From positions 62,001-126,000 of the forward strand of contig NZ_LRDB01000050.1 of assembly GCF_001592935.1 (NCBI RefSeq): DNA of 64,000 bases. Reading direction: 5' to 3'. The first letter of the stretch is position 1; each line of letters opens with the position of its first letter. Made by a program: the position numbers and the translations under genes. Below, piece by piece: positions 1 to 64,000 of this stretch. The notes under the pieces were generated by a model, which saw nothing but the letters and a program-made list of their open reading frames with translations, was not told where the DNA came from and did no database searches. The stretch is from Roseivirga echinicomitans (GTDB lineage: Bacteria > Bacteroidota > Bacteroidia > Cytophagales > Cyclobacteriaceae).

Positions 1-1
1 G

Positions 2-1900
2 CTAATGAATGAATCAAAAGCCATTCAATACTTTGGCAGTGCTAATGAGGCGCTTGGCAAGGTGGTTAAAGTGGGGCGTGTTGACTTGATCATTGATGGA
101 GTATATAAAGACCTCCCAAATACCACCTCGATCAAAGCTGAAATCATTGCGCTACTCACCACTGTGAATGCTTGGAGAGGGGAGAATGGCTTTAATCAGT
201 GGAGGGCCAGCTATGGAGACCAAACTTATTTTTTACTCAATAAAGGCGATCAAATAACAGAAGTGGAATCAAAACTCAATGACTTATATCAGGCCAATGC
301 TAAGATTGAGAGTATGTCTTTGACGCTTCAGCCATTAGCTGATGTACATTTCTCTTTGGATGTAACAGGACGAGTAACAGAAAAGACGGATCGTCAGTAC
401 ATTTTTATTTTCACACTAGTTGCTGCATTTATACTCATCTGCTCTGTGTTTAACTATATAAGTCTTGCACTTTCTCAATCTATTGAGAGAACTAAAGAAA
501 TTGGTGTAAGGAAGGTATCGGGTGCTAGGAATAAAGAGCTTTACACTCAATTTTTGATTGAGTCTGTCATTCAGGTGTTTTTCAGTTTCTTGGCCGCTAT
601 CATTTTGGTAGAATTATTACTTCCGCAACTGGAAAGCCTTATCGATAGAAGTTTGGCCATTAGTGTTTTTGAACAACCAGAGTTTTTATTCAAGGGCTTA
701 ATATTTTCTTTGATTATTGCCTGTCTGTGTGCTCTTTATCCTGCCTATTTAAGCACAAGGCTTAATGTGGTGAAGATTTTCAAAAACACTTCTAGTAATT
801 TCTCAACAAAGAGGCTTATAGGTGTTGTCAGCATTTTCCAAATCGTAGTATTCATCGTGCTTATTTGTGTTTCATTTACGGCCAATCGTCAGATGGATTT
901 TATGCGAAATGAAAACCTTGGTTTTGATAAAGACCAACAACTGATTTTGCACTTATCTCGAAAAGTAGGTGCGGAAGTATTTAAAAATGAGTTTCAATCT
1001 CTACCTGGAGTCAAGTCGGCTAGTTTAACAAGCTCAATACCAAGTAGGGTATCAGGATGGGGTAAATTCAGTGATTATGACTTTGGCTTTCATAATTTCG
1101 ATATTGACGAGGATTACCTTCAGACTTTAGGCATGTCTTTGATTGAAGGAAGAAATTTTGTTTTGGAAGATACCGATTCCTCAAGGGTAGTGATGATAAA
1201 TGAAACGGCTGTTCAAAAACTTGGCTTCAAAGGCTCAGCAATAGGAAAAACAATAAGACGAAATCAGGAGGACTTACGGATTGTAGGTGTTGTGAATGAT
1301 TTCCATTTTGTGTCTAAAAAAGAATCCGTTGAAGCTACATTATTTGAGCTTTTAGATAGAAATGCTTCGCTACTCGTCTTAAAGTTGGATAATGAAAGCA
1401 CCGTGTCCGTAGTGGATAACATCAAAGCCAAGTACTCAGACTTAACCAGTGGGGACCAAGCCAATTTCTTCTTTCTAGAAGACCAAATCAACGCCCAATA
1501 CAAACAAGAAAATGTAATGATTACCATGCTCAACACTTTTACAGTGATTGCAGCTTTGGTGGCTTTTATCGGCCTGTTCGGTATTGCAGGTTATTCAGTA
1601 AAACGTAGGTTAAAGGAAATGGGCATTCGTAAAGTGCTGGGAGCCGGTTTCTTCAGTATTCAAAAGGTGCTGAATGTTTCAAGTGTATGGAAACTACTGA
1701 TTGCGGTTATCATTTCAGTGCCAGTGGTTGTCTATTGGATGGACAATTGGCTTAGTTCTTTTGCTTATCGCATTGAAATGCCTGTCTTCCTAATCTTCGG
1801 AGCCATTGCCGTTGCCTCTGTTGTGATTTTCATTACTGTTTCCATTCACAGCATAAAAGCTTACTTAATTAACCCAGTGGAGATATTGAAAGACGAATGA
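2..1900 (+). CDS. ABC transporter permease, FtsX/MacB family (5' end cut by window edge)
   Basis: Inner-membrane permease of the MacB/FtsX type, which couples an ATPase to periplasmic work such as efflux or lipoprotein handling; the substrate is unknown. The readable part begins inside the first periplasmic MacB core domain (LMNESKAIQYFG resembles the usual INES..YFG motif), so the true start lies left of the window and the ATG at 5 is internal. Then come an FtsX domain (about residues 130-260, with EIGVRKVSGA), a membrane segment near 275-295, a second periplasmic domain (about 300-500) and a C-terminal FtsX domain (about 510-631, EMGIRKVLGA) ending in the typical NPVEILKDE. Full-length relatives are near 800 residues. 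A homologous permease follows 108 bp downstream. No ATPase gene is nearby; it may lie to the left. Confidence 0.9.
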   Translation, partial: LMNESKAIQYFGSANEALGKVVKVGRVDLIIDGVYKDLPNTTSIKAEIIALLTTVNAWRGENGFNQWRASYGDQTYFLLNKGDQITEVESKLNDLYQANAKIESMSLTLQPLADVHFSLDVTGRVTEKTDRQYIFIFTLVAAFILICSVFNYISLALSQSIERTKEIGVRKVSGARNKELYTQFLIESVIQVFFSFLAAIILVELLLPQLESLIDRSLAISVFEQPEFLFKGLIFSLIIACLCALYPAYLSTRLNVVKIFKNTSSNFSTKRLIGVVSIFQIVVFIVLICVSFTANRQMDFMRNENLGFDKDQQLILHLSRKVGAEVFKNEFQSLPGVKSASLTSSIPSRVSGWGKFSDYDFGFHNFDIDEDYLQTLGMSLIEGRNFVLEDTDSSRVVMINETAVQKLGFKGSAIGKTIRRNQEDLRIVGVVNDFHFVSKKESVEATLFELLDRNASLLVLKLDNESTVSVVDNIKAKYSDLTSGDQANFFFLEDQINAQYKQENVMITMLNTFTVIAALVAFIGLFGIAGYSVKRRLKEMGIRKVLGAGFFSIQKVLNVSSVWKLLIAVIISVPVVVYWMDNWLSSFAYRIEMPVFLIFGAIAVASVVIFITVSIHSIKAYLINPVEILKDE

Positions 1901-1933
1901 AGCAATGAATTAAGGGATTAATGAAATAAGGTT

Positions 1934-1954
1934 GGAAGACCGAAGACGGGAGTC
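1934..1954. repeat. Short intergenic repeat, copy 1
   Basis: The intergenic stretch carries CCGAAGACGGGAG (1940-1952), which recurs exactly at 4377-4389 after the next gene. Both copies sit just behind a permease gene and in front of a run of AT-rich words such as taactaataa. They lie outside any coding region, and the role is unknown. Confidence 0.5.
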
Positions 1955-2008
1955 AGAAGTGGTTTTTCGTTTTCACTAATGACCAATTAACTAATAAACC
2001 GACACGCT

Positions 2009-4363
2009 ATGCTACGAAACTATATAAAATCAGCTTTTACTAACCTAAAGAGAAACACTGGCTACACACTTTTAATGATCTTTTCATTGGCTTTGGGCAT
2101 GTACTGTTTTGTAATGGCAGGGCTCTATGTACGCTATGAATATTCCAGAAACCTCAATCACGCAAATGCAGATAGGGTGTATAGGGTTATGCTAGATTAT
2201 GAGCGATATCATCAATATATATCAGCGGATATGGTAGCAGAAATGCCAAATGTAAGCCCAGATATTGAGGCAGTCAACGTGATTAACTCCTATAACGGAG
2301 AAGTCTATTTAAGTAAGGATGAACAATCTTTCATCAGACAAGCAAAGGCCTTTTATACTGACGCCAATGTATTCGATGTATTTAGTTTTCCACTTAAATA
2401 TGGAAATCCTGAAAATGCCTTGGTGGGTACAGGTAAAATAGTGATTTCCAACTTTTTGTCAGAAAGGCTATTTCCAAATGAAAACCCAGTAGGCAAGGAA
2501 GTTTTGGTTCATGAAAAAGGAACGTTCTTAATTAGCGGAGTGCTTGAAGAAGTGTCTGAATTATCAATATTAAATCCTGGGATCTTCTTTTCAATGGATC
2601 AGTTTGTGGCGGACACTAAAGCCAGTGGTAATACAGATGCAATGCTAACGCATGTTTTGTTAAAAGAAGGAGCTGACCTTAATCGTTTTAAAGTGAGCTT
2701 GCTTAGGACTGCCCAAACTATGGCGCCTACGGAAGGATTGAAAGGTATATATACTGAAAAACTAGCGGACGCCTATTGGGGGAATTCTATCTATGATTAT
2801 GGTGCGCAGTACTATTCTCTTTTTGGGGCTTCCAAAAAAATGATAAAGACTGTATTATACGTTAGCATAGGCGTATTGCTTTGTGCCTTTTTGGGTTACG
2901 TAGCCATTGCGTTGAGTTTATCCTTAAAAAGGGCGAAAGAGGTAGGGGTTAGAAAGGTAAATGGTGCGAATGTTAGCACCATTCGAAGTCAATTCTTAGT
3001 TGAATCAGTAATTTATGCGGCAGTATCTTTACTGCTAACTGTTGTTGCTTTAGAGATTTCTGGGAAGTGGGTTTCCGATTTGCTTCAAGTACCTATTGGT
3101 CTGCGGATGGATCAACCTGAGGTGATTGTATTACTAATCGCATTTACACTTTTCACAGGTCTTATTGCGGGTTTATATCCTGCATTCATAGTTTCTAAAT
3201 TAAACCCTGTAAAAGTACTTTCTGGTTTTTCAAGTCCAACAGGTTCAGGCTTTGTGATGAAACGGGTTTTGCTTACAACGCAATTCGTGATTACCATCTG
3301 CTTGGTTTTCGGAGTTTATGTTCTGAAGCTTCAAGTTTCTGAAATGGCCCAATTCGATAATGGCTATACGACTGAGAACATCCTGTCTTTCGACAATACA
3401 AACCCAGAAATGAAGAAGAATAGCACAGTGCTTTTAGAGTCGTTGCGTTCAGTGTCTGGAGTGGTAGAAGTAGCCAAAGGTCCGTTTCCGCTTAATTTTA
3501 ATGGTTTTTCAAAAGTAAAGATTCAAATAGGGGATAGCCTTATTCAAGATAATCCTTCTAGAATATTTGTGTCGGAAAACTTCTTTGAGACTATGGAGAT
3601 TAAGCTTCTAGAAGGAGGTTCTTTCAATGGAGTATCAGATGAAAGTTCTTGTTTAATTAATGAGAGTTTTGTGGCTCAACATGGCTTAGTAAATCCATTA
3701 GGAATGACTTTGAGTGTTGATGGAAAGCCAAGAATAGTCATTGGCGTAGTGAGTAATTACGCAGACTGGGGTGTGAGTAACCCAACTCCGATGAGCCATG
3801 TGTTTTTACCCGCTGTTGACACGAAGTTCCATAGTTATTTACTGAAGATTTCTGACAATAATCAGGCTTCAGTTATGGCACAGTTAGAAGCGGTTTGGGA
3901 AACTTTTGACCCAGTTAAAGACTCGCGTATCTATGCATTAAGTGATAGGGTACAAGGTTCCGTTCAGAAGGTATCTAAAATCTCAACGCTCTTTAGCATT
4001 TTGGCGGGAGTAGTGCTTCTGCTTTCCTTTATGAACCTTTTCGGGATGGCTATTATGTTTGCTAATTCCAAGATGAAAGCAGTGAGTATTCGTAAAATTC
4101 TAGGGGCAAGTGTTCCTGAATTACTGGGAAGGTTGTCACTTCCTTTTCTCTATAGCCTTATCATCGCTTTACTGATTGCTTTACCTATTGGCTATTATTT
4201 GATGGAACAATACCTGCAAGACTATGCGGTGAGAATAAGTCTTAATGCCAGTCAAGGCCTTATCGCTGGTGTCTTTATGATTGTACTGCTATTCGTAGTT
4301 ATCGGCTTTAAAATGCTTCAGTTTAGCAAAACCAATCCGGTTGAGGTATTGAGGAAGGAATAA
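2009..4363 (+). CDS. ABC transporter permease, FtsX/MacB family
   Basis: A full-length (784 aa) inner-membrane permease of the MacB/FtsX type. Order of domains: N-terminal membrane segment (about 20-40), periplasmic MacB core (about 45-270), FtsX domain with three membrane segments (about 285-400, carrying EVGVRKVNGAN), a further membrane segment near 425, a second periplasmic domain (about 450-650), and a C-terminal FtsX domain (about 665-780, SIRKILGAS) ending in NPVEVLRKE. This duplicated architecture is typical of the Bacteroidota branch, where such permeases come in tandem paralogues. It is a paralogue of the preceding gene. The substrate cannot be read from sequence. A strong hairpin terminator follows at 4435. 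Confidence 0.92.
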   Translation: MLRNYIKSAFTNLKRNTGYTLLMIFSLALGMYCFVMAGLYVRYEYSRNLNHANADRVYRVMLDYERYHQYISADMVAEMPNVSPDIEAVNVINSYNGEVYLSKDEQSFIRQAKAFYTDANVFDVFSFPLKYGNPENALVGTGKIVISNFLSERLFPNENPVGKEVLVHEKGTFLISGVLEEVSELSILNPGIFFSMDQFVADTKASGNTDAMLTHVLLKEGADLNRFKVSLLRTAQTMAPTEGLKGIYTEKLADAYWGNSIYDYGAQYYSLFGASKKMIKTVLYVSIGVLLCAFLGYVAIALSLSLKRAKEVGVRKVNGANVSTIRSQFLVESVIYAAVSLLLTVVALEISGKWVSDLLQVPIGLRMDQPEVIVLLIAFTLFTGLIAGLYPAFIVSKLNPVKVLSGFSSPTGSGFVMKRVLLTTQFVITICLVFGVYVLKLQVSEMAQFDNGYTTENILSFDNTNPEMKKNSTVLLESLRSVSGVVEVAKGPFPLNFNGFSKVKIQIGDSLIQDNPSRIFVSENFFETMEIKLLEGGSFNGVSDESSCLINESFVAQHGLVNPLGMTLSVDGKPRIVIGVVSNYADWGVSNPTPMSHVFLPAVDTKFHSYLLKISDNNQASVMAQLEAVWETFDPVKDSRIYALSDRVQGSVQKVSKISTLFSILAGVVLLLSFMNLFGMAIMFANSKMKAVSIRKILGASVPELLGRLSLPFLYSLIIALLIALPIGYYLMEQYLQDYAVRISLNASQGLIAGVFMIVLLFVVIGFKMLQFSKTNPVEVLRKE

Positions 4364-4370
4364 AAAAGCT

Positions 4371-4392
4371 GAAAGTCCGAAGACGGGAGCCC
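4371..4392. repeat. Short intergenic repeat, copy 2
   Basis: Second copy of the CCGAAGACGGGAG word (4377-4389), directly after the stop codon of the permease gene and followed by taactaataactaataac-like sequence, as in copy 1 at 1934-1954. Confidence 0.5.
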
Positions 4393-4434
4393 ACTCTTAA
4401 CTAATAACTAATAACCCATAACTCAATAGGACAT

Positions 4435-4467
4435 AAAAAAAGCGACTATCACTAGTCGCTTTTTTTA
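4435..4467. terminator. Bidirectional intrinsic terminator
   Basis: Perfect 8-bp stem AGCGACTA/TAGTCGCT (4441-4448 and 4453-4460) with loop TCAC, flanked by six A on the left and a T run on the right. It can stop transcription from both converging genes (permease on plus, amidohydrolase operon on minus). Confidence 0.9.
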
Positions 4468-4484
4468 TGGTATTAGAAATAAGA

Positions 4485-5810
4485 TTATTTCTTAATGATT
4501 TTAAGCGCAGGGTCATTCTTTTTAACACCTGGAGTTCTATCTAAGAATTCGTCAAACAATCTGATTTGCTGAGAAGTCATTGGTACTTTATAACCGTCAA
4601 TGAATAAGTCAGTAATCTTAGTAGCAGTTTCAAATGGATCGCCAGTAGAAATAAACACGTTTGCTTTCTTTCCTACTTCAATTGATCCGATACTATTAGA
4701 AACGCCTAAAATCTCAGCAGCATTGATAGTAATGGCTTTCAATGCTTCTTCTCTACCCATTCCGTATGAAGCTGCGAAGCCTGCATGGTAAGGTAAGTTT
4801 CTAACATTTTCAGTATCACCAGTACGCAAGGCTACTTTAACACCTGCAGCGCTCATGATTCCTGGGTTTGCATAAGCTGCATCATATTTATCAGAACCAC
4901 GCGTTGGAATAGCTTGAATAGGGCCAGCAATTACAGGAAGCTTAGACTTAGCAATTTCATCGGCTACTCTCCAGCCTTCAGAAACACCAGTGATAACAAC
5001 ATCTTTGTAACCTCTAGATTTTACCCAATCAATAACTGCAAGGATATCCTTTGCAGCATTAGCTTCGATGAAAAGTTTCATCTCACCTTTAACAACAGGT
5101 ACCAAAGCTTCGATTTCAGGGTAGTTTCTTACATCATCTGAATTCTCAATTTTAGCATAAAGCTCTGCTTTGTCCCAAGCATCGTTTACTTGCTTTAAAG
5201 CTCTTTCAGTAGCTTTTGCTTGCTCTTCAGGAGATCTTCTTCTGAAACGACCTCCACCAGCGGTAGAAGGGAAGTTCATGATGATTCCTTTTGCGCCAGC
5301 GAACATTTGATCTGGAGTGTAACCAAACAAGTTAATTGCAGCCGCTGTTCCTGGTAGGAATCCTCCGCTAGGAGTAGTCCATACTGTAGTAACACCACTT
5401 ACACGGGTTACTGGAATAACAGCTGAATTTGGGTTAACCGCAGTTAAGGCTTGCATTTGAGGTGTTAAAGCTCCGCTTTCGCTAAAATCTTGTGACACAT
5501 CAATACTACCGATTTCTGATAAACCTACTTTAGTACCAGAATCAATCATGCCTGGGTAAATTTCTTTTCCCTTGCAGTCAATTACTTCAGCATCATCTGG
5601 AATTCTAACATTGGCGCCAACAGCTTCGATAATGCCATTGTTAATAATCAAAGTACCGTTCTCAATAATACCGTTGGTTACAGTATAGATCTTGGCATTT
5701 GTAAGCGCGAATTTACCCGCTCGGGCTTTCATTACTTGGTCGTCTTCTTGCCCAAAAGAAAGAAGTGGAACCATTAAAGCGATTATGAGTATTTGGAATA
5801 TTCTTTTCAT
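4485..5810 (-). CDS. Secreted amidohydrolase-superfamily protein lacking the HxH metal motif
   Basis: A 441-aa exported protein with a signal peptide (MKRIFQILIIALMVPLLSFGQ). It has the two-part amidohydrolase layout: an N-terminal beta-sandwich start (FALTNAKIYTVTNG.IENGTLIINNG), the fold-typical YPGMIDSG turn, and a C-terminal TINAAEILGVSNSIGSIEVGKKANVFI segment. In active relatives the turn reads PG(L/I)IDxHxH; here the two histidines are absent (PGMIDSGTKVGL), and the later His and Asp ligands are not recognisable either (TGDTENVRN in the Asp region). I infer a non-catalytic or altered member. It is the last gene of a three-gene operon, 9 bp after the catalytic-looking paralogue, with which it may form a complex. 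No frameshift is visible. Confidence 0.85.
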   Translation of the reverse strand: MKRIFQILIIALMVPLLSFGQEDDQVMKARAGKFALTNAKIYTVTNGIIENGTLIINNGIIEAVGANVRIPDDAEVIDCKGKEIYPGMIDSGTKVGLSEIGSIDVSQDFSESGALTPQMQALTAVNPNSAVIPVTRVSGVTTVWTTPSGGFLPGTAAAINLFGYTPDQMFAGAKGIIMNFPSTAGGGRFRRRSPEEQAKATERALKQVNDAWDKAELYAKIENSDDVRNYPEIEALVPVVKGEMKLFIEANAAKDILAVIDWVKSRGYKDVVITGVSEGWRVADEIAKSKLPVIAGPIQAIPTRGSDKYDAAYANPGIMSAAGVKVALRTGDTENVRNLPYHAGFAASYGMGREEALKAITINAAEILGVSNSIGSIEVGKKANVFISTGDPFETATKITDLFIDGYKVPMTSQQIRLFDEFLDRTPGVKKNDPALKIIKK

Positions 5811-5819
5811 AGCTACTTT

Positions 5820-7184
5820 CTATTTTTTGTTGGAGAATAATGCCTCGAAACTAACTACACCTTCTTCCATGCATCTGTCTTCATCAAGACGATTGAAAAT
5901 AGTGATATTTTCAACAGACTCTTCAGGGTTAACATAGATACGCTGGTCAGCTATATCATTGGCTCTATCAAAGTATTTTACACCATCCACGAAAGTCATT
6001 ACTGGAATAGCATAAACAGATAGGGGATGACCCTCAAAGATTGCGATATCAGCATCTTTTCCTACTTCAATTGAACCAACTCTGTTGTCGATACCTAATT
6101 GTTTGGCAGGGTTTAATGTGATTAAAGAAAGGGCTTCATCATCGCTTAAGTCACCATATTTCTGCGTTTTAGCAGCTTCATGGAATAAGTGACGAATCAA
6201 TTCGCCAGAATCAGAGTTGATAGAAGTCAACACGCCATTTCTTGTAAGAATAGTAGCGTTGTAGGCTGTCGACCAGTATACTTCTAATTTATATGCCCAC
6301 CAGTCAGCAAAAACTGAAGCGCTTGCTCCAAATTCAGCCAATTCAGAAGCTACTTTGTACGCTTCGTTTGCATGTTGGAAGGTGAGTTTCTTGATTCCGA
6401 AATCAGTGAAAACTTTCAACAACATGTAAATCTCATCCGCACGGTAAGAGTGGCAATGCACCAAAACTTTACCATCAAGAATATCAACCAAAGTCTCCAT
6501 TCTTAAATCATATTCTGGAGCTACTTTTCTTGGGTTTTTGTCTGCTTTGTAAGCAGCCCATGTAGATCTGTAAGCAATAGCATCGTTAAATGAATTTCTC
6601 AACATAGCCTCAACGCCCATACGGCTTGAAGGCTGAATGCCACGAGAACGACCACCTCTAGTTGGGTTTTCACCCAAAGCGAATTTAATTGTTCTTGGAG
6701 CATCTTCGAACTTCAATTCCTCAGGATTAGAAGTTCCATAACGAAGTTTTAAGGTTTCGCTTTCTCCACCAATTACGTTAGCAGAACCGTGAAGTGCGTG
6801 CGTAGAAGTTACACCTCCAGCCAATGCTCTATAAATAGAAACATCAAATGGATCAATAACATCGCCCATGTTTACTTCAGCTGTTACTTGGCTTGTGCCT
6901 TCGTTAACAGAGCTAAGAGCAATATGCGAGTGTGCATCGATAATTCCAGGCATAATGAACTTACCTGTAGCGTCAACCTCTTGAACTCCATTGGGAGCTT
7001 TAAGATTTTTTCCAATTCTAGAGATCTTGCCGTCTTTAATGAGAACGTCTGTATTGTCCAAAGTTCCTTTGGTAATGGTCAAAACGGTTCCATTCTTAAT
7101 CAGCACATCTCCTTTCTTTACCTGAGCTTTTGCAACAAAGCCAGTAAAGAGAATAAGTGTTAGTATTAAAATATTCTTTTTCAT
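5820..7184 (-). CDS. Secreted amidohydrolase (imidazolonepropionase-like) with intact metal ligands
   Basis: A 454-aa exported metal-dependent hydrolase of the amidohydrolase superfamily, with a signal peptide (MKKNILILTLILFTGFVAKAQ). Metal ligands are visible in order: HSH in PGIIDAHSH, a later His in VLVHCHSYRADE, another in FQHANEAY, and Asp in INSDSGE. The C-terminal NPAKQLGIDNRVGSIEVGKDADIAIF segment is the superfamily hallmark. The natural substrate is unknown; relatives act on peptide-like or cyclic amide substrates. It is the middle gene of an operon, 11 bp after the upstream gene and 9 bp before the next. Of the three paralogues only this one keeps the active-site set. Confidence 0.9.
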   Translation of the reverse strand: MKKNILILTLILFTGFVAKAQVKKGDVLIKNGTVLTITKGTLDNTDVLIKDGKISRIGKNLKAPNGVQEVDATGKFIMPGIIDAHSHIALSSVNEGTSQVTAEVNMGDVIDPFDVSIYRALAGGVTSTHALHGSANVIGGESETLKLRYGTSNPEELKFEDAPRTIKFALGENPTRGGRSRGIQPSSRMGVEAMLRNSFNDAIAYRSTWAAYKADKNPRKVAPEYDLRMETLVDILDGKVLVHCHSYRADEIYMLLKVFTDFGIKKLTFQHANEAYKVASELAEFGASASVFADWWAYKLEVYWSTAYNATILTRNGVLTSINSDSGELIRHLFHEAAKTQKYGDLSDDEALSLITLNPAKQLGIDNRVGSIEVGKDADIAIFEGHPLSVYAIPVMTFVDGVKYFDRANDIADQRIYVNPEESVENITIFNRLDEDRCMEEGVVSFEALFSNKK

Positions 7185-7195
7185 GTTTTCAGATT

Positions 7196-8896
7196 TTATT
7201 GGCCGTCTTTAGTAGCACTCATCGGAGTAGAGAAATTGAAAGCAGAAACTGTAACCTCTGCATCGTATTGGTTGCCAGTAACGGTTCCAGAAACAACTAA
7301 TTCAACAGATTGACCTCCTGCATCTATCATAAAGATGAAGCTAAGTGTGCCATTGGCAAAAACTATTTCTTGCATGTTGGCATCAGGGGCACCGTCATTG
7401 CTGGTCATTGAGCCAGTATATGTACCGCCATCTTTAGCGAAAGTCATTTTACCAGTAGAGGCACCTTGAGGTGTTTCGAAGTTATAAGACCAAGTCCCAA
7501 CAATTGGGTCATTTCCAGCAGCAGCAGACCCTGCTCTGTTACCATTTCCTGCTGCACTTTTCTCTTTGATTTCGAAGTCATACTTATCACCATCCACAAA
7601 CATGAACTTGATTTGAGAATCTTTAGTGAAGTAAGGAGCATTGCTCACCATAATGTTGGCAATTTTACCAGTTTCTACAGTTCCTGTGATCTTATCAATT
7701 CCCAAAATGCCAGCAGCATTTGTGGTAAGGGCAGCAAGAGCATCAGTTTCACTTAAGCCATTTTCTATCATGGTCAATAAGTTGGCCTTTACTTTAGTGC
7801 TTGTCACATCAAGTGAAGAAAAACCAAATTTCACACCTGAAGTGGCAAGAGAAGCAGCTTGGCCTACGTATTTTTTGTAGAAGTCTACTTTTCTAGCTTC
7901 TAACCTTTTGGTTTCTTCTGTCATCTCATCTAAATCTTTTCCTTTCGCTTCTTTCGGAGCATCAGGTAAATCTAGAGACAAGAATACACCTGTACCGTTG
8001 TCTTTGAACATTTGACCTAAATCCCATGCTTGTTTTACATTACCAACCATCAATTTAAAACCTAAGTCTTTTTGTAACCTAATGGCTCTCTGAACTTCAA
8101 GAACACTAGATACATCAAACATTACTGATTGTTGTTTTGTAACAACAGGGAAGAAAGCCTCAGTCACTCTGTCTCTTTCTGGTCTTTCAATACCACTTGG
8201 GTTTTGAGCATATGAATCATAATGCTTTTTGTTGTTTTCAGCATTACGATAAAGGTTTCTCCATTTGGCCATAATTCCCAATACATTGCCTGGGTAAGCA
8301 CCTGGAGCACCTGCGAATTGGGTGAACATAGAGATATCTTTAGATAGCACAAGCTCATCAGCGTGTTTTTTATCTCCTAAAAGGATGATAGAACCTGAGC
8401 CAGGAAGCATTCTTCCGAAAGGCACAGAGTGAGAAACTCCGAATCCTTCTTTTCTCAATGAAGCGATTGTGTTGCTTTCAATGTCCAATTGATCCAAAAG
8501 ACTATGCTCTGGAGTTATTCCTGCATAATCGTTTGGAGGATCTGGGCTGAAAAGGTTATTTGGGCGAGGCATGTTTTCAGGGCGTTTTGCACCTGTGTTA
8601 GACAAACCGTCAATAAAGGCAGCATAAACAAACATGTCCTTGCCGTCAATTACTTGAGCATTTTTAGGTACCGTTACATTGGTGCCTACGGCCTGAATTA
8701 GGCCATTTTTAATCACTACGGTTGCTCCTTTTAACTCCTTACCAGGTGCTTGAATCACCGTTGCATTGGTGATGGCGAAGGTTCGGGTTACTGCTGATTC
8801 TCCGGATGGATCACTTTGAGCATTTAAGCCAATTGTGCTTACCGTTAGCAGCATAAGGAAAACCGCGCGAATGGTTTTCGTAAGTAGTAGTTTCAT
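7196..8896 (-). CDS. Secreted amidohydrolase-superfamily protein without HxH, with extra C-terminal domain
   Basis: A 566-aa exported protein and the first gene of the three-gene operon. The signal peptide ends near LNAQSD. The amidohydrolase-type N-terminal sandwich (TFAITNATVIQAPGKELKGATVVIKNG) and the C-terminal TTNAAGILGIDKITGTVETGKIANIMV segment are clear. Where active enzymes read PGxIDxHxH this protein reads YAAFIDGLSNTG, and no later His/Asp ligands are evident. After about residue 455 there is a low-complexity linker rich in Ala/Gly/Asn and a roughly 100-residue beta-rich domain starting PIVGTWSYNF, like small lipocalin-like domains attached to secreted Bacteroidota proteins. Probably non-catalytic; it might bind substrate or partner the middle gene's enzyme. 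Confidence 0.83.
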   Translation of the reverse strand: MKLLLTKTIRAVFLMLLTVSTIGLNAQSDPSGESAVTRTFAITNATVIQAPGKELKGATVVIKNGLIQAVGTNVTVPKNAQVIDGKDMFVYAAFIDGLSNTGAKRPENMPRPNNLFSPDPPNDYAGITPEHSLLDQLDIESNTIASLRKEGFGVSHSVPFGRMLPGSGSIILLGDKKHADELVLSKDISMFTQFAGAPGAYPGNVLGIMAKWRNLYRNAENNKKHYDSYAQNPSGIERPERDRVTEAFFPVVTKQQSVMFDVSSVLEVQRAIRLQKDLGFKLMVGNVKQAWDLGQMFKDNGTGVFLSLDLPDAPKEAKGKDLDEMTEETKRLEARKVDFYKKYVGQAASLATSGVKFGFSSLDVTSTKVKANLLTMIENGLSETDALAALTTNAAGILGIDKITGTVETGKIANIMVSNAPYFTKDSQIKFMFVDGDKYDFEIKEKSAAGNGNRAGSAAAGNDPIVGTWSYNFETPQGASTGKMTFAKDGGTYTGSMTSNDGAPDANMQEIVFANGTLSFIFMIDAGGQSVELVVSGTVTGNQYDAEVTVSAFNFSTPMSATKDGQ

Positions 8897-8964
8897 TCTT
8901 AGCGCTTTGAATTGTTGAAAATTAAAAACCTAATATATAAGAAACTACGGCACTTTTTCAAAGC

Positions 8965-8972
8965 CAAATATA
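8965..8972 (-). promoter_or_regulatory. Predicted -7 element for the amidohydrolase operon
   Basis: Read on the minus strand the site is TATATTTG, an exact match to the Bacteroidota -7 consensus TAnnTTTG, about 70 bases before the start codon at 8896. A TTG lies upstream (8990-8988) but only 15 bases away, shorter than the usual spacer, so the -33 part is uncertain. The rest of the gap 8897-9116 shows nothing else I can name. Confidence 0.4.
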
Positions 8973-9116
8973 GGAGTGGTAAGATTCCAATTCGAAGACA
9001 TCCATAATTATCATTATTCTTCAATTGGAGGCGTATATCAGTTGAAACTCAGAGTTATTACTAACTATTTAGTGATAGGACTTACTTTGAAAACCCTTTC
9101 AAAATTTAGTTGGAAT

Positions 9117-9157
9117 AAAAAAAAATGCCCACCCAAATTTTCTGAGTAGGCATTTTT
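9117..9157. terminator. Intrinsic terminator behind the OmpA-like gene
   Basis: Stem AATGCC/GGCATT extended past one mismatch by AC/GT, with nine A on the left and a T run on the right. On the minus strand it lies just after the stop of the gene at 9179-10465. Confidence 0.75.
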
Positions 9158-9178
9158 AAGACTTTATAGTTCTTATGA

Positions 9179-10465
9179 TTACTTGTTACTGATAATAAAA
9201 TCGATATCAACTCTTCTGTTCAGCGCTCTTTCACCTGAAGTGTCGTTATCAGTTCTAGGGGCTCTTTCTCCGAAACCTTCAGCCATTAATCTATTGGCAG
9301 CAATTCCTTTGCCTATAAAATACTTTCGTACAGTTTCTGCTCTATTTTTAGATAACTGGTAATTGTAATCTACAGAGCCCGTATTATCTGCATGACCATT
9401 GATGTCAAGCTTCATACTAGGGTTATTCTGTAATACATTCAGAATGTCATTTAATGCTTCGTAAGAAGCTTGAGTCAAAGTTGCTTCATCTAGCTCGAAA
9501 AGAATGTTTTCAGCAGCTTCGATCAATTTGACTTTAATATGCTCTTCTGATTCAGGAATCATCGATTCAATGGCTTGTTGTGTACATCCGTTTATTATAC
9601 CATATGTGTTAGGGCAAGGGTCCTGTGAATCCACCACACTATCATTATCTGAATCTGGGCATCCACCTAATGCAGGGTCTCCTGCTGTATTTGGACAAGC
9701 ATCGTAAATATCTGGTACTGTATCTCCGTCAGTATCTGGGCAACCATTTAATGTTCCAGCTACATTTGGACATGCGTCATAAATGTTGGCTACACCATCG
9801 TTGTCGTCATCATCCAATGGACAACCATTGTTAGAAATAGGCCCAGCCATTTCGGGACAGGCATCATCTCTATCGAACACACCATCTTCATCGCTGTCCT
9901 TGTTTCTTTTAAAGGTGAATTTTACACCAAGCGAGTATTGCATGTAGTTATAAGTGTCGTCAATTGAGTTTTTGAAAGTGGCCTGTGTAACAAGGTCTGT
10001 TTTCGGGTTGACTCTCCAGTTTAAACCTGCGGCAAATGGGATCATCGCATGAGATTCTTGAAATTCCCCAAAGTAGTATTCTTGGTCATCTAAATTTGTC
10101 ATTCCAAAACCGGATGAAATAAAAGGAGAAACTCGGGCGTCTTCAGGTAATATATAACCGTTATTAAACTTGTAGGTCAATCGGGCATCTAAATCTGTTA
10201 CCGTTCCACGGAAAATATTGTCAAATCTTAATTTCCCTCGTGTTGCACTTAGTGCGGCATTAAAGCTAGGGTTAATATAAAGTTCAGAAGCCACCCTAAT
10301 TCCAAATGCGTTTAGGTTACTTAAATCGAAGGGTCTTTCTAGCTCCTTTAGCTCAATCTTGTTATTGGTAACTCCGACTTCAAATCTTATTGGGTCATAT
10401 TTTGTTTGAGCTGTGGTTGAAAGCGTAAACAAGCTCAAAATGAGTAATAGGTATATCTTTTTCAT
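9179..10465 (-). CDS. OmpA-family outer-membrane protein with thrombospondin type 3 repeats
   Basis: A 428-aa envelope protein. Signal peptide (MKKIYLLLILSLFTLSTTAQ), then an N-terminal region of about 170 residues that looks like a small beta-barrel (alternating aromatic strands such as LTYKFNNGYI). Acidic calcium-binding thrombospondin type 3 repeats follow at about 190-290 (DSDEDGVFDRDDACPE, DNDGVANIYDACPN and similar). The C-terminal OmpA/MotB domain (about 315-428) has the peptidoglycan-binding core INGHADNTGSVDYNYQLS and ends in NRRVDIDFII. The probable role is anchoring the outer membrane to peptidoglycan. It is a single gene with its own terminator. Confidence 0.93.
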   Translation of the reverse strand: MKKIYLLLILSLFTLSTTAQTKYDPIRFEVGVTNNKIELKELERPFDLSNLNAFGIRVASELYINPSFNAALSATRGKLRFDNIFRGTVTDLDARLTYKFNNGYILPEDARVSPFISSGFGMTNLDDQEYYFGEFQESHAMIPFAAGLNWRVNPKTDLVTQATFKNSIDDTYNYMQYSLGVKFTFKRNKDSDEDGVFDRDDACPEMAGPISNNGCPLDDDDNDGVANIYDACPNVAGTLNGCPDTDGDTVPDIYDACPNTAGDPALGGCPDSDNDSVVDSQDPCPNTYGIINGCTQQAIESMIPESEEHIKVKLIEAAENILFELDEATLTQASYEALNDILNVLQNNPSMKLDINGHADNTGSVDYNYQLSKNRAETVRKYFIGKGIAANRLMAEGFGERAPRTDNDTSGERALNRRVDIDFIISNK

Positions 10466-10750
10466 CTTTTCGAATTTTGGTTATACTCATATTGCGACCA
10501 GAATCCTGCCGACAGCGGCTTTTAACTCGATTCTTTCTTATTCGTAAATGAAAACTTATAATATTTATATTATTTAGGATTTAGTTGTGTATCGTTTTCT
10601 ACACGACTGTGTAGTCTGCTTCTTAATGAGGGCTACATTAATGAACGAAGAATAACGAGTGATTGAACTAGGTTCAGGTTAAAATAGCTTGATCCAGAGG
10701 CCTGGGGGCTGAGATTAAGGGATTAGTATTCACTTTGAGCTATTGAAAAC
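10466..10750. other. Intergenic region with inverted half-sites
   Basis: A non-coding gap between two minus-strand genes. It holds the perfect palindrome CTACAC-GACT-GTGTAG (10599-10614) and a further GTGTA at 10587-10591, giving three alternating half-sites, about 120-150 bases upstream of the OmpA-like start. No clear -7 element was found. Nothing else is recognisable. Confidence 0.4.
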
Positions 10751-10788
10751 AAAAAGGCCTTCTCAGAAATTCCTGAGAAGGCCTTTTT
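10751..10788. terminator. Strong bidirectional-type intrinsic terminator
   Basis: A 16-base perfect inverted repeat AAAAAGGCCTTCTCAG with its complement, loop AAATTC (10767-10772). It lies 20 bases after the stop of the minus-strand metalloprotease gene. Confidence 0.92.
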
Positions 10789-10807
10789 AAAGAATCGATA
10801 ACCTAAT

Positions 10808-13276
10808 TTACTTCGGATCAAGAATTTCAGCTATTCGATCTAATAGATCTTCTAAATGAATTGAACTAGCCCTGTCTGTAAATTTGCCTTTATTACTTTT
10901 GATCTCTTGTTGAAGTGCTTTTAATTCGGATTTTACTACTGGACGAATATCCGATTGTGCAACATTCACTTGTCTTGCCTGGAATGAATTTGAATCAGTG
11001 GTCATTAACGATTCAAGCTTTTCAACAAACGATCTCTGTAAGTTTCTACGGTAAGTATCAATTTCATTACCTGAAGTAAGCTCAGAAAACAAACCTTTTC
11101 TCATATCACCAAAAAGTTGATAAATGGTATAGGTGTTTCTGCCTTTAAAGGCCTCTGCTTCAATTAATCTTTGTGCCCTAGTGGGGTCTAAAACTGAATT
11201 TAGGAAAGAAGACTGAGTTCCACTGATACGATTTACGGCACCATAGTTTTCAAGTCTTCTAAGCAATTCTTCATCAAGTAACCAATCAGGCGTACTGAAA
11301 GCATATTTCTGCATCCATGCCATGGCTTCCTTTTGATAAGTTTCTGGAACTACGTTGAATACTGAACCAGACTGATCAGCTGATTTCAAGTCTTCCGTAA
11401 TACCACCGATCACGGTAGTTACATGTCCCGTGAAACGTCTCCATTGACCAATGATTTCACCATAGATTTCGTTGGTTTCAGTATAATCCTCACCAGCGGT
11501 AGTGGTCCAAGTCAATAAGTTAGGCACTACCTTTTTGAGGTTCTCCATTCCGTACATACTTGCCATTACAGCGTTATCGCCTAAATCTTCCGTTTGTGCT
11601 TCGGGGTTACTTCCGTTACTACTTCCAAAACGATACATTCTGTCATTGGCCTTTTCCATTATCCACTTGTCTAATGTGCTAGATTCGGCTTGTGGTGTAT
11701 TGGCAGAAGGAATTACTCTATAGCCCCAGTTGATGGAATACTTATCGTAAGGACCAATTTTGCGGATAAAGCGAGTTACACCATCACCAGGTTGTGCAAT
11801 GTAGTTTACACGAGCGTAATCCATAATGGTAGGGGCTACACCATATTCTTGCGTAAACTCAGGGTCTCTTAATTTTTCAACCGGGTAGGCTGAACTGGCT
11901 TTCATATTGTGAGGTAAACCAAGTGCATGGCCTATTTCATGGGCAATTACAGCTCTCATCATTTCACCAATCTCATCTTCTGGCACATCAAGGCTTCTTG
12001 CTAAAGGGTTTGCAGCGCCTGTCTGAATCATGTACCAGTTTCGATATGACCTCAAATGATTATGAAACCATACAATATCACTCTCAATAATTTCACCTGT
12101 TCTAGGATCGGCAGTGCTTGGCCCAACTGCATTTCTTGTCATGCTGGCTACGTAGCGCACCGTTGAATAACGAGCATCCTCTGGAGACCAATCTGGATCT
12201 TCCTCTTTGCTTGGAGGCTCTTTGGCGATGATGGCGTTTTTAAAACCAGCGGCTTCAAAAGCTACTTGCCAATCTTCAATTCCAAGTTTAAACCACTTTA
12301 CAAACCTTTCTGGAGTAGCAGGGTCTAAGTAGTAAATAATAGGTTTGATAGGCTCAACCAATTCACCTCTAGCGTAAGCAGCAGGGTCTTTGGGTTCTAA
12401 TCTCCATCTTTTTAAGAAGGTTTGTTGATCACCTTTTAGTTTTAGGGAGCTATAATTGATATTGCTTTGAGTAAACCAGCCAACACGCTCATCTGCCAAC
12501 CTAGGCATCATTTTGTTCTCGGGTAATTTAATCATCGACTGACTTACTTCGACAGTCATTAAACCTAATTCAGAATTTGAAGGAGGTCTTCCTGCATCAT
12601 AAGTCATTACCTGACGCACTTCTACGTTGATCGGGAAACTCTTTACCGAGGACAAATAACTCTTTTCGTTGTCAAGTCTACGTACTTGAAACTGCGTTCG
12701 CATTCCATTACTTATCGCGCTAATGGCTTTTGTGTCCTGGGTGAAGAATTTACTTACATCAATTAAGTAAGCCTCTGAACCATCTGGTTGTCCTTCTATT
12801 TTGAAAGAACCGATAATAGGGGACAAGTTGTTGTCTGCCACTGATTTAGAGATGGCATCCGTAGTGTCTGCTACATTGTTGAATGAAATAGACTTGAGTA
12901 GGATGTTTTCATTTAACTTCTCCCATTTTACTATTTGCTCACTCATTTTCCAACCACTGCCTATAAAACCACCGAAGTTTTCGGGTACTGCAACTACTCG
13001 AGTTACCCAAAGCATGTCCTTACCTAATTCCGACTTAGGGATTTCGAACATGACCTTATCGTCTTTTTGATAAAGCTTAAAAATTCCTTCATCCTCGGTA
13101 AGTCCTTTTACAAGGTCTGAGTAACCTTTTTCTTTTTTCTCAGGCTTAGTTTCAGGAGCCGTCTGCTCCGTAGTAGTTTCGTTCTTTTTTCTCTGGGCCT
13201 GTAAGTCCTCAGGTAAGCTGCCGATTGCAACAAAAGCCAAGGCTAAGATTGCAGTACTTCGTAATTTCAATTTCAT
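10808..13276 (-). CDS. Secreted zinc metalloprotease (DUF5117/DUF5118 met-zincin type)
   Basis: An 822-aa exported protein when read from the ATG at 13276. That start gives a clean signal peptide (MKLKLRSTAILALAF...DLQAQ), whereas an ATG 45 bases further upstream would add a non-signal extension. After a charged Lys/Glu linker come the large N-terminal domains typical of this family, then the zinc site HEIGHALGLPHN (first His about residue 446) in the extended HExxHxxGxxH form, and a met-turn-like region with PTIMDYARVNY. A helical C-terminal domain follows. Relatives are secreted peptidases of Bacteroidota and Proteobacteria with undefined substrates. It is monocistronic, ending at a strong terminator. 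Confidence 0.9.
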   Translation of the reverse strand: MKLKLRSTAILALAFVAIGSLPEDLQAQRKKNETTTEQTAPETKPEKKEKGYSDLVKGLTEDEGIFKLYQKDDKVMFEIPKSELGKDMLWVTRVVAVPENFGGFIGSGWKMSEQIVKWEKLNENILLKSISFNNVADTTDAISKSVADNNLSPIIGSFKIEGQPDGSEAYLIDVSKFFTQDTKAISAISNGMRTQFQVRRLDNEKSYLSSVKSFPINVEVRQVMTYDAGRPPSNSELGLMTVEVSQSMIKLPENKMMPRLADERVGWFTQSNINYSSLKLKGDQQTFLKRWRLEPKDPAAYARGELVEPIKPIIYYLDPATPERFVKWFKLGIEDWQVAFEAAGFKNAIIAKEPPSKEEDPDWSPEDARYSTVRYVASMTRNAVGPSTADPRTGEIIESDIVWFHNHLRSYRNWYMIQTGAANPLARSLDVPEDEIGEMMRAVIAHEIGHALGLPHNMKASSAYPVEKLRDPEFTQEYGVAPTIMDYARVNYIAQPGDGVTRFIRKIGPYDKYSINWGYRVIPSANTPQAESSTLDKWIMEKANDRMYRFGSSNGSNPEAQTEDLGDNAVMASMYGMENLKKVVPNLLTWTTTAGEDYTETNEIYGEIIGQWRRFTGHVTTVIGGITEDLKSADQSGSVFNVVPETYQKEAMAWMQKYAFSTPDWLLDEELLRRLENYGAVNRISGTQSSFLNSVLDPTRAQRLIEAEAFKGRNTYTIYQLFGDMRKGLFSELTSGNEIDTYRRNLQRSFVEKLESLMTTDSNSFQARQVNVAQSDIRPVVKSELKALQQEIKSNKGKFTDRASSIHLEDLLDRIAEILDPK

Positions 13277-13364
13277 AATAAAGTGGTTAAATGAATTTTC
13301 GACCAATAAGTAAATGAACATCCATTGGGATAATTCTGGAACTTTTATTTAACACAAAGGGTAA

Positions 13365-14303
13365 ATGGTTATGTTAGTGGTCACAGATAAAATTGAAATG
13401 AACAGATATTGGGAATTAGCGAAGGAATCTTACACCGGATATGCAAATTATATCTGGAACGAAATCACCTTTCAGTATGACTATAAGCCCCTTTGGCAGA
13501 ATTACTTTTGGGGATTAATTCTTTTGTCACTTTTCTTTTTTGTTTGGGAATGGCTTAGGCCTTGGAGAAAAGAGCAACCTAAATTTAGGAAGGACTTTTG
13601 GCTCGATGCCTTTTATATGTTCTTTAACTTTTTTCTTTTCTCACTTATTATATTCAATGCGCTGTCTGATGTTTTTGTAAACTTATTCAATGACTTTTTA
13701 GGCGTTTTTGGCCTTACTAATGTAGTCGCCTTAAAGATTGAAACGTGGCCCAAAATTGCGCAACTCTTTATGCTTTTCATCATTCGAGATTTTATCCAAT
13801 GGTGGATACACAGGTTACTACATGCGTCACCAAAGCTGTGGGAATTTCATAAAGTGCATCATTCGGTAGAGCAGATGGGGTTTGCAGCCCACTTACGCTA
13901 TCATTGGATGGAAACCATCGTATATAGAACTATTGAATATCTTCCGTTGGCCATGATTGGCTTCGGAATTGATGATTTTTTCTTCGTCCATATGTTTACC
14001 CTAGCGGTGGGGCATTGGAACCATGCCAACATCAATGTGAGATTGGGTTATTTAAAATACATTTTCAATAACCCTAACATGCACATGTGGCACCATGCCC
14101 ATGATTTACCAAAAGAAAGAAGAACCGGAGTCAATTTTGGTTTAACATTAAGTCTTTGGGATTACATTTTCAGAACAGCCTATATCCCACATAGTGGAAA
14201 GGATATTAAACTCGGCTTCCCAGGAGTGAAGAAATTCCCAAAGAGCTTTATCGGTCAAATTTCGCATGGTTTTAATACGAAAGGTTCTTCCGAAAAGGAG
14301 TAG
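13365..14303 (+). CDS. Sterol desaturase / fatty acid hydroxylase family membrane protein
   Basis: A 312-aa integral membrane di-iron oxygenase of the fatty acid hydroxylase superfamily. The histidine clusters are visible: WIHRLLHASPKLWEFHKVHHS, then HWNHANI and MHMWHHAHD. Membrane segments occur near residues 45-65, 85-105 and 135-150. The family hydroxylates or desaturates lipids, sterols or carotenoids; the substrate here is unknown. The start is uncertain: an internal ATG at 13398 (MNRYWELAKESY) is equally plausible and would shorten the protein by 11 residues. It is transcribed away from the metalloprotease. A second, more distant family member is at 35931. Confidence 0.88.
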   Translation: MVMLVVTDKIEMNRYWELAKESYTGYANYIWNEITFQYDYKPLWQNYFWGLILLSLFFFVWEWLRPWRKEQPKFRKDFWLDAFYMFFNFFLFSLIIFNALSDVFVNLFNDFLGVFGLTNVVALKIETWPKIAQLFMLFIIRDFIQWWIHRLLHASPKLWEFHKVHHSVEQMGFAAHLRYHWMETIVYRTIEYLPLAMIGFGIDDFFFVHMFTLAVGHWNHANINVRLGYLKYIFNNPNMHMWHHAHDLPKERRTGVNFGLTLSLWDYIFRTAYIPHSGKDIKLGFPGVKKFPKSFIGQISHGFNTKGSSEKE

Positions 14304-14416
14304 CCGTGTCGTTTTGATACGATTAGAGCATGAGTTTAAATGATGGCTTAGTATTTTTTTTGGACTAACTACATCATTTTTTCAATTTTTTGGTTTATCA
14401 TGTCGAAGATAAAGCC

Positions 14417-14824
14417 ATGAACAAACAAATAATCCGAAACGCCCAAAACGAGATTTTCTACGAAGCGAAGCTCGATCAAGAGAACGGTTGGATCTATATC
14501 AATTGGATTGGAGACATTGAACTTGAGGATGTTAAAAGAGGAACTCAAGCTTACTTGGACCTGCTTGCTATTTCCGGTTGTAGAAAGTTATTGAACGATA
14601 ATAGTTTACTTACCAGTAATTTTTTGGAGATCAATGAATGGATAGAGGCCAACGTATTACCTGTGGCCGTTCGAACTGGTTTACGATACATGGCACATAT
14701 ACTCTCTCCCAAATTTATTGCTCGATTTTCAGGCATTGATTTAGGACTTCGTTTGAAACCCGTTGAATTCCATGCATTTAAAGAATTGAAGAAAGCGGAA
14801 AAATGGCTTAATTCTAAAAGTTAA
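14417..14824 (+). CDS. STAS/SpoIIAA-like small cytoplasmic protein (hypothetical)
   Basis: A 135-aa soluble protein with no signal peptide. I prefer the ATG at 14417 (MNKQIIRNAQNEIFYEA); one nine codons upstream is also in frame. The pattern (strand-rich start with GWIYINWIGDI, then helix, a strand GCRKLLNDNS, helix INEWIEANVLP, and MAHILSPKFIARFS) resembles STAS/SpoIIAA-like proteins common in Cytophagales as uncharacterised single-domain proteins. Function unknown; a role in signalling or stress is only a guess from the fold. The DUF3095 gene starts 48 bp downstream. Confidence 0.7.
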   Translation: MNKQIIRNAQNEIFYEAKLDQENGWIYINWIGDIELEDVKRGTQAYLDLLAISGCRKLLNDNSLLTSNFLEINEWIEANVLPVAVRTGLRYMAHILSPKFIARFSGIDLGLRLKPVEFHAFKELKKAEKWLNSKS

Positions 14825-14872
14825 ATCGATAAAGTAATACATAGGCAAAGCTATCTCTACAGCACACTATAA

Positions 14873-16027
14873 TTGTCAGACAATAAGTTCTATACTCGCC
14901 TTCCCATTCAAAAGAGCACAATTAGCCAGCTCTTGGCCAACGAAGCGATGTTTTCCCGTTGTCCGCCCGATTGGGTTGTGATCACCACAGATATTAAAAA
15001 TTCGACCAACAGCATTAAGAATGGCAAACATCAACTTGTCAATTTAATTGCCACTGGGAGTATTATTGCAGGGTTAAATATTGCTCATAAAACAAATATC
15101 GAAATACCATTTTTCTTTGGTGGGGATGGAGCAGCTATGCTTGTTCCTTTGGCTTTAAAGGGAGAGACTTTAAACGCATTGCTTGAACATAGGCAGAATA
15201 CAAAAAAGAACTTTGATTTAGACTTGAGAGTAGGTTCTATACCCGTTTCTGAAATCTATGAAAATGGTCATAATATAATGATTGCTAAAGCTCAAATCAC
15301 CAAAACATTAGTATCGCCTGTTATTGTTGGTTCGGGTCTGCATTATGCCGAAAAAGTACTGAAAAATAGCCATTCCCCTCTAACGTTAGACACTAATCAA
15401 TTGGGCTATTTATCGCTTGAGGGCATGAATTGTAGGTGGAATGAGATAAAAGCACCAAACACGGGGAATGAAGTATTAAGCCTTTTGGTTGATGTGATCG
15501 ATCCAGCCGAACAACATGCAATGATGGCCAAAGTAATGCTGGAAATGGAAGGGATTTATGGTGACATCGCAAAGCGTAATCCCATTTCATTAGCAAAGCT
15601 CAATCTGAACCCAGGTTTTACAAAATTGCAGGACGAAATTAGGGTGAAGCTGGGGCAGAGAAGCTTCTTCCGAACCTTATCAGCCTCCATGATGACTTTC
15701 ATTGGGAAGTCGTATCTATCGAACTCAAAAAAGGGGAAGCGATATCTGATTAATATGGTTGAATCTTCGGATACATTGGTGATTGATGGAAGAATTAACA
15801 CTGTAATTTCTGGTACTACAGATCAGTGTAAATCACTCATTTCTAGCTTGGCTAAAATGGAAGATGAAGGGGAAATTCATTTTGGTTACCACATTACAAA
15901 TGCCTCGATTCTTTCTTGCTATGTGAGAAGTATGGAGGCTGATCATGTTCATTTTGTTGATGGTATCGGGGGAGGTTATACCCAAGCATCGAAAATGCTT
16001 AAAAGCAAATATCAAAAATCACTTTAG
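14873..16027 (+). CDS. DUF3095 family protein with TTG start
   Basis: A 384-aa cytoplasmic protein of the DUF3095 family, with characteristic DWVVITTDIKNSTNSIKNGKH and FFFGGDGAAMLVP segments. The first resembles the D-I-x-x-S/F-T motif of nucleotide cyclase folds and the second the GGDG region, so a cyclase-like fold is an inference. The start must be TTG at 14873: a TAA codon is immediately upstream in frame, and the next ATG (residue 26) would remove conserved sequence. The biochemical role of the family is not known to me. The AIM24-type gene follows 52 bp downstream. Confidence 0.85.
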   Translation: MSDNKFYTRLPIQKSTISQLLANEAMFSRCPPDWVVITTDIKNSTNSIKNGKHQLVNLIATGSIIAGLNIAHKTNIEIPFFFGGDGAAMLVPLALKGETLNALLEHRQNTKKNFDLDLRVGSIPVSEIYENGHNIMIAKAQITKTLVSPVIVGSGLHYAEKVLKNSHSPLTLDTNQLGYLSLEGMNCRWNEIKAPNTGNEVLSLLVDVIDPAEQHAMMAKVMLEMEGIYGDIAKRNPISLAKLNLNPGFTKLQDEIRVKLGQRSFFRTLSASMMTFIGKSYLSNSKKGKRYLINMVESSDTLVIDGRINTVISGTTDQCKSLISSLAKMEDEGEIHFGYHITNASILSCYVRSMEADHVHFVDGIGGGYTQASKMLKSKYQKSL

Positions 16028-16079
16028 TCCATTTGGAAGTACTCTCTTTTTTAAACATTTTCAAGTCAAATTATGAATC

Positions 16080-16871
16080 ATGAGATCACACGAAATAGAT
16101 TATGAATTGCATGGCGATGACATGCAAATGGTGGAAATAGAGCTTGATCCACAGGAAACAGTAATTGCCGAAGCAGGCGCCATGAACTGGATGGAAGAAG
16201 ATATTGATTTTCAGGCCAAAATGGGGGACGGATCGGAACCAGATAACGGCATTTTCGGGAAACTACTAAGTGTCGGGAAACGAGTGCTAACTGGTGAATC
16301 CATTTTTATGACCCATTTCACCAATTTGGGTCGCGCAAAACGCAAAGTAACCTTTGCTGCACCATATCCTGGCAAAATTATTCCTATTGATTTAAATGAA
16401 ATTGGTCAGAGTATTATTTGCCAGAAAGATGCATTTCTTTGTGCCGCTATGGGTACAAACGTTTCTATAGCCTTTAGTAGGAAGCTAGGCGCTGGTTTTT
16501 TTGGTGGCGAAGGTTTTATTCTTCAGAAACTTAAAGGTGATGGAATGGCATTTATGCATGCCGGTGGTACCGTAGTGAAACGCCAATTGAATGGAGAAAC
16601 ACTTCGTGTTGACACAGGTTGTATTGTAGCTTTTTCTCCCGGTATTGATTATGATATTCAGCGAGCAGGTAACTTGAAATCTATGTTTTTTGGTGGTGAG
16701 GGGTTATTCTTGGCTACATTGAGAGGTACTGGGACAGTTTATTTACAAAGCTTACCATTTTCTAGATTAGCAGATAGAATTATTCAACATGCACCAAGAG
16801 CAGGTGGTTCTTCAAAAGGAGAGGGCTCTATTTTGGGTGGCCTTGGAAGGATAATCGATGGTGACCGATAA
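16080..16871 (+). CDS. AIM24 / TIGR00266 family protein
   Basis: A 263-aa protein of the TIGR00266 (AIM24, tryptophan RNA-binding attenuator-like) family. Diagnostic segments are [38 protein letters not shown] and [17 protein letters not shown], followed by [25 protein letters not shown]. The fold is an all-beta barrel; bacterial function is undefined. No signal peptide. It is the last gene of a plus-strand run that also has the DUF3095 and STAS-like genes and ends at a strong terminator at 16874. Confidence 0.9.
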
Positions 16872-16873
16872 AC

Positions 16874-16916
16874 AAAAAAAGGCATTAAGCAGGAAATTCC
16901 GCTTAATGCCTTTTTT
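16874..16916. terminator. Bidirectional intrinsic terminator
   Basis: Perfect 10-bp stem GGCATTAAGC/GCTTAATGCC (16881-16890, 16901-16910) with loop AGGAAATTCC, seven A on the left and six T on the right. It separates converging genes. Confidence 0.93.
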
Positions 16917-16938
16917 AATCCTAAATCATCAGTTGTGC

Positions 16939-18813
16939 TTAGCTGATGATCAAAATAGGAATACTTACTTTGTGACGCACGACATCTAAGGTGGTTCCGA
17001 AAACCAAATCCTTAAGGCCTTTGTGGCCGTGAGCGCCCATAACAAGCATATCGATATCGTTCTCCTTCACAATTTTGACAATCTCTGTTGGCGCACTTCC
17101 AAAGCCAATTTTTTGCTCCGTTTTATAGCCTAGCTCTTCCAACATTTTCTGATATTGCTTTAGGTTATCAATATCAAGTTGAGTTTCATTATCAAGGGTA
17201 TTCTTACCTAAATAACGCGCAGCAGCACTCTCTACCACATGTATGAAAATGTAAGTAGCGGATTTCCCTCCCTGTTTTAATGCGTTCTGAATGATGGTTT
17301 GGTCATTGCCAGAGAAATCAATAGTAATACCAATGTGCTTGTATTCAATAATCAGTTCTTCAGAAAAGTCTTCAGCTTGTCCATGCGGTAAATGGTTAGT
17401 TTCATTAGGCTCTTCTTCTTTATTTTTGTTAAGGAAAGGGTGGATAAACACATAGACCAATAACGCGAGACAAGCGAGGGCAATAGGGATGACAATAGTG
17501 TATATATAAACTTTATTATCACCAGAGTTAATCGCCCAAGAGCTGATTTCATCAATAACCAAGGTGATATTTAAGTACACAATGATGGCTGCTATTAACC
17601 AAGCAAGTCCTTTTACCCAAGGTTTGATCGCAAATTCTCCCATCATTTTTTTGTCTGAGTTAAAATGTATGAGTGGAATTACAGCGAACCCCAATTGTAA
17701 ACTCAAAACTACCTGACTAAGGATCAAGAGACTTCCTAAGGCTTCTTCACCAAAATAGATAATGGTAAATAAGGCAGGAGCAATAGCCAATAATCGAGTA
17801 ATCAACCTTCTGAGCCAAGGCTGAATTCTTAAGTTCAAATGTCCTTCCATTACAATTTGACCTGCCAGTGTGCCCGTGATTGTTGAGCTTTGGCCAGCAG
17901 CAATCAAAGCAATGGCAAAGAATGTTGGTGCAATGCTACCAAAAAGATTTTCCAATAAAATAGAAGCATCTTGAATTTCGGCCACATTATAAAAACCATT
18001 GGTATAGAAGGCGGCAGCAGCTAAAATTAGAATGGCAGCATTAACAAAAAACGCCATATTCAAGGCAATCACAGTATCAATGAAATTGTACTTAATCGCC
18101 TTTTTTAATCCTTGAAAAGAGCGATCAATTTTTCGAGTTTGAACTAATGAAGAATGTAAGTACAGGTTATGGGGCATCACCGTAGCCCCAATAATACCGA
18201 TAGCGAGATATAATGCGTTTCCGCCTAGGTCAGAAGGAACAAAGCCCTTCACCACATCGCCATACACAGGCGCAACGACAATCATTTGTATGATAAAAGA
18301 AACACCTATGATAAAGATCAAAGAAATGATAAAAACTTCCATTACCCGCATTCCCTTTTTAAGTAGGAAAAGGAGCAGAAATGTATCTAATGCGGTAATA
18401 CTCACCCCCCAAATCAAGGGTAGGTCGAACAATAAGCTTAAACCAATGGCCATCCCCACAATCTCAGCCAAGTCGCAAGCTGCAATGGCTATTTCAGCTA
18501 GAATATAAAGAGGAATGTTAGCCCATTTTGGATAGGCATTTTTAGACGCTTGTGCTAAGTCTAGGCCTTTTACAATCCCTAAACGGGCACTTAACGATTG
18601 GAGCAACAAGGCCATTATATTGGACATGAGTAACACCCAAATTAGCTTGTAGCCAAATTCCGACCCCCCTGCAATATCGGTTGCCCAGTTTCCTGGGTCC
18701 ATATAGCCCACACTTACTAAATAGGCAGGGCCTAGAAATGCTAAAACCTTTCTCCAACCTTTTTTGTCGGTGCGTACCGTAGAGTGGACTTCGCTTAACG
18801 ATTCTGATTTCAT
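16939..18813 (-). CDS. mntH: Nramp-family divalent metal transporter with C-terminal UspA domain
   Basis: A 624-aa proton-coupled importer of Mn2+/Fe2+ in the inner membrane. Nramp signatures are DPGNW (39-43, metal-binding first helix) and MPHNLYLHSS (from 213, sixth helix), within about 11 membrane segments to residue 465. A charged linker then leads to a universal stress protein domain (about 480-624) with the ATP-binding pattern GAHGHKGLKDLVFGTT from 593. The Nramp-USP fusion suggests nucleotide or stress control of metal import; that is inference. It is the last gene of a TonB receptor-thioredoxin-Nramp operon, 18 bp after the thioredoxin-like gene, opposite an MntR-type regulator. Mn versus Fe preference cannot be settled from sequence. 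Confidence 0.93.
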   Translation of the reverse strand: MKSESLSEVHSTVRTDKKGWRKVLAFLGPAYLVSVGYMDPGNWATDIAGGSEFGYKLIWVLLMSNIMALLLQSLSARLGIVKGLDLAQASKNAYPKWANIPLYILAEIAIAACDLAEIVGMAIGLSLLFDLPLIWGVSITALDTFLLLFLLKKGMRVMEVFIISLIFIIGVSFIIQMIVVAPVYGDVVKGFVPSDLGGNALYLAIGIIGATVMPHNLYLHSSLVQTRKIDRSFQGLKKAIKYNFIDTVIALNMAFFVNAAILILAAAAFYTNGFYNVAEIQDASILLENLFGSIAPTFFAIALIAAGQSSTITGTLAGQIVMEGHLNLRIQPWLRRLITRLLAIAPALFTIIYFGEEALGSLLILSQVVLSLQLGFAVIPLIHFNSDKKMMGEFAIKPWVKGLAWLIAAIIVYLNITLVIDEISSWAINSGDNKVYIYTIVIPIALACLALLVYVFIHPFLNKNKEEEPNETNHLPHGQAEDFSEELIIEYKHIGITIDFSGNDQTIIQNALKQGGKSATYIFIHVVESAAARYLGKNTLDNETQLDIDNLKQYQKMLEELGYKTEQKIGFGSAPTEIVKIVKENDIDMLVMGAHGHKGLKDLVFGTTLDVVRHKVSIPILIIS

Positions 18814-18831
18814 ATATAGGTCAAGTATATA

Positions 18832-19329
18832 TTAGTTTTCTAATATCTCAAGCATCTGTTGAGCATCTAAATATTGGAAGTAACGGGCCGTAGCTTCGAA
18901 ATTCTCATTCAATACAACCATGGCGGGTAGTGAAAAAGGCTTCCCCTTTCTGCTGGCCATCATCAAAGGGATTTCGTGGACAGACATTCGTTTATTGGCA
19001 TTCTTATTCTTGAATTCAGTGTTGCCAAAAATTATAGTATCCTCTGATTCAATATTCATTTTTACCACATAGTAATCTTTATTAAAACGCTCTATGATGG
19101 TTGGATCTTCAAATACATTACGATCCATTTTATGGCAGTAAGTACACCAATCAGCATTGAAGTAAACAAAAACCTTTTTTGGGTTTACTTTAAGTGAGTC
19201 TTCCAGTTGCTCAAAGTTGAGCCAGTTTATCTGATCTGTTTTTTGAGCGTGTAGCTGATTCGGTCCAGTGGCCATAATACTTGACCAAAGCAAAAATATT
19301 GTCAATATGTTTAATGTCCGTTTTGCCAT
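18832..19329 (-). CDS. Periplasmic thioredoxin-fold protein (CTYC active site)
   Basis: A 165-aa exported thioredoxin-like protein. Signal peptide up to about LHAQK, then VYFNADWCTYCHKM with the redox pair C62/C65, a helix with VFEDPTIIERFN, and the cis-Pro-like FSLPAMVVLNEN near the C-terminal strand. It resembles the DUF255/thioredoxin_7 proteins, with a short insert around residues 95-120. It lies 8 bp after the TonB receptor and 18 bp before the Nramp gene, so it is co-transcribed with metal uptake. The receptor plug carries a CxxC pair that this protein could reduce; this is inference. Confidence 0.88.
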   Translation of the reverse strand: MAKRTLNILTIFLLWSSIMATGPNQLHAQKTDQINWLNFEQLEDSLKVNPKKVFVYFNADWCTYCHKMDRNVFEDPTIIERFNKDYYVVKMNIESEDTIIFGNTEFKNKNANKRMSVHEIPLMMASRKGKPFSLPAMVVLNENFEATARYFQYLDAQQMLEILEN

Positions 19330-19337
19330 GCTGAAAA

Positions 19338-21650
19338 CTAGTTGGATTTCACTTTTAGTCCAAAGAAAAAGGTACGTGGCAGGCTTGGGCCATAAACATA
19401 ATTGCTATCCCTGTTTTTACCGTAGTCAAAATCACTCTGATATGCATCGAAAACATTTTTAATTCCCCCAAAAAACTCAAGACTGGTATCGATTTTAGGT
19501 ATATCTACCATATGTCCAAGCCTTATTCCTAACTCTGTAAAAGTAGGAGAGCTGTAGTATTTGTCTTCGCTATTTCCAGTGGCTGAGCCTCCAAAATGAA
19601 CCAGTTCCATTGTGCCTGTATAAACCAAGTTCCCACTTAAGGACCAGTTTTTTACTGGTGTATAAGTAAGTGTAGCATAACCGTAATGGTTTGGGGTTCT
19701 TAAAAACTCACGCTTTTCAGGCAAACCCTCAATGTTTTCAACTGGTGAAGTAAATAGACTCGATTGAATGGTGAAACCAGCGTCTACTTCAAATACATAA
19801 TCAAAATTGGCTCTGGTTTCTAAGGTGATTCCACGCACCGTAGCGCCATCGCCATTGCGCTTTTCGAAACGCTCACCAAAGGCATCTGTCCCTAATGGAG
19901 ACAAGAAGAAGGCATCCTTTAAATTGGTATAAAACCCTTCTAGGGTGAAGCCCGCAATAACGTGCTCAGTGGCTTTGTCGTAATTAAAAGAGGCTGTTAA
20001 ACTATTTGAACGCTCTTCTTTCAGATTGTCAGCCAATGAAATTCTAGAAATTCCACCCCCAGCAAAAGCGATATGAAGATCAGCATCAAAGGCCTGCGGT
20101 GCTCTAAACCCAGTACCCCAACCCAACCTTATCTGCGCTGTTGGTTTTAGTTTATAAAGAAGCGAGACCCTAGGACTAAAGATGGCCTTGTCCATTAAAT
20201 TGTGTTTGTCTAGTCTAAAACCTGTAAGCAGATTTAGTTGAGGACTAACATCCCAGTCGTGCTGAACAAATGTCCCTATATTCCTTGTGGTTTGATCAAT
20301 AAGGTAATTGTAAGCCTCAATTTGATCGTATACTTTGTCGTGGACATATTCGGCACCAAAAGTTAAAACCGCATTCCCGCCTAAAAACTCATCAAACCTA
20401 TTATTCATTTGAACGCCTCCTTGATGCGTCACCACATCTGAAGTACCGTAGGGAGGATTGGCAAGGAATTCTTCGAGCGCTGGACTGTTATCAGGAATGA
20501 TACCCGTGTAATGCTGTCTGTCCGTCTTTTGCCCTCCATAATAGAAAATGAAAGAGTTCTTATTTTCATTAAAGTTAACCTGATAGTCTAGGCTGCCCAT
20601 AAAAATATTATGCGTCCTTTCTTCAGATTGTTGAGCCAAATGAGCAGGTTTACTTACTATTTCTCCACCAAAGCGATACTCGTTGATGCTACTCAGGCTT
20701 ATGGAAAGCTTTTGATCTTTGCTGGGCAAATAGAAAAGGTTAGTTCCGAAGGATGTGTTTTTTAATTCTGGTGCCTCCGAAAAATTGTCACCGTTGGCAT
20801 CATAAGCTTGCCGCGTTCTGTTGTTCACAAAAAAAGTTGCTCCAGCATCTTCGTCCTCATTAATTAAAGTGGCATTTCCTGAAAGGATATTGTCTGCAGC
20901 TTGGCCATCTATACTTTGAAAGGTGTTGGTAAGTGTATATTCATTTCTATCTGGAACTTTAGTAATCACGTTTACTGTGCCACCAATAGCGCTTGATCCA
21001 TACAATGCCGAAACGCCACCCCTTACTACTTCAATCCGCTCAATCATGTTGGCAGGAATCTGTTCCATTCCATAAAGACCAGTCAATGGACTGAATATTG
21101 GTCTGCCATTAATCAGGATTTGAGAATAGCCACCTTGCAAGCCATTCATTCTGAGTTGGGTATAATTACAGGTTTGGCAATCCGTTTCAACACGTAAGCC
21201 AGGTTGAAAGCGTAGGCCTTCCGATAGATTTGTAGCAACAACCCTGTCCAATTCCTTGCTGTCCATCAAGTTGACAATTACAGGAGTGTTGACTCTTCTT
21301 TTGGCAGTTCTTGTCCCTGTTACCACTACTTCATTAAGATTTAATTTACTTTCTGTTAAGCTCACATCAAGTGTGAGCTCTTTCCCTTCAACGATTTCAA
21401 TGGCTTGGCTATAGTTTTCATAACCCACCGAACTAACCATGAGATTATATTTCCCTTGAGGTATTTTTTCGAATTTAAATCTACCTCTTGCGTCTGTGCT
21501 GGTACCAATATCAGTACCAGCTATAATTACGGTGGCATAGGCGAGAATATCATATTGGTCATGAACAGTACCCGATAAACTACTCGTTTGGGCAAATGAA
21601 GATGAAGATAAGCAAATCCCTATGAGTGTAATCAGTATTTGATGCTTCAT
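19338..21650 (-). CDS. TonB-dependent receptor, probable metal-complex uptake
   Basis: A 770-aa outer-membrane receptor. Signal peptide (to about residue 20), carboxypeptidase-regulatory-like domain (about 23-100), a TonB-box-like EVVVTGT (107-113), plug domain (about 118-230, LINGRP...VRGGVSALYGSSAIGG) and a 22-strand barrel to the C-terminal aromatic strand TFFFGLKVKSN. The plug has an unusual CQTC pair (C158/C161). It is the first gene of an operon with a thioredoxin-fold protein and an Nramp importer, divergent from an MntR/DtxR-like regulator, so it probably takes up manganese, iron or a chelate. The predicted promoter at 21694-21724 has an operator-like palindrome in its spacer. Confidence 0.92.
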   Translation of the reverse strand: MKHQILITLIGICLSSSSFAQTSSLSGTVHDQYDILAYATVIIAGTDIGTSTDARGRFKFEKIPQGKYNLMVSSVGYENYSQAIEIVEGKELTLDVSLTESKLNLNEVVVTGTRTAKRRVNTPVIVNLMDSKELDRVVATNLSEGLRFQPGLRVETDCQTCNYTQLRMNGLQGGYSQILINGRPIFSPLTGLYGMEQIPANMIERIEVVRGGVSALYGSSAIGGTVNVITKVPDRNEYTLTNTFQSIDGQAADNILSGNATLINEDEDAGATFFVNNRTRQAYDANGDNFSEAPELKNTSFGTNLFYLPSKDQKLSISLSSINEYRFGGEIVSKPAHLAQQSEERTHNIFMGSLDYQVNFNENKNSFIFYYGGQKTDRQHYTGIIPDNSPALEEFLANPPYGTSDVVTHQGGVQMNNRFDEFLGGNAVLTFGAEYVHDKVYDQIEAYNYLIDQTTRNIGTFVQHDWDVSPQLNLLTGFRLDKHNLMDKAIFSPRVSLLYKLKPTAQIRLGWGTGFRAPQAFDADLHIAFAGGGISRISLADNLKEERSNSLTASFNYDKATEHVIAGFTLEGFYTNLKDAFFLSPLGTDAFGERFEKRNGDGATVRGITLETRANFDYVFEVDAGFTIQSSLFTSPVENIEGLPEKREFLRTPNHYGYATLTYTPVKNWSLSGNLVYTGTMELVHFGGSATGNSEDKYYSSPTFTELGIRLGHMVDIPKIDTSLEFFGGIKNVFDAYQSDFDYGKNRDSNYVYGPSLPRTFFFGLKVKSN

Positions 21651-21693
21651 AAATGATGGCCTCTAGAGTAATCGATTTTATTAATTTGAATTA

Positions 21694-21724
21694 CAAAACT
21701 AATATGTTAGAGTCTTCTAACAAA
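21694..21724 (-). promoter_or_regulatory. Predicted promoter of the metal-uptake operon
   Basis: On the minus strand, TTTG (21724-21721), a 19-base spacer and TAGTTTTG (21701-21694) match the Bacteroidota promoter consensus TTTG-N19-TAnnTTTG. Transcription would begin near 21688, leaving a leader of about 38 bases before the receptor start at 21650. Confidence 0.6.
21705..21722. promoter_or_regulatory. Operator-like palindrome between -33 and -7, probable MntR/DtxR site
   Basis: Perfect inverted repeat TGTTAGA-GTCT-TCTAACA. It occupies the spacer and touches the -33 element of the predicted uptake promoter, so a bound repressor would block RNA polymerase. DtxR/MntR proteins bind palindromes of about this length, and the regulator gene is immediately adjacent. 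Confidence 0.6.
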
Positions 21725-21737
21725 TGTTTTCTAAACA
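21725..21737. promoter_or_regulatory. Second, weaker inverted repeat next to the regulator promoter
   Basis: TGTTT-TCT-AAACA, two bases from the first palindrome and just upstream of the predicted -7 element of the regulator gene. It could be a second binding site giving autoregulation. Confidence 0.4.
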
Positions 21738-21744
21738 AATTTTA

Positions 21745-21752
21745 TACTTTTG
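21745..21752 (+). promoter_or_regulatory. Predicted -7 element of the mntR-like gene
   Basis: TACTTTTG matches TAnnTTTG exactly. It overlaps a TTG codon at 21750 that could otherwise be taken as the start, which argues for translation from the ATG at 21774. No clear TTTG is seen at -33. Confidence 0.45.
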
Positions 21753-21773
21753 CTTTCACAGAGAAGAAAAGAC

Positions 21774-22433
21774 ATGGCTTCACAAACTGAAGAAAATTAT
21801 CTAAAGGCATTATACTCGCTATCCGTTGGGAAAATGGAGGTTAATATTTCTGAATTAAGCGCGGCCCTTAATGTGAGTAATCCCACCGTAAACAGTATGG
21901 TAAAAAACCTTAAAAGCAAAGGTTTGGTGAAGTATGAAAAGTACAAACCAATTTCGCTTACAGAAAAGGGGAGGAAAGCGGCTGCATTAATAGTCCGTAA
22001 GCACAGGCTTACCGAAATGTTCTTGGTTGAGAAAATGGGATTTGGCTGGGAGGAAGTGCACGAGATTGCAGAGCAATTGGAACATGTGAATTCGTCTGCA
22101 CTTTTTGAAAGGATGGATGAGCTAATGGATCACCCTTTGGTCGATCCGCATGGTTCACCAATTCCTGATAGGCAAGGGAATATCTCAGAATCTGCATATG
22201 AGCCACTTAGCAAATTCAGTTCAGGCAGAAAGGTCAAGCTTGCAGCCCTTGGTCACTCTTCCACTGAGTTCTTGAAATTCTTGAACAGCCGTGAACTCAG
22301 TTTAGGGACCGAAATAGAAATCAAATCCATTGAAACCTATGATGGGAGCATGGTTTTAAGCTATCAAAACCATGCTTCGGAAACTTTCACTAAAGCCGTT
22401 TGTGAAAGCCTATTGGTGGAAAGAGTGGGTTAA
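21774..22433 (+). CDS. mntR: Metal-dependent transcriptional regulator, MntR/DtxR family
   Basis: A 219-aa DNA-binding regulator. N-terminal winged helix (about 1-65; TEENYLKALYSLS then ELSAALNVSNPTVNSMVKNLKSKGLV), dimerisation and metal-binding domain (about 66-140; HRLTEMFLVEKMGFGWEEVHEIAEQLEHV with the His/Glu set of the family) and a C-terminal FeoA/SH3-like domain (about 150-215). I use the ATG at 21774 because the predicted promoter covers the upstream TTG. It is divergent from the TonB receptor-thioredoxin-Nramp operon, the usual arrangement for a manganese- or iron-responsive repressor. The metal is not certain. Confidence 0.9.
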   Translation: MASQTEENYLKALYSLSVGKMEVNISELSAALNVSNPTVNSMVKNLKSKGLVKYEKYKPISLTEKGRKAAALIVRKHRLTEMFLVEKMGFGWEEVHEIAEQLEHVNSSALFERMDELMDHPLVDPHGSPIPDRQGNISESAYEPLSKFSSGRKVKLAALGHSSTEFLKFLNSRELSLGTEIEIKSIETYDGSMVLSYQNHASETFTKAVCESLLVERVG

Positions 22434-22436
22434 ATC

Positions 22437-24062
22437 TTACTTTTTGATCTCTTTGTTAGTAACGTAATAGTTACGATCAACTTCCACTGTTTGAATGGTG
22501 CTATCAAACTTTTTAGTTTGTGCTTTAGTGGATGGTTTAATCCTTACTTTTTTCCCGTTTACCATAATATCCAACGGCATATCAAAGCCATAGACGACCT
22601 TTTTCCACTGATAAGTAAGTTTGCTTCCTTCAATGCTATATTCAAACTCAGGAATCATGGTGTCCCTCAAATACTGGTCAAACACTTTAGATAAGTTGAT
22701 TCCAGCCTTTTTAGAAATGTAATTCTCGATTTGAGCTGTGGTAACCGTTTGGTGATAGAACTCCTTGTTTAAGCCCCTTAAAATTCCTCTCCATTTTTCA
22801 TCATTTTCAATAATGGTTCTGATGTTGTGGAGCATATTGGCGCCTTTATAGTACATATCGCTCGAACCCGAGGCGTTTACTCCATAGGTTCCAATTATAG
22901 GCCTGTCATTTACTATGTTTTTACGTATGCCAACCGCATAGTCTTGGCTTGCCTCTTTACCGAAATGGTAATCCACATATAGATTTTCTGAATAAGAGGT
23001 GAAGCCTTCATGCACCCACATATCAGCCATGTCTTTATAAGTGATGTTATTAGCAAACCACTCGTGACCAGATTCGTGAATAATGATAAAGTCGAATTTC
23101 AGGCCCCAACCGCTTCCACTTACATCGCGCCCTAAATAACCATTGGCATACTTGTTACCATAAGTGACAGAGCTTTGATGTTCCATGCCCAAATAAGGTA
23201 CTTCCACAAGTTTATAGCTGTCTTCGTAAAAGGGGTAAGGGCCAAACCAATGTTCGAAGGCTTTCAACATAAGTGAGGCCTGCTTAAACTGTTCTTTGGC
23301 CTTATCTAAGTTTTCGCGCAGCACATAATAATCGCAATCAAGTGGGCCGTTTTCTCCATCAAAAACCTCCGAGAAATGCACGTAATCCCCAATGTTCATA
23401 TTCACTCCGTAATTGTTAATGGGGTTATCCACGAACCAGTTATAAGTTTTGGTCTTATCCGCATTTTGATCTACAGACTTCAATCTACCGTTTGAAACGT
23501 TCATCAAATGTTCGGGTACTGTAACACTAATGAGCATACTATCTACCTCATCGTACATATGGTCTTTATTGGGCCACCAAAGACTTGCCCCATCACCTTG
23601 GCAACTGGTAGCAATAAAGTCTAAACCATTACTGTCTTTCTTCCAGGTTACACCCCCGCTCCACGGTGGGTTTTTGCTGATTACTGGATTGCCTTCAAAC
23701 TCAATTAATATCTCATTAACGCTGTTTTTGGTTTGCTTTTGACCGAGTTCAATGAAATAAGCATTTCCATCTTGCTCTACTTTCAAATCCTTCCCCGCTT
23801 GCGTTACTTTCGTAATCCGCATCGGAGACTGCAGGTCAATCTGCATGCGTTGTGCAGACTTCAATACTTTATACTGTACCAAATTTGTGCCTTTCAAAAA
23901 CTTCTGATCGATGTCTGTTTTGATGGAAAGGTGATAATAGGTCAAATCCCACCATTCGCGTTCAGGAGTGATGCTTCCCCGAAGCGAATCTTGTCGAGTA
24001 AAGTCTTGAGCACTTAAGGAGGCGCAGAAAAGAATGCATAGAAGAAGGTAGGTATGTCTCAT
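22437..24062 (-). CDS. Secreted M1-family metallopeptidase
   Basis: A 541-aa exported gluzincin aminopeptidase-like enzyme. Signal peptide MRHTYLLLCILFCASLSAQ, an N-terminal beta-saddle domain (about 30-230), then the zinc site HESGHEWFANNITYKDMADMWVHEG, with the second Glu in the VHEG segment as in family M1. The substrate-recognition motif GxMEN is altered to GMEHQ, seen in many Bacteroidota M1 proteins. The C-terminal domain is short, so the helical domain of larger M1 enzymes is reduced. It lies 3 bp tail-to-tail from the mntR-like gene with no recognisable terminator between them. Confidence 0.9.
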   Translation of the reverse strand: MRHTYLLLCILFCASLSAQDFTRQDSLRGSITPEREWWDLTYYHLSIKTDIDQKFLKGTNLVQYKVLKSAQRMQIDLQSPMRITKVTQAGKDLKVEQDGNAYFIELGQKQTKNSVNEILIEFEGNPVISKNPPWSGGVTWKKDSNGLDFIATSCQGDGASLWWPNKDHMYDEVDSMLISVTVPEHLMNVSNGRLKSVDQNADKTKTYNWFVDNPINNYGVNMNIGDYVHFSEVFDGENGPLDCDYYVLRENLDKAKEQFKQASLMLKAFEHWFGPYPFYEDSYKLVEVPYLGMEHQSSVTYGNKYANGYLGRDVSGSGWGLKFDFIIIHESGHEWFANNITYKDMADMWVHEGFTSYSENLYVDYHFGKEASQDYAVGIRKNIVNDRPIIGTYGVNASGSSDMYYKGANMLHNIRTIIENDEKWRGILRGLNKEFYHQTVTTAQIENYISKKAGINLSKVFDQYLRDTMIPEFEYSIEGSKLTYQWKKVVYGFDMPLDIMVNGKKVRIKPSTKAQTKKFDSTIQTVEVDRNYYVTNKEIKK

Positions 24063-24228
24063 TGCTTAAAATTTGATTGAAATTAAGAATTATTGGGGCC
24101 AGTTTGATTTCCATGAACGAATAAAAACCATAGAAAATTAAAAATGAATTATTAGTTTGGTTTTGAACGGCCTTTAGCTGTTCCGATGTTGTGAGGAAAA
24201 CCTGTCTTTCGTAAACCATTTATCTCTT

Positions 24229-24480
24229 ATGCTTACGCCTTTCGAAACAAAGATTCATGAATGCCTTATTAGCAAGCGGTATTCAAAAATCACCTATTTT
24301 AATGAGTATCAGGAGTTCCATTCTGTAGATGCTTTAATCAAAAGCATTGGCAATCATGAGGATAGCGACACTATTATTTTGAGTACTGGTGATGAAATTC
24401 GATTAGAAAAAGTGATCAGTATAAATGGACAATATGCTGAGAACTATAAGCATATCGAAGATTTCACCTGCGACTGTTAA
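24229..24480 (+). CDS. Small hypothetical protein
   Basis: An 83-aa soluble protein (about 9.5 kDa) with no signal peptide. It has helix-rich ends and a central segment TIILSTGDEIRLEKVISINGQ that looks like a small beta-barrel or SH3-like core, ending in an acidic CDC tail. The layout is faintly like Rho-binding antiterminator (Rof)-type proteins (a compact beta core with G-E-x-x-L-x-x-I), but I cannot assign it. It precedes the SulP gene by 99 bases, with a promoter and palindrome between them, so the two are probably separate units. Confidence 0.6.
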   Translation: MLTPFETKIHECLISKRYSKITYFNEYQEFHSVDALIKSIGNHEDSDTIILSTGDEIRLEKVISINGQYAENYKHIEDFTCDC

Positions 24481-24485
24481 TGCTG

Positions 24486-24501
24486 TGTAACCTATGTTAC
24501 A
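24486..24501. promoter_or_regulatory. CRP/FNR-like palindrome upstream of the SulP gene
   Basis: Perfect inverted repeat TGTAAC-CTAT-GTTACA, also readable as TGTAA-N6-TTACA, the half-site geometry of the CRP/FNR superfamily. Its centre is about 38-42 bases before the start site predicted from the -7 box at 24520, the position used for class II activation. Confidence 0.6.
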
Positions 24502-24519
24502 AAGGCAATTCATTTCTTT

Positions 24520-24537
24520 TAACTTTGGTTACCTTTG
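24520..24537 (+). promoter_or_regulatory. Two overlapping-range -7 elements before the SulP gene
   Basis: TAACTTTG (24520-24527) and TACCTTTG (24530-24537) both fit TAnnTTTG exactly. No TTTG lies at -33; the palindrome at 24486-24501 is there instead, consistent with activator-dependent transcription. Confidence 0.5.
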
Positions 24538-24579
24538 TTCTGTTATTGAGAAATTAAAGGCTTGTCAAATTAGCATTCA

Positions 24580-26322
24580 GTGATTAAAAGATTGTTCCCC
24601 ATTCTTAGTTGGCTTCCAAATTACCAGAAGCAAAACCTTAACGGTGATGTTTTTGCTGGTTTAGCAGTTGGTGTAATGCTGATTCCACAGGGAATGGCCT
24701 ATGCTATGATTGCAGGTTTACCGCCTGTTTATGGCCTTTATACCGCCATTTTTCCTCAACTCATTTATGCCATCATGGGCACTTCTCGCCAGCTGGCGGT
24801 TGGCCCTGTAGCCATGGACTCTTTATTGGTGGCTTCAGGCATCTCCATTTTAGCCACTGAAGGCACAGAAACCTACTTAGCCTTTGCCATACTTCTTGCT
24901 TTTTTTGTTGGGGCTTTGCAATTTATGTTGGGGGTTTTGAAAATGGGTTTTATTACCAATTTACTCTCCAAACCTGTCATTAGTGGGTTTACTTCTGCCG
25001 TTGCATTTATCATTGCGCTCAATCAATTGAAAGATTTAATAGGAGTGGAGTTGGTGAAGAGCAATAGGAGTCATGAAATCCTCATTTCAGCCTTCAATAA
25101 TATAGGCCAGACACACTTGATCACCTTGGCAGTGGGAGTGGCTGGTATTGTACTTATAAAGTCATTGAAGGGATGGAACAAAAGAATACCTGGGGCTTTT
25201 ATCGCATTGATAATAGGGATTGGAGCAGTCTATGGTTTAGGCCTTCAAAATATGGGAGTGAGTATTGTTCAGGACATTCCTTCTGGTTTGCCTCAGTTTG
25301 TTATTCCCGAAATCACTTTGGCCCATTTCAAAACATTAATTCCTCTCGCGGGTACTTTAGCTGTGATTTCCTTCATAGAAGCCTATTCTGTAGGAAAGGC
25401 CATGGAGGCAAAGGAAAGAACCTATAAGATTGTTCCAAATCAAGAGCTGATGGCCTTGGGCGCATCAAACATGTTTGGCTCATTTTTTCAAGCATTCCCG
25501 GCTACAGCAGGTTTTTCTCGTTCAGCAGTGAATTACGAATCAGGAGCTAAGACTCCTTTGGCAGGTATTATCAGTGCGGTGATCGTGACGCTCACATTAC
25601 TGTTTTTAACGCCTTTATTCTACTACCTGCCTAAAGCTATTTTGGCTTCCATTATTATGATTGCGGTAGTCAACCTAATTGAATATGCTTATTTAAAACA
25701 CCTCTGGCGCACGAGTAAAATGGAGTTTGCCCTTATGCTCATTACTTTCTTGGTGACCTTTAGTTTTGGTATGGTTGAAGGAATTGTTACTGGGGTGGCC
25801 TTGTCAATTTTACTCTTGCTTTTTAAAGCCGCTAATCCACATATGGCGGTTTTAGGAAGAATAAAAGGATTTACAGAATACCGTAACGAAAAACGGTTTA
25901 GCGACTTAGAATCTTGGGAACACCTGCTCATAGTTCGTGTGGATGCACCATTTGCGTTTGTGAATATTCAAACCATTAAAGAATGGGTGCTTAGCGAGAT
26001 TCAGAAAAGAGAAGGGAAACTAAAAAAGGTAATAATAGACGCTGGCCCAGTTTCATACATTGACGCCACAGGAGTGGATGGTATTCGAGACCTTATTCAC
26101 ACTTTAAAAGAGAAAGAAATCGAATTGATTTTTTCGGAAGTAATTGGGCCTGTTCGTGACGCTTTCCATAGAAATCAATTATTCAGTGAAAAGGCTTCGG
26201 AAGTGTTTTTTATGACTACTGATGAGGCTGTGAACTACTTTATAGTGGAAGATTCTAAAAATCACCATGCAAATTTTGCTGTTCAGGTGAACGAAAAGAG
26301 CAAGCAATTGTTAAAAAAGTAG
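24580..26322 (+). CDS. SulP-family inorganic anion transporter with STAS domain
   Basis: A 580-aa inner-membrane anion importer of the SLC26/SulP family. It begins with GTG at 24580 (MIKRLFPILSWLPNYQ), with the family's N-terminal signature GLAVGVMLIPQGMAYAMIAG (about 27-46), 12-14 membrane segments to about residue 430, and a cytoplasmic STAS domain (about 440-555, VIIDAGPVSYIDATGVDGI). Family members carry sulfate, bicarbonate or other anions; the neighbouring sulfur genes favour sulfate or a related oxyanion. An unusual C-terminal tail (HHANFAVQVNEKSKQLLKK) follows STAS. Only 37 bp separate it from the persulfide-dioxygenase-like gene. Confidence 0.92.
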   Translation: MIKRLFPILSWLPNYQKQNLNGDVFAGLAVGVMLIPQGMAYAMIAGLPPVYGLYTAIFPQLIYAIMGTSRQLAVGPVAMDSLLVASGISILATEGTETYLAFAILLAFFVGALQFMLGVLKMGFITNLLSKPVISGFTSAVAFIIALNQLKDLIGVELVKSNRSHEILISAFNNIGQTHLITLAVGVAGIVLIKSLKGWNKRIPGAFIALIIGIGAVYGLGLQNMGVSIVQDIPSGLPQFVIPEITLAHFKTLIPLAGTLAVISFIEAYSVGKAMEAKERTYKIVPNQELMALGASNMFGSFFQAFPATAGFSRSAVNYESGAKTPLAGIISAVIVTLTLLFLTPLFYYLPKAILASIIMIAVVNLIEYAYLKHLWRTSKMEFALMLITFLVTFSFGMVEGIVTGVALSILLLLFKAANPHMAVLGRIKGFTEYRNEKRFSDLESWEHLLIVRVDAPFAFVNIQTIKEWVLSEIQKREGKLKKVIIDAGPVSYIDATGVDGIRDLIHTLKEKEIELIFSEVIGPVRDAFHRNQLFSEKASEVFFMTTDEAVNYFIVEDSKNHHANFAVQVNEKSKQLLKK

Positions 26323-26336
26323 TGTTACTCGTAACA
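26323..26336. promoter_or_regulatory. Palindrome between the SulP and hydrolase genes
   Basis: Perfect 14-bp inverted repeat TGTTAC-TC-GTAACA, starting one base after the SulP stop and 24 bases before the next ATG. It shares the GTAAC/GTTAC half-site words of the palindrome at 24486 but with the opposite arm order and a shorter spacer. The two-base loop makes an RNA hairpin unlikely. Confidence 0.4.
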
Positions 26337-26359
26337 TCATAACTAGAAAATTAAAAGAG

Positions 26360-27772
26360 ATGAAAATAGATCAAATTTACACCGGATGCTTGGCTCAAGG
26401 AGCCTACTATATTGAAAGCAATGGAGAAGTGGCAATCATAGATCCGCTTCGAGAAACGCAAACATATATCGATAGAGCAGCTAAAGATGGCGCAAAGATT
26501 AAGTATGTTTTCGAAACACATTTCCATGCCGACTTTGTATCTGGCCATTTAGACCTTGCCAGCAAAACAGGTGCTACTATAATCTACGGACCAGGCGCAA
26601 CGACCAATTTCGAAATTCATGAGGCGAAAGACGGTGAGATTTTCGAATTGGGTAATGTAAAGTTCAAAGTGCTGCATACACCAGGCCACACACAAGAAAG
26701 CTCAAGCTATTTACTCCTTGATGAAAACGGGAAAGAAAAAGCCTTATTCAGTGGTGATACCCTATTTATTGGTGATGTTGGAAGACCCGATTTGGCCATT
26801 AAATCTGATTTAACGAAAGAGGATTTAGCCGGCATGTTATTCGATAGTCTTCGAAATAAAATTATGCCCTTACCAGACGATGTAATTGTTTATCCAGCAC
26901 ATGGCGCGGGCTCTGCCTGTGGTAAAAACATGAGCAAGGAGACTTCCGATACACTAGGTAATCAAAAGAAAGTGAATTATGCACTTCGTGCGAATATGAC
27001 GCGTGAAGAGTTTATAAAAGAAGTTACCACGGGTATTTTACCTCCGCCACAGTACTTTCAGAAAAATGCCATGTTAAACAAAACGGGAGCTTCTGGTTTA
27101 GATGAAATTCTCGAAAAGGGAAGTGTTCCTTTAGATGTAGAAACATTTGAAGCCATAGCAAACCATGAAGAAGCTTTGATTTTAGATACCCGTAAGCAAG
27201 GTGACTTCAAGGACGGTTTTATTCCCAACTCTATATTTATTGGTATCGATGGAAGTTTCGCCCCTTGGGTGGGAGCATTAATTACAGACTTAAAACAGCC
27301 TATTATTTTCTTGGCTGAAGAAGGCAGAGAAGAAGAAGTCGTGACACGATTATCTAGAGTAGGTTACGACAATACTTTGGGCTATCTGAAAGGCGGAATT
27401 GAGGCATGGAAGAAGGCAGGTAAAGAAATTGATACTATTGAATCTATTCCAGCTACTCAGTTAGCAGAAGAGTTTAAGTCTGGCGATTTGAATGTGCTTG
27501 ACGTAAGAAACCCTACTGAGTACTCTTCAGAGCATATTGATGGTGCCGAAAACGTGGCGCTTGATTACATTAATGAAAACATGGGTAAAATCAGCAAGGA
27601 CAAATCTTACCACATTCATTGTGCAGGAGGGTATCGTTCCATGATTTTCTCTTCAATACTGAAGGCAAGAGGTTTCGATAAGGTAATTGATGTAGCGGGA
27701 GGCTTTAAAGCTATCAGCGAAACTGATTTACCAGTAACAAATTTCGTTTGTCCTACGACACTTAATAAGTAA
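26360..27772 (+). CDS. Persulfide dioxygenase-like MBL hydrolase with two rhodanese domains
   Basis: A 470-aa cytoplasmic protein. The N-terminal metallo-beta-lactamase domain (about 1-240) has THFHADFVSGH (H54, H56, D58, H63), a later HTPGHT and SGDTLFIGDVGRPD, the pattern of ETHE1/BLH-type glutathione persulfide dioxygenases, which oxidise sulfane sulfur to sulfite. Two rhodanese domains follow: the first (about 255-355) has no cysteine at its loop (IIFLAEEGREEE) and is probably structural; the second (about 370-460) has the active Cys421 in HCAGGYRS and could move sulfur between persulfide and sulfite, giving thiosulfate. It sits at the head of a run of sulfur transport and oxidation genes. 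Confidence 0.92.
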   Translation: MKIDQIYTGCLAQGAYYIESNGEVAIIDPLRETQTYIDRAAKDGAKIKYVFETHFHADFVSGHLDLASKTGATIIYGPGATTNFEIHEAKDGEIFELGNVKFKVLHTPGHTQESSSYLLLDENGKEKALFSGDTLFIGDVGRPDLAIKSDLTKEDLAGMLFDSLRNKIMPLPDDVIVYPAHGAGSACGKNMSKETSDTLGNQKKVNYALRANMTREEFIKEVTTGILPPPQYFQKNAMLNKTGASGLDEILEKGSVPLDVETFEAIANHEEALILDTRKQGDFKDGFIPNSIFIGIDGSFAPWVGALITDLKQPIIFLAEEGREEEVVTRLSRVGYDNTLGYLKGGIEAWKKAGKEIDTIESIPATQLAEEFKSGDLNVLDVRNPTEYSSEHIDGAENVALDYINENMGKISKDKSYHIHCAGGYRSMIFSSILKARGFDKVIDVAGGFKAISETDLPVTNFVCPTTLNK

Positions 27773-27797
27773 CCCTTTAGAAAAAGGAAACTATTCT

Positions 27798-27847
27798 TCC
27801 AGCTACTTTTGGCCAACCTTGGTCTAAGAGTAGCTGGATTTATTTTA
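27798..27847 (+). terminator. Hairpin with T-rich tail inside the sulfur operon (possible attenuator)
   Basis: Perfect 10-bp stem TCCAGCTACT/AGTAGCTGGA (27798-27807, 27829-27838), with an inner GGCCAA/TTGGTC stem, followed by TTTATTTTA. It lies between the hydrolase and the first YeeE-type gene and could reduce, but not necessarily end, read-through. Confidence 0.6.
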
Positions 27848-27866
27848 TACTCATTTCAACTCTTTT

Positions 27867-28442
27867 ATGAACAATTTTATTGAGCTGATCAGCTCACCAT
27901 GGCCATGGTGGATTGCAGGTCCAGCTATTGCATTGTTAATGTTTGCCTTAATCTATTTCGGAAATAGTTTTGGTTTTTCTGCTAATTTCAGAACCATCTG
28001 CTCCATGTTTGGGGCGGGGAAATCTTGCGACTTTTTTGATTTTGATTGGAAAAAGCAGACTTGGAATCTAGTGTTTGCATTAGGTGCCATTCTTGGCGGA
28101 TTCATTGCCAGCCAATACTTGACATCTGGAGATGCCATTGCGCTTTCAGAAAATACCATTACCGAACTTGAAGGCTACGGTTTAGAAAACGTTGGGGCGG
28201 ATATGGTACCTATGTCCATCTTTAATTTTGAAGCACTGTTGACTTTAAAAGGTTTCGTATTTATAGTGTTAGGTGGCTTCTTTGTTGGCTTCGGAACTCG
28301 CTATGCAGGTGGTTGTACTTCTGGTCATGCTATCTCAGGCTTAAGCGATTTGCAGCCTGCTTCGCTAATCGCAGTCATAGGCTTCTTTATTGGAGGTCTT
28401 ACTATCACTTACTTTGTTCTTCCTTCAATATTAGCCCTTTAA
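27867..28442 (+). CDS. YeeE/YedE-family (TsuA-like) thiosulfate permease, larger subunit-like protein
   Basis: A 191-aa membrane protein with about five hydrophobic segments, corresponding to half of a full-length YeeE/TsuA. Conserved cysteine motifs are GAGKSCDFFDFDW (C50 region) and YAGGCTSGHAISG. In the E. coli/Spirochaeta YeeE (TsuA) transporter such inward cysteines relay thiosulfate through the membrane. Bacteroidota often split the transporter into two short genes, as here with the next gene 10 bp downstream. Thiosulfate specificity is inferred from the family and neighbours. Confidence 0.9.
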   Translation: MNNFIELISSPWPWWIAGPAIALLMFALIYFGNSFGFSANFRTICSMFGAGKSCDFFDFDWKKQTWNLVFALGAILGGFIASQYLTSGDAIALSENTITELEGYGLENVGADMVPMSIFNFEALLTLKGFVFIVLGGFFVGFGTRYAGGCTSGHAISGLSDLQPASLIAVIGFFIGGLTITYFVLPSILAL

Positions 28443-28452
28443 ACTACTGATA

Positions 28453-28866
28453 ATGAAATACTTTAAATACTTAGTTTTAGGAGTAGTATTCGGAATAACA
28501 TTAACGAAAGCTGAACTTATTTCATGGTACAGAATTTATGAAATGTTCCGCTTTCAATCTTTCCATATGTATGGCGTAATTGGTTCAGCGGTGGTGACGG
28601 GAATTATAATTACCCAAATAATCAAACGAACCAAAATGAAAGACGCTCAGGGAAAAACCGTTGTTATTGCTCCCAAGCAGTTCTCAATTTGGCGATATCT
28701 TCTAGGGGGAATCATATTCGGTTTTGGCTGGGCCTTAACGGGCGCTTGCCCAGGCCCAATGTTTATTTTGGCTGGTAATGGTGTGTTTGTTATTTTCGTG
28801 GCCATTGCATCGGGGCTATCTGGCACTTATGTTTACGGAAAAATAAGACATAAACTTCCACATTAG
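28453..28866 (+). CDS. YeeE/YedE-family (DUF6691) thiosulfate permease partner
   Basis: A 137-aa membrane protein with four hydrophobic segments and the motif GWALTGACPGPMFILAGNG, whose Cys matches the second cysteine site of full-length YeeE. It is the usual partner of the preceding YeeE gene, 10 bp upstream; the porin-like gene starts 5 bp downstream. The pair probably forms one thiosulfate channel-like transporter. Confidence 0.88.
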   Translation: MKYFKYLVLGVVFGITLTKAELISWYRIYEMFRFQSFHMYGVIGSAVVTGIIITQIIKRTKMKDAQGKTVVIAPKQFSIWRYLLGGIIFGFGWALTGACPGPMFILAGNGVFVIFVAIASGLSGTYVYGKIRHKLPH

Positions 28867-28871
28867 AAACC

Positions 28872-30221
28872 ATGAAACGAACTCGATCTCTATTCTTGAT
28901 CTGCTTTTTTATTCTTCCATTTATAGCTGTTTTGGCTCAAGAAGGAGAAAAAGAGCGTGGCTTTTGGTCCGCAGAGGTGACTACTCGTTATATGCAAACT
29001 TCCAACAAAGGAAGCCTAGAAGACTTCTCCATTTTGGCTTCTTATGGTAGAGTTGGCTACCATATTAAACTGCGTGATTGGCTTAAATTTGGTGTTTCAG
29101 GAAATGGACTGGTTCATTATGGAACGGGTGGTATTGATAAAAGAGATCAAACAACAGGCTCAGGGCCAATTTACGAGACTAACCTTTGGAATAGTAGATT
29201 GATGTCGGGATCAACAGAATTCAGTCTACCAGAGTTTTACCTCGACTTCAAATTCGATAGTCATTTAATAAGAGTAGGGAGGTTTATTGAAGATACACCC
29301 CTGATAAATGGTGAAGGCTGGCCATTTCCAAATGCCATCAAAGGGCTATGGTATAAGTACTCGTCTGTGGAAGGTTTTAATGCGGAAGCTGGTTTTATAG
29401 ACAGGATTTCTTCCCGGTTCACTGGTGAATTTCAGAATGTCGGAAACACATTGGGTGCTGGCGGCATTGGTGTGGGAACAGACGGCAATAGCAGCCAATA
29501 CCGAGATGTAACGGAGTCTGATTATATAGCCATCGTGAAATTGGGCTATCGCTTTTCTAGTGGATTGGATTTAGCTCTTTGGAATTATTACACCGACAAT
29601 ATTTCGAATACAATTTTTACAGAAGCTAAATTCGATTTAGGATCGGATAAGGATTGGCATATTTCTAGCCAGTTTATTTATCAAAGCAAAGTAGGAGACG
29701 GGGGAAATAATTCTGGGGTACTTCAATACAAAGCAGACGAATCTGCTAACGGTTTTGGATTCATGGTAAAGAAAGACATTTCGAAAAGTGCTGTATCTTT
29801 AGCCTTTACAAGGATTGGAGACGGAGGCCGACTGCTCTTACCTAGAGAATGGGGAAAAGAACCTTTCTATACTTTTCAGCGAAGAACTCGTGTTGAGGGA
29901 TTTAGTGATGTAACAGCCGTTGCTTTAAAATGGGAGAGCAACTATGATAAGGAAAACTATAAGTTGAGCATGTTTTCAAGTCTAGGTTATCACAGCTTAC
30001 CAGATCCTGCTGATGCATCTAAAAGCAAATATCAAGTGCCATCAACGGCACATTTAGATGGTTCAATTAAGTATAGTCCTAAAAATAAGCTCTTTGGTTT
30101 TTCAGCGGAGCTATACTTGGCAGGTCGATTTTTGGCCGGAGAAACGGTTTCAAACCCCGCTTATCTAATTAATCGTGCCGATTTCTTTCATTCTGACCTG
30201 ATTTTAAGCTACATTTTCTAA
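28872..30221 (+). CDS. Outer-membrane porin-like beta-barrel (OprD-type) in sulfur operon
   Basis: A 449-aa exported protein. Signal peptide to VLAQEGEKE, then alternating amphipathic strands throughout and a C-terminal aromatic strand ending SDLILSYIF, the hallmark of an outer-membrane barrel. Segments RVGRFIEDTPLINGEGWPF and REWGKEPFYTFQRRTRVEGFSD resemble OprD-family specific porins of Bacteroidota. There is no TonB box or plug. It is sandwiched between the YeeE-type pair (5 bp) and the TsdA-like cytochrome (9 bp), so it probably passes thiosulfate or tetrathionate across the outer membrane; that assignment rests on context. Confidence 0.75.
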   Translation: MKRTRSLFLICFFILPFIAVLAQEGEKERGFWSAEVTTRYMQTSNKGSLEDFSILASYGRVGYHIKLRDWLKFGVSGNGLVHYGTGGIDKRDQTTGSGPIYETNLWNSRLMSGSTEFSLPEFYLDFKFDSHLIRVGRFIEDTPLINGEGWPFPNAIKGLWYKYSSVEGFNAEAGFIDRISSRFTGEFQNVGNTLGAGGIGVGTDGNSSQYRDVTESDYIAIVKLGYRFSSGLDLALWNYYTDNISNTIFTEAKFDLGSDKDWHISSQFIYQSKVGDGGNNSGVLQYKADESANGFGFMVKKDISKSAVSLAFTRIGDGGRLLLPREWGKEPFYTFQRRTRVEGFSDVTAVALKWESNYDKENYKLSMFSSLGYHSLPDPADASKSKYQVPSTAHLDGSIKYSPKNKLFGFSAELYLAGRFLAGETVSNPAYLINRADFFHSDLILSYIF

Positions 30222-30230
30222 AATTAGAGA

Positions 30231-31256
30231 ATGAACCCTATTGAAGGAATAAAAGCGATTAGTAAAATCCTAAAGCTGATACTATCGGTTTTAGTAGTGC
30301 TTATTGTGTTTGTTTTCATGCTCCAATTTAACCCCGAAGCATTTCAATCTAAGAAAGTTGACCCTGCCAACTGGAAACCTCGTTCGGTACTTACTGACTT
30401 AGAAGGTGAAAGTCAGGCTCCTCTGATCAAGTTTGGTCATGAGCTGATTATTAAAACACCACAATTCATTGGCCCTATGTCAGCCGATGAACGTAAGCGC
30501 TTGGCAGGTAATAACCTCACCTGCCAAAACTGTCATTTAGAAGCAGGTACAAAACCAGGAGCTGGCTCTTTTGTTGGGGTGTTTAATCGTTTTCCCCAAT
30601 TCCGCGGGAGAGAAAATATCATAGGAACACTCGAGGAACGCATTAATGGTTGTATGCAACGCAGCATGAATGGCGATACTTTGCCAGAAATCAGCCTAGA
30701 AATGAAGGCCATAATTGCTTATATCAAATGGGTGAGTGAAGATGTTCCTGAGGAAAAAGTTGACATATATAAGGGGTTTGTTAAGGTTGAATTGCCCGAT
30801 GTAAAGGCTGATCTTTTGATTGGAAAATCTGTTTATGAGAAAACCTGTGTTAGCTGTCATGGCCCAGACGGACAAGGAGTGAGGCTTAGCGAAAACAGTC
30901 TGTATCAATATCCACCGCTGTGGGGGAGCGACACGTTTAATGATGGCGCAGGAATGCATCGAATCATTACCGCAGCAGAGTTCATTAAGGGAAATATGCC
31001 ATACTTGCAAGCCACTTGGGACAATCCAGTATTATCTGATGATGAGGCCTATCATGTGGCCGCTTATATCAACAGTTTCGATCGACCTGAAAAGACAAAT
31101 AAGGAACTGGATTTTCCTGATAAAAAACTCAAGCCCGTTTCTACGCCTTATGGGCCATGGGCGGATACTTTTTCTGCAGAACAACATAAATACGGTCCTT
31201 TTCAGCCTATAATGGCTTATTACGAAAAGGAATTCGGCATGAAGAAATCGAAATAG
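30231..31256 (+). CDS. tsdA: Membrane-anchored diheme cytochrome c, thiosulfate dehydrogenase (TsdA)-like
   Basis: A 341-aa protein anchored by an N-terminal membrane helix (about 15-37) and otherwise periplasmic. Two CxxCH haem sites are present: CQNCH at 98-102 and CVSCH at 206-210. Between them is the TsdA-type segment ERINGCMQRSMNGD, whose Cys141 corresponds to the unusual axial haem ligand of TsdA active sites. HLEAGTKPGAGSFVG and the later GNMPYLQATW, with a Met ligand for the second haem, also fit. TsdA couples two thiosulfates to tetrathionate with release of two electrons. Last gene of the sulfur operon. Homology to SoxA-like or other diheme cytochromes is the main alternative. Confidence 0.85.
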   Translation: MNPIEGIKAISKILKLILSVLVVLIVFVFMLQFNPEAFQSKKVDPANWKPRSVLTDLEGESQAPLIKFGHELIIKTPQFIGPMSADERKRLAGNNLTCQNCHLEAGTKPGAGSFVGVFNRFPQFRGRENIIGTLEERINGCMQRSMNGDTLPEISLEMKAIIAYIKWVSEDVPEEKVDIYKGFVKVELPDVKADLLIGKSVYEKTCVSCHGPDGQGVRLSENSLYQYPPLWGSDTFNDGAGMHRIITAAEFIKGNMPYLQATWDNPVLSDDEAYHVAAYINSFDRPEKTNKELDFPDKKLKPVSTPYGPWADTFSAEQHKYGPFQPIMAYYEKEFGMKKSK

Positions 31257-31339
31257 TAGGCTAGATTCTTTAGCCTACAATGGGTTTTGGCTTTGTGTAT
31301 AATCTAAATCTGTATAGCTTTAGGAAACAACCTTAAACC

Positions 31340-32692
31340 ATGAAGACTTTATTGACACTCGCATTGCTGGCCTTTGCTGTTTTACCTACCTATTCTCAAG
31401 CCAGTAGTACCCATATTCTTTCAATGAAAGACAGGGCTGAAACCATTGATCGGTTACTGGAAGATAAAATTCAGAACTACCTTCCTGAAATAATGAGAAG
31501 GGAAGGAGTAGACATGTGGGTGGTGATGTCTAGAGAGTACAATGAAGACCCCGTGATAAAGACTTTATTGCCAGCTACTTGGTTGGCTGCCCGAAGAAGA
31601 ACAATCCTTATTATGTTCGATCGGGGTGAAAAGGAAGGAATCGAATCGATTGCTGTAGCTCGATACGATGTGGGCTCAAGTTTTAAAAGCTCATGGAATC
31701 CAGAAGAACAGCCTGACCAATGGGCGCGTGTGGCTGAGATTATCAGAGAAAGAAATCCGAAGAAGATAGCCGTCAATAAGTCAAAGCACTTCGGCATCAC
31801 CGATGGGGTGGTGGCTACGGATTTAGAAGAGTTTACAGCCGCTTTAGACAAGAAAGATCAAGCCAAAATTACCTCAGCAGAGAAAGTAGCCATTGGTTGG
31901 TTAGAAACGCGTACAGAGGCAGAAATGGCTATTTACCCTCATATCGTGCGTATTTCACACATGATTATTCAAGAAGCTTTTTCAGATAAGGTAATTACAC
32001 CGGGAGTAACCACTACCGAGGATGTCGTATGGTGGATGCGAGACAAAGTAATAGAGTTGGGGCTACAAACATGGTTTCATCCCACCATCGATGTGCAACG
32101 CGCTGACCCAGAGAGCTTCGATCATTTACGCACTTTTTCAAAACGACCAGAAAAGAATGTGATACTACCTGGAGATTTATTGCACTGCGATTTCGGCATT
32201 ACCTATTTAAGGCTCAACACCGACCAACAACAACACGCTTATGTATTAAGACCTGGCGAAAATGAAGTGCCATCCTATTTAAAGGCTGCTTTCAAAAACG
32301 GGAACCGTCTTCAAGACATCTTCACTAATAACTTTAAAGAGGGGAGAACAGGGAATGAAGTATTGAAAATGTCTCGTGAGCAAGCGATTGCGGAAGGTAT
32401 TAAACCCTCAATTTACACCCATCCAATTGGCTATCATGGTCACGCTTCTGGTACTACTTTAGGGATGTGGGATTCACAGGGGGGAGTACCAGTTACAGGC
32501 GATTATCCTTTGCACTTGAATACGGCTTATTCGATTGAATTAAATGCTGCCACCTTTATTCAGGAGTGGAAAAAAGAAATTCGAATAATGTTGGAAGAAG
32601 AGGCCTTTTTCGATAAATCGGGTATTTGGTATATTGATGGTCGTCAGAATGAAATCATGACCATTCCGAGAATACCAGCCAGGTCCAAATAA
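31340..32692 (+). CDS. Secreted M24-family metallopeptidase (Xaa-Pro aminopeptidase-like)
   Basis: A 450-aa exported peptidase. Signal peptide to YSQASST, a creatinase-type N-terminal domain (about 40-190, MWVVMSREYNEDP), then a pita-bread catalytic domain with dinuclear metal ligands in HCDFGITYLRLNTD (both Asp), THPIGYHGHASG (His), SIELNAAT (Glu) and a late EEEAFF (Glu). The family removes N-terminal residues before proline or cleaves dipeptides. An inverted repeat, GTAGGCTA/TAGCCTAC at 31256-31278, lies between it and the cytochrome but has no T tail. The gene probably has its own promoter. Confidence 0.9.
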   Translation: MKTLLTLALLAFAVLPTYSQASSTHILSMKDRAETIDRLLEDKIQNYLPEIMRREGVDMWVVMSREYNEDPVIKTLLPATWLAARRRTILIMFDRGEKEGIESIAVARYDVGSSFKSSWNPEEQPDQWARVAEIIRERNPKKIAVNKSKHFGITDGVVATDLEEFTAALDKKDQAKITSAEKVAIGWLETRTEAEMAIYPHIVRISHMIIQEAFSDKVITPGVTTTEDVVWWMRDKVIELGLQTWFHPTIDVQRADPESFDHLRTFSKRPEKNVILPGDLLHCDFGITYLRLNTDQQQHAYVLRPGENEVPSYLKAAFKNGNRLQDIFTNNFKEGRTGNEVLKMSREQAIAEGIKPSIYTHPIGYHGHASGTTLGMWDSQGGVPVTGDYPLHLNTAYSIELNAATFIQEWKKEIRIMLEEEAFFDKSGIWYIDGRQNEIMTIPRIPARSK

Positions 32693-32717
32693 GTCTTAAG
32701 TTGATTAGCTTCAGCAA

Positions 32718-33296
32718 ATGAAAAAGCAGCAAAAGGGTTTCTATAACTACTTTACTAAAAACCTGATCAAGGGCTTTCTTTATTTGGCTGTTCTTGTCAT
32801 TCTCATCATTATTTTTAAAAACTACTTTCAAGAACAGCATGACGCCATAGAACATTGGGTCTCCGATGACTACGGTATGATGCTGGTTATCTTTCTGATC
32901 TCTGAAATTTTCGTAGGGATTCTTCCTCCCGAACTTTTTATGATATGGTCTATTGACGATCCTATGATGACGTATATAGGAATAGTGGCCACAATGACTG
33001 TTATCTCGCTTTTCGCAGGTTGGGTTAACTATTGGGTTGGAAAAAAAATAAGTACCAAACGTTTCTTTCATCGTATTTTTAAAAGGCGACTGCGTAAATT
33101 CCAGAGACGCTATGAGCAATATGGGGGAGGTTTTATAGTGGTGGCAGCCTTAACGCCATTGCCGTTCTCTTTGATCAGCTTATTTACAGGCTCAATGTCA
33201 TACCCAGCTAAAAAGTATATGGTTTATTCTTCCTTCAGGATACTCAGGTTTATTGTCTACGGCATTATTGTTTGGCATTTAGAAGGAGTGATCTAA
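32718..33296 (+). CDS. VTT/DedA-like integral membrane protein
   Basis: A 192-aa inner-membrane protein with a basic N-terminus, a membrane segment near 17-38, further segments at about 52-72, 85-105 and 165-185, and a strongly basic loop (KKISTKRFFHRIFKRRLRKF). The core FIVVAALTPLPFSLISLFTGSMSYPAKKY resembles VTT (VMP1/TMEM41/DedA, SNARE-associated) proteins, some of which flip phospholipids or undecaprenyl phosphate. It starts 25 bp after the M24 peptidase and is probably co-transcribed. Specific function unknown. Confidence 0.75.
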   Translation: MKKQQKGFYNYFTKNLIKGFLYLAVLVILIIIFKNYFQEQHDAIEHWVSDDYGMMLVIFLISEIFVGILPPELFMIWSIDDPMMTYIGIVATMTVISLFAGWVNYWVGKKISTKRFFHRIFKRRLRKFQRRYEQYGGGFIVVAALTPLPFSLISLFTGSMSYPAKKYMVYSSFRILRFIVYGIIVWHLEGVI

Positions 33297-33320
33297 GTAT
33301 TCATTTAGAGTTTTCGCCTT

Positions 33321-34418
33321 TTATCTATCTAGAATCAGGTCCATAATAATAGGCAAATGATCACTATAGCCCCCAATGTATTTTGGTCCTTGGTATGTTC
33401 TGAATGGTCTCCTTGCCCCAGTGGCTCCTTCCATAATTAGAAAGTCCATATCGAATATTTGGGCGGTTCGATTAGCTATTCTGGTTTTCGATTGCTTCAG
33501 CAGTAAGTTGCCTGAAACCACAAACTGATCCAGAATACCCCATTTGTTTTCGAAGCTATGGGTGCCAGTTACAAATCTAAGGTCATACATCAGATTGAAG
33601 AGGTCTGTAGATTTTAGGGAATTTATATCGGTGTTAACGGCCAATCCATTCAGCATACTTTCTTCTTCTGGTTCGTCATTAAAGTCACCAGTAATTACAA
33701 TGTGAGCATTGGAGTTTAACCTTAGCAATGAATCTGCTTTCGACCTTACAAACTGAGCAGCAAACATACGCTTTGGTTGAGTCTCAAATTCACCACCAAA
33801 CTTTGAAGGCCAGTGGTTTACAAAAAAGTGGAGTGTATCTCGGTTGGGCATCTCCATAACCGCATGTAGAATGTCTCGCGTACGGCTTGCTGTATCGAAG
33901 GGAAAGTTGAGTACATAGAATTCGTAATTGAGTAATTTAAGCCTGTCCGGTCTGTAAATAGCTGCCACATCAATTCCTCGAGCATCCCGTGAGTCTTTAT
34001 GGATGATTTCGTAGCCTAAGGGCTTGAGCTGAGTAAACTGGGTTAGCGACTCTAAGACATACCTATTTTCAACTTCGCATAAACCAATTAACTCGGGAGC
34101 ACCCCAGCCCCCCATGGCCAGAATAGTTTTGGCCAATTTATTCTGTTTTTCAGTATAGCGGGCTTTGGTCCAGTAATGATCTCCGCGGGGCAAGAACTGT
34201 TCGTCAATCGTCAGGCTGTCATCGAAGTAATCGAAAAGGTTTTCTACATTGTAAAAGGCAAGCCTGATTCTTTCTTCATTTCTTGGGCTTGGGTCGAAGG
34301 ATTCACTGGCCAAATAAGGCTTTTGACCATGAGTGATAAAGGGCACTAGAAATAGACAACTCCATAAGGTGATGTTTATTTTTTGCTTAGAATGCCTAAA
34401 ACACGATTGGTTAATCAT
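33321..34418 (-). CDS. Secreted endonuclease/exonuclease/phosphatase family protein
   Basis: A 365-aa exported protein of the EEP (DNase I-like) superfamily. The long n-region signal sequence ends near ITHGQKP. Catalytic landmarks are RLAFYNVENLFDYFDDS near the start, GLCEVENR (metal-binding Glu), VNHWPSKFGGE (His), VITGDFNDEPEE (Asp/Asn) and the final YSDHLPIIMDL (Asp-His). Such proteins may be extracellular nucleases or phosphodiesterases; the substrate is unknown. It converges with the VTT gene and is divergent from the CvfB-like gene, whose predicted promoter overlaps its first codons. Confidence 0.9.
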   Translation of the reverse strand: MINQSCFRHSKQKINITLWSCLFLVPFITHGQKPYLASESFDPSPRNEERIRLAFYNVENLFDYFDDSLTIDEQFLPRGDHYWTKARYTEKQNKLAKTILAMGGWGAPELIGLCEVENRYVLESLTQFTQLKPLGYEIIHKDSRDARGIDVAAIYRPDRLKLLNYEFYVLNFPFDTASRTRDILHAVMEMPNRDTLHFFVNHWPSKFGGEFETQPKRMFAAQFVRSKADSLLRLNSNAHIVITGDFNDEPEEESMLNGLAVNTDINSLKSTDLFNLMYDLRFVTGTHSFENKWGILDQFVVSGNLLLKQSKTRIANRTAQIFDMDFLIMEGATGARRPFRTYQGPKYIGGYSDHLPIIMDLILDR

Positions 34419-34425
34419 AACTTTG
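34418..34425 (+). promoter_or_regulatory. Predicted -7 element of the CvfB-like gene
   Basis: TAACTTTG fits TAnnTTTG, 38 bases before the ATG at 34463. It begins at the last base of the divergent gene's start codon. No good -33 element is seen. Confidence 0.4.
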
Positions 34426-34462
34426 TCGATTGGTAAACCAAATTAGTAAAAGATAAATCATA

Positions 34463-35299
34463 ATGAGCATGGAAATAGGTAAAAACCACGTATTAAAAGT
34501 AGCTCGTGAAGTAGATTTCGGTCTATACTTGACTAATGGCGAAGAAGATATTCTTTTACCAATGAAATATGTGCCTTCAGACACGAACATTGGAGATGAC
34601 ATTGAAGTGTTTGTTTATGTTGACTCATTGGGACGTCCTATTGCTGTAACTGCTCAGCCTTTTGCTAAGGTCGGTGATATTGCCAGCTTAGAAGTAAAGC
34701 AAGTGTCTAGCGTGGGTGCCTTTATGGATATAGGCTTAGAAAAAGACCTGATGGTTCCTTTCAAGGAACAAGGACAAAGGATGGAGACAGGCCGTAAATA
34801 TGTTGTTAAAGTGCTTTTAGACTTTAAGACCAATCGAATGATTGGTACAACGAAGATTGGTCCATTCCTTAGTGCGCACGAAGACGAGCTCGAAGAGGGA
34901 GAGCAGGTGAAGATTCTTATTTGGCAAGAGACCACTTTGGGCTATAAAGTAGTAATTAACAACAAGTATCAGGGGTTAGTTTTTCATAACGAAATTTTTG
35001 ACCACGTTGAAATTGGTGATGAGCGTTCTGGTTATGTAAAAGCCATTAGAGAGGATGGTAAAATTGATATTTCTTTACAAAAGCAGGGTTACGAAGCTGT
35101 AAAGGACATGAGTCAAGTTGTCCTTGATAAGATTAAAACTACAGGCAGTTTGGCACTAGGAGATAAAAGTAGCCCAGAGGAGATAAAATATAAGCTCGGA
35201 ATGAGCAAAAAGAACTTCAAGAAAATTCTAGGTGGCTTGTATAAATCAGGACAAGTGGAAATCTTTGACCATGAAGTGCGTTTAAAAGCGGAAGGTTAG
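34463..35299 (+). CDS. CvfB-family S1 RNA-binding protein
   Basis: A 278-aa cytoplasmic protein with the CvfB layout: three S1-like beta-barrels (about 5-65, 68-130, 140-212; VLKVAREVDFGLYL, GDIASLEVKQVSSVGAFMDIGL, GDERSGYVKAIREDGKIDISL) and a C-terminal winged helix (about 220-278, PEEIKYKLGMSKKNFKKILGGLYKSGQVEI). CvfB affects virulence-factor expression in Staphylococcus through RNA binding; its role in Bacteroidota is not established. A 9-bp inverted repeat GAAGGTTAG/CTAACCTTC spans its stop codon (35291-35320) but lacks a T tail. Confidence 0.92.
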   Translation: MSMEIGKNHVLKVAREVDFGLYLTNGEEDILLPMKYVPSDTNIGDDIEVFVYVDSLGRPIAVTAQPFAKVGDIASLEVKQVSSVGAFMDIGLEKDLMVPFKEQGQRMETGRKYVVKVLLDFKTNRMIGTTKIGPFLSAHEDELEEGEQVKILIWQETTLGYKVVINNKYQGLVFHNEIFDHVEIGDERSGYVKAIREDGKIDISLQKQGYEAVKDMSQVVLDKIKTTGSLALGDKSSPEEIKYKLGMSKKNFKKILGGLYKSGQVEIFDHEVRLKAEG

Positions 35300-35416
35300 C
35301 CTGAGGAGAGACTAACCTTCACATAAACTACCTATAAAACTAAAACTAACTTAAACTTAGTTTGATTAAACTAACATGATCCATTACAAAAATGGAGATC
35401 AAAAGCTTGTTAGCAC

Positions 35417-35486
35417 CTATTGCTGTTAAATCAATAGGCACCATTAAATTAGGTAAAAATACTGACTTGTAAAATATTATTTTACA
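35417..35486. other. Intergenic inverted repeats of unknown role
   Basis: In the 260-base gap after the CvfB-like gene there are two inverted repeats: CACCTATTG...CAATAGGCACC around 35417-35441 and the perfect AT-rich TGTAAAAT-ATT-ATTTTACA (35468-35486). Neither has the GC stem plus T run of an intrinsic terminator. No coding sequence was recognised here. Confidence 0.4.
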
Positions 35487-35559
35487 ATAAATAAATTAAC
35501 GAACTATTTAGGTGGTGAAATCATGTTTTACCAACGATTAAAGGAAAATCCATTTATTG

Positions 35560-35934
35560 TTACTTAATGTCAATTTCGTTGGCGATTCCTAAGGCAGTAA
35601 AACGAATCGATAATTTTCTAGGGTTTTCCGAAGGTTGATCGCATTTGGGAGATGGATCAATATAATACCAATAATAAGTTTGGCTACGCTCGTAGAGCTC
35701 TTCGGCCTCTGGTTTGCCCAAGACTTCTATTATTGATTTATGATATAAAGCCAACAGGTTTGGTTTGATCTTAATCAAATCTTGAATCATTTCAGCCCTT
35801 TGACTAGAACAGCCTTCTTGATCACCAATCCATTTCGCAGAATCAAAATCACCTACATCTATTTTTTTGGTGCAAGCCGTAGCGAATAAAAAGACAGAAC
35901 ATAAGGTGATAACTACTAGTTTAGAGATTTTCAT
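35560..35934 (-). CDS. Small lipoprotein, hypothetical
   Basis: A 124-aa protein read from the ATG at 35934, which overlaps the stop of the upstream oxidase gene by four bases (ATGA). An upstream in-frame ATG would only add sequence overlapping that gene. The N-terminus MKISKLVVITLCSVFLFATACTK is a lipoprotein signal with the lipobox Cys. The mature part has four further Cys-containing or polar segments, including DQEGCSSQRAEM and PSPKCDQPSEN, that could form a disulfide. No family recognised. The overlap implies translational coupling with the alkylglycerol-monooxygenase-like gene, and so possibly a related task. Confidence 0.75.
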   Translation of the reverse strand: MKISKLVVITLCSVFLFATACTKKIDVGDFDSAKWIGDQEGCSSQRAEMIQDLIKIKPNLLALYHKSIIEVLGKPEAEELYERSQTYYWYYIDPSPKCDQPSENPRKLSIRFTALGIANEIDIK

Positions 35935-37169
35935 TCCAATTGGGCTTTGACTGGTAAAGGTACTTTGCGCACCAGCATCAACCAAATTTGAAACACGATA
36001 AGAAGAGCAGCGGCAAGTATAATCATCAGGGGCTCTGTATTTATTCCTACAAAGGCATAAAAGGCTGCCGAGATAATGAATATTAGCCGAAAAGATTCCA
36101 TGACTAAAGCCCAAGAACGGTTTTCAAACAACGCGCCAAAGCTAACCACTGAGAAAATGATAACCCCAGCAAAAATTAATTTATCAGTGGCATGCATTTT
36201 ATCCAAGTTGAAAAGGAACATGGAGGTACCTGCAAGCAATAAGATATACTGGACCAACACATAAATATTGAGTTTGGCGGCAGTATTGGTATTGAATTTT
36301 TTATAAGTGTCTGTGTTCACTTCCTGTGGTGCTCTATAGCCGCCCATATAATTAGGTAGCCATCCTGGCTTCTCAAAAACATAGCGAATTTTGTCACCCA
36401 GTTTTGGGATGGATTTGATATCCAACCACATGTCTGAGTAATGGGCCATGTTTGCCCATACAGGGTTCCAACTATTTAAATTTTTAGTAATGCCATAAAT
36501 AGGTCTTTCTTCTTCCGCTTTGAAGGTGCCGAAGAGCTTGTCCCAAACGATAAAAGTACCAGCATGATTTTTATCAATATATTTTGGATTTCTAGCGTGA
36601 TGAACCCTATGGTGAGACGGTGTATTAAATACGGCTTCAAACCACTTGGGAAGTTTATTGATAGACTCGGTATGAATCCAAAATTGATATAGAAGATTAA
36701 AGCCAGAAACGGAAACTAATAAAATCGGATGGACACCCACTAAAGCCATTGGAATATAAAAGGCGAAGGTCCAAATGGTTTGAGTAGAACTCTGTCTTAA
36801 GGCTACAGAAAGATTATATTCTTCACTTTGGTGATGTACACTATGACCTCCCCAAAATAAATTCACTTGATGACTCATCCGATGGGCCCAGTAATAAAAG
36901 AAGTCATATGCAATAAAGGCACTTATCCATATGATGGCCGAATTTGGTAAATCCATGATCCTGAAGTTCTCAAATATTATTGTGTAAACCCCTATACTTA
37001 ATACTTTAAGGAATGCCCCTGTCACTTGTGAAGTCACTCCGCAATTAATATTTGTAATGGCATCGTTTAGCCTATATGATTTAACAGCTTGAACCCGATG
37101 TACTATTAATTCAATTCCTATCAGAAGGAAGTAAACAGGAATTGCAATGACGGTTGGATCTAGTATCAT
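35931..37169 (-). CDS. Alkylglycerol monooxygenase-like sterol desaturase family protein
   Basis: A 412-aa polytopic membrane protein of the fatty acid hydroxylase superfamily. The eight-His di-iron clusters are visible: HRMSHQVNLFWGGHSVHHQ and HRVHHARNPKYIDKNHAG. The spacing and neighbouring YNLSVALRQS closely follow animal alkylglycerol monooxygenase (AGMO/TMEM195), which cleaves ether lipids with tetrahydrobiopterin. Membrane segments occur near 8-25, 75-95, 140-165 and four times after 300. Ether-lipid cleavage is an inference; other lipid hydroxylations are possible. It is translationally coupled to a small lipoprotein. Confidence 0.88.
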   Translation of the reverse strand: MILDPTVIAIPVYFLLIGIELIVHRVQAVKSYRLNDAITNINCGVTSQVTGAFLKVLSIGVYTIIFENFRIMDLPNSAIIWISAFIAYDFFYYWAHRMSHQVNLFWGGHSVHHQSEEYNLSVALRQSSTQTIWTFAFYIPMALVGVHPILLVSVSGFNLLYQFWIHTESINKLPKWFEAVFNTPSHHRVHHARNPKYIDKNHAGTFIVWDKLFGTFKAEEERPIYGITKNLNSWNPVWANMAHYSDMWLDIKSIPKLGDKIRYVFEKPGWLPNYMGGYRAPQEVNTDTYKKFNTNTAAKLNIYVLVQYILLLAGTSMFLFNLDKMHATDKLIFAGVIIFSVVSFGALFENRSWALVMESFRLIFIISAAFYAFVGINTEPLMIILAAALLIVFQIWLMLVRKVPLPVKAQLE

Positions 37170-37345
37170 CTTAACATATCAATTACCGAATGTATAACCT
37201 TCATTAATAAGTTTCAAGTGTTTTTGAACATTAGCAGCATTGCATTTCTTTGGCCATGATCAGGCTAAATTAATTATGAATTTGTGCTTAAATATGTTTA
37301 TGTTTAGTTTAATTCATCTTACCAAAACATCGATCAGTACTTTTT

Positions 37346-39214
37346 ATGGATATCATTTTTGACCAAATCTTCAATAACCCTGTAATAGGCATAGCACTGG
37401 TGAATCATGACGGAAAAATCACTAGGGTCAATAAGACGTTCTGTGATTTACTAGGCTACTCTATCACTGAAATGACTGGGATAAATTTTGTGGAAATTAC
37501 TCATTCAGAAGATATCGACAAAGACTTGCAACTTTTTGAGAAGCTTAAAAGAGGCGAAATAAATCAGTATAAGCTTAATAAAAGGTACATCACAAAAGCA
37601 GGAGATAACACATGGGTCGAGTTAAGTGTGTTTATGGGGGAAGAGGTTGAAGGGCAGGAAACTGTTATTTCATTTGTTAAGAATATATCTGAGGCCAAAA
37701 AATTACAAGATGAATTGAAAAGTCATAAAGCCAGATTTCAAGCCATTTTCGATAATACTTTTCAATTTATTGGGTTGATGAATACAGATGGATCATTACT
37801 TGAAGTCAACGAAGCAATCACGCAATTTTATGGACGAACGAGAGAAGAACTTATCGGTAAAAAATTATGGGAAATATCTGGTTTATTAGATCTAAATGAA
37901 AAAGAAAGAAATAAAGTCATTTCCTCAGTTCAGTTAGCGGCCAAAGGTAAGTTTGTGCGATATGACACCAAAGTGACTGGGGCCCTCATTACTGAGATGG
38001 TTGATTTCTCCATTCGCCCCATACTCAATGATAGCGGTGAAGTAATTCTATTGATTCCCGAGGGACGAATAATTACAGAGCGCTATAACCTTCAGCGCCA
38101 ACTTGAAAGTAAAACACGCCTTCTTGAAACAACGGAGCAATTATCAAGTGTTGGAAGCTGGGAATGGCTCGTCCAGCCAGATCAATTGTACTGGTCTATA
38201 GGTACCTATGATATGTTTGAAAAAAAACCATTAGACAATAGATACTTAGTGGTACAGAACTATGTTGAATATGTTCATGAAGACGATTTAGAAAGAATTC
38301 TGAAAGCCATTGAAAACACTGTGAATAATGGCGTTGACTTTAATGTAGAGCACAGGATAAGGGTAGGCGATAATGTGAAGCATATTCATGTGAAAGGTGA
38401 GTGTGTATTTGATAAATCAGGAAGGGTAATTATCGTTAGAGGAGCCGTTAGAAATCATACTTCTGAGATTCAGATTCAGGAATCTTTGATGTTGTATAAT
38501 GAGCTTCTTGAAAAGAAAAATGATGAATTAAAGCAGTTTGCTTACGTAGCTTCTCATGATCTTCAAGAACCCTTAAGAACGATCACCAGCTTTATTCAAT
38601 TACTAAGAATGGAAATAGGGGATGTTGAGGACAATATTGAGAAGTACTTAGAAATTATTGAAAAAGGGGCAGGACGAATGAAAAGCCTTATTTCAGATTT
38701 ACTTTCTTATTCTCGACTCGAAAATCATGACCTCGCCATTGAGATGAATGACCTCAATGTTATGTTTAAAGAATTGGAACAGGACCTTACCACCAGTATT
38801 AGCGAATCAAAAGCCAATATTACCATAAAAAATAAGCTACCCACCATTGAGTGTGATTTGCGAAGAATGAATATCCTCTTTCAAAACCTCATTTCAAATG
38901 CCATTAAATTCAAGAAGCCCGATTGCCTTCCAGAGATTCAAGTAGATTGGAGATTGAATAATGGGTTTTATACCTTTACGGTCACTGACAATGGAATTGG
39001 AATTGATCCAGAGTATTTTGAGGCTGTTTTTGACCCATTTAGGAGGTTGCATGCAAGAGCTCAATATGAAGGAAATGGTATTGGCTTGGCGCTATGTGAA
39101 AGAGTAATTAAGCAACATAGTGGTGAGATTTGGCTTAGCTCTGAAAAAGATATGGGTACTGCATTCCATTTCACCATACCACAAAATATAATGAATGTTA
39201 GCCCAGGGGCTTAA
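37346..39214 (+). CDS. Multi-PAS sensor histidine kinase
   Basis: A 622-aa cytoplasmic kinase without membrane segments. Three PAS domains (about 1-115, 125-245 and 262-375; NPVIGIALVNHDGKITRVN begins the first), then a HisKA domain with phospho-acceptor His404 in YVASHDLQEPLRT, and a HATPase domain (about 500-615; N box near NILFQNLISNAIKFKK, G boxes VTDNGIGIDP and GNGIGLALCERV). Soluble PAS kinases sense internal redox state, light or small molecules; the ligand is unknown. A receiver-histidine kinase fusion starts 41 bp downstream and probably works with it. Confidence 0.93.
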   Translation: MDIIFDQIFNNPVIGIALVNHDGKITRVNKTFCDLLGYSITEMTGINFVEITHSEDIDKDLQLFEKLKRGEINQYKLNKRYITKAGDNTWVELSVFMGEEVEGQETVISFVKNISEAKKLQDELKSHKARFQAIFDNTFQFIGLMNTDGSLLEVNEAITQFYGRTREELIGKKLWEISGLLDLNEKERNKVISSVQLAAKGKFVRYDTKVTGALITEMVDFSIRPILNDSGEVILLIPEGRIITERYNLQRQLESKTRLLETTEQLSSVGSWEWLVQPDQLYWSIGTYDMFEKKPLDNRYLVVQNYVEYVHEDDLERILKAIENTVNNGVDFNVEHRIRVGDNVKHIHVKGECVFDKSGRVIIVRGAVRNHTSEIQIQESLMLYNELLEKKNDELKQFAYVASHDLQEPLRTITSFIQLLRMEIGDVEDNIEKYLEIIEKGAGRMKSLISDLLSYSRLENHDLAIEMNDLNVMFKELEQDLTTSISESKANITIKNKLPTIECDLRRMNILFQNLISNAIKFKKPDCLPEIQVDWRLNNGFYTFTVTDNGIGIDPEYFEAVFDPFRRLHARAQYEGNGIGLALCERVIKQHSGEIWLSSEKDMGTAFHFTIPQNIMNVSPGA

Positions 39215-39255
39215 AATTTATTCAGGTCTGCACAAAAATTATAAACCAATCCATA

Positions 39256-40296
39256 ATGGAAATTTTACTCATAGAGGATAATGAAAATGATGTATTCCTG
39301 ATAATGGAATATTTAAAATTAATTGGGTTTTCAAGCGCTAAAGTTACAGCATTAGCTACTTCTAAAGAAGTGAGAGAGGTTTTGAAAAACAAGACTTTTG
39401 ATTTAGCGTTGTTGGACCTTACATTACCAGACACCACTGGGATTTCTAGTTTTGAGTCGTTGATGAGTTGCTCTCCAAAATTCCCGATCATTGTTCTTAC
39501 TGGAGTAGAAGATCAAGAAATAGCCAGAAAAATAATCCATAAAGGAGCGCAGGATTATTTAGTAAAAGGGCTCTATCAACCAAAAGATTTAATGAAATCA
39601 ATTGAATATTCCATTGAAAGACATCAATGGTTTATGGATCGATATAACATGGAGCGGAATTATATAAACGCCATTATTAAGGGGGCCGAAACGGAAAGAA
39701 CAAGAATTGCCAGAGATCTACATGATGGAGTTGTTCAAACCTTAACCATAAGTTTATTAACCGTAGACCTTCTTATTAAGAAAAATCCTGACTTTAATGA
39801 AGACAACAGTGCTTTGATTGCAAAAACCAGGAAACAATTAAAGAACTCTGTAGATGAAGTAAGAAACATTGCCCATTCGCTAATTCCAAATGCGATTCAA
39901 AACACTGGATTGAAACTCGCTTTGAGTGAATTAATGGAGGACATTCGATCACTGGCCAGTATCAATGTTGATTTTAAATATGACATTGTTTCAGAAGACC
40001 TTTCAGAAGATAAATACATGACTGTCTATAGGGTTGTGCAGGAAATTTTCAATAATATGATCAAGCATGCCAAAGCTACTCATTGTTTAGTCTCTATGGT
40101 ACAAAAGGAAAACTTCATCAATATCCTGATCAAGGATAATGGCTCTGGGTTTGATCTTGATGCTATCAAAGAAACCAAATCATCATTTGGTATCGATAAT
40201 ATCGAGAGTAGAATAAATTTATTGAATGGTACCTGTACTCTTGACTCTAAAATAGGAGAGGGGACTTCTTATAAGATTAGTTTCCCTATGAGTTAA
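39256..40296 (+). CDS. Response regulator-histidine kinase fusion (REC-HisKA_3-HATPase)
   Basis: A 346-aa cytoplasmic protein. N-terminal receiver domain (about 1-125) with acidic pocket E7/D8, phospho-acceptor D54 in LALLDLTLPD, and the conserved Thr and Lys in VLTGVED and DYLVKGLYQP. Then a NarL/DegS-type dimerisation domain with His156 in ARDLHDGVVQTL and a HATPase domain (about 230-345; NNMIKHAKATH, DNGSGFDL, GIDNIESRINLL). The receiver precedes the kinase, so the upstream PAS kinase may phosphorylate D54 and switch the second kinase. No NarL-type response regulator is in the window; the output partner must be elsewhere. Confidence 0.93.
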   Translation: MEILLIEDNENDVFLIMEYLKLIGFSSAKVTALATSKEVREVLKNKTFDLALLDLTLPDTTGISSFESLMSCSPKFPIIVLTGVEDQEIARKIIHKGAQDYLVKGLYQPKDLMKSIEYSIERHQWFMDRYNMERNYINAIIKGAETERTRIARDLHDGVVQTLTISLLTVDLLIKKNPDFNEDNSALIAKTRKQLKNSVDEVRNIAHSLIPNAIQNTGLKLALSELMEDIRSLASINVDFKYDIVSEDLSEDKYMTVYRVVQEIFNNMIKHAKATHCLVSMVQKENFINILIKDNGSGFDLDAIKETKSSFGIDNIESRINLLNGTCTLDSKIGEGTSYKISFPMS

Positions 40297-40388
40297 TGCA
40301 ATTGTCCAATTCATTGTCATTAAGGAATCTAAAGATGAATTGTGCTTATTGGTATTTTATGTAATTTCGATGCTTACTAAAAAATCGA

Positions 40389-40922
40389 ATGGCTATAGAA
40401 ATCACTACTGCACTCAAAGAACTGACAGGGGAATTAAATGATAAGAGTTTTAATGCTTCAAATTACCTAGGAAGCATTGGTTCCGAAGAGGTTGTGAATG
40501 CCATGATCGCATTGCTAGATGACCCAAACCCTGAAACTCGGTTTATGGCCTCTAGAACACTGGGCTTGGTTGAGAATAATTCAGCCGCATTATCTTGGCT
40601 TTTTGAGGCTTTTAAAAAGAAAGAAAACAGTGAAATACTAGGCGATTTAATAATGGCCTTAGAAGGCTTTGATGTGAGTGATAATTATGTAGATATCTTT
40701 AAACTATACCTTTTCGGAAGCTTTAAAGTATCGCGTATTGCAGAAGACTTATTAGACCACAAAGAATTTAATATTACGCCTCGTGTGTTGAAAAAGGTGC
40801 AAAAACACTGGCTACATTATTCAAATAATGTGAAACAAGATGAAGCCTTTAGCCTTCAAAAAATAGAAGTAGAAGAAAGGTTGAATGACCTCAAGGGTTT
40901 TATCGATGATTCTCAAGGTTAG
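40389..40922 (+). CDS. HEAT-repeat-like small protein
   Basis: A 177-aa soluble, mostly helical protein. Tandem helices with SEEVVNAMIALLDDPNPETRFMASRTLGLV match the HEAT/PBS-lyase repeat pattern; about two to three repeats can be traced to residue 100, followed by less regular helices. No signal peptide. Such proteins act as binding scaffolds. It lies 92 bp after the fused kinase; no terminator is visible between them, so co-transcription is possible but unproven. Confidence 0.72.
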   Translation: MAIEITTALKELTGELNDKSFNASNYLGSIGSEEVVNAMIALLDDPNPETRFMASRTLGLVENNSAALSWLFEAFKKKENSEILGDLIMALEGFDVSDNYVDIFKLYLFGSFKVSRIAEDLLDHKEFNITPRVLKKVQKHWLHYSNNVKQDEAFSLQKIEVEERLNDLKGFIDDSQG

Positions 40923-41050
40923 CGTTGATCAATGACTGACTCAGCATTGAACCGATTAGCTAATTTTTCTCGTTTTTAATGGAGTTATTTTTTACATTCA
41001 GCGCTAGATATTTTTTCACTTATACCAATAGGCCAAACTAAAATCGCTTT

Positions 41051-41671
41051 ATGAGATTCAATCCCAAATACTCAATTTTCGCAATCGTTCTATCACTTTT
41101 TTCTGTAGCATGTGTTCCAAAATCTAATACCATTGATCTATTTAATGGTGAAAATTTAGATGGCTGGGTCAATCACGGAGAAGAAAAGTGGTATGTAGAA
41201 GATGGACTCTTAGTTTGCGAAAGTGGACCAGCTGCCCAATATGGTTACCTTTCCACAGTTGATTTTTATGATGACTTCGAATTGACACTTGACTTTAAAC
41301 AAGATGCCAATGGCAACAGTGGAGTATTTATCAGGTCCACGGTAGAAGGCACAAAAGTAAGTGGATGGCAGGTAGAAGTTGCGCCTCCTGGAGACAATAC
41401 CGGAGGTATTTATGAATCATACGGACGTGGTTGGTTAATTCAGCCTGACAAAGAAAAGGATAAAGCCCTGAAAATGGGAGAGTGGAACTCTATGAAGATC
41501 AGAGTAGTAGGTTCAGAGGTTACGACTTGGTTGAACGGTACTCAAATGGTCAATTTAGTAGATGAAAAAATTGGCGCTGGTAAAGGCGCGATCGCCCTTC
41601 AAATTCATGATGGTGGTGGAATTAAAGTAAGCTGGAGAAATATTAAATTAACTCCGATAGTAAGCGAGTAA
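41051..41671 (+). CDS. DUF1080 (3-keto-disaccharide hydrolase domain) lipoprotein
   Basis: A 206-aa lipoprotein (MRFNPKYSIFAIVLSLFSVACVPK with lipobox Cys). The whole mature part is one DUF1080 concanavalin-like domain starting IDLFNGENLDGWVNHGEEKW, with SGVFIRS, GGIYESYGRGW and the closing GAIALQIHDGGGIKVSWRNI. The domain is annotated as 3-keto-disaccharide hydrolase, acting on oxidised glycosides. It is followed 18 bp later by a second family member and then by a Gfo/Idh/MocA oxidoreductase, the usual partner set for 3-keto-sugar metabolism. Confidence 0.9.
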   Translation: MRFNPKYSIFAIVLSLFSVACVPKSNTIDLFNGENLDGWVNHGEEKWYVEDGLLVCESGPAAQYGYLSTVDFYDDFELTLDFKQDANGNSGVFIRSTVEGTKVSGWQVEVAPPGDNTGGIYESYGRGWLIQPDKEKDKALKMGEWNSMKIRVVGSEVTTWLNGTQMVNLVDEKIGAGKGAIALQIHDGGGIKVSWRNIKLTPIVSE

Positions 41672-41716
41672 TCTCTTTTTATTTAAACTATGAACACAAA
41701 ATCAATAACCATAAAC

Positions 41717-42436
41717 ATGAAAAAACTCTTTCTACTTACTTTTTTGGCCGCAACAGTTTCGGCCTGTAGTTCTGGTTCCAAAGCCGAAGATGATGGCTGG
41801 ATTTACCTGTTTGATGGCACCAGTACAGAAGGATGGAGGGCCTATAATGGAGAAGACCTTCCTCCCCAATGGGTCATTGAAGATGGAGCTCTGACTTTTG
41901 ACACAGAAAAAAAATTAGAATCTGAGCGCCAAGGCGGTAAAGACATTATTTATGCTGCGGAGGAATTTGACAACTTTGAGTTGTACTTGGAATGGAAAAT
42001 TCCAGAAGGCGGAAACAGCGGTGTTTTCTATCATTTGAAAGAAGGTATTGAAGGAGGTCCAGCAGCCGTAGCCCCTGAATACCAATTACTAGATGATCTT
42101 AAATGGGAGGAAATCAATAATGCCAAACTCGAAGAGTGGCAGAAAACTGGTGCGGACTACGCCATGCATCTTCCTGATCTTACGCAGAAAATTGTAAAAC
42201 CAGCAGGGGAGTGGAACACCACTAAAATCATCTTTACCCCAGAGCGAGTAGAACATTGGTTGAATGGAAAAATGATTGTGTCGTTTGTGCCTTGGTCAGA
42301 CGATTGGTATGAGCGTAAATCTGTTGGGAAATGGAAAGATTATCCAAAATACGGTTCGTTCAAAACAGGTTATATTGGTTTACAAGACCACGATAGCCCG
42401 CTTTGGTTCAAGAATATCAAAATCAGAAAACTTTAA
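41717..42436 (+). CDS. DUF1080 (3-keto-disaccharide hydrolase domain) lipoprotein, second copy
   Basis: A 239-aa lipoprotein from the ATG at 41717, whose signal MKKLFLLTFLAATVSACSSG is a clean lipoprotein type; an ATG nine codons upstream is less fitting. The mature DUF1080 domain begins GWIYLFDGTSTEGWRAYNG and includes GGNSGVFYHLKEG, a YQLLDD segment and GYIGLQDHDSPLWFKNIKI. It is longer than the preceding paralogue, with an extra loop of about 30 residues containing HLPDLTQKIVKP. The two may differ in substrate. Confidence 0.9.
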   Translation: MKKLFLLTFLAATVSACSSGSKAEDDGWIYLFDGTSTEGWRAYNGEDLPPQWVIEDGALTFDTEKKLESERQGGKDIIYAAEEFDNFELYLEWKIPEGGNSGVFYHLKEGIEGGPAAVAPEYQLLDDLKWEEINNAKLEEWQKTGADYAMHLPDLTQKIVKPAGEWNTTKIIFTPERVEHWLNGKMIVSFVPWSDDWYERKSVGKWKDYPKYGSFKTGYIGLQDHDSPLWFKNIKIRKL

Positions 42437-42493
42437 CTCATTAATTCCTTCTTTCATTAAGCCCCTAATTCATTATTTCCTTAACTCATTGTT

Positions 42494-43822
42494 ATGAACA
42501 AAAGAGACTTTTTAAAAAACGCAGCCATACTTACTTCAGCTTCCATGTTACCCTCCTCCCTTTGGGCATTGGGAAAAGCTGACAAACTCAGAACCGCTCA
42601 TATCGGAGTAGGTGGAATGGGAATGGAAGACCTTAAGGCCATTTCTTCACATTCGGCAGTAGAAGTGACTGCTCTTTGCGATGTGGACGCCAATAATCTG
42701 GCAGCCGCTCTTAAAATGCATCCTAATGCCAAAACATACATGGACTATCGCCAAATGTTGAATGAAATGGGTGGAAGTATCGATGCCGTTGTGGTCTCTA
42801 CTCCAGATCATACACATGCGCCAGCATCTATGATGGCCATGGGCATGGATAAGCCCGTGTATTGTCAGAAGCCATTGACGCACCATGTTACTGAAGCCAG
42901 GGCCATGCGTAAAATGGCAGAAGAGAAGAACCTAGTCACTCAAATGGGGATTCAAGTACATTCGTTCTATGATTACAAATTAGGGACAGCCCTGATTCAA
43001 TCAGGTATTATCGGTAAAGTAAAAGCTGTGCACGCTTGGTCTCCAAAGAACTGGGGCTTTGATGGTCCAGCACCGGAAGGAAGCGACCCTGTACCAAACA
43101 CTTTAGACTGGAACCTTTGGTTAGGAACAGCCCCTGAAAGACCTTATAAACAAGGGGTTTATCACCCAGGGAATTGGAGAAAGATTATGGATTATGGCTG
43201 TGGCACTTTAGGGGATATGGGCGTACATATTTTCGATACTCCTTATAATGCATTGGCCTTAGATATTCCAAAAACTATTCGGACTAAATGTAGAAAACCA
43301 ACGGGTTTTGGTTTTCCAGAAAACAATATAGTTACCTATGAGTTTCCGGGAACAGAATATACCACCAAGAAATTTAAATGGGTTTGGTATGATGGGCCAG
43401 GTGCTCCTAAAGACCATAAAGATTTGAAGTTGCCAAATGGTGACCAACTTCCTGACCAAGGTGCCATGTTTATTGGTGAAAAAGGGAGACTCTTATTACC
43501 GCACTTCATGCAGCTTCCTAAGCACATTGTTAAAGGCGAATATGTAGACATTGACTTGGAGCCGTTCTCTAACGTAGGCAGCCCGACAGAGGACTATGGA
43601 GCAGAAAGCAAGAAGCACTACCATCAGTTTGTTGATGCCTGTATAGGGAAAGATCAAGTGACTGCACCATTTTCATACGCTGCCCGACTGACAGAAACCA
43701 TTCTTTTAGGAGTGATCGCAGGTCGTTTCCCCAATAAAAAACTACACTGGAATAACCAAACGGCTCGTTTCAAAGAAGAGGCAGCTAATGCCTTTTTAGA
43801 TGGTGAGTATAGGAAGTTCTAA
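42494..43822 (+). CDS. Gfo/Idh/MocA-family oxidoreductase, probably exported
   Basis: A 442-aa NAD(P)-dependent sugar dehydrogenase-like protein. The N-terminus MNKRDFLKNAAILTSASML resembles the Tat-type leader found on many Bacteroidota family members, so periplasmic location is likely though the twin Arg is replaced by Lys-Arg. Then comes the Rossmann fold (RTAHIGVGGMGMEDL), the VVVSTPDHTHAPASMMAM strand, the catalytic lysine region CQKPLTHHV and a C-terminal beta-sheet domain. In this neighbourhood it could oxidise glycoside C3 to give the substrate of the DUF1080 proteins. Ends before a strong terminator. Confidence 0.9.
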   Translation: MNKRDFLKNAAILTSASMLPSSLWALGKADKLRTAHIGVGGMGMEDLKAISSHSAVEVTALCDVDANNLAAALKMHPNAKTYMDYRQMLNEMGGSIDAVVVSTPDHTHAPASMMAMGMDKPVYCQKPLTHHVTEARAMRKMAEEKNLVTQMGIQVHSFYDYKLGTALIQSGIIGKVKAVHAWSPKNWGFDGPAPEGSDPVPNTLDWNLWLGTAPERPYKQGVYHPGNWRKIMDYGCGTLGDMGVHIFDTPYNALALDIPKTIRTKCRKPTGFGFPENNIVTYEFPGTEYTTKKFKWVWYDGPGAPKDHKDLKLPNGDQLPDQGAMFIGEKGRLLLPHFMQLPKHIVKGEYVDIDLEPFSNVGSPTEDYGAESKKHYHQFVDACIGKDQVTAPFSYAARLTETILLGVIAGRFPNKKLHWNNQTARFKEEAANAFLDGEYRKF

Positions 43823-43862
43823 TTGACTTCGGTTCATTTCCTGAAAGCTTATTTTATCACTT

Positions 43863-43897
43863 AAAGTCCCAGTCGAATCAACGGCTGGGACTTTTTT
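43863..43897 (+). terminator. Intrinsic terminator after the oxidoreductase gene
   Basis: 10-bp stem AAAGTCCCAG/CTGGGACTTT (43863-43872, 43885-43894) followed by a T run. A near-copy of the stem occurs at 48693-48726 beyond the next transport module. Confidence 0.9.
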
Positions 43898-44073
43898 GTT
43901 TATGCCAAACTTGACAGTCTCCAGTGCTCCATAGTCGATGCATATCCATGTCTGAACTATAAAAACCTCACTATCAACAGATTATTTGTGATGAATGATA
44001 AAATTTATATTGTGAGTTACAATAATCACACGTATCTTCTAACTATTATTTTTTACCAACCAACCAAAAAACC

Positions 44074-44961
44074 ATGCAATTAACTATCAAAAACCTCACA
44101 AAGACCTATTCAAATGGTGTTTGTGCACTCAACAATGTTTCACTAACCATTAACCAAGGTATGTTTGGTTTACTAGGGCCTAACGGTGCTGGTAAATCCA
44201 CTTTAATGAGGACTATAGCCACCCTTCAAGATGCGGATTCAGGGAGTATTTTTCTAGATGACGTCAACCTGTCTGAAAACAAGCAAGCCATACGAGAGAA
44301 ACTGGGTTATTTACCGCAGGATTTTGGGCTTTATCCACGCATAAGTGCTGAGGTAATGTTAGATCACATCGCTCAGATGAAAGGAGTGGGGAATAAGTCA
44401 GAGCGCAAAGAGTTGGTCAATGGACTGCTGGAAAAGGTTAACCTTTACAGGCACCGTAAGAAGGCCTTAGGTACTTATTCTGGAGGTATGCGCCAACGCT
44501 TCGGTATTGCACAAGCCTTAGCCGGTAATCCCTCCTTAATTATTGTTGATGAACCTACAGCAGGGCTTGATCCATCGGAACGTAATCGATTTTACAATTT
44601 ATTGAGTGAAATAGGTGAAAATACGATTGTAATTCTATCTACGCACATAGTAGAAGATGTCAGCACTTTATGCTCTAATATGGCTATTATTTGCGCTGGA
44701 GAAGTATTAATGCAAGGAAAGCCATCAGAGGGTATTCAGAGTATGGATGGAAAAATATATGCTAAAACGATAGATAAGGTAGAACTAGATGAATACCGTG
44801 AGGGCCATCAGGTAATTTCAACGCAACTAAAAGAAGGTCGTTTAAGCTTGCGGATTTATAGTGATGTTGCACCGGGCAATGGTTTCGAACCGTCAAAAGC
44901 AGATTTAGAGGATGTGTATTTCAGTAACATCTCTAAAAAAGTAGATCCAATCACTATTTAA
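44074..44961 (+). CDS. ABC transporter ATP-binding protein
   Basis: A 295-aa cytoplasmic ATPase. Walker A GPNGAGKST, Q-loop near YLPQDFGLYP, signature YSGGMRQR, Walker B LIIVDEPTAGLDP and the H-loop STHIVED are intact. A C-terminal extension of about 80 residues follows the ATPase core. The type is that of ABC-2 exporters (NatA/CcmA-like). It is 10 bp upstream of a permease fused to an M1 peptidase and clearly forms one transporter with it. Confidence 0.95.
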   Translation: MQLTIKNLTKTYSNGVCALNNVSLTINQGMFGLLGPNGAGKSTLMRTIATLQDADSGSIFLDDVNLSENKQAIREKLGYLPQDFGLYPRISAEVMLDHIAQMKGVGNKSERKELVNGLLEKVNLYRHRKKALGTYSGGMRQRFGIAQALAGNPSLIIVDEPTAGLDPSERNRFYNLLSEIGENTIVILSTHIVEDVSTLCSNMAIICAGEVLMQGKPSEGIQSMDGKIYAKTIDKVELDEYREGHQVISTQLKEGRLSLRIYSDVAPGNGFEPSKADLEDVYFSNISKKVDPITI

Positions 44962-44971
44962 CCCTTGCTCC

Positions 44972-47900
44972 ATGTTTTTTAATATTTTCAATTTCGAATT
45001 GAAGTATCGGTTCAGTAGACCTGCTACTTACATATATTTTGCATTGCTGTTTCTGGTGTCATTTGTATTAGTTGGTGTTGGTAATACGCCAGCTACCGAA
45101 AAAGTATTTCACAATGCTCCCATAACATTAGCCTTCTTACAGCTCATCATGTCGCTGTTTGGTATTTTTCTAGCCTCGGCTGTTATGGGCGTACCAATTT
45201 ATAGAGACCTAGAACATAAAACAGGGACTTTTCTCTTTAGTTATCCCATTTCAAAAACAGCCTATTTCATGGGGCGATTCTGGGGGTCTTTCGTTATACT
45301 GGTTTTCATCTCATTTGGGTCATTAATCGGCTCATATCTTGGAAGTATAATAGGCCCTGCACTTGGCTGGGAGGAAGCTTCGAGGTATGGTCCAAATTTG
45401 TTAATGAACTATTTGTACCCTTGGCTTACGCTCACCTTACCAAATTTATGGTTAGCGGGCACCCTGTTTTTTGCAGTAATTGTATTTACTAAAAACATTA
45501 AAGCAATTTACGCAGGAGGAATTATTGTATTTATTATTTATATGCTCTCCAGTATTTTTTCGGAAGACGTAGCGAGTAGTAGCATTGCTCAGATTTTAGA
45601 TCCTTTTGGTTTGAACACTTTTGACATTCAAACGAGGTACCTAACCCCTTATGAGCAGAATAATTTTTTATTGCAGGTTGAAGGAAACCTGCTATTGAAC
45701 AGACTTCTGTGGTTTGGTATTGGCACGGTTCTTTTTGTAAGTGCTTATGCAAGGTTTAGTTTTGAAAACTTCTTTTCACCAAAAGTAGCCAAGACTAAAA
45801 AAGAAAAAGAGGCCACAAAAATCAGCAGTATAAAAAAGCTAGTAGCAAATGTGAGTTTTACCAATAAATATCAATGGTCAAGCTTCAAAACACTGGCGAA
45901 AATTGAGGTTCAAAATGTTTTAAAGGATGTTTACTTCAAGGTAATTCTACTAGGAGGAGTTATATTTTTGTTTGTTGACCTTTGGTTTGGTTTGCCACTC
46001 TATGGGGTGTCTTCGTTACCAGTCACTTCGGATATAGTAGCAAATAGAGGTTTTACTTATGCTATTTTTGTTTTCATCATCATAGTATTTTTTACTGGTG
46101 AATCGCTTCATCGTGATAAGGCGAGCGGCTATGCATCAATCAATGATACTTTTCCAGTAAAAGACAGCGCAATCGTTGCCTCCAAGTTTGCTGGAATGGC
46201 CTTTATTTGTGTGCTACTCACTCTAGTGCCCGTTTTTGCAGGCTTGGTTACTCAGACGCTAAATGGCTACTTCAATTATCATTTGGATGTCTATTTAATT
46301 GATGCTTTCCTTATTGCGCTTCCTGACTACTTACAGATGGTCATGCTTGTATTCGCTATTCATTTGCTTGTGAATAATAAGTTTGCGGGTCATGCCACAA
46401 GTGTGGTTGTGTGGCTTTCAATGCTAATCCTGAGGAACTTAGCAGGTTACGATTTCAATATGTTTTTCTATTCGTATAAACCAGGTTTCAGTTGGTCTGA
46501 GATGAATGGCTTAGGGCATTTTGGAGAGTCGCTTTTTTGGTTCAATAGTTACTGGACAGCGTTTGGTATATTTTTGGTGTTATTCTTCAGCATATTTTTT
46601 AGCCGAGGAACAAATGACGGATTCAAAAGTAGGCTTCGAGGTGCCAGAGGCAGACTAACTTCCGCCAACGCTAAACTGTCCTATTTGTTTTTAATCATTA
46701 CCATAGGCCTAGGCGCCTATATCTTTAAAAGTGTGGTTTATGATAATAATTATCTTACTTCTGATGAGGCCACATTGTCATCTGTGAGTTATGAGAAACA
46801 GCTGAAACAATTTGAGAATTTACCTCAGCCAAAACTGACAAGTGTAAACATGAAAGCGGATCTTTTTCCATATGATAGGGAGGCGCATTTTAATGCTGAA
46901 GTTACCTTGGTTAACAAAACAGATAGCAATATTGATTCCCTTCACCTAGATATAGGTCAGCTTTCTGATTTGGTGGTAATGTATCGAGAAGATACTCTTA
47001 AGTATAGAGCACCATTGAAACTTGAGCCTAGAAAATTTCAAATTTTTGGAAAGAAACCAAGACAAGGTTACTATAGAATTATGGCGTTACCCAAAACTAT
47101 GGCCCCTGGAGATACGCTTAACTTGGTAATGAACAGCAAAAGAATCTATAAGGGTTTTCCAAACTCTGGTTCTGGAAGAGATATTGTTTATAATGGCACT
47201 TTCACCTCAGAAACTTTACCCACAATAGGTTACAATCCTCAGGTTGAACTTACGAGTGACAGTGAGCGAAAGAAGTATGATCTACCTGCTAAAGATTATG
47301 ATTTACCCGCTCATGATGATGAATTGGGTAGACGTACACTTTTGTTTACTGATGATGCGGACTTTATTCAGTTTGAAGCAACCATAAGCACCGTACCAGA
47401 TCAAATTGCGATTGCGCCAGGTTATTTACAAAGAGAATGGGTAGAAAATGGGAGACGTTATTTTCACTATATCCAAGACACGCCCATTCAAGCCTTTTTC
47501 AGCATAGTATCGGCAAAGTATGACGTGCTAAAGTCAGAGCAAGAGCTTCCAAATGGAGAAAAGGTGAATATTGAAATTTTCTACCATCCAGACCATATTT
47601 ATAACTTGGGTCGATTTGAGGCGGCTTATAAAGATGGGCTTAAGTATTTTTCTGAAACCTATGGATCGTTTCAGTTTAGGCAAATGCGTTTACTCGAATT
47701 CCCTAAGTATGCTAGTTTCGCCCAATCATTCCCGAATACGGTTCCTTTTTCCGAAGGCTTTGGTTGGTTGGCAGACTTCAATGACCCAGACGATTTTGAT
47801 TATACTTATTTCGTTACGGCACATGAATTAGCGCATCAATGGTGGGGGCATCAAATTGCTCCTAATTACACCCGAGGAGCTAACCTTGTTTCCGAAGCAC

Positions 47901-48637
47901 TGGCCGAATACTCTGCTTTGGTGCTTACAGAAAGACAATATGGTAAGGATAACATGACGTATTTCTTAAGAAATGAGTTGGACGATTACCTATACGGTAG
48001 AGCGAATGAAAGTAAGAAAGAAAATACTTTCATAAACTGTAATAGAGCTTATCAATGGTATAACAAGGGTAGCCTTATTCTGTATGGTTTACGCGATTAT
48101 ATTGGAGAAGAAGCCATGAATACAGCATTGAGAAACTTCACAGATGAGTTTGCTTTAAAACAAACACCACCATTTGCAGGCAGTACTGATTTGTACAGAC
48201 ATTTAACAGAGAATACGCCAGATAGTCTTCATTATTATTTAGATGATACTTGGAATAGAATCACGCTTTATGAAAATAAAGCAAGCGAAGTAAAAGCTGA
48301 GAAAATAGCTGAGGATGAATATTTGGTGACATTTGATATCAGCTCTCAAAAATTATATGCAGACAGCGCAGGAATGGAATCTAAGGCTGAATACTTAGGC
48401 GATTATATTGATATAGGAGTGTTCTCTGAAGATGATAAAGATGAAAACGGAAGAACTAGAACCAATTCAATTTATCTGCAAAAGCATAAAATCAGTCCTG
48501 GTCAAACGAGTTTAACAGTCAAGGTTAAAGGTGTCCCAGTCAGGGCTGGAATCGATCCTTACAATAAACTAATTGATAGGATGCCAGATGACAATATTGT
48601 GGATGTAGAAGTTGATAATTCTACTTACAAAGAATAA
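44972..48637 (+). CDS. ABC-2 permease fused to an M1-family aminopeptidase domain
   Basis: A 1221-aa membrane protein. The N-terminal 580 residues hold two ABC-2 permease halves, each of about six membrane segments (around 15-260 and 320-540), joined by a basic linker. After a last membrane segment (about 570-585) a large periplasmic part begins: a beta-rich M1 N-domain (about 630-850) and a catalytic domain with HELAHQWWGH (His951, His955) and the following Glu in SEALAEYSAL. The family GxMEN site is not obvious. Such permease-peptidase fusions occur in Bacteroidota; the peptide substrate is unknown. It is partnered by the ATPase just upstream. Confidence 0.93.
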   Translation: MFFNIFNFELKYRFSRPATYIYFALLFLVSFVLVGVGNTPATEKVFHNAPITLAFLQLIMSLFGIFLASAVMGVPIYRDLEHKTGTFLFSYPISKTAYFMGRFWGSFVILVFISFGSLIGSYLGSIIGPALGWEEASRYGPNLLMNYLYPWLTLTLPNLWLAGTLFFAVIVFTKNIKAIYAGGIIVFIIYMLSSIFSEDVASSSIAQILDPFGLNTFDIQTRYLTPYEQNNFLLQVEGNLLLNRLLWFGIGTVLFVSAYARFSFENFFSPKVAKTKKEKEATKISSIKKLVANVSFTNKYQWSSFKTLAKIEVQNVLKDVYFKVILLGGVIFLFVDLWFGLPLYGVSSLPVTSDIVANRGFTYAIFVFIIIVFFTGESLHRDKASGYASINDTFPVKDSAIVASKFAGMAFICVLLTLVPVFAGLVTQTLNGYFNYHLDVYLIDAFLIALPDYLQMVMLVFAIHLLVNNKFAGHATSVVVWLSMLILRNLAGYDFNMFFYSYKPGFSWSEMNGLGHFGESLFWFNSYWTAFGIFLVLFFSIFFSRGTNDGFKSRLRGARGRLTSANAKLSYLFLIITIGLGAYIFKSVVYDNNYLTSDEATLSSVSYEKQLKQFENLPQPKLTSVNMKADLFPYDREAHFNAEVTLVNKTDSNIDSLHLDIGQLSDLVVMYREDTLKYRAPLKLEPRKFQIFGKKPRQGYYRIMALPKTMAPGDTLNLVMNSKRIYKGFPNSGSGRDIVYNGTFTSETLPTIGYNPQVELTSDSERKKYDLPAKDYDLPAHDDELGRRTLLFTDDADFIQFEATISTVPDQIAIAPGYLQREWVENGRRYFHYIQDTPIQAFFSIVSAKYDVLKSEQELPNGEKVNIEIFYHPDHIYNLGRFEAAYKDGLKYFSETYGSFQFRQMRLLEFPKYASFAQSFPNTVPFSEGFGWLADFNDPDDFDYTYFVTAHELAHQWWGHQIAPNYTRGANLVSEALAEYSALVLTERQYGKDNMTYFLRNELDDYLYGRANESKKENTFINCNRAYQWYNKGSLILYGLRDYIGEEAMNTALRNFTDEFALKQTPPFAGSTDLYRHLTENTPDSLHYYLDDTWNRITLYENKASEVKAEKIAEDEYLVTFDISSQKLYADSAGMESKAEYLGDYIDIGVFSEDDKDENGRTRTNSIYLQKHKISPGQTSLTVKVKGVPVRAGIDPYNKLIDRMPDDNIVDVEVDNSTYKE

Positions 48638-48692
48638 TGATGAACTTTTAACAAACATTTACTGAATTAGGTGTTACCTGATTTATTTACTC

Positions 48693-48726
48693 AAAGTCCC
48701 GGCTATTAATCAGACTGGGACTTTTT
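48693..48726 (+). terminator. Intrinsic terminator after the permease-peptidase gene
   Basis: 8-bp stem AAAGTCCC/GGGACTTT with CTG flank and T run. It resembles the terminator at 43863 in stem and downstream GTTT sequence. Confidence 0.85.
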
Positions 48727-48777
48727 GTTTGTGCTAATCTGTACTCATTATGGCCAACTGTATTGACTTTTATTAAA

Positions 48778-48833
48778 ACTGCAATTGCGAATAAAATAGT
48801 TTTATCTATATTTACTGCAATTACGATTAATAT
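48778..48833. repeat. Direct repeat flanking the PadR promoter, probable operator
   Basis: Two near-identical 20-base units with the shared pattern ACTGCAATT-CGA-TAA (48778-48797 and 48814-48833), 36 bases apart start to start. One covers the predicted -33 region, the other the predicted transcription start, ending just before the ATG of the PadR gene. Confidence 0.65.
48785..48814 (+). promoter_or_regulatory. Predicted promoter of the PadR-permease operon
   Basis: TTG (48785-48787), a 19-base spacer and TATATTTA (48807-48814), one base off the TAnnTTTG consensus. It starts in the first direct repeat and ends at the first base of the second. Confidence 0.45.
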
Positions 48834-48836
48834 AAA

Positions 48837-49166
48837 ATGAAGAAAACAAAACTTGGTGAATTTGAAGAGTTGGTGCTATTAACAGTGCTAGTTTTAAGAG
48901 AGGAGGCTTATGGAGTCGAAATTAAGCGTGAGTTAGAACACCGCTTAAAAGAGACCTTAAGTGTAGGCTCAGTTCAGTCCGCTTTAAAAAGACTAGAAGA
49001 GAAGGGCTATTTAGATTCGGAGTTTGGTGAAACGACACTGAAAAGAGGAGGTAAGCGTAAACGTATTTATACCGTCACCGCTTCAGGCACAAAAGTACTG
49101 AACGAAATGAAAGATATTCGTACGCAATTGTGGAACGCGATTCCCCAAGCCTCATTGAGCTTTTAG
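48837..49166 (+). CDS. PadR-family transcriptional regulator
   Basis: A 109-aa winged-helix regulator with the PadR N-terminal signature LGEFEELVLLTVLVLREEAYGVEIKREL and a recognition helix around SVGSVQSALKRLEEKGYL, followed by the wing GKRKRIYTVTASG. It lacks the long C-terminal dimer helix of large PadRs, typical of the short subfamily. A large FtsX permease follows 5 bp after its stop. In this arrangement the regulator usually controls the permease and itself; the two direct repeats around its promoter are the likely binding sites. Confidence 0.93.
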   Translation: MKKTKLGEFEELVLLTVLVLREEAYGVEIKRELEHRLKETLSVGSVQSALKRLEEKGYLDSEFGETTLKRGGKRKRIYTVTASGTKVLNEMKDIRTQLWNAIPQASLSF

Positions 49167-49171
49167 AGCAT

Positions 49172-51787
49172 ATGAAATCTTCTAATCAAAAGCATATTCA
49201 TCCACCTAAATGGCCACTTAAACTTCTTCGAGGCTTGGTCAAGCCTCGTTATTTAGAAGAGATAGAAGGGGACATGGAAGAGGTATTTACAGATTATCTG
49301 GAAGTTCATTCTCCTACCCGTGCCAAAAGGCGATATATCATAGAAACACTCAAACTATTAAGGCCCAGTCTGCTCCGTGGAATGTCTGGTTCCTATCAAT
49401 TAAATTATTTCGGCATGTTTAAACTAATGGTCAAAAGCGCAACAAGAAATTATTTAAAACACCGAATGGTAGCCACCATGAGCCTTCTTACGCTCATTTT
49501 TGGAGCCGTTTGTTTTCAGCTGATCAATGCTTGGCTTCAAAATGAGCAAAGTATGGATCAGTTTCATAGTAAGTCAGATCGAATTCACATTGCGGTAGCA
49601 AAACTGAATCCAAAGGCTGAATTATCACCGCTACATGTTCAACGAATCTTTAATCTGGATTACAGCAAATTTCCGCAAATAGAAAAGAGCCTGATTGTAC
49701 ATACTTATGGAGAAGATGAAATCAAGCTGATCAAGGATGAAGTCGCATTTGGGGGGAAAGCATTGATAGCGGACAGCACATTTTTCGACTTCTTTGATTT
49801 TGAATTGATTCGAGGTGATCAATTAGTATTGAACGACCCAAGCAGTATTGTCCTCACAAAGGAATTTGCAGAACGTGTTTTTGGTAACGAAGACCCAATG
49901 GGCAAATTAGTTTCAATCCGCTGCGACCAAACTGGTACATATAAGGTAGCTGGAATAACAGCCAATATCCCTTCAAACAGTTCTATATCCTTTGATTTTC
50001 TAGTTCCAAGACAATCAAAGAGCTTTTGGCGCAGAATGCCGCAAGATTTACTCTTGGTGAATGAAAATTTTGATCGTGAGGCTTTCAATCAGCAAATTGA
50101 ATCAGTAGGAAGGCAAAATGCTCGCTTCCCTGAAAGCCAAATTTCGACAGTACCACTGAATACCGTCTATAACGATCGGCCTTTTAATATTTCACTTTTT
50201 GCGAAATATGGTGACAGCACGAGCTTTCAGACCATGCAATTTGTGGCTGTTATCATTTTCCTTATTACGCTCATCAGTTTTGTGAATTTACAATCCACAC
50301 TGCAACTGACTTTAGTAAAGAAGTTAGGTGTGAAACAGGTGATGGGTGCCAGTAAATTCGACCTAGGTTTTGAGATAGTAGTGAGTAGGCTACTCTATTT
50401 CTTAATAGCCTCAGGAATGGCTTATCTACTTTATCAATTTACCTTCCCCTGGTATGTAAATACAATGGGACTTTCTCTGGATCTTTATCCAATTCGATAC
50501 CTTTTCAACTTATTGACAATCATAGGTGTTGTAGTGATGATTTCGATGATCACTTCACTTATTCAAACTTCTAAGATTAAAACGATGCAGGCCATTTCGG
50601 GGGAAGCAAATATGCTGAAAATACCTCGTGCACAACGGGTGATGACGACCATTCAATACACTGTTACTATATTGCTTTTAGTCGCAACTTCAGTGGTGTT
50701 TCTTCAACTGCGTTTTATGCTGAATAAGGACACAGGCTTGAATCAAGCCAACATCATTAAAACTGACTTTTTTGAAATGTCGCCTAATGGAGCTCAAGAC
50801 AGTTTGGCTCAGCAAAACATGGAACGGCAGTTTCAATATGTGATGTCGCATATAGCGGAACAACCTAATGTTATGGCTGTTTCTCAAGGAAGTATGCCAA
50901 TTGATTTTGCCTATCAAAACGATTGGAAAGTTGTGGGTTCGCAGGATGATTACAATTCCATTAACAGCATGTCTGTTGATCCACATTACAGAGAATTGTT
51001 CGGTTTACAGCTGGTCAAAGGTCGCTTTTTTGCTGATTCTTTGGATACAAACAATTCTCCAAAACTGGTGATCAACGAAGCTGCAATGAAATATTGGGGC
51101 ATCGATGATATTGGTCAAGTGAACCTTACCACCAACTCTCGTTCCAATGAAACAGTGAGTTATAATATCATTGGTGTGGTAAAAGATTATCACTATGAAC
51201 ACTTATCGCAGAAAATACGGCCGTTAGTGCTATCGTACTATACCTATATGGACAGCGATATACTTATTCGTGTAAAGCCAGAAAAGCAAGCAGAGGTGCT
51301 TGCGTTTTTAGAAGGGTTGTTTCAAGAGATCAATCCAAGAGGTTTTTTCACCTATACCGCTATGGAAGAGCAGATTGCCCAACAGTACTCAAAAGAGCAA
51401 CAGACAGGAAAAATCTACTTGGCCTTAAGCCTTGTTGCCTTACTGTTGTCTTCGGTGGGCTTATTCACTTTTGCTTTCCACGAAACCAAACGTAGGACCA
51501 AAGAAATAGGCATTAGAAAAGTAAATGGAGCCAATGCGGGCAATGTGTTCTGGCTTTTGAGCCGTTCATTCCTTAACTCTATAATTATTGCTTTCGTTTT
51601 AGCCTGCCCTGTGGCTTGGTATTTAATGAAACAATGGCTCGATAATTTTGCCTACCGTGTTGGGATTAGTTGGTGGGTTTTCGGCTTGGTAGGGCTTGTG
51701 GTAACTATGGTTGCCTTAATTGCGGTTAGTTGGCAAACCCTGAGAGTGGCTTATCTCAACCCAGTCGATTCACTGAGGTATGAGTGA
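49172..51787 (+). CDS. FtsX/MacB-family ABC permease with N-terminal permease prefix domain
   Basis: An 871-aa membrane protein read from the ATG at 49172, five bases after the PadR stop; an earlier in-frame ATG (49130) would overlap the regulator. The first 90 residues form the cytoplasmic permease-prefix domain common in PadR-linked Bacteroidota permeases (LRGLVKPRYLEEIEGDMEEVF). A membrane segment near 105-125, periplasmic MacB-like domain, FtsX domain (about 360-480), a second periplasmic domain and a C-terminal FtsX domain (TKEIGIRKVNGANAGN) follow, ending NPVDSLRYE. The ATPase partner is not adjacent. Substrate unknown. Confidence 0.9.
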   Translation: MKSSNQKHIHPPKWPLKLLRGLVKPRYLEEIEGDMEEVFTDYLEVHSPTRAKRRYIIETLKLLRPSLLRGMSGSYQLNYFGMFKLMVKSATRNYLKHRMVATMSLLTLIFGAVCFQLINAWLQNEQSMDQFHSKSDRIHIAVAKLNPKAELSPLHVQRIFNLDYSKFPQIEKSLIVHTYGEDEIKLIKDEVAFGGKALIADSTFFDFFDFELIRGDQLVLNDPSSIVLTKEFAERVFGNEDPMGKLVSIRCDQTGTYKVAGITANIPSNSSISFDFLVPRQSKSFWRRMPQDLLLVNENFDREAFNQQIESVGRQNARFPESQISTVPLNTVYNDRPFNISLFAKYGDSTSFQTMQFVAVIIFLITLISFVNLQSTLQLTLVKKLGVKQVMGASKFDLGFEIVVSRLLYFLIASGMAYLLYQFTFPWYVNTMGLSLDLYPIRYLFNLLTIIGVVVMISMITSLIQTSKIKTMQAISGEANMLKIPRAQRVMTTIQYTVTILLLVATSVVFLQLRFMLNKDTGLNQANIIKTDFFEMSPNGAQDSLAQQNMERQFQYVMSHIAEQPNVMAVSQGSMPIDFAYQNDWKVVGSQDDYNSINSMSVDPHYRELFGLQLVKGRFFADSLDTNNSPKLVINEAAMKYWGIDDIGQVNLTTNSRSNETVSYNIIGVVKDYHYEHLSQKIRPLVLSYYTYMDSDILIRVKPEKQAEVLAFLEGLFQEINPRGFFTYTAMEEQIAQQYSKEQQTGKIYLALSLVALLLSSVGLFTFAFHETKRRTKEIGIRKVNGANAGNVFWLLSRSFLNSIIIAFVLACPVAWYLMKQWLDNFAYRVGISWWVFGLVGLVVTMVALIAVSWQTLRVAYLNPVDSLRYE

Positions 51788-51805
51788 ATTAACGATGTCT
51801 AAATA

Positions 51806-51848
51806 AAAAGGCTTCCCTCTTTGTCAACTGACAAGAAGGAAGCCTTTA
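51806..51848. terminator. Bidirectional intrinsic terminator
   Basis: Stem AAAGGCTTCC/GGAAGCCTTT (51807-51816, 51838-51847) continued by an inner TTGTC/GACAA stem with loop AACT. A-rich on the left; the right T run is short. It serves converging genes. Confidence 0.85.
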
Positions 51849-51867
51849 TGATTGATGAGAACTAAAA

Positions 51868-54800
51868 CTAGTTCCCCTTTTTCTCTAAAGTAATTTTACC
51901 TGAAAGCGGTTGTTGCTTGAGGTCAGAATTAAGTACTTGATCCAGTTTGTCTAAATGTATTTTCAGCTCTGCAGAAAGCTCTTCAAATACCACGTAAGAG
52001 GCATCTGTTGGTCTTGCCTGCCCACTTTCAACACTTCTTCTTAAAGAAGCCAAACGGTTATTGAGCTTGATAGGGAAGTTGAGCGGATCTTGTCCACTTT
52101 GGTTCTTCACTTGGTATAAATCTTCTTCAATGACCTTCATTTTTTCAAGCATGTCATTAATGGCGTTGTTAAGACCTGCATCGCCAGACTTCGATAATGC
52201 TTCGGCTTGCTTACGAATATTTCTGATCTGAATCACAGCTTCGTTAGCGGCTGAAGTTTTATCTCTAATCTGCACGGCCAAATCAAATTGCTTTTGAATA
52301 TCATCCGCTGTAACGCCTTCTAAGTTCGGATCCATTTCTACAGTAAATGTACTAGTTTGAGACACTCCATCCGCAGTGAGTTTCACTTGATAGTTTCCTA
52401 ATGGTGCTAGAGGCCCGTTTTGAGGTCTTCCACTCCAGATAATCATTCCTTCAAAGGTGGTAGCACCTGGGTAGCGTAAGTTCCAATTAAAGTCGTTTAG
52501 CCCTTTGCCCGTAGCAACACGTGACCTTCTTCCTTCTGATTTTGTACCCTTGTAAGTTTCGATGAGATTACCTTTGGCGTCCATAATTTCTATGGTCACA
52601 TTATCAACCTCTTCTGGTAAGTAATACTGAATAGTCGCACTGTATACACCTCTAATCGGGTTGGCTGGTTTAAATAGTTTTACTTGATTCATGTTCATTG
52701 AAGCTGCATCTCGGAATGGGGCTACATCATGCATAATCCAGAAACCGCGGCCATGAGACCCTAATACAACATCATCATTTTTCAATACCAAATCACGGAT
52801 AGGGGTATCCGGTAAGTTCATTTGCAATGATTGCCACATGGCACCATCATTGAATGAAACATATACACCGTGTTCTGTAGCTAAATACAATAACCCTGGT
52901 ACTTTCAAGTCTTCACGAATAGAACGGGCAAAATGACCTGGTTTAATGCCCGTGATGATCTTTGTCCATTTTTTACCATAATCTGTAGTTTTGAACACAT
53001 AAGGTTCTCTATCGTCTACCTGATAGCGGTTGGCTGCTAAATACAAAGTACCTGGGTTGAATTTACTTTCTTCGATAATACTCACCCTTGAGAACTTAGG
53101 AAGGTCTTTAGGAGTAATGTCGTCCCATTTCTTTCCACCATTTCTTGTGATATGCACCTTACCATCATCAGATCCAGCCCAAATGGTGTTCACATCGTAG
53201 TTTGATGGGGCTAAGGCAAATACAGTCGCATAAATTTCAGGCCCATTCATGTCCATCGTAATTACCCCACCTGTTACGCCTAATGTTTCAGGGGCGGCAT
53301 AGGTAAGGTCTGGACTGATTTTCTCCCAAGTTTGTCCGTCATTGGTGGTTTTCCAAACGTGTTGCGATGTAGTGTACATCACTGAAGGATCTTTAGGGGA
53401 GAACATAATTGGGAAAGTCCACTGCCATCTTTCTGGCAAAGCACTAGAAGGCTCTCCAGAGAAGAATCTCGGATACACCTGAATATCTCTGTATTGGCCA
53501 GTTCTGCGGTTATAACGGGTTAATAAAGCGCCTTGACTACCTGCATAAAATACGTCAGGGTCAACAGGACTTTGGGTAATCCAACCACTTTCACCACCAC
53601 CAACAGAATAAGATGGCCCTCTGCCTTGGCTAGGCATGGCCAGGGTGCTGTTGTCTTGCTGGGCTCCAGCGACATGATAAGGCACATCACTAGTAGTCAT
53701 AACATGGTAAAACTGAGCGGTAGGGAAATCTAAATCCGTCCAAGATTGGCCGCCATTCACACTTACAGTTCCGCCACCATCATTCGAACTGATCATTCGC
53801 ATAGGGTCATTAGGATCTATCCACAAATCATGGTTGTCACCATGCGGTGGACGAATAGTAACATCGAAAGTCCTTCCACCATCTGTAGATTTGTAGAAAC
53901 CTACATTTAGGCCATATACCACATCTCTGTCTAACGGATCGGCATAAATTCTAGAGTAATAGAAAGCGCGTTGACGTAGTTTACGCTCTGAATTGACACG
54001 TTCCCAAGTCCAGCCACCATCATCGGAACGGAAAATTCCACCCTCATTGGCTTCAACAGAAGCCCAAACACGATTGGGATCGGCAGGGGAGACGGTTACT
54101 CCAATTTTACCGATCGGCCCTTCAGGCATGCCTGGGTTTTTGGTCAAGTCGATCCAAGTATCACCACCATCTAAAGATTTAAAAAGCTTGCTGTCAGGTC
54201 CACCGCCCCACATTTTCCATGCTTTACGGTACACTTGCCAAGTAGAGGCATAAAGTACATTTGGATTGGTACGGTCGATGATTAAATCAGCAGCACCGGC
54301 TTTATCACTAACATACAATACTTTTTCCCAGGTATTTCCTCCGTCTTTCGATCGGAAAACACCACGTTCTTCATTGTCGCCATAGGGGTGACCTAATGCC
54401 GCCACATAAACGGTGTTGGGGTTTGTAGGGTGAACTCTAATTCTTGAAATCGCTTGCGTTTCTTTCAGACCTATGTCCCTCCATGTTTTTCCACCATCGG
54501 TGGTTTTATAAACACCATCACCTTGGGTAATGCTGCCTCGAAGCTGTGTTTCTCCACCTCCGATATAAACAATATCTGGGTTGGTTTCTGCCACGGCCAC
54601 AGCGCCAATACTAGAAGAGGTGATTTGGCCATCGGTGACTGGAAACCATTCATTTCCGCCATCAACAGTTTTCCATAAACCACCACCAGTAGCACCAAAA
54701 TAGTACTCGTTAGGTCGGCCTGGGCTTCCTGAGCTTCCTAACGAACGTCCACCACGGTCTGGGCCAATGTTTCGCCACGAGTAGTTTTTATAGAAAGAGG

Positions 54801-54909
54801 GGTCAACAGGTAAGGTCTGTTTCTGAGCTTGTGCAAAAGCTAAGCTGTCGGGTATCAGCAAGGCACTGATACACAGGGAAAGCATAAATAATATTCGATT
54901 GATTTTCAT
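51868..54909 (-). CDS. Secreted BNR/sortilin-like beta-propeller protein
   Basis: A 1013-aa exported protein from the ATG at 54909, which gives a clean signal peptide (MKINRILFMLSLC...AFAQ). An upstream ATG would add a non-signal leader. The body carries many Asp-box (BNR) repeats such as YKTTDGGKTW, FRSKDGGNTWE, FRSDDGGWTWE and YKSTDGGRTF, the mark of sortilin/VPS10-like or sialidase-like propellers. After about residue 750 there is a beta-sandwich domain and a helical tail rich in Lys/Glu. These proteins are abundant in Bacteroidota; catalytic activity is unproven. Monocistronic. Confidence 0.92.
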   Translation of the reverse strand: MKINRILFMLSLCISALLIPDSLAFAQAQKQTLPVDPSFYKNYSWRNIGPDRGGRSLGSSGSPGRPNEYYFGATGGGLWKTVDGGNEWFPVTDGQITSSSIGAVAVAETNPDIVYIGGGETQLRGSITQGDGVYKTTDGGKTWRDIGLKETQAISRIRVHPTNPNTVYVAALGHPYGDNEERGVFRSKDGGNTWEKVLYVSDKAGAADLIIDRTNPNVLYASTWQVYRKAWKMWGGGPDSKLFKSLDGGDTWIDLTKNPGMPEGPIGKIGVTVSPADPNRVWASVEANEGGIFRSDDGGWTWERVNSERKLRQRAFYYSRIYADPLDRDVVYGLNVGFYKSTDGGRTFDVTIRPPHGDNHDLWIDPNDPMRMISSNDGGGTVSVNGGQSWTDLDFPTAQFYHVMTTSDVPYHVAGAQQDNSTLAMPSQGRGPSYSVGGGESGWITQSPVDPDVFYAGSQGALLTRYNRRTGQYRDIQVYPRFFSGEPSSALPERWQWTFPIMFSPKDPSVMYTTSQHVWKTTNDGQTWEKISPDLTYAAPETLGVTGGVITMDMNGPEIYATVFALAPSNYDVNTIWAGSDDGKVHITRNGGKKWDDITPKDLPKFSRVSIIEESKFNPGTLYLAANRYQVDDREPYVFKTTDYGKKWTKIITGIKPGHFARSIREDLKVPGLLYLATEHGVYVSFNDGAMWQSLQMNLPDTPIRDLVLKNDDVVLGSHGRGFWIMHDVAPFRDAASMNMNQVKLFKPANPIRGVYSATIQYYLPEEVDNVTIEIMDAKGNLIETYKGTKSEGRRSRVATGKGLNDFNWNLRYPGATTFEGMIIWSGRPQNGPLAPLGNYQVKLTADGVSQTSTFTVEMDPNLEGVTADDIQKQFDLAVQIRDKTSAANEAVIQIRNIRKQAEALSKSGDAGLNNAINDMLEKMKVIEEDLYQVKNQSGQDPLNFPIKLNNRLASLRRSVESGQARPTDASYVVFEELSAELKIHLDKLDQVLNSDLKQQPLSGKITLEKKGN

Positions 54910-55110
54910 TGTTTTTGTAATAAGGTTGAAGGGAAAATTACAAAAACTAAAAGGCATATCATTCACCAATTTACTTTAATGGTGATTTCAAGAATATTCT
55001 TATTCTGAATGAACGACATACTATTTAGTTTGTACTCCTAGGAATATTTATCTTGCCATGTTTTAATGTTCGAAACAAAGTAGGCAAGCTAAATTCATGA
55101 CTAGATTGTA

Positions 55111-56220
55111 ATGATAGAATTTTTTCAAAAATATCAGGGTGACTTGATGTATGTGGCTCTCGTAGTAGTCAGTGTTGTATTGTTACGCTACCTGACCAAC
55201 CTCTTACACAAATGGCTCATTAAAAAGGAACAAAAGAGGTTTTCAGGCGAAATCACTAAGCCTGTTTATTTTATCAAAAGAATTCTGAATGCTCTTTGGT
55301 TAGTTTTAGGAGTGCTTTCACTACTCAATATCTTCCCAGATCTGACTCACAGCGAATCTCTCATTACTGATTTTAGATTCATTTTTTATCTAGGCTTCCT
55401 ATCTGTATGTACCATTGTTGGTGCAACGTCAGTAAATTTATGGTTTAAGCAGAGCATTACTAAAAAAATAAACAAACATGAAGACCCTACGAGCTTAAAG
55501 TTCTTAAGGTATGTAGCGGTATATGGAATCTACTTTTTCGGTCTATTTTTCGGTCTCCTGGCTATTCCTTCTTTTCAGAACGTAGCACAAACCGCATTGG
55601 GTGGAGCAGGTGTCATAGCCATTATTGCAGGTATTGCTTCGCAGGAAGCCTTATCAAATCTAGTAGGGGGTGTTTTTATTATTTCCTTTAAGCCATTTAA
55701 AATTGGCGACATCATCAAGGTGACCGACAACATGGTAGGCACCGTCACAGACATTACATTACGACATACGGTGATCAGGAATTTTGAAAATAAGATGATC
55801 GTTATCCCTAACAGTATCATCAATAAGGAAAGGCTAATTAATTATGATTTGGGAGAAAAGAAGTGCTGTGAGCATATAGAAATTGGTATTTCCTATGATA
55901 GCAATGTGAAACTGGCCAAAAGTATCATGCAGCAAGAATGCGAAAATCACCCTCTTATTTTTGATAACCGTTCCGAAATAGATTTAGCCAACGACCTACC
56001 GAAGGTGAGAGTAGCACTTACTACACTGAACGATTCTTCCGTAACCATTAGGGCATGGGCATGGGCTGCTAACTTCACAAATGCTTTCCAGCTTCGAATT
56101 GATGTACTCGAAAGTATCAAAGAACGTTTCGATAATGAAGGCATCGAAATTCCATTCCCGTATCGCACCATTGTTATGAAAAAGGAGAAGTCGGATGAAA
56201 AGGTGAAAACTGGGAAGTAG
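55111..56220 (+). CDS. MscS-family mechanosensitive channel
   Basis: A 369-aa inner-membrane channel. Four membrane segments (about 13-31, 58-80, 92-112, 138-160) are followed by the pore helix with the Ala/Gly-rich QTALGGAGVIAIIAGIASQEALSNLVGGVFI, then the beta domain (FKIGDIIKVTDNMVGTVTDITLRHTVIRNFENKMIVIPNS) and a C-terminal alpha/beta domain. It resembles larger MscS relatives rather than E. coli MscS. Single gene; a CCTCAAAGTTGAGG palindrome just after it lacks a T tail. Confidence 0.93.
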   Translation: MIEFFQKYQGDLMYVALVVVSVVLLRYLTNLLHKWLIKKEQKRFSGEITKPVYFIKRILNALWLVLGVLSLLNIFPDLTHSESLITDFRFIFYLGFLSVCTIVGATSVNLWFKQSITKKINKHEDPTSLKFLRYVAVYGIYFFGLFFGLLAIPSFQNVAQTALGGAGVIAIIAGIASQEALSNLVGGVFIISFKPFKIGDIIKVTDNMVGTVTDITLRHTVIRNFENKMIVIPNSIINKERLINYDLGEKKCCEHIEIGISYDSNVKLAKSIMQQECENHPLIFDNRSEIDLANDLPKVRVALTTLNDSSVTIRAWAWAANFTNAFQLRIDVLESIKERFDNEGIEIPFPYRTIVMKKEKSDEKVKTGK

Positions 56221-56466
56221 AGCCTACCTCAAAGTTGAGGTCACTATGCCCCGAAGGTTAGGAATCGTAGACATCAGGTTCATCTTCAAGACAAACAAGG
56301 AATAATTTGATTTTATTGTAAAGAAATTTTGACAGACATAAATCTTTGCTTTTGGCTCAGAATGACACTTTTTATTCTGTAACAATCTAAAATATAGGGT
56401 TTTTCAACTGTCCATTCTCGTAATTCCTACTTCATTTCTTTTTATATTAATTTATTCCTTTTAAAT

Positions 56467-56491
56467 TGGTCGACCAGTTGTTGGTAAACTA
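56467..56491. promoter_or_regulatory. FadR/GntR-type operator in the leader of the regulator gene
   Basis: Perfect palindrome TGGTCGACCA (56467-56476), and a weaker second copy TGGTAAACTA (56482-56491), 8-32 bases before the start of a FadR-subfamily GntR gene. TGGTnnnACCA-like palindromes are the usual target of this subfamily, so autoregulation is likely. The rest of the gap 56221-56466 shows no other named feature. Confidence 0.6.
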
Positions 56492-56498
56492 GTTAAGA

Positions 56499-57209
56499 AT
56501 GGAAATCGATTTATTAAATAATTTCAAAGAAATAGTCATTGAGAAACCGGTTGATAAAATCATCAATCAGATTAAGAAATTAATTTCCTCAGGACAATTA
56601 AAACCCGGTGACAAACTTCCGTCTGAAAGGATGCTGAGCGAACGCTTTGGTATTGGAAGAACAAATGTGCGAGATGCAATTAGAAAACTCGAGTTCTATG
56701 GCATTCTCAAGACACTTCCTCAAAGTGGGACCATTGTTGCAGGTTTTGGAATCAGGGCTTTGGAAGGTTTGATTACTGATGTACTCGAATTAGAGGGTAC
56801 AGACTTCCATTCGCTAGTTGAAACCCGTTTTCTTTTGGAATGTAACTCGGCAAAATTTGCCGCTGTTAGACGTACTGATGAAGACATTGCAGCTTTAGAG
56901 AGTTCGTTGATCTCTTATAAAGAAGCAGTATTGGATGGAAGTGAGGCTGTAGAGGAAGATGTGATGTTTCACTTGAAAATTGCTGAAGCGAGCAAGAATT
57001 CAGTTTTGAAGTCACTCATGCTCATCATCACGCCAGATATTCTAAGCTACTTCAAACAACATGATGTTTGTGGAGATGGCCGGTCAGTAAGGGCTATCAC
57101 TGAACACGAACTGATTATTGCCAAAATTAAGGATCGGGATGTTTTGGGAGTTGAACAAGCAATGCATCAGCATTTGCAAGACCTGATGGATTTCTCGAAA
57201 AAGCTCTAA
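56499..57209 (+). CDS. GntR/FadR-family transcriptional regulator of the alginate locus
   Basis: A 236-aa regulator. N-terminal winged helix (about 15-80; LISSGQLKPGDKLPSERMLSERFGIGRTNVRDAIRKLE), wing with LPQSGTIVAGF, and a C-terminal FCD ligand domain (about 90-230) with metal-binding-type His residues in MFHLKIAEASKN and ITEHELIIAKI, and a last His in QHLQDLMDFS. FCD proteins sense organic acids and sugar acids; here a product of alginate breakdown such as a uronate derivative is likely. It is directly upstream of susC-type genes and carries its own operator. Confidence 0.92.
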   Translation: MEIDLLNNFKEIVIEKPVDKIINQIKKLISSGQLKPGDKLPSERMLSERFGIGRTNVRDAIRKLEFYGILKTLPQSGTIVAGFGIRALEGLITDVLELEGTDFHSLVETRFLLECNSAKFAAVRRTDEDIAALESSLISYKEAVLDGSEAVEEDVMFHLKIAEASKNSVLKSLMLIITPDILSYFKQHDVCGDGRSVRAITEHELIIAKIKDRDVLGVEQAMHQHLQDLMDFSKKL

Positions 57210-57265
57210 GTAAACTAAGAACCAAATGACCAAACTAAAAAACGCTCATCACTATGAATAGTTGT

Positions 57266-57300
57266 TAAAAAAAAATGGATCAGCCAAAAGGCCAATCCAT
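57266..57300 (-). terminator. Intrinsic terminator on the minus strand upstream of susC
   Basis: Stem ATGGAT/ATCCAT plus inner GCC/GGC around AAAA (57275-57300). Read on the minus strand it is followed by nine T (the A run at 57266-57275). There is no T tail in the plus direction and no minus-strand gene for it to end. Confidence 0.6.
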
Positions 57301-57376
57301 AATCGGTAGGAATGTTCCAAACCACTTTCGAAATATCAATTTGGCGATCGGTATCGAAATAGGTAGGAGGAAATTC
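57266..57376 (-). ncRNA. Candidate cis-antisense RNA to the susC leader
   Basis: A minus-strand TACATTTG (57390-57383, exact TAnnTTTG) lies about 85 bases before the orphan minus-strand terminator. Transcription from about 57376 to 57266 would yield an RNA of about 110 bases complementary to the susC leader. PUL-linked antisense RNAs near susC homologues are known in Bacteroides (DonS). No -33 match was found, so this is a prediction only. Confidence 0.3.
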
Positions 57377-57469
57377 TAAGGGCAAATGTAAAAAATATTT
57401 CCCGGAATCCCCCTCTAATGTCGTTCCTGCAAATCTGCGTTCAACATTTTGAAATCTAACAATCAAAAA

Positions 57470-60400
57470 ATGAAAATTTTTCACTCACTCGATTCCCGTT
57501 TAAAACGGAGTATCGTATTAAAAAGCATAATGCTAGTGCTAGTTTTTCTAGTAGTCTCTATGCCATCGTTCGCGCAAACGAGCGACAAAATAGCAGGAAA
57601 GGTTGTCACAGATGACGGTCTACCGCTCCCTGGGGTTACTATCAGAGTTCAAGGGACAGAAAAAGGAACTATTTCTGATGCTGATGGTAAATTTACCATT
57701 GAAGCGAATACAGGTGAAGTCCTCAGCTTCACTTTTATCGGTTACACCGAGCTTATCGTTTCAGTGAATAATCAAACACAGGTTAACGTAACCATGTATG
57801 AAGAAACAACAGAACTTGGAGAGTTTGTAGTTGTGGGTTATGGAACACAGCGTAAATCACTTGTTACAGGTTCGATTTCCAAGGTTACTAACGAAAAGCT
57901 TGATCAAATTCCGTTATCTCGTGTTGATGACGCTCTAGTGGGGCAAGTGGCAGGCGTGAATATTCAACAAACAAATCCTGCTGCAGGTGAAGCACCGACA
58001 TTACGTATTAGAGGGCCAGGCTCAATTTCTTCGTTTTCCGACCCACTTGTTGTGGTTGACGGTCTTGTTGTAGATAGTGATTACCTAGGCAATATCGACA
58101 TGAACGATGTGGAGTCTTTAGAAATACTGAAAGACGCTGCCTCAGCTGCCATTTATGGATCTCGTGGAGCAAATGGAATTGTGATGATTACCACAAAATC
58201 AGGAAAAGAAGGGCCTACAGTGTTTTCTTATAACACTTATGTTGGGTTCAAATCTGTTCCAAAGAATGACGTACTATCAAATGTTAATGATTGGAGTAGT
58301 TGGGTGAGAGAAAACAACAATGGAGAGCTGACTGAAAAGTTAAAATACATTGAGTTACTCGGCACTTCCACAGATTGGGAAGATGTAATGTATGATGGAG
58401 GTATCATTAATAGCCACAGTTTATCCGTAAAAGGGGGGACAAAGACTACCAAATACAGAGCCTCAGCTAGTTATTTGAAAGACGAAGGAGTATTACTTAC
58501 TGATGAATACGATAAAGTCAACTTCTCATTGAACATGACTACTAAGGTGAACGAGAAGGTAGAATTTGGAATAACGCTAAACCCTTCCTTTACTAATCAG
58601 AGAAGATTTCCCATCGGACTTCATGACGCCATGAGAAGTGCCTCTTGGTTACCCCTTTATCTTGATGAAAATAACATTCAGTATGTAAACAGACTCCGTG
58701 AAAACGGACGCTGGGCTGATGCCAAAGTAGGGGATTACGCCATGGAACGTATGTTTGACAATTATGATTTAACCAATGGAATATCATTAGCTTCAGGAGG
58801 TACAACTATTAGTACCACTTCGAATGCATCTTCTTTAGCGAAAGTGTTGGAAAGAGAAAACACAAAAGCAGAGACAAAAATATTTTCAAACATTTTCTTA
58901 AAATTTAATTTAACAAACGATCTCTTTTTCAAAACTTCTTTCGGTGGAGATTTTCGTTATAGAAAATACCAAAACTGGACTGGAATTAAAGCGAGTAGAA
59001 ACGGTGCTTCAGATTCAGAGTCGAGCATTTCAACACTCTCTCAAACACATATTGTAAGTGAAAATACTTTCAACTATACTAAAGACCTTGATAAGCATAG
59101 CTTAAGTGCTGTGGTAGGTTTTGCTTACGAAAAGTATGATGGTCAGACCACAGGTATTCAAGCCGCAGGTTACAACTTCGATTATATTCAAACGATTCCT
59201 GCAACAAATGTTGTAGGTGCAGGAACTGCTGAATTTGAAGAATCTCTAGTATCTTTCTTCGGTAGATTCAATTATTCTTATGCCGATAAGTACTTACTTT
59301 CTTTAAGTGCAAGAGCTGATGGTAGTTCAAAGTTTAGCCCTGATAATAAATATGGCGTTTTCCCTGCTGTATCTGTAGGCTGGAGAGCTGCAGAAGAAGA
59401 TTTTCTTCGAAATAGTGATGTTATTTCAGATTTGAAGTTCCGTTTTAGCTACGGACAAACAGGAAGTAATTCAGGTATTGGTAGGTATGCGCATATCGGT
59501 TTGGTTGAACCAGCTGGAGCTGTGTTAGATGGTGGTGTAATCACAGGTTTTAACGTGGCAAATATTTCTAACTCTGATTTACGTTGGGAAAAACTAGTAG
59601 AAGTAAACCCAGGTATCGATGCGGCTTTCTTAAACGGCAGATTAAGCTTGGGACTTGACTACTATGTAAGAAAGAGTAAGGATTTGCTTTTGAATCAGCC
59701 AATTCCTTCAATAACAGGATTTAACGAAGCACTTGTGAATCTTGGAGAGGTAGAGAATAAGGGATTTGAACTTGAATTTGGTTCGAATAATTATAGCAAT
59801 TCAAATTTCTCGTGGAGCACGATAGCCATTCTAACTCACAACAAAAACACATTGGTGAATTTTGCAGGAGCCAATGGCCTTATTAGTGTTGTGGATGAAA
59901 AGAGACCAGCAGAGTGGATTGCTCTTGAGGGACACCCTATTTCATCTTTCTACGGTTATGTCGTAAGTCACGAAATCACTCCAGAATACATCAATGATTC
60001 ATTTTATCCGATTGCTGGCCAAAGCCAAGATATTTATGTAAAAGATTTGAATGGTGATGGTGTAATCGATACTGACGATCGTACAATTTTGGGATCTCCT
60101 TTTCCAGATTTTATTTGGAGCATTACCAACAACTTGACTTACAAAAATTTCGATTTCAGTCTTATGTTCCAAGGTTCTCAAGGAGCAGAGGTTAGAAACA
60201 TTGACTCACAATACATCTATAATGAGTTCGCCTCGGCACAAGATTACGTGTCGACTTTCCCAGATACAGACTTGGTTCGTGAAAGAATATACACTAGTGA
60301 TGATATACAGGATGCGTCTTATATCGCTCTGAGAAACCTAAATATCGGCTACAAAATACCCTTCAAGGTACTTGAGCGCTCAGGGTTGAAAAGTGCTAGA

Positions 60401-60568
60401 ATCTATGTGGGTGGTCAAAACCTGATCTATAAAATGTCTAAGAGTTATGAAGGCTGGAATCCTGAAGGAATTAACCAAGGATTGGATAGCCCACTTACTT
60501 ACGGATATCAGAGAGGTGCTGCACCACTTTACAGAACATACTCAGTTGGCTTAAATATCGAATTTTAA
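57470..60568 (+). CDS. SusC-family TonB-linked outer-membrane transporter (alginate)
   Basis: A 1032-aa outer-membrane transporter. I choose the ATG at 57470 (MKIFHSLDSRLKRS); a TTG seven codons upstream is less likely. Signal peptide, carboxypeptidase-regulatory domain (KIAGKVVTDDGLPLPGVTIRVQGTEKG), TonB box near EFVVVGYGTQ, plug with YGSRGANGIVMITTKSG, then a 22-strand barrel with the SusC-specific DLNGDGVIDTDDRTILG segment and final aromatic strand YSVGLNIEF. It imports oligosaccharides captured by the SusD partner; alginate specificity is inferred from the lyases downstream. susD begins 2 bp after its stop. Confidence 0.93.
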   Translation: MKIFHSLDSRLKRSIVLKSIMLVLVFLVVSMPSFAQTSDKIAGKVVTDDGLPLPGVTIRVQGTEKGTISDADGKFTIEANTGEVLSFTFIGYTELIVSVNNQTQVNVTMYEETTELGEFVVVGYGTQRKSLVTGSISKVTNEKLDQIPLSRVDDALVGQVAGVNIQQTNPAAGEAPTLRIRGPGSISSFSDPLVVVDGLVVDSDYLGNIDMNDVESLEILKDAASAAIYGSRGANGIVMITTKSGKEGPTVFSYNTYVGFKSVPKNDVLSNVNDWSSWVRENNNGELTEKLKYIELLGTSTDWEDVMYDGGIINSHSLSVKGGTKTTKYRASASYLKDEGVLLTDEYDKVNFSLNMTTKVNEKVEFGITLNPSFTNQRRFPIGLHDAMRSASWLPLYLDENNIQYVNRLRENGRWADAKVGDYAMERMFDNYDLTNGISLASGGTTISTTSNASSLAKVLERENTKAETKIFSNIFLKFNLTNDLFFKTSFGGDFRYRKYQNWTGIKASRNGASDSESSISTLSQTHIVSENTFNYTKDLDKHSLSAVVGFAYEKYDGQTTGIQAAGYNFDYIQTIPATNVVGAGTAEFEESLVSFFGRFNYSYADKYLLSLSARADGSSKFSPDNKYGVFPAVSVGWRAAEEDFLRNSDVISDLKFRFSYGQTGSNSGIGRYAHIGLVEPAGAVLDGGVITGFNVANISNSDLRWEKLVEVNPGIDAAFLNGRLSLGLDYYVRKSKDLLLNQPIPSITGFNEALVNLGEVENKGFELEFGSNNYSNSNFSWSTIAILTHNKNTLVNFAGANGLISVVDEKRPAEWIALEGHPISSFYGYVVSHEITPEYINDSFYPIAGQSQDIYVKDLNGDGVIDTDDRTILGSPFPDFIWSITNNLTYKNFDFSLMFQGSQGAEVRNIDSQYIYNEFASAQDYVSTFPDTDLVRERIYTSDDIQDASYIALRNLNIGYKIPFKVLERSGLKSARIYVGGQNLIYKMSKSYEGWNPEGINQGLDSPLTYGYQRGAAPLYRTYSVGLNIEF

Positions 60569-60570
60569 TC

Positions 60571-61947
60571 ATGAAGACTATGAAAAAAATATATACAATA
60601 GTGTTGACAGTGATTATACTTTTCTGTTTCACAGCATGTAAAGACCAGCTTGACTTACAGCCCATTTCGACCATTGGTGATAATGCGTTTTACAATACAC
60701 CTGATGAGATCAATGCAGCAGTAGTTGCTATTTACGATGGACTTCAGAATGTTGTGCAGCGCGAATTTGCTATCACAGAAATGCGTTCAGATAACACCCG
60801 AACTAAATCAAGTGAGGGTGATTGGGCTCAGTTTCAAGAATTTGACGTTAAGCCTACCAATTTGACTGTTTCTAGTTATTGGTCAAGTTATTACAACGTG
60901 ATTTTCAGAACAAATAAGGTGCTTGAAAACCTTGATGTAGTAACCAATGATGTTCAGAGAGCTCAATATGAGGGGGAAGCGAAATTTGTGAGAGCACTTG
61001 CTCACTTCAATCTATTGCGAGCCTATGGAGCCATTCCTTACATAGATCGAGTAATTATTCAAACCGATACTGAGTATATGAGTCGTGATTCACAAGCTGA
61101 CGTTCTTGCTGCTATCATAGCAGACCTTACTGAGGCAATGGGTAAATTACCAACTCGATCAGGAATTGCAGAAGGTAGAGCCACTAGTGGCGCTGCTGCT
61201 GCTTTGTTGGCAAAAGTTCAACTAACAGCAGAGAATTATCCTGCAGCTGAAACCTTATTAAGTCAACTACTGACCAGCACTGATTACGAATTGGTGGATA
61301 ACTATCGCAATGTATTTTACTCTGAATTGAATTCTGAAATTATTTTCGCCATTCAGTTCTTAAACGATAATGCCAATGAAAGCCAAGATTTCTCTTTTGA
61401 AATGACGGCAGGTGGACAAGCCAGTGGCTTGAACTATATCACAAACGATTTCATTGCATCTGTTGATCCATTAGATACTGAAAGGTCAGGTACATTATTC
61501 AATCCAAATGTAAGTGTAGAGGTAGGTAAATTTATGACCACTTCTAATGATGCTAGGCTTTGCGGAAATGACTGGATTGTATTGCGATTGGCTGACGTAT
61601 ATCTGATGCATGCCGAGGCCATCATGGCTGGAAGTAGTTCAACTAATGATATAGATGCAATAGCTTCTTACAATACGATCAGAAATAGAGTAGGGCTAAG
61701 TACTCTGCCGTTAGACGGTAGTGCAACATTGACTCGCGATGTGCTTTTGAAAGAAAGAAGAGTGGAGTTGGCTTTTGAAAATCACAGGTTATACGATTTG
61801 ATGCGTTTCGGAGTAGCCGAAAGTGTATTGTCTGCCTTCGCGGTTAGTGAAGGATATAATTTTGCTGCAACGGATTTGCTATTGCCAATTCCGCAAAGAG
61901 AAATCGATACGAGCTTTGGAGTTTTAACTCAAAACCCAGGTTACTAA
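60571..61947 (+). CDS. SusD/RagB-family glycan-binding lipoprotein (alginate)
   Basis: A 458-aa surface lipoprotein. Signal with lipobox (IILFCFTACKDQLDLQP), the N-terminal DNAFYNTPDEINAAVVAIYDGL segment, TPR-like helices and the SusD C-terminal motif RDVLLKERRVELAFENHRLYDLMRFG, ending with LLPIPQREIDTSFGVLTQNPGY. It forms the lid of the SusC transporter and binds glycan. The gene starts two bases after susC, so the two are translated together. A second ATG three codons in is equally possible as start. Confidence 0.94.
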   Translation: MKTMKKIYTIVLTVIILFCFTACKDQLDLQPISTIGDNAFYNTPDEINAAVVAIYDGLQNVVQREFAITEMRSDNTRTKSSEGDWAQFQEFDVKPTNLTVSSYWSSYYNVIFRTNKVLENLDVVTNDVQRAQYEGEAKFVRALAHFNLLRAYGAIPYIDRVIIQTDTEYMSRDSQADVLAAIIADLTEAMGKLPTRSGIAEGRATSGAAAALLAKVQLTAENYPAAETLLSQLLTSTDYELVDNYRNVFYSELNSEIIFAIQFLNDNANESQDFSFEMTAGGQASGLNYITNDFIASVDPLDTERSGTLFNPNVSVEVGKFMTTSNDARLCGNDWIVLRLADVYLMHAEAIMAGSSSTNDIDAIASYNTIRNRVGLSTLPLDGSATLTRDVLLKERRVELAFENHRLYDLMRFGVAESVLSAFAVSEGYNFAATDLLLPIPQREIDTSFGVLTQNPGY

Positions 61948-62063
61948 AATTAGAATACACCTCAATGTATAGGATACTTTGCTCTTGGGATTGTGTACAG
62001 CAACCGAAGTGCAAGGTTATCTGAATTTGAAATCTCATGTTCACAAATTTTAAAAAGTAAATC

Positions 62064-62891
62064 ATGAAACTTAATCAAAGAACAAAGTCATACAGGGCTG
62101 GATTATCTGGGCTCATTACAATATTGTTTCTGGTGTTCATTACTATTTCATGTGATGAAGAACTACCTGGAGAAGGCAGTATCATAGATTTAACCCCAGC
62201 GTCTGCAGATTTCTCTTTCTCACCTTCTGATGGGGATTATAAGGAAATATTATTCAGCAACTTATCTGTTAGTGCGTCTGGTTATGCATGGGATTTTGGT
62301 GATGGAAGTACAACTACCGAGAAAAATCCAACTCATATTTTTGCTGCTGTTGGTAGTTATAGTGTAAAACTAACAGCTTCAGATAATAACGGCCTCACAA
62401 GTGACTTTACTACTACAGTAGAAGTGGTAGAACCAATTAACGACTTTGAACCAGTGATACTCAACCCTGGTTTCGATATTCAGGGCTCAGATGATTATAG
62501 AGACAATTGGACTAACCCTAATGGAGACAGAAGTAAACTTTTACAAATTACCACTAGCCCTGTTCATTCAGGGGCAAAGGCAGCTAAACTGCCTGCTGAC
62601 GGAAGCAGAGAGATCATTCAAGTGATCACAGTAGAGAGAAATAGTGATTATATTCTTTCTTTCTATTACACTTTGAAAACCTCCCCAGCAGGCTTTGTCA
62701 CTATGGCTATTTTAGCTTCTGACGGAACCACAGAAATAGTATCAGAATCATTCAATGACCAAACTGATGCTAGTTCTTATGTGCTAGCTTCTATGTCCTT
62801 TAATTCTGGTGACAACACTCAGATTGTGATTTATGGCACCAATCAAGGAGCTGAAGCACGTGTTGACTCATTTACAATCGTAAACGACTAA
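62064..62891 (+). CDS. PKD-domain lipoprotein of the alginate locus
   Basis: A 275-aa lipoprotein (signal ending VFITISCDEELPGEG). A PKD domain spans about 45-128 (GYAWDFGDGSTTTEKNPTHIFAAVGSYSVKLTASDN) and a C-terminal beta-sandwich of about 140 residues (VILNPGFDIQGSDDYRDNW to ARVDSFTIVND) resembles a carbohydrate-binding module. It takes the place of the surface glycan-binding protein in Sus-type loci. Its stop codon shares one base with the start of the PL7 lyase gene, indicating coupled translation. Confidence 0.85.
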   Translation: MKLNQRTKSYRAGLSGLITILFLVFITISCDEELPGEGSIIDLTPASADFSFSPSDGDYKEILFSNLSVSASGYAWDFGDGSTTTEKNPTHIFAAVGSYSVKLTASDNNGLTSDFTTTVEVVEPINDFEPVILNPGFDIQGSDDYRDNWTNPNGDRSKLLQITTSPVHSGAKAAKLPADGSREIIQVITVERNSDYILSFYYTLKTSPAGFVTMAILASDGTTEIVSESFNDQTDASSYVLASMSFNSGDNTQIVIYGTNQGAEARVDSFTIVND

Positions 62892-63769
62892 TGAATACGC
62901 AACGAACATATGGTATGCTAGTCTTGCTATTTTGCTTCACAATCGTAAGTGGTTGTGCAGAAAAAGGACTTGTAAATCCTGATGGTTCTATGGCAAAATA
63001 TAAGTTGCCGAATGTAGACTTATCCCACTGGAAAGTAACCCTTCCAGTGGGTGATTCTAAACCTATTGAAGTTGATCCTCCTGAGATTTTGGCTTACGCT
63101 AAAGACAAAATGGTTCAACCCTATATGTACAATGATTCAACCGATGGTTCATTGGTTTTCTATGCCTTTCCAGGAGGTGTGACTACTCAGAACAGTAGTT
63201 ATCCGCGTACGGAACTTAGAGAGCAGATGACTCCAGGTAGTAACAGTGTGAATTGGACTTTCGCCCAAGGTGGAATAATGAAAGGGCAATTGGCTGTTTC
63301 TGATGTTACTAAAAGTTCAGATGGCAAGTATCATAAAGTCATCGTTATGCAAATTCACGGAAGGCTTTCAAATGAACAAAGAGACCTTTTAGGCAGAGAT
63401 GATAATGATGCTCCACCCATTCTAAAAATTTACTGGCAAGACCGAAAGGTGAGGGTAAAGACGAAAGTATTGCAAAACCTGAATGCCAATGCTACTGAAA
63501 TTCTCGAAAAAGATGCTTGGATTGATGACAATGGACACACTTTCAGCCAAGATGTAGGTTTCGGAAAATTCACATTAGAGGTCATCGTATCTGAGGGTAG
63601 ACTAGAAGTAGTACTCAACGAATACGAAAGGATAGTTTACGATAGCGAACACATTGAAAAGTGGGGCGTTTTTGAAAACTACTTCAAGGCCGGTAACTAC
63701 TTTCAAACGAATGATAAAGGAGCAAAGGCTATGGTAAAGTATTATAGCCTGCAAGTATCGCATAATTAG
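62891..63769 (+). CDS. PL7-family alginate lyase, lipoprotein
   Basis: A 292-aa lipoprotein (lipobox in CFTIVSGCAEKG) with a PL7 alginate-lyase domain. The three family motifs are seen: RTELRE (106-111), QIHG (154-157, catalytic H156) and YFKAGNYFQ (264-272, catalytic Y270). Cleavage of alginate by beta-elimination follows. QIH rather than QVH is commonly linked with activity on G-rich or mixed blocks; specificity is not certain. Its ATG overlaps the stop of the PKD gene by one base, and a second lyase begins 85 bp downstream. Confidence 0.95.
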   Translation: MNTQRTYGMLVLLFCFTIVSGCAEKGLVNPDGSMAKYKLPNVDLSHWKVTLPVGDSKPIEVDPPEILAYAKDKMVQPYMYNDSTDGSLVFYAFPGGVTTQNSSYPRTELREQMTPGSNSVNWTFAQGGIMKGQLAVSDVTKSSDGKYHKVIVMQIHGRLSNEQRDLLGRDDNDAPPILKIYWQDRKVRVKTKVLQNLNANATEILEKDAWIDDNGHTFSQDVGFGKFTLEVIVSEGRLEVVLNEYERIVYDSEHIEKWGVFENYFKAGNYFQTNDKGAKAMVKYYSLQVSHN

Positions 63770-63854
63770 TCTGAATTAATAAAAACGAAAAAATAATTCA
63801 CTTTTCATAAACATAAAGGGGCTTCGGCCAAGTTGGAGACCCTGATTTTAACAT

Positions 63855-64000
63855 ATGTACAAATCATTGAAGCAATTAAAATTAGTCGCCTTAGCAGTTA
63901 TCCTAACCATCGGTTTAACCAGCTGTGGAGATAACAGTATTGTTAAGAATTTCATCGAATTGGAACAAGCCATTTCTAATGCTCAGCCGGGCACCGAGAT
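63855..64000 (+). CDS. Start of a probable PL6-type polysaccharide lyase (cut by window end)
   Basis: The first 48 codons of an exported lipoprotein: MYKSLKQLKLVALAVILTIG with lipobox SCGDN, then a mature start NFIELEQAISNAQPGTE. The segment fits the opening of right-handed beta-helix lyases of family PL6 (chondroitinase B/alginate lyase type, xxAIxxAxPGD). An alginate-locus setting supports PL6. The 3' part lies beyond the window, so catalytic residues cannot be checked. Confidence 0.6.
   Translation, partial: MYKSLKQLKLVALAVILTIGLTSCGDNSIVKNFIELEQAISNAQPGTE

Follow-up and report, generated by a model that had tools for sequence, protein, structure and literature searches.

A Roseivirga gene block that probably takes in, oxidises and expels reduced sulfur

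In Staphylococcus aureus, the cst operon encodes TauE, CstA, CstB and SQR and is controlled by the repressor CstR (PMC5480029; this and the other papers cited are drawn on in excerpt). YeeE/TsuA is the known thiosulfate importer (PMC11073785), and the split pairs YedE1E2/PmpAB sped the import of zero-valent sulfur, not its export, with both halves needed; the homologue YedE3 did not speed this import (PMC10812762). Acinetobacter carries a yeeE-yedE-pdo2 operon (PMC7315123). The TsdA of Campylobacter jejuni serves as a tetrathionate reductase and is biased to reduction (PMC5146829), and homologues of tsdA and soxB are found together in genomes of Bacteroidetes, among others (PMC7608252). Passage of thiosulfate, tetrathionate and polysulfide across the outer membrane is a little-known step of sulfur oxidation, for which OprD-like porins have been proposed, not shown, as the route of sulfur uptake in Campylobacterota (PMC10045233). 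A literature search for Roseivirga and thiosulfate returned no title on the subject.

A 64 kb window of DNA from Roseivirga, a marine bacterium, by which we mean the whole stretch analysed, holds six ORFs, all on the + strand, that profile and structure matches assign to a SulP carrier, a persulfide dioxygenase-rhodanese of CstB type, the two halves of a split YeeE, an OprD-type barrel of 18 strands and TsdA. The first-pass annotation of this DNA had named the same families (SulP, ETHE1-like dioxygenase with rhodanese, split YeeE, OprD-like, TsdA), and its gene coordinates, strand and Cys141 also stand; its mostly 5-10 bp gaps describe the last three (10, 5 and 9 bp) and not the first two (37 and 94 bp), and its single operon is taken up below. 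The order SulP, CstB, YeeE1, YeeE2, (barrel), TsdA recurs in all 16 of the other loci fetched from the genus, with the barrel present in 13, and on this ground a chance neighbourhood was rejected. TsdA itself is present in 18 of 19 genus genomes; the loci come from the 17 TsdA genomes besides the window genome, one of which (G010) was left out because its TsdA gene is split over contig ends. An opposite-strand gene lies between barrel and TsdA in L034/L114. Relatives' ORFs come from a simple longest-ORF caller and carry labels from profiles whose seeds were drawn from the present analysis, some absences may be false because loci are cut by contig ends, and an 83-aa ORF upstream was left out of the comparison together with its relatives.

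The first gene (24580..26322, +) encodes a SulP-type anion carrier in which the Sulfate_transp (PF00916, E 3e-112) and STAS domains both score above cut-off, as does TIGR00815 (478 bits, cut-off 380). It occupies the position beside CstB that TauE has in many other loci. Within 5 kb of CstB, SulP occurs without TauE in 17 of 17 genus loci, and the 41 full-length CstB loci outside the genus divide into 25 with TauE only, one with SulP only and 15 with neither; no locus in either set has both carriers within 5 kb of full-length CstB.

The second gene (26360..27772, +) encodes a CstB-type (type III) persulfide dioxygenase of about 470 aa, composed of an MBL dioxygenase, an inactive rhodanese and an active rhodanese, that matches 3tp9 and 3r2u, the latter of which we take to be CstB, nearly end to end. 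The loop of the first rhodanese, LAEEGREE, has no Cys and that of the second contains C421; H54, H56, D58, H110, D133, C187 and C421 are all present and invariant in an 11-row alignment, and presumably have the roles of their counterparts in ETHE1/CstB. The active-type rhodanese claimed earlier is borne out by Cys421, with the dioxygenase ligands also in place. Against the profile for Blh of the bigR operon (NCBIfam NF040641) the protein scores 57.6 bits, below the cut-off of 625. The presence of SQR in the block was rejected: an SQR-like query from Marivirga (L045), itself nearest to type III SQR at 252.7 bits against an NCBIfam cut-off of 525, finds close matches in 4 of the 13 genus genomes searched and none in the window genome (G000; best E 3.5e-8). 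No SoxB-like match was found in 19 genus genomes at E <= 1e-15, in a search run without a positive control; elsewhere, 20 barrel loci are labelled by a profile built from that seed, and two SoxB-like proteins from the class reach 242 and 268 bits, below the SoxB cut-off of 550.

The YeeE pair is divided between half 1 (27867..28442, +), which resembles the C-terminal half, and half 2 (28453..28866, +), which resembles the N-terminal half and also matches DUF6691 (PF20398); the two score 54 and 38 bits against PF04143 (cut-off 27). C45 and C150 of half 1 and C99 of half 2, within GACPGP, are invariant in an 11-row alignment. The halves map to positions 12-105 and 251-309 of the YeeE profile and, with C99 and C150 invariant, belong with PmpAB/YedE1E2, relative to which C45 is an extra Cys; half 1, at 191 aa, is longer than the ~130 aa given for PmpA (PMC11582611). 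The pair differs from TsuA in consisting of two chains of 191 and 137 aa instead of one of 330-350 aa, and its NCBIfam NF052577 (TsuA) scores of 32.7 and 20.5 bits stay far below the cut-off of 400. Furthermore, none of 19 genus genomes yielded TusA, the family of the TsuA partner YeeD, in a search with E. coli and 10 other controls positive. Thiosulfate import by the pair, as first annotated, is therefore doubtful, since the published split pairs import zero-valent sulfur (PMC10812762), and import of sulfane sulfur is the function we favour; split YeeE pairs should not be taken for thiosulfate importers.

The barrel gene (28872..30221, +) encodes an OprD/Occ-type 18-strand outer-membrane channel with a single match in the genome. 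Its PF03573 score of 24.0 bits is just below the cut-off of 25, and the barrels of two relatives reach 39.2 and 27.1 bits; the AlphaFold model (pLDDT 85.6) has 18 strands and the Occ fold, and its four best PDB matches are Occ/OprD-family porins (top 5dl8, E 5.8e-22), with chitoporin fifth. No proven counterpart of a dedicated outer-membrane channel for sulfur anions was found in the literature searched.

TsdA (30231..31256, +), a predicted dihaem thiosulfate dehydrogenase/tetrathionate reductase, has a hydrophobic N-terminal stretch at 13-31 and matches solved TsdA structures at E 7e-40. Both CxxCH haem motifs (C98-C101-H102 and C206-C209-H210) are invariant in 12 rows, window included, as are M256, the predicted Met ligand of haem 2, and C141, the putative Cys ligand of haem 1, which aligns with that ligand in the solved sequences. 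The Cys141 singled out in the first annotation thus exists and is conserved, as judged by alignment, the structural model being haem-free. For that model, of modest pLDDT (74.1), Foldseek ranks TsdA entries in each of the first nine places (4v2k, TMt 0.76), and with the haem ligands kept a non-TsdA cytochrome was rejected. A search of plasmids gave TsdA-like matches in 54 records, each below 60% identity. K253, N255 and M256, invariant in the same 12 rows, match K252/N254/M255 of the C. jejuni tetrathionate reductase, which makes the earlier statement that TsdA oxidises doubtful; exchanging these residues in the C. jejuni enzyme failed to move the bias in the way that sequence comparison predicted (PMC5146829), and we favour the formation of tetrathionate.

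Linkage in the class was assessed in 295 genomes, with hypergeometric expectations that ignore kinship of the genomes. The channel occurs in 45, TsdA in 61 and YeeE1 in 119. Channel and TsdA are both found in 32 (9.3 expected, kinship ignored) and lie within 10 kb in 31 of these, from 14 families including the window's, which upholds the proposed tie between channel and TsdA; channel and YeeE1 are both found in 39 (18.2 expected, kinship ignored), within 10 kb in 35. Within 8 kb of 49 channel loci are full-length CstB in 36, YeeE1 in 33, TsdA in 32, TauE in 24 and a SoxB-like hydrolase in 20, although CstB, being present in 229 of the 295 genomes, weighs less. In L202, L207 and L233 the two YeeE halves flank the channel, and barrels without TsdA are often beside CstB, TauE or the YeeE pair. 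Some relatives in the class keep comparable genes together, the outer-membrane channel included, in some cases with a shared putative DNA switch, and the combination, described at first as unusual, recurs. Of the 49 loci of this channel lineage (45 genomes), 45 have sulfur genes nearby, which names a protein to test.

The 94-bp gap between CstB and YeeE1 contains a terminator-like hairpin (27798..27838, +; -30.7 kcal/mol, z -5.5 against 200 shuffles) and then a T-rich stretch, and a single transcript from SulP to TsdA is therefore doubtful in the window. L111-L113 have hairpins of -22 to -26 kcal/mol, computed without shuffles, in the corresponding position. Five genus loci (L114, L118, L122, L124 and L126) have a gap of only 14-39 bp that contains no strong hairpin, and there the case for a single transcript is better. 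A terminator-like hairpin with a 10-pair stem also follows TsdA (31256..31278, +), but a scan for such stems gave 7 sites against 7.4 expected, so that this match alone proves little; a scan for sigma-70 promoters gave 15 sites against 21 expected. The hairpin between CstB and YeeE1, together with separate dyads, argues for two or three transcription units in place of the one operon first annotated, and a secure six-gene transcript was rejected.

Upstream of SulP is an operator-like dyad, GTAAC-CTAT-GTTAC (24487..24500, no strand assigned), the sole exact match in the window with 0.02 expected. A second dyad with one mismatch, TTAACTTTGGTTAC (24519..24532, no strand; one of 6 one-mismatch sites in the window, where 1.27 are expected), includes TAACTTTG, which would fit the Bacteroidota -7 promoter box. 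Several genus loci have GTAACTTTGGTTAC before SulP. Before CstB is a variant palindrome, TGTTACTCGTAACA (26323..26336, no strand); the standard dyad lies within 300 bases before CstB in 13 of 16 other genus loci. Across 369 kb of genus loci there are 28 GTAAC-N4-GTTAC sites against 0.2 expected, each preceding SulP or CstB: the dyad precedes SulP in 12 of 17 loci, window included, and 16 sites precede CstB copies. Class loci contain 21 sites against 0.4 expected, spread over 14 of 60 loci; no spacing other than 4 bases stands out, and no letter order of the 60 besides this one (Markov expectations with 5 simulations; 100 shuffles for the window figures). No Crp-type gene is labelled in the window; of 49 barrel loci, 10 have a gene for a cysteine-bearing Crp-type regulator (C-x5-C-C) within 8 kb. 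It is conceivable, at somewhat less than even confidence, that a sulfane-sulfur regulon particular to Bacteroidota extends across the class, in which this regulator senses persulfide and acts on GTAAC-N4-GTTAC, and whose module includes a dedicated OprD-type channel for sulfur anions. The dyad offers a handle on sulfur sensing in these heterotrophs and lets the regulon be sought in genomes.

The gene set probably takes in, oxidises and expels reduced sulfur, and we lean, at slightly better than even confidence, towards the block being the compact version, in Roseivirga, of a module for sulfane-sulfur oxidation found repeatedly across the class. Sulfur anions (polysulfide, thiosulfate, tetrathionate) would pass the outer membrane through the OprD-type channel, and the split YeeE pair would carry sulfane sulfur along its cysteines from periplasm to cytoplasm, where the CstB rhodanese domain would place it on a low-molecular-weight thiol for oxidation by CstB to sulfite. 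Sulfite and further sulfane sulfur would give thiosulfate; SulP, replacing the TauE exporter of relatives, would move the resulting anion out of the cytoplasm, and TsdA, held by an anchor on the periplasmic side of the inner membrane, would join two thiosulfates into tetrathionate and deliver electrons to the respiratory chain. A regulator binding GTAAC-N4-GTTAC would switch SulP and CstB. The families, the conserved residues, the gene order within the genus, the class-wide linkage between channel, TsdA and YeeE pair, and the dyad are all read from sequence; from these we infer every substrate and transport direction, the functional exchange of SulP for TauE, how the proteins sit in the membrane, the regulator, and which way TsdA runs. 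SulP carriers are mostly importers or exchangers, which counts against an export role. Against the sulfane-sulfur module as a whole count the channel's absence from 3 of 16 genus loci, the 29 of 61 TsdA genomes without channel and 13 of 45 channel genomes without TsdA, the 4 of 49 channel loci with none of the sulfur genes looked for, the lack of a close match to the SQR-like query in the window genome, the absence of the exact dyad from 46 of 60 class loci, and Hyphomicrobium, where pmpA and pmpB showed no thiosulfate response and the authors of PMC11582611 saw, in the excerpt used, no sign of a role in sulfur oxidation.

The absence of a close SQR match from the window genome and of SoxB-like matches from 19 genus genomes, the latter from the uncontrolled search, makes external thiosulfate a plausible substrate, as in the pathway first proposed, in which the barrel admits thiosulfate, the YeeE pair brings it into the cell, TsdA oxidises a portion and CstB handles its sulfane sulfur. 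The three invariant cysteines of the pair, the number found in TsuA and SoxT (PMC11582611), agree with that pathway; the zero-valent sulfur imported by the characterised split pair (PMC10812762), the missing TusA/YeeD partner family and the low TsuA scores weigh against it, and we consider it unlikely. The sulfur gene block, active-type rhodanese, dioxygenase ligands, genuine TsdA and linked channel of that proposal survive, and its thiosulfate import, oxidising TsdA, one operon and unusual character are unsupported or doubtful.

TsdA could also run backwards, reducing tetrathionate admitted by the channel to thiosulfate, as electron sink or sulfur source, while the rest of the block disposes of sulfur. 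CstB-type enzymes use oxygen, and the SQR-like, SoxB-like and CstB neighbours of relatives belong to oxidative families, so that this is decidedly unlikely in spite of the K253, N255 and M256 match to the reduction-biased C. jejuni enzyme, whose own residue exchanges defied prediction (PMC5146829). Pure detoxification, with the block clearing persulfide stress like the cst and bigR operons and the channel and TsdA only discarding the thiosulfate made, differs from the sulfane-sulfur module in purpose rather than in steps. CstB with TauE, in 25 of 41 other loci, parallels tauE-cstA-cstB-sqr of S. aureus (PMC5480029) and the bigR operon, where Blh accompanies a TauE-like transporter (PMC5823870), but the conserved TsdA and SoxB-like genes point to energy use, and we regard detoxification alone as very unlikely.

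Compared with known systems, the block shares with the S. aureus cst operon a CstB-type enzyme adjoining an anion carrier under a switch; it has SulP for TauE, no SQR and another operator-like site, and a YeeE pair, channel and TsdA are not listed for cst in the excerpt of PMC5480029. The pmpAB/yedE1E2-pdo operons of Serratia, Acinetobacter and Agrobacterium likewise combine a split YeeE pair with a persulfide dioxygenase, with other dioxygenase types, the ArsR-type BigR in Acinetobacter, and no TsdA or outer-membrane channel reported in the excerpts used (PMC7315123, PMC10812762). To OprD/Occ porins the channel is alike in its 18-strand barrel, at only 10-14% identity and in a lineage found beside sulfur genes. 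The TsdA-SoxB-SdoAB thiosulfate pathway of Erythrobacter flavus also places a sulfur dioxygenase downstream of TsdA (PMC7608252), whereas the Roseivirga genus gave no SoxB-like match in the search without positive control. Finally, Hyphomicrobium resembles the scheme proposed for Roseivirga in using YeeE-type transport for sulfur oxidation in an organism with TsdA, but there a one-chain SoxT works with Sox and sHdr enzymes, and Roseivirga has a split pair with CstB (PMC11582611).

The six genes at 24580-31256 on the forward strand (window position G000:C49:62001-126000, within a 4.18-Mb Roseivirga-like genome) encode SulP, a CstB-type dioxygenase-rhodanese, two YeeE halves, an OprD-type barrel and TsdA, the last sharing 91-92% identity with its R. 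ehrenbergii and R. seohaensis counterparts. The first-pass annotation described a single operon with mostly 5-10 bp gaps, which holds for the last three intervals (10, 5 and 9 bp) and fails for the first two (37 and 94 bp). A terminator-like hairpin follows TsdA (31256-31278), and another lies between CstB and YeeE1 (-30.7 kcal/mol, more stable than 200 of 200 shuffles). Because of this second hairpin, YeeE1-YeeE2-barrel-TsdA looks, from sequence, like one transcription unit in this species, separate from SulP and CstB, which would form one or two more. By fold energies alone, the same gap forms hairpins of -22 to -26 kcal/mol in L111, L112 and L113 and folds at -16 to -52 kcal/mol in eight further genus loci; in L114, L118, L122, L124 and L126 it is short and without a hairpin.

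TsdA is present in 18 of 19 genus genomes, the one without a match being an assembly that is 80% complete. Loci were fetched from 16 of the 17 TsdA-positive genomes besides that of the window (G010, fragmented at TsdA, was left out), and all 16 keep the order SulP>CstB>YeeE1>YeeE2>(barrel)>TsdA, with the barrel in 13 and absent from L123-L125. Three of them (L114, L116, L118) carry a second CstB past TsdA. In one genus member (L034, 5690-6850) a PF13557 gene sits on the opposite strand between barrel and TsdA.

The operator-like palindrome GTAAC-N4-GTTAC lies upstream of SulP at 24487-24500, with a one-mismatch copy at 24519-24532 and a variant form in the gap before CstB. In the genus loci (369 kb, window included) it occurs 28 times against 0.2 expected, always upstream of SulP (12) or CstB (16), and in 60 class loci (1.02 Mb) 21 times against 0.4 expected, spread over 14 loci. 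The genes behind the class copies are CstB (10), SoxB-like (2), DsrE (2), TauE (1), MBL/rhodanese (1) and unlabelled (2); the other three copies lack a called start in the next 350 bases, and two of these fall within a called TauE frame. Other spacings reach at most 1 site (genus) and 5 (class), and rearranging the five letters yields no more than 3 and 5. The geometry would fit a Crp-family protein; NtcA sites have the form GTA-N8-TAC. Across all loci 17 Crp-type genes are labelled, within 8 kb of the barrel in 10 barrel loci but none within the window, and the successive cysteines of a C-x5-C-C motif are found in 16/16, 14/17 and 11/17 of their proteins; we infer that such a cysteine-bearing protein may bind the dyad. 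Immediately 5' of the SulP dyad is an 83-aa ORF (24229-24480), 61-80% conserved in L031-L033, which has no match in Pfam or NCBIfam and resembles Rho-binding antiterminators.

In an even sample of 295 genomes across the class, profiles matched the barrel in 45 (E <= 1e-20), TsdA in 61 (E <= 1e-30), YeeE1 in 119 (E <= 1e-25) and CstB in 229 (E <= 1e-100). Barrel and TsdA co-occur in 32 genomes against 9.3 expected (naive hypergeometric P 5e-16, which ignores kinship), and in 31 of these, from 14 families, they lie within 10 kb. TsdA precedes the barrel in 29 of 33 linked pairs, follows it in three (the window and the second barrels of G152 and G322) and is oppositely directed in one, the distance being below 400 bp in 14. 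YeeE1 accompanies the barrel in 39 genomes (18.2 expected) and TsdA in 43 (24.6 expected), within 10 kb in 35 cases each. Within 8 kb of the barrel, at all 49 loci of the 45 genomes (window included, some cut by contig ends), are full-length CstB (36), YeeE1 (33), TsdA (32), YeeE2 (28), TauE (24) and a SoxB-like gene (20); four loci (L205, L206, L211, L226) have no CstB, YeeE, TsdA, TauE, SoxB-like or SQR-like gene in that range.

Two counts weigh against this linkage: 29 of the 61 TsdA genomes lack the barrel and 13 of the 45 barrel genomes lack TsdA. Since eight of those 13 have YeeE1, and TsdA-less loci (L190, L191, L203, L207, L208) place the barrel near CstB and TauE, the barrel seems to belong to the sulfur cluster and not just to TsdA. 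G152, G322 and G184 have two barrels each (L201, L225, L217 with L218), of which the first accompanies CstB and the YeeE pair and the second adjoins TsdA, an arrangement that hints at split roles. SoxB-like genes of the 5'-nucleotidase family lie near TsdA in L193, L194, L195, L197-L200, L209 and L227-L232; for the two of these proteins that were tested, from L193 and L199, scores of 242 and 268 bits fall short of the SoxB cut-off of 550, so this is a divergent SoxB-like group.

In CstB, H54, H56, D58, H110, D133, C187 and the rhodanese C421 are invariant in 11 rows, presumably with roles as in ETHE1 and CstB, and Cys is missing from the loop of the first rhodanese domain. The YeeE halves together hold three invariant cysteines: half 1 has C45 and C150, half 2 has C99. 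A YeeE1-like stretch in G277 (L189, 12448-14535; one of two in that genome) lies within an open frame of ~700 aa, a possible fusion. The barrel's AlphaFold model (confidence 85.6, 18 strands) first matches OprD/Occ porins (5dl8, E 5.8e-22, TMt 0.77).

The TsdA haem residues C98xxC101H102, C141, C206xxC209H210 and M256 are invariant in a 12-row alignment, as are K253 and N255, which correspond to K252 and N254 in C. jejuni TsdA; A. vinosum TsdA is described with Lys at the position of N255 (PMC5146829), and the top PDB match, 4wqc, is a K208N variant of that enzyme. The structural check proposed by the first-pass annotation for Cys141 haem ligation bore out the fold, the nine best Foldseek matches all being TsdA; as the AlphaFold model (modest confidence, 74.1) holds no haem, ligation is argued from the alignment. 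Of 80 named TsdA loci, mostly flavobacterial (L031-L110), 45 encode, no more than 2.5 kb from TsdA, a ~225-aa protein with a twin-arginine-like start, often followed by a DsrE-like protein. This ~225-aa protein has a C-x-C motif (FCVCNLA) in 45 of 47 labelled copies, and the one copy tested (L092) has no match in Pfam or NCBIfam; it could represent a novel periplasmic partner for TsdA.

Within 5 kb of full-length CstB, SulP occurs without TauE in 17 of 17 genus loci, and 41 loci outside the genus have TauE (25), SulP (1; L196, another family) or neither (15), with both together in none of the 17 or the 41. This mutual exclusion suggests that SulP could perform the job of the TauE exporter; four TauE genes and three DsrE genes lie elsewhere in the window's genome, where no close SQR was found. 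TusA was absent from all 19 genus genomes (E. coli and 10 other controls were positive), and no SoxB-like match was found in them (E <= 1e-15) by a search without its own positive control, although 20 barrel loci elsewhere are picked up by a profile built on the same seed.

By analogy, the YeeE pair would import sulfane sulfur, CstB would oxidize it and SulP would carry the resulting anion out, while TsdA would convert thiosulfate to tetrathionate and the OprD-type channel would serve the outer-membrane step; sulfane sulfur may be returned from tetrathionate, in relatives, by DsrE proteins and a SoxB-like hydrolase, in the way that mutants led to be proposed for Erythrobacter TsdA and SoxB (PMC7608252). 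This scheme is probable because of published activities: a split YeeE pair accelerated the import of zero-valent sulfur but not its export and required both halves, whereas YedE3, which would be of the undivided type, did not have this effect (PMC10812762); the cst system takes sulfide to thiosulfate (PMC5480029), and the Blh product is given as sulfite (PMC5823870). PmpA and PmpB correspond to the two YeeE halves, and the same study of Hyphomicrobium found no sign of a role for pmpAB in sulfur oxidation (PMC11582611), hence caution in transferring such a role to the split pair.

The protein families of the block are all known already. Searches of open-licence PubMed Central articles turned up no earlier mention of the dyad, of a cluster spread across the class or of the linkage of the channel. 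Bacteroidota are already on record as having type III dioxygenases (PMC12345210), and Bacteroidetes genomes with TsdA and SoxB homologues have been published (PMC7608252). For Campylobacterota, OprD-like porins have been proposed to act in sulfur uptake on the basis of expression (PMC10045233).
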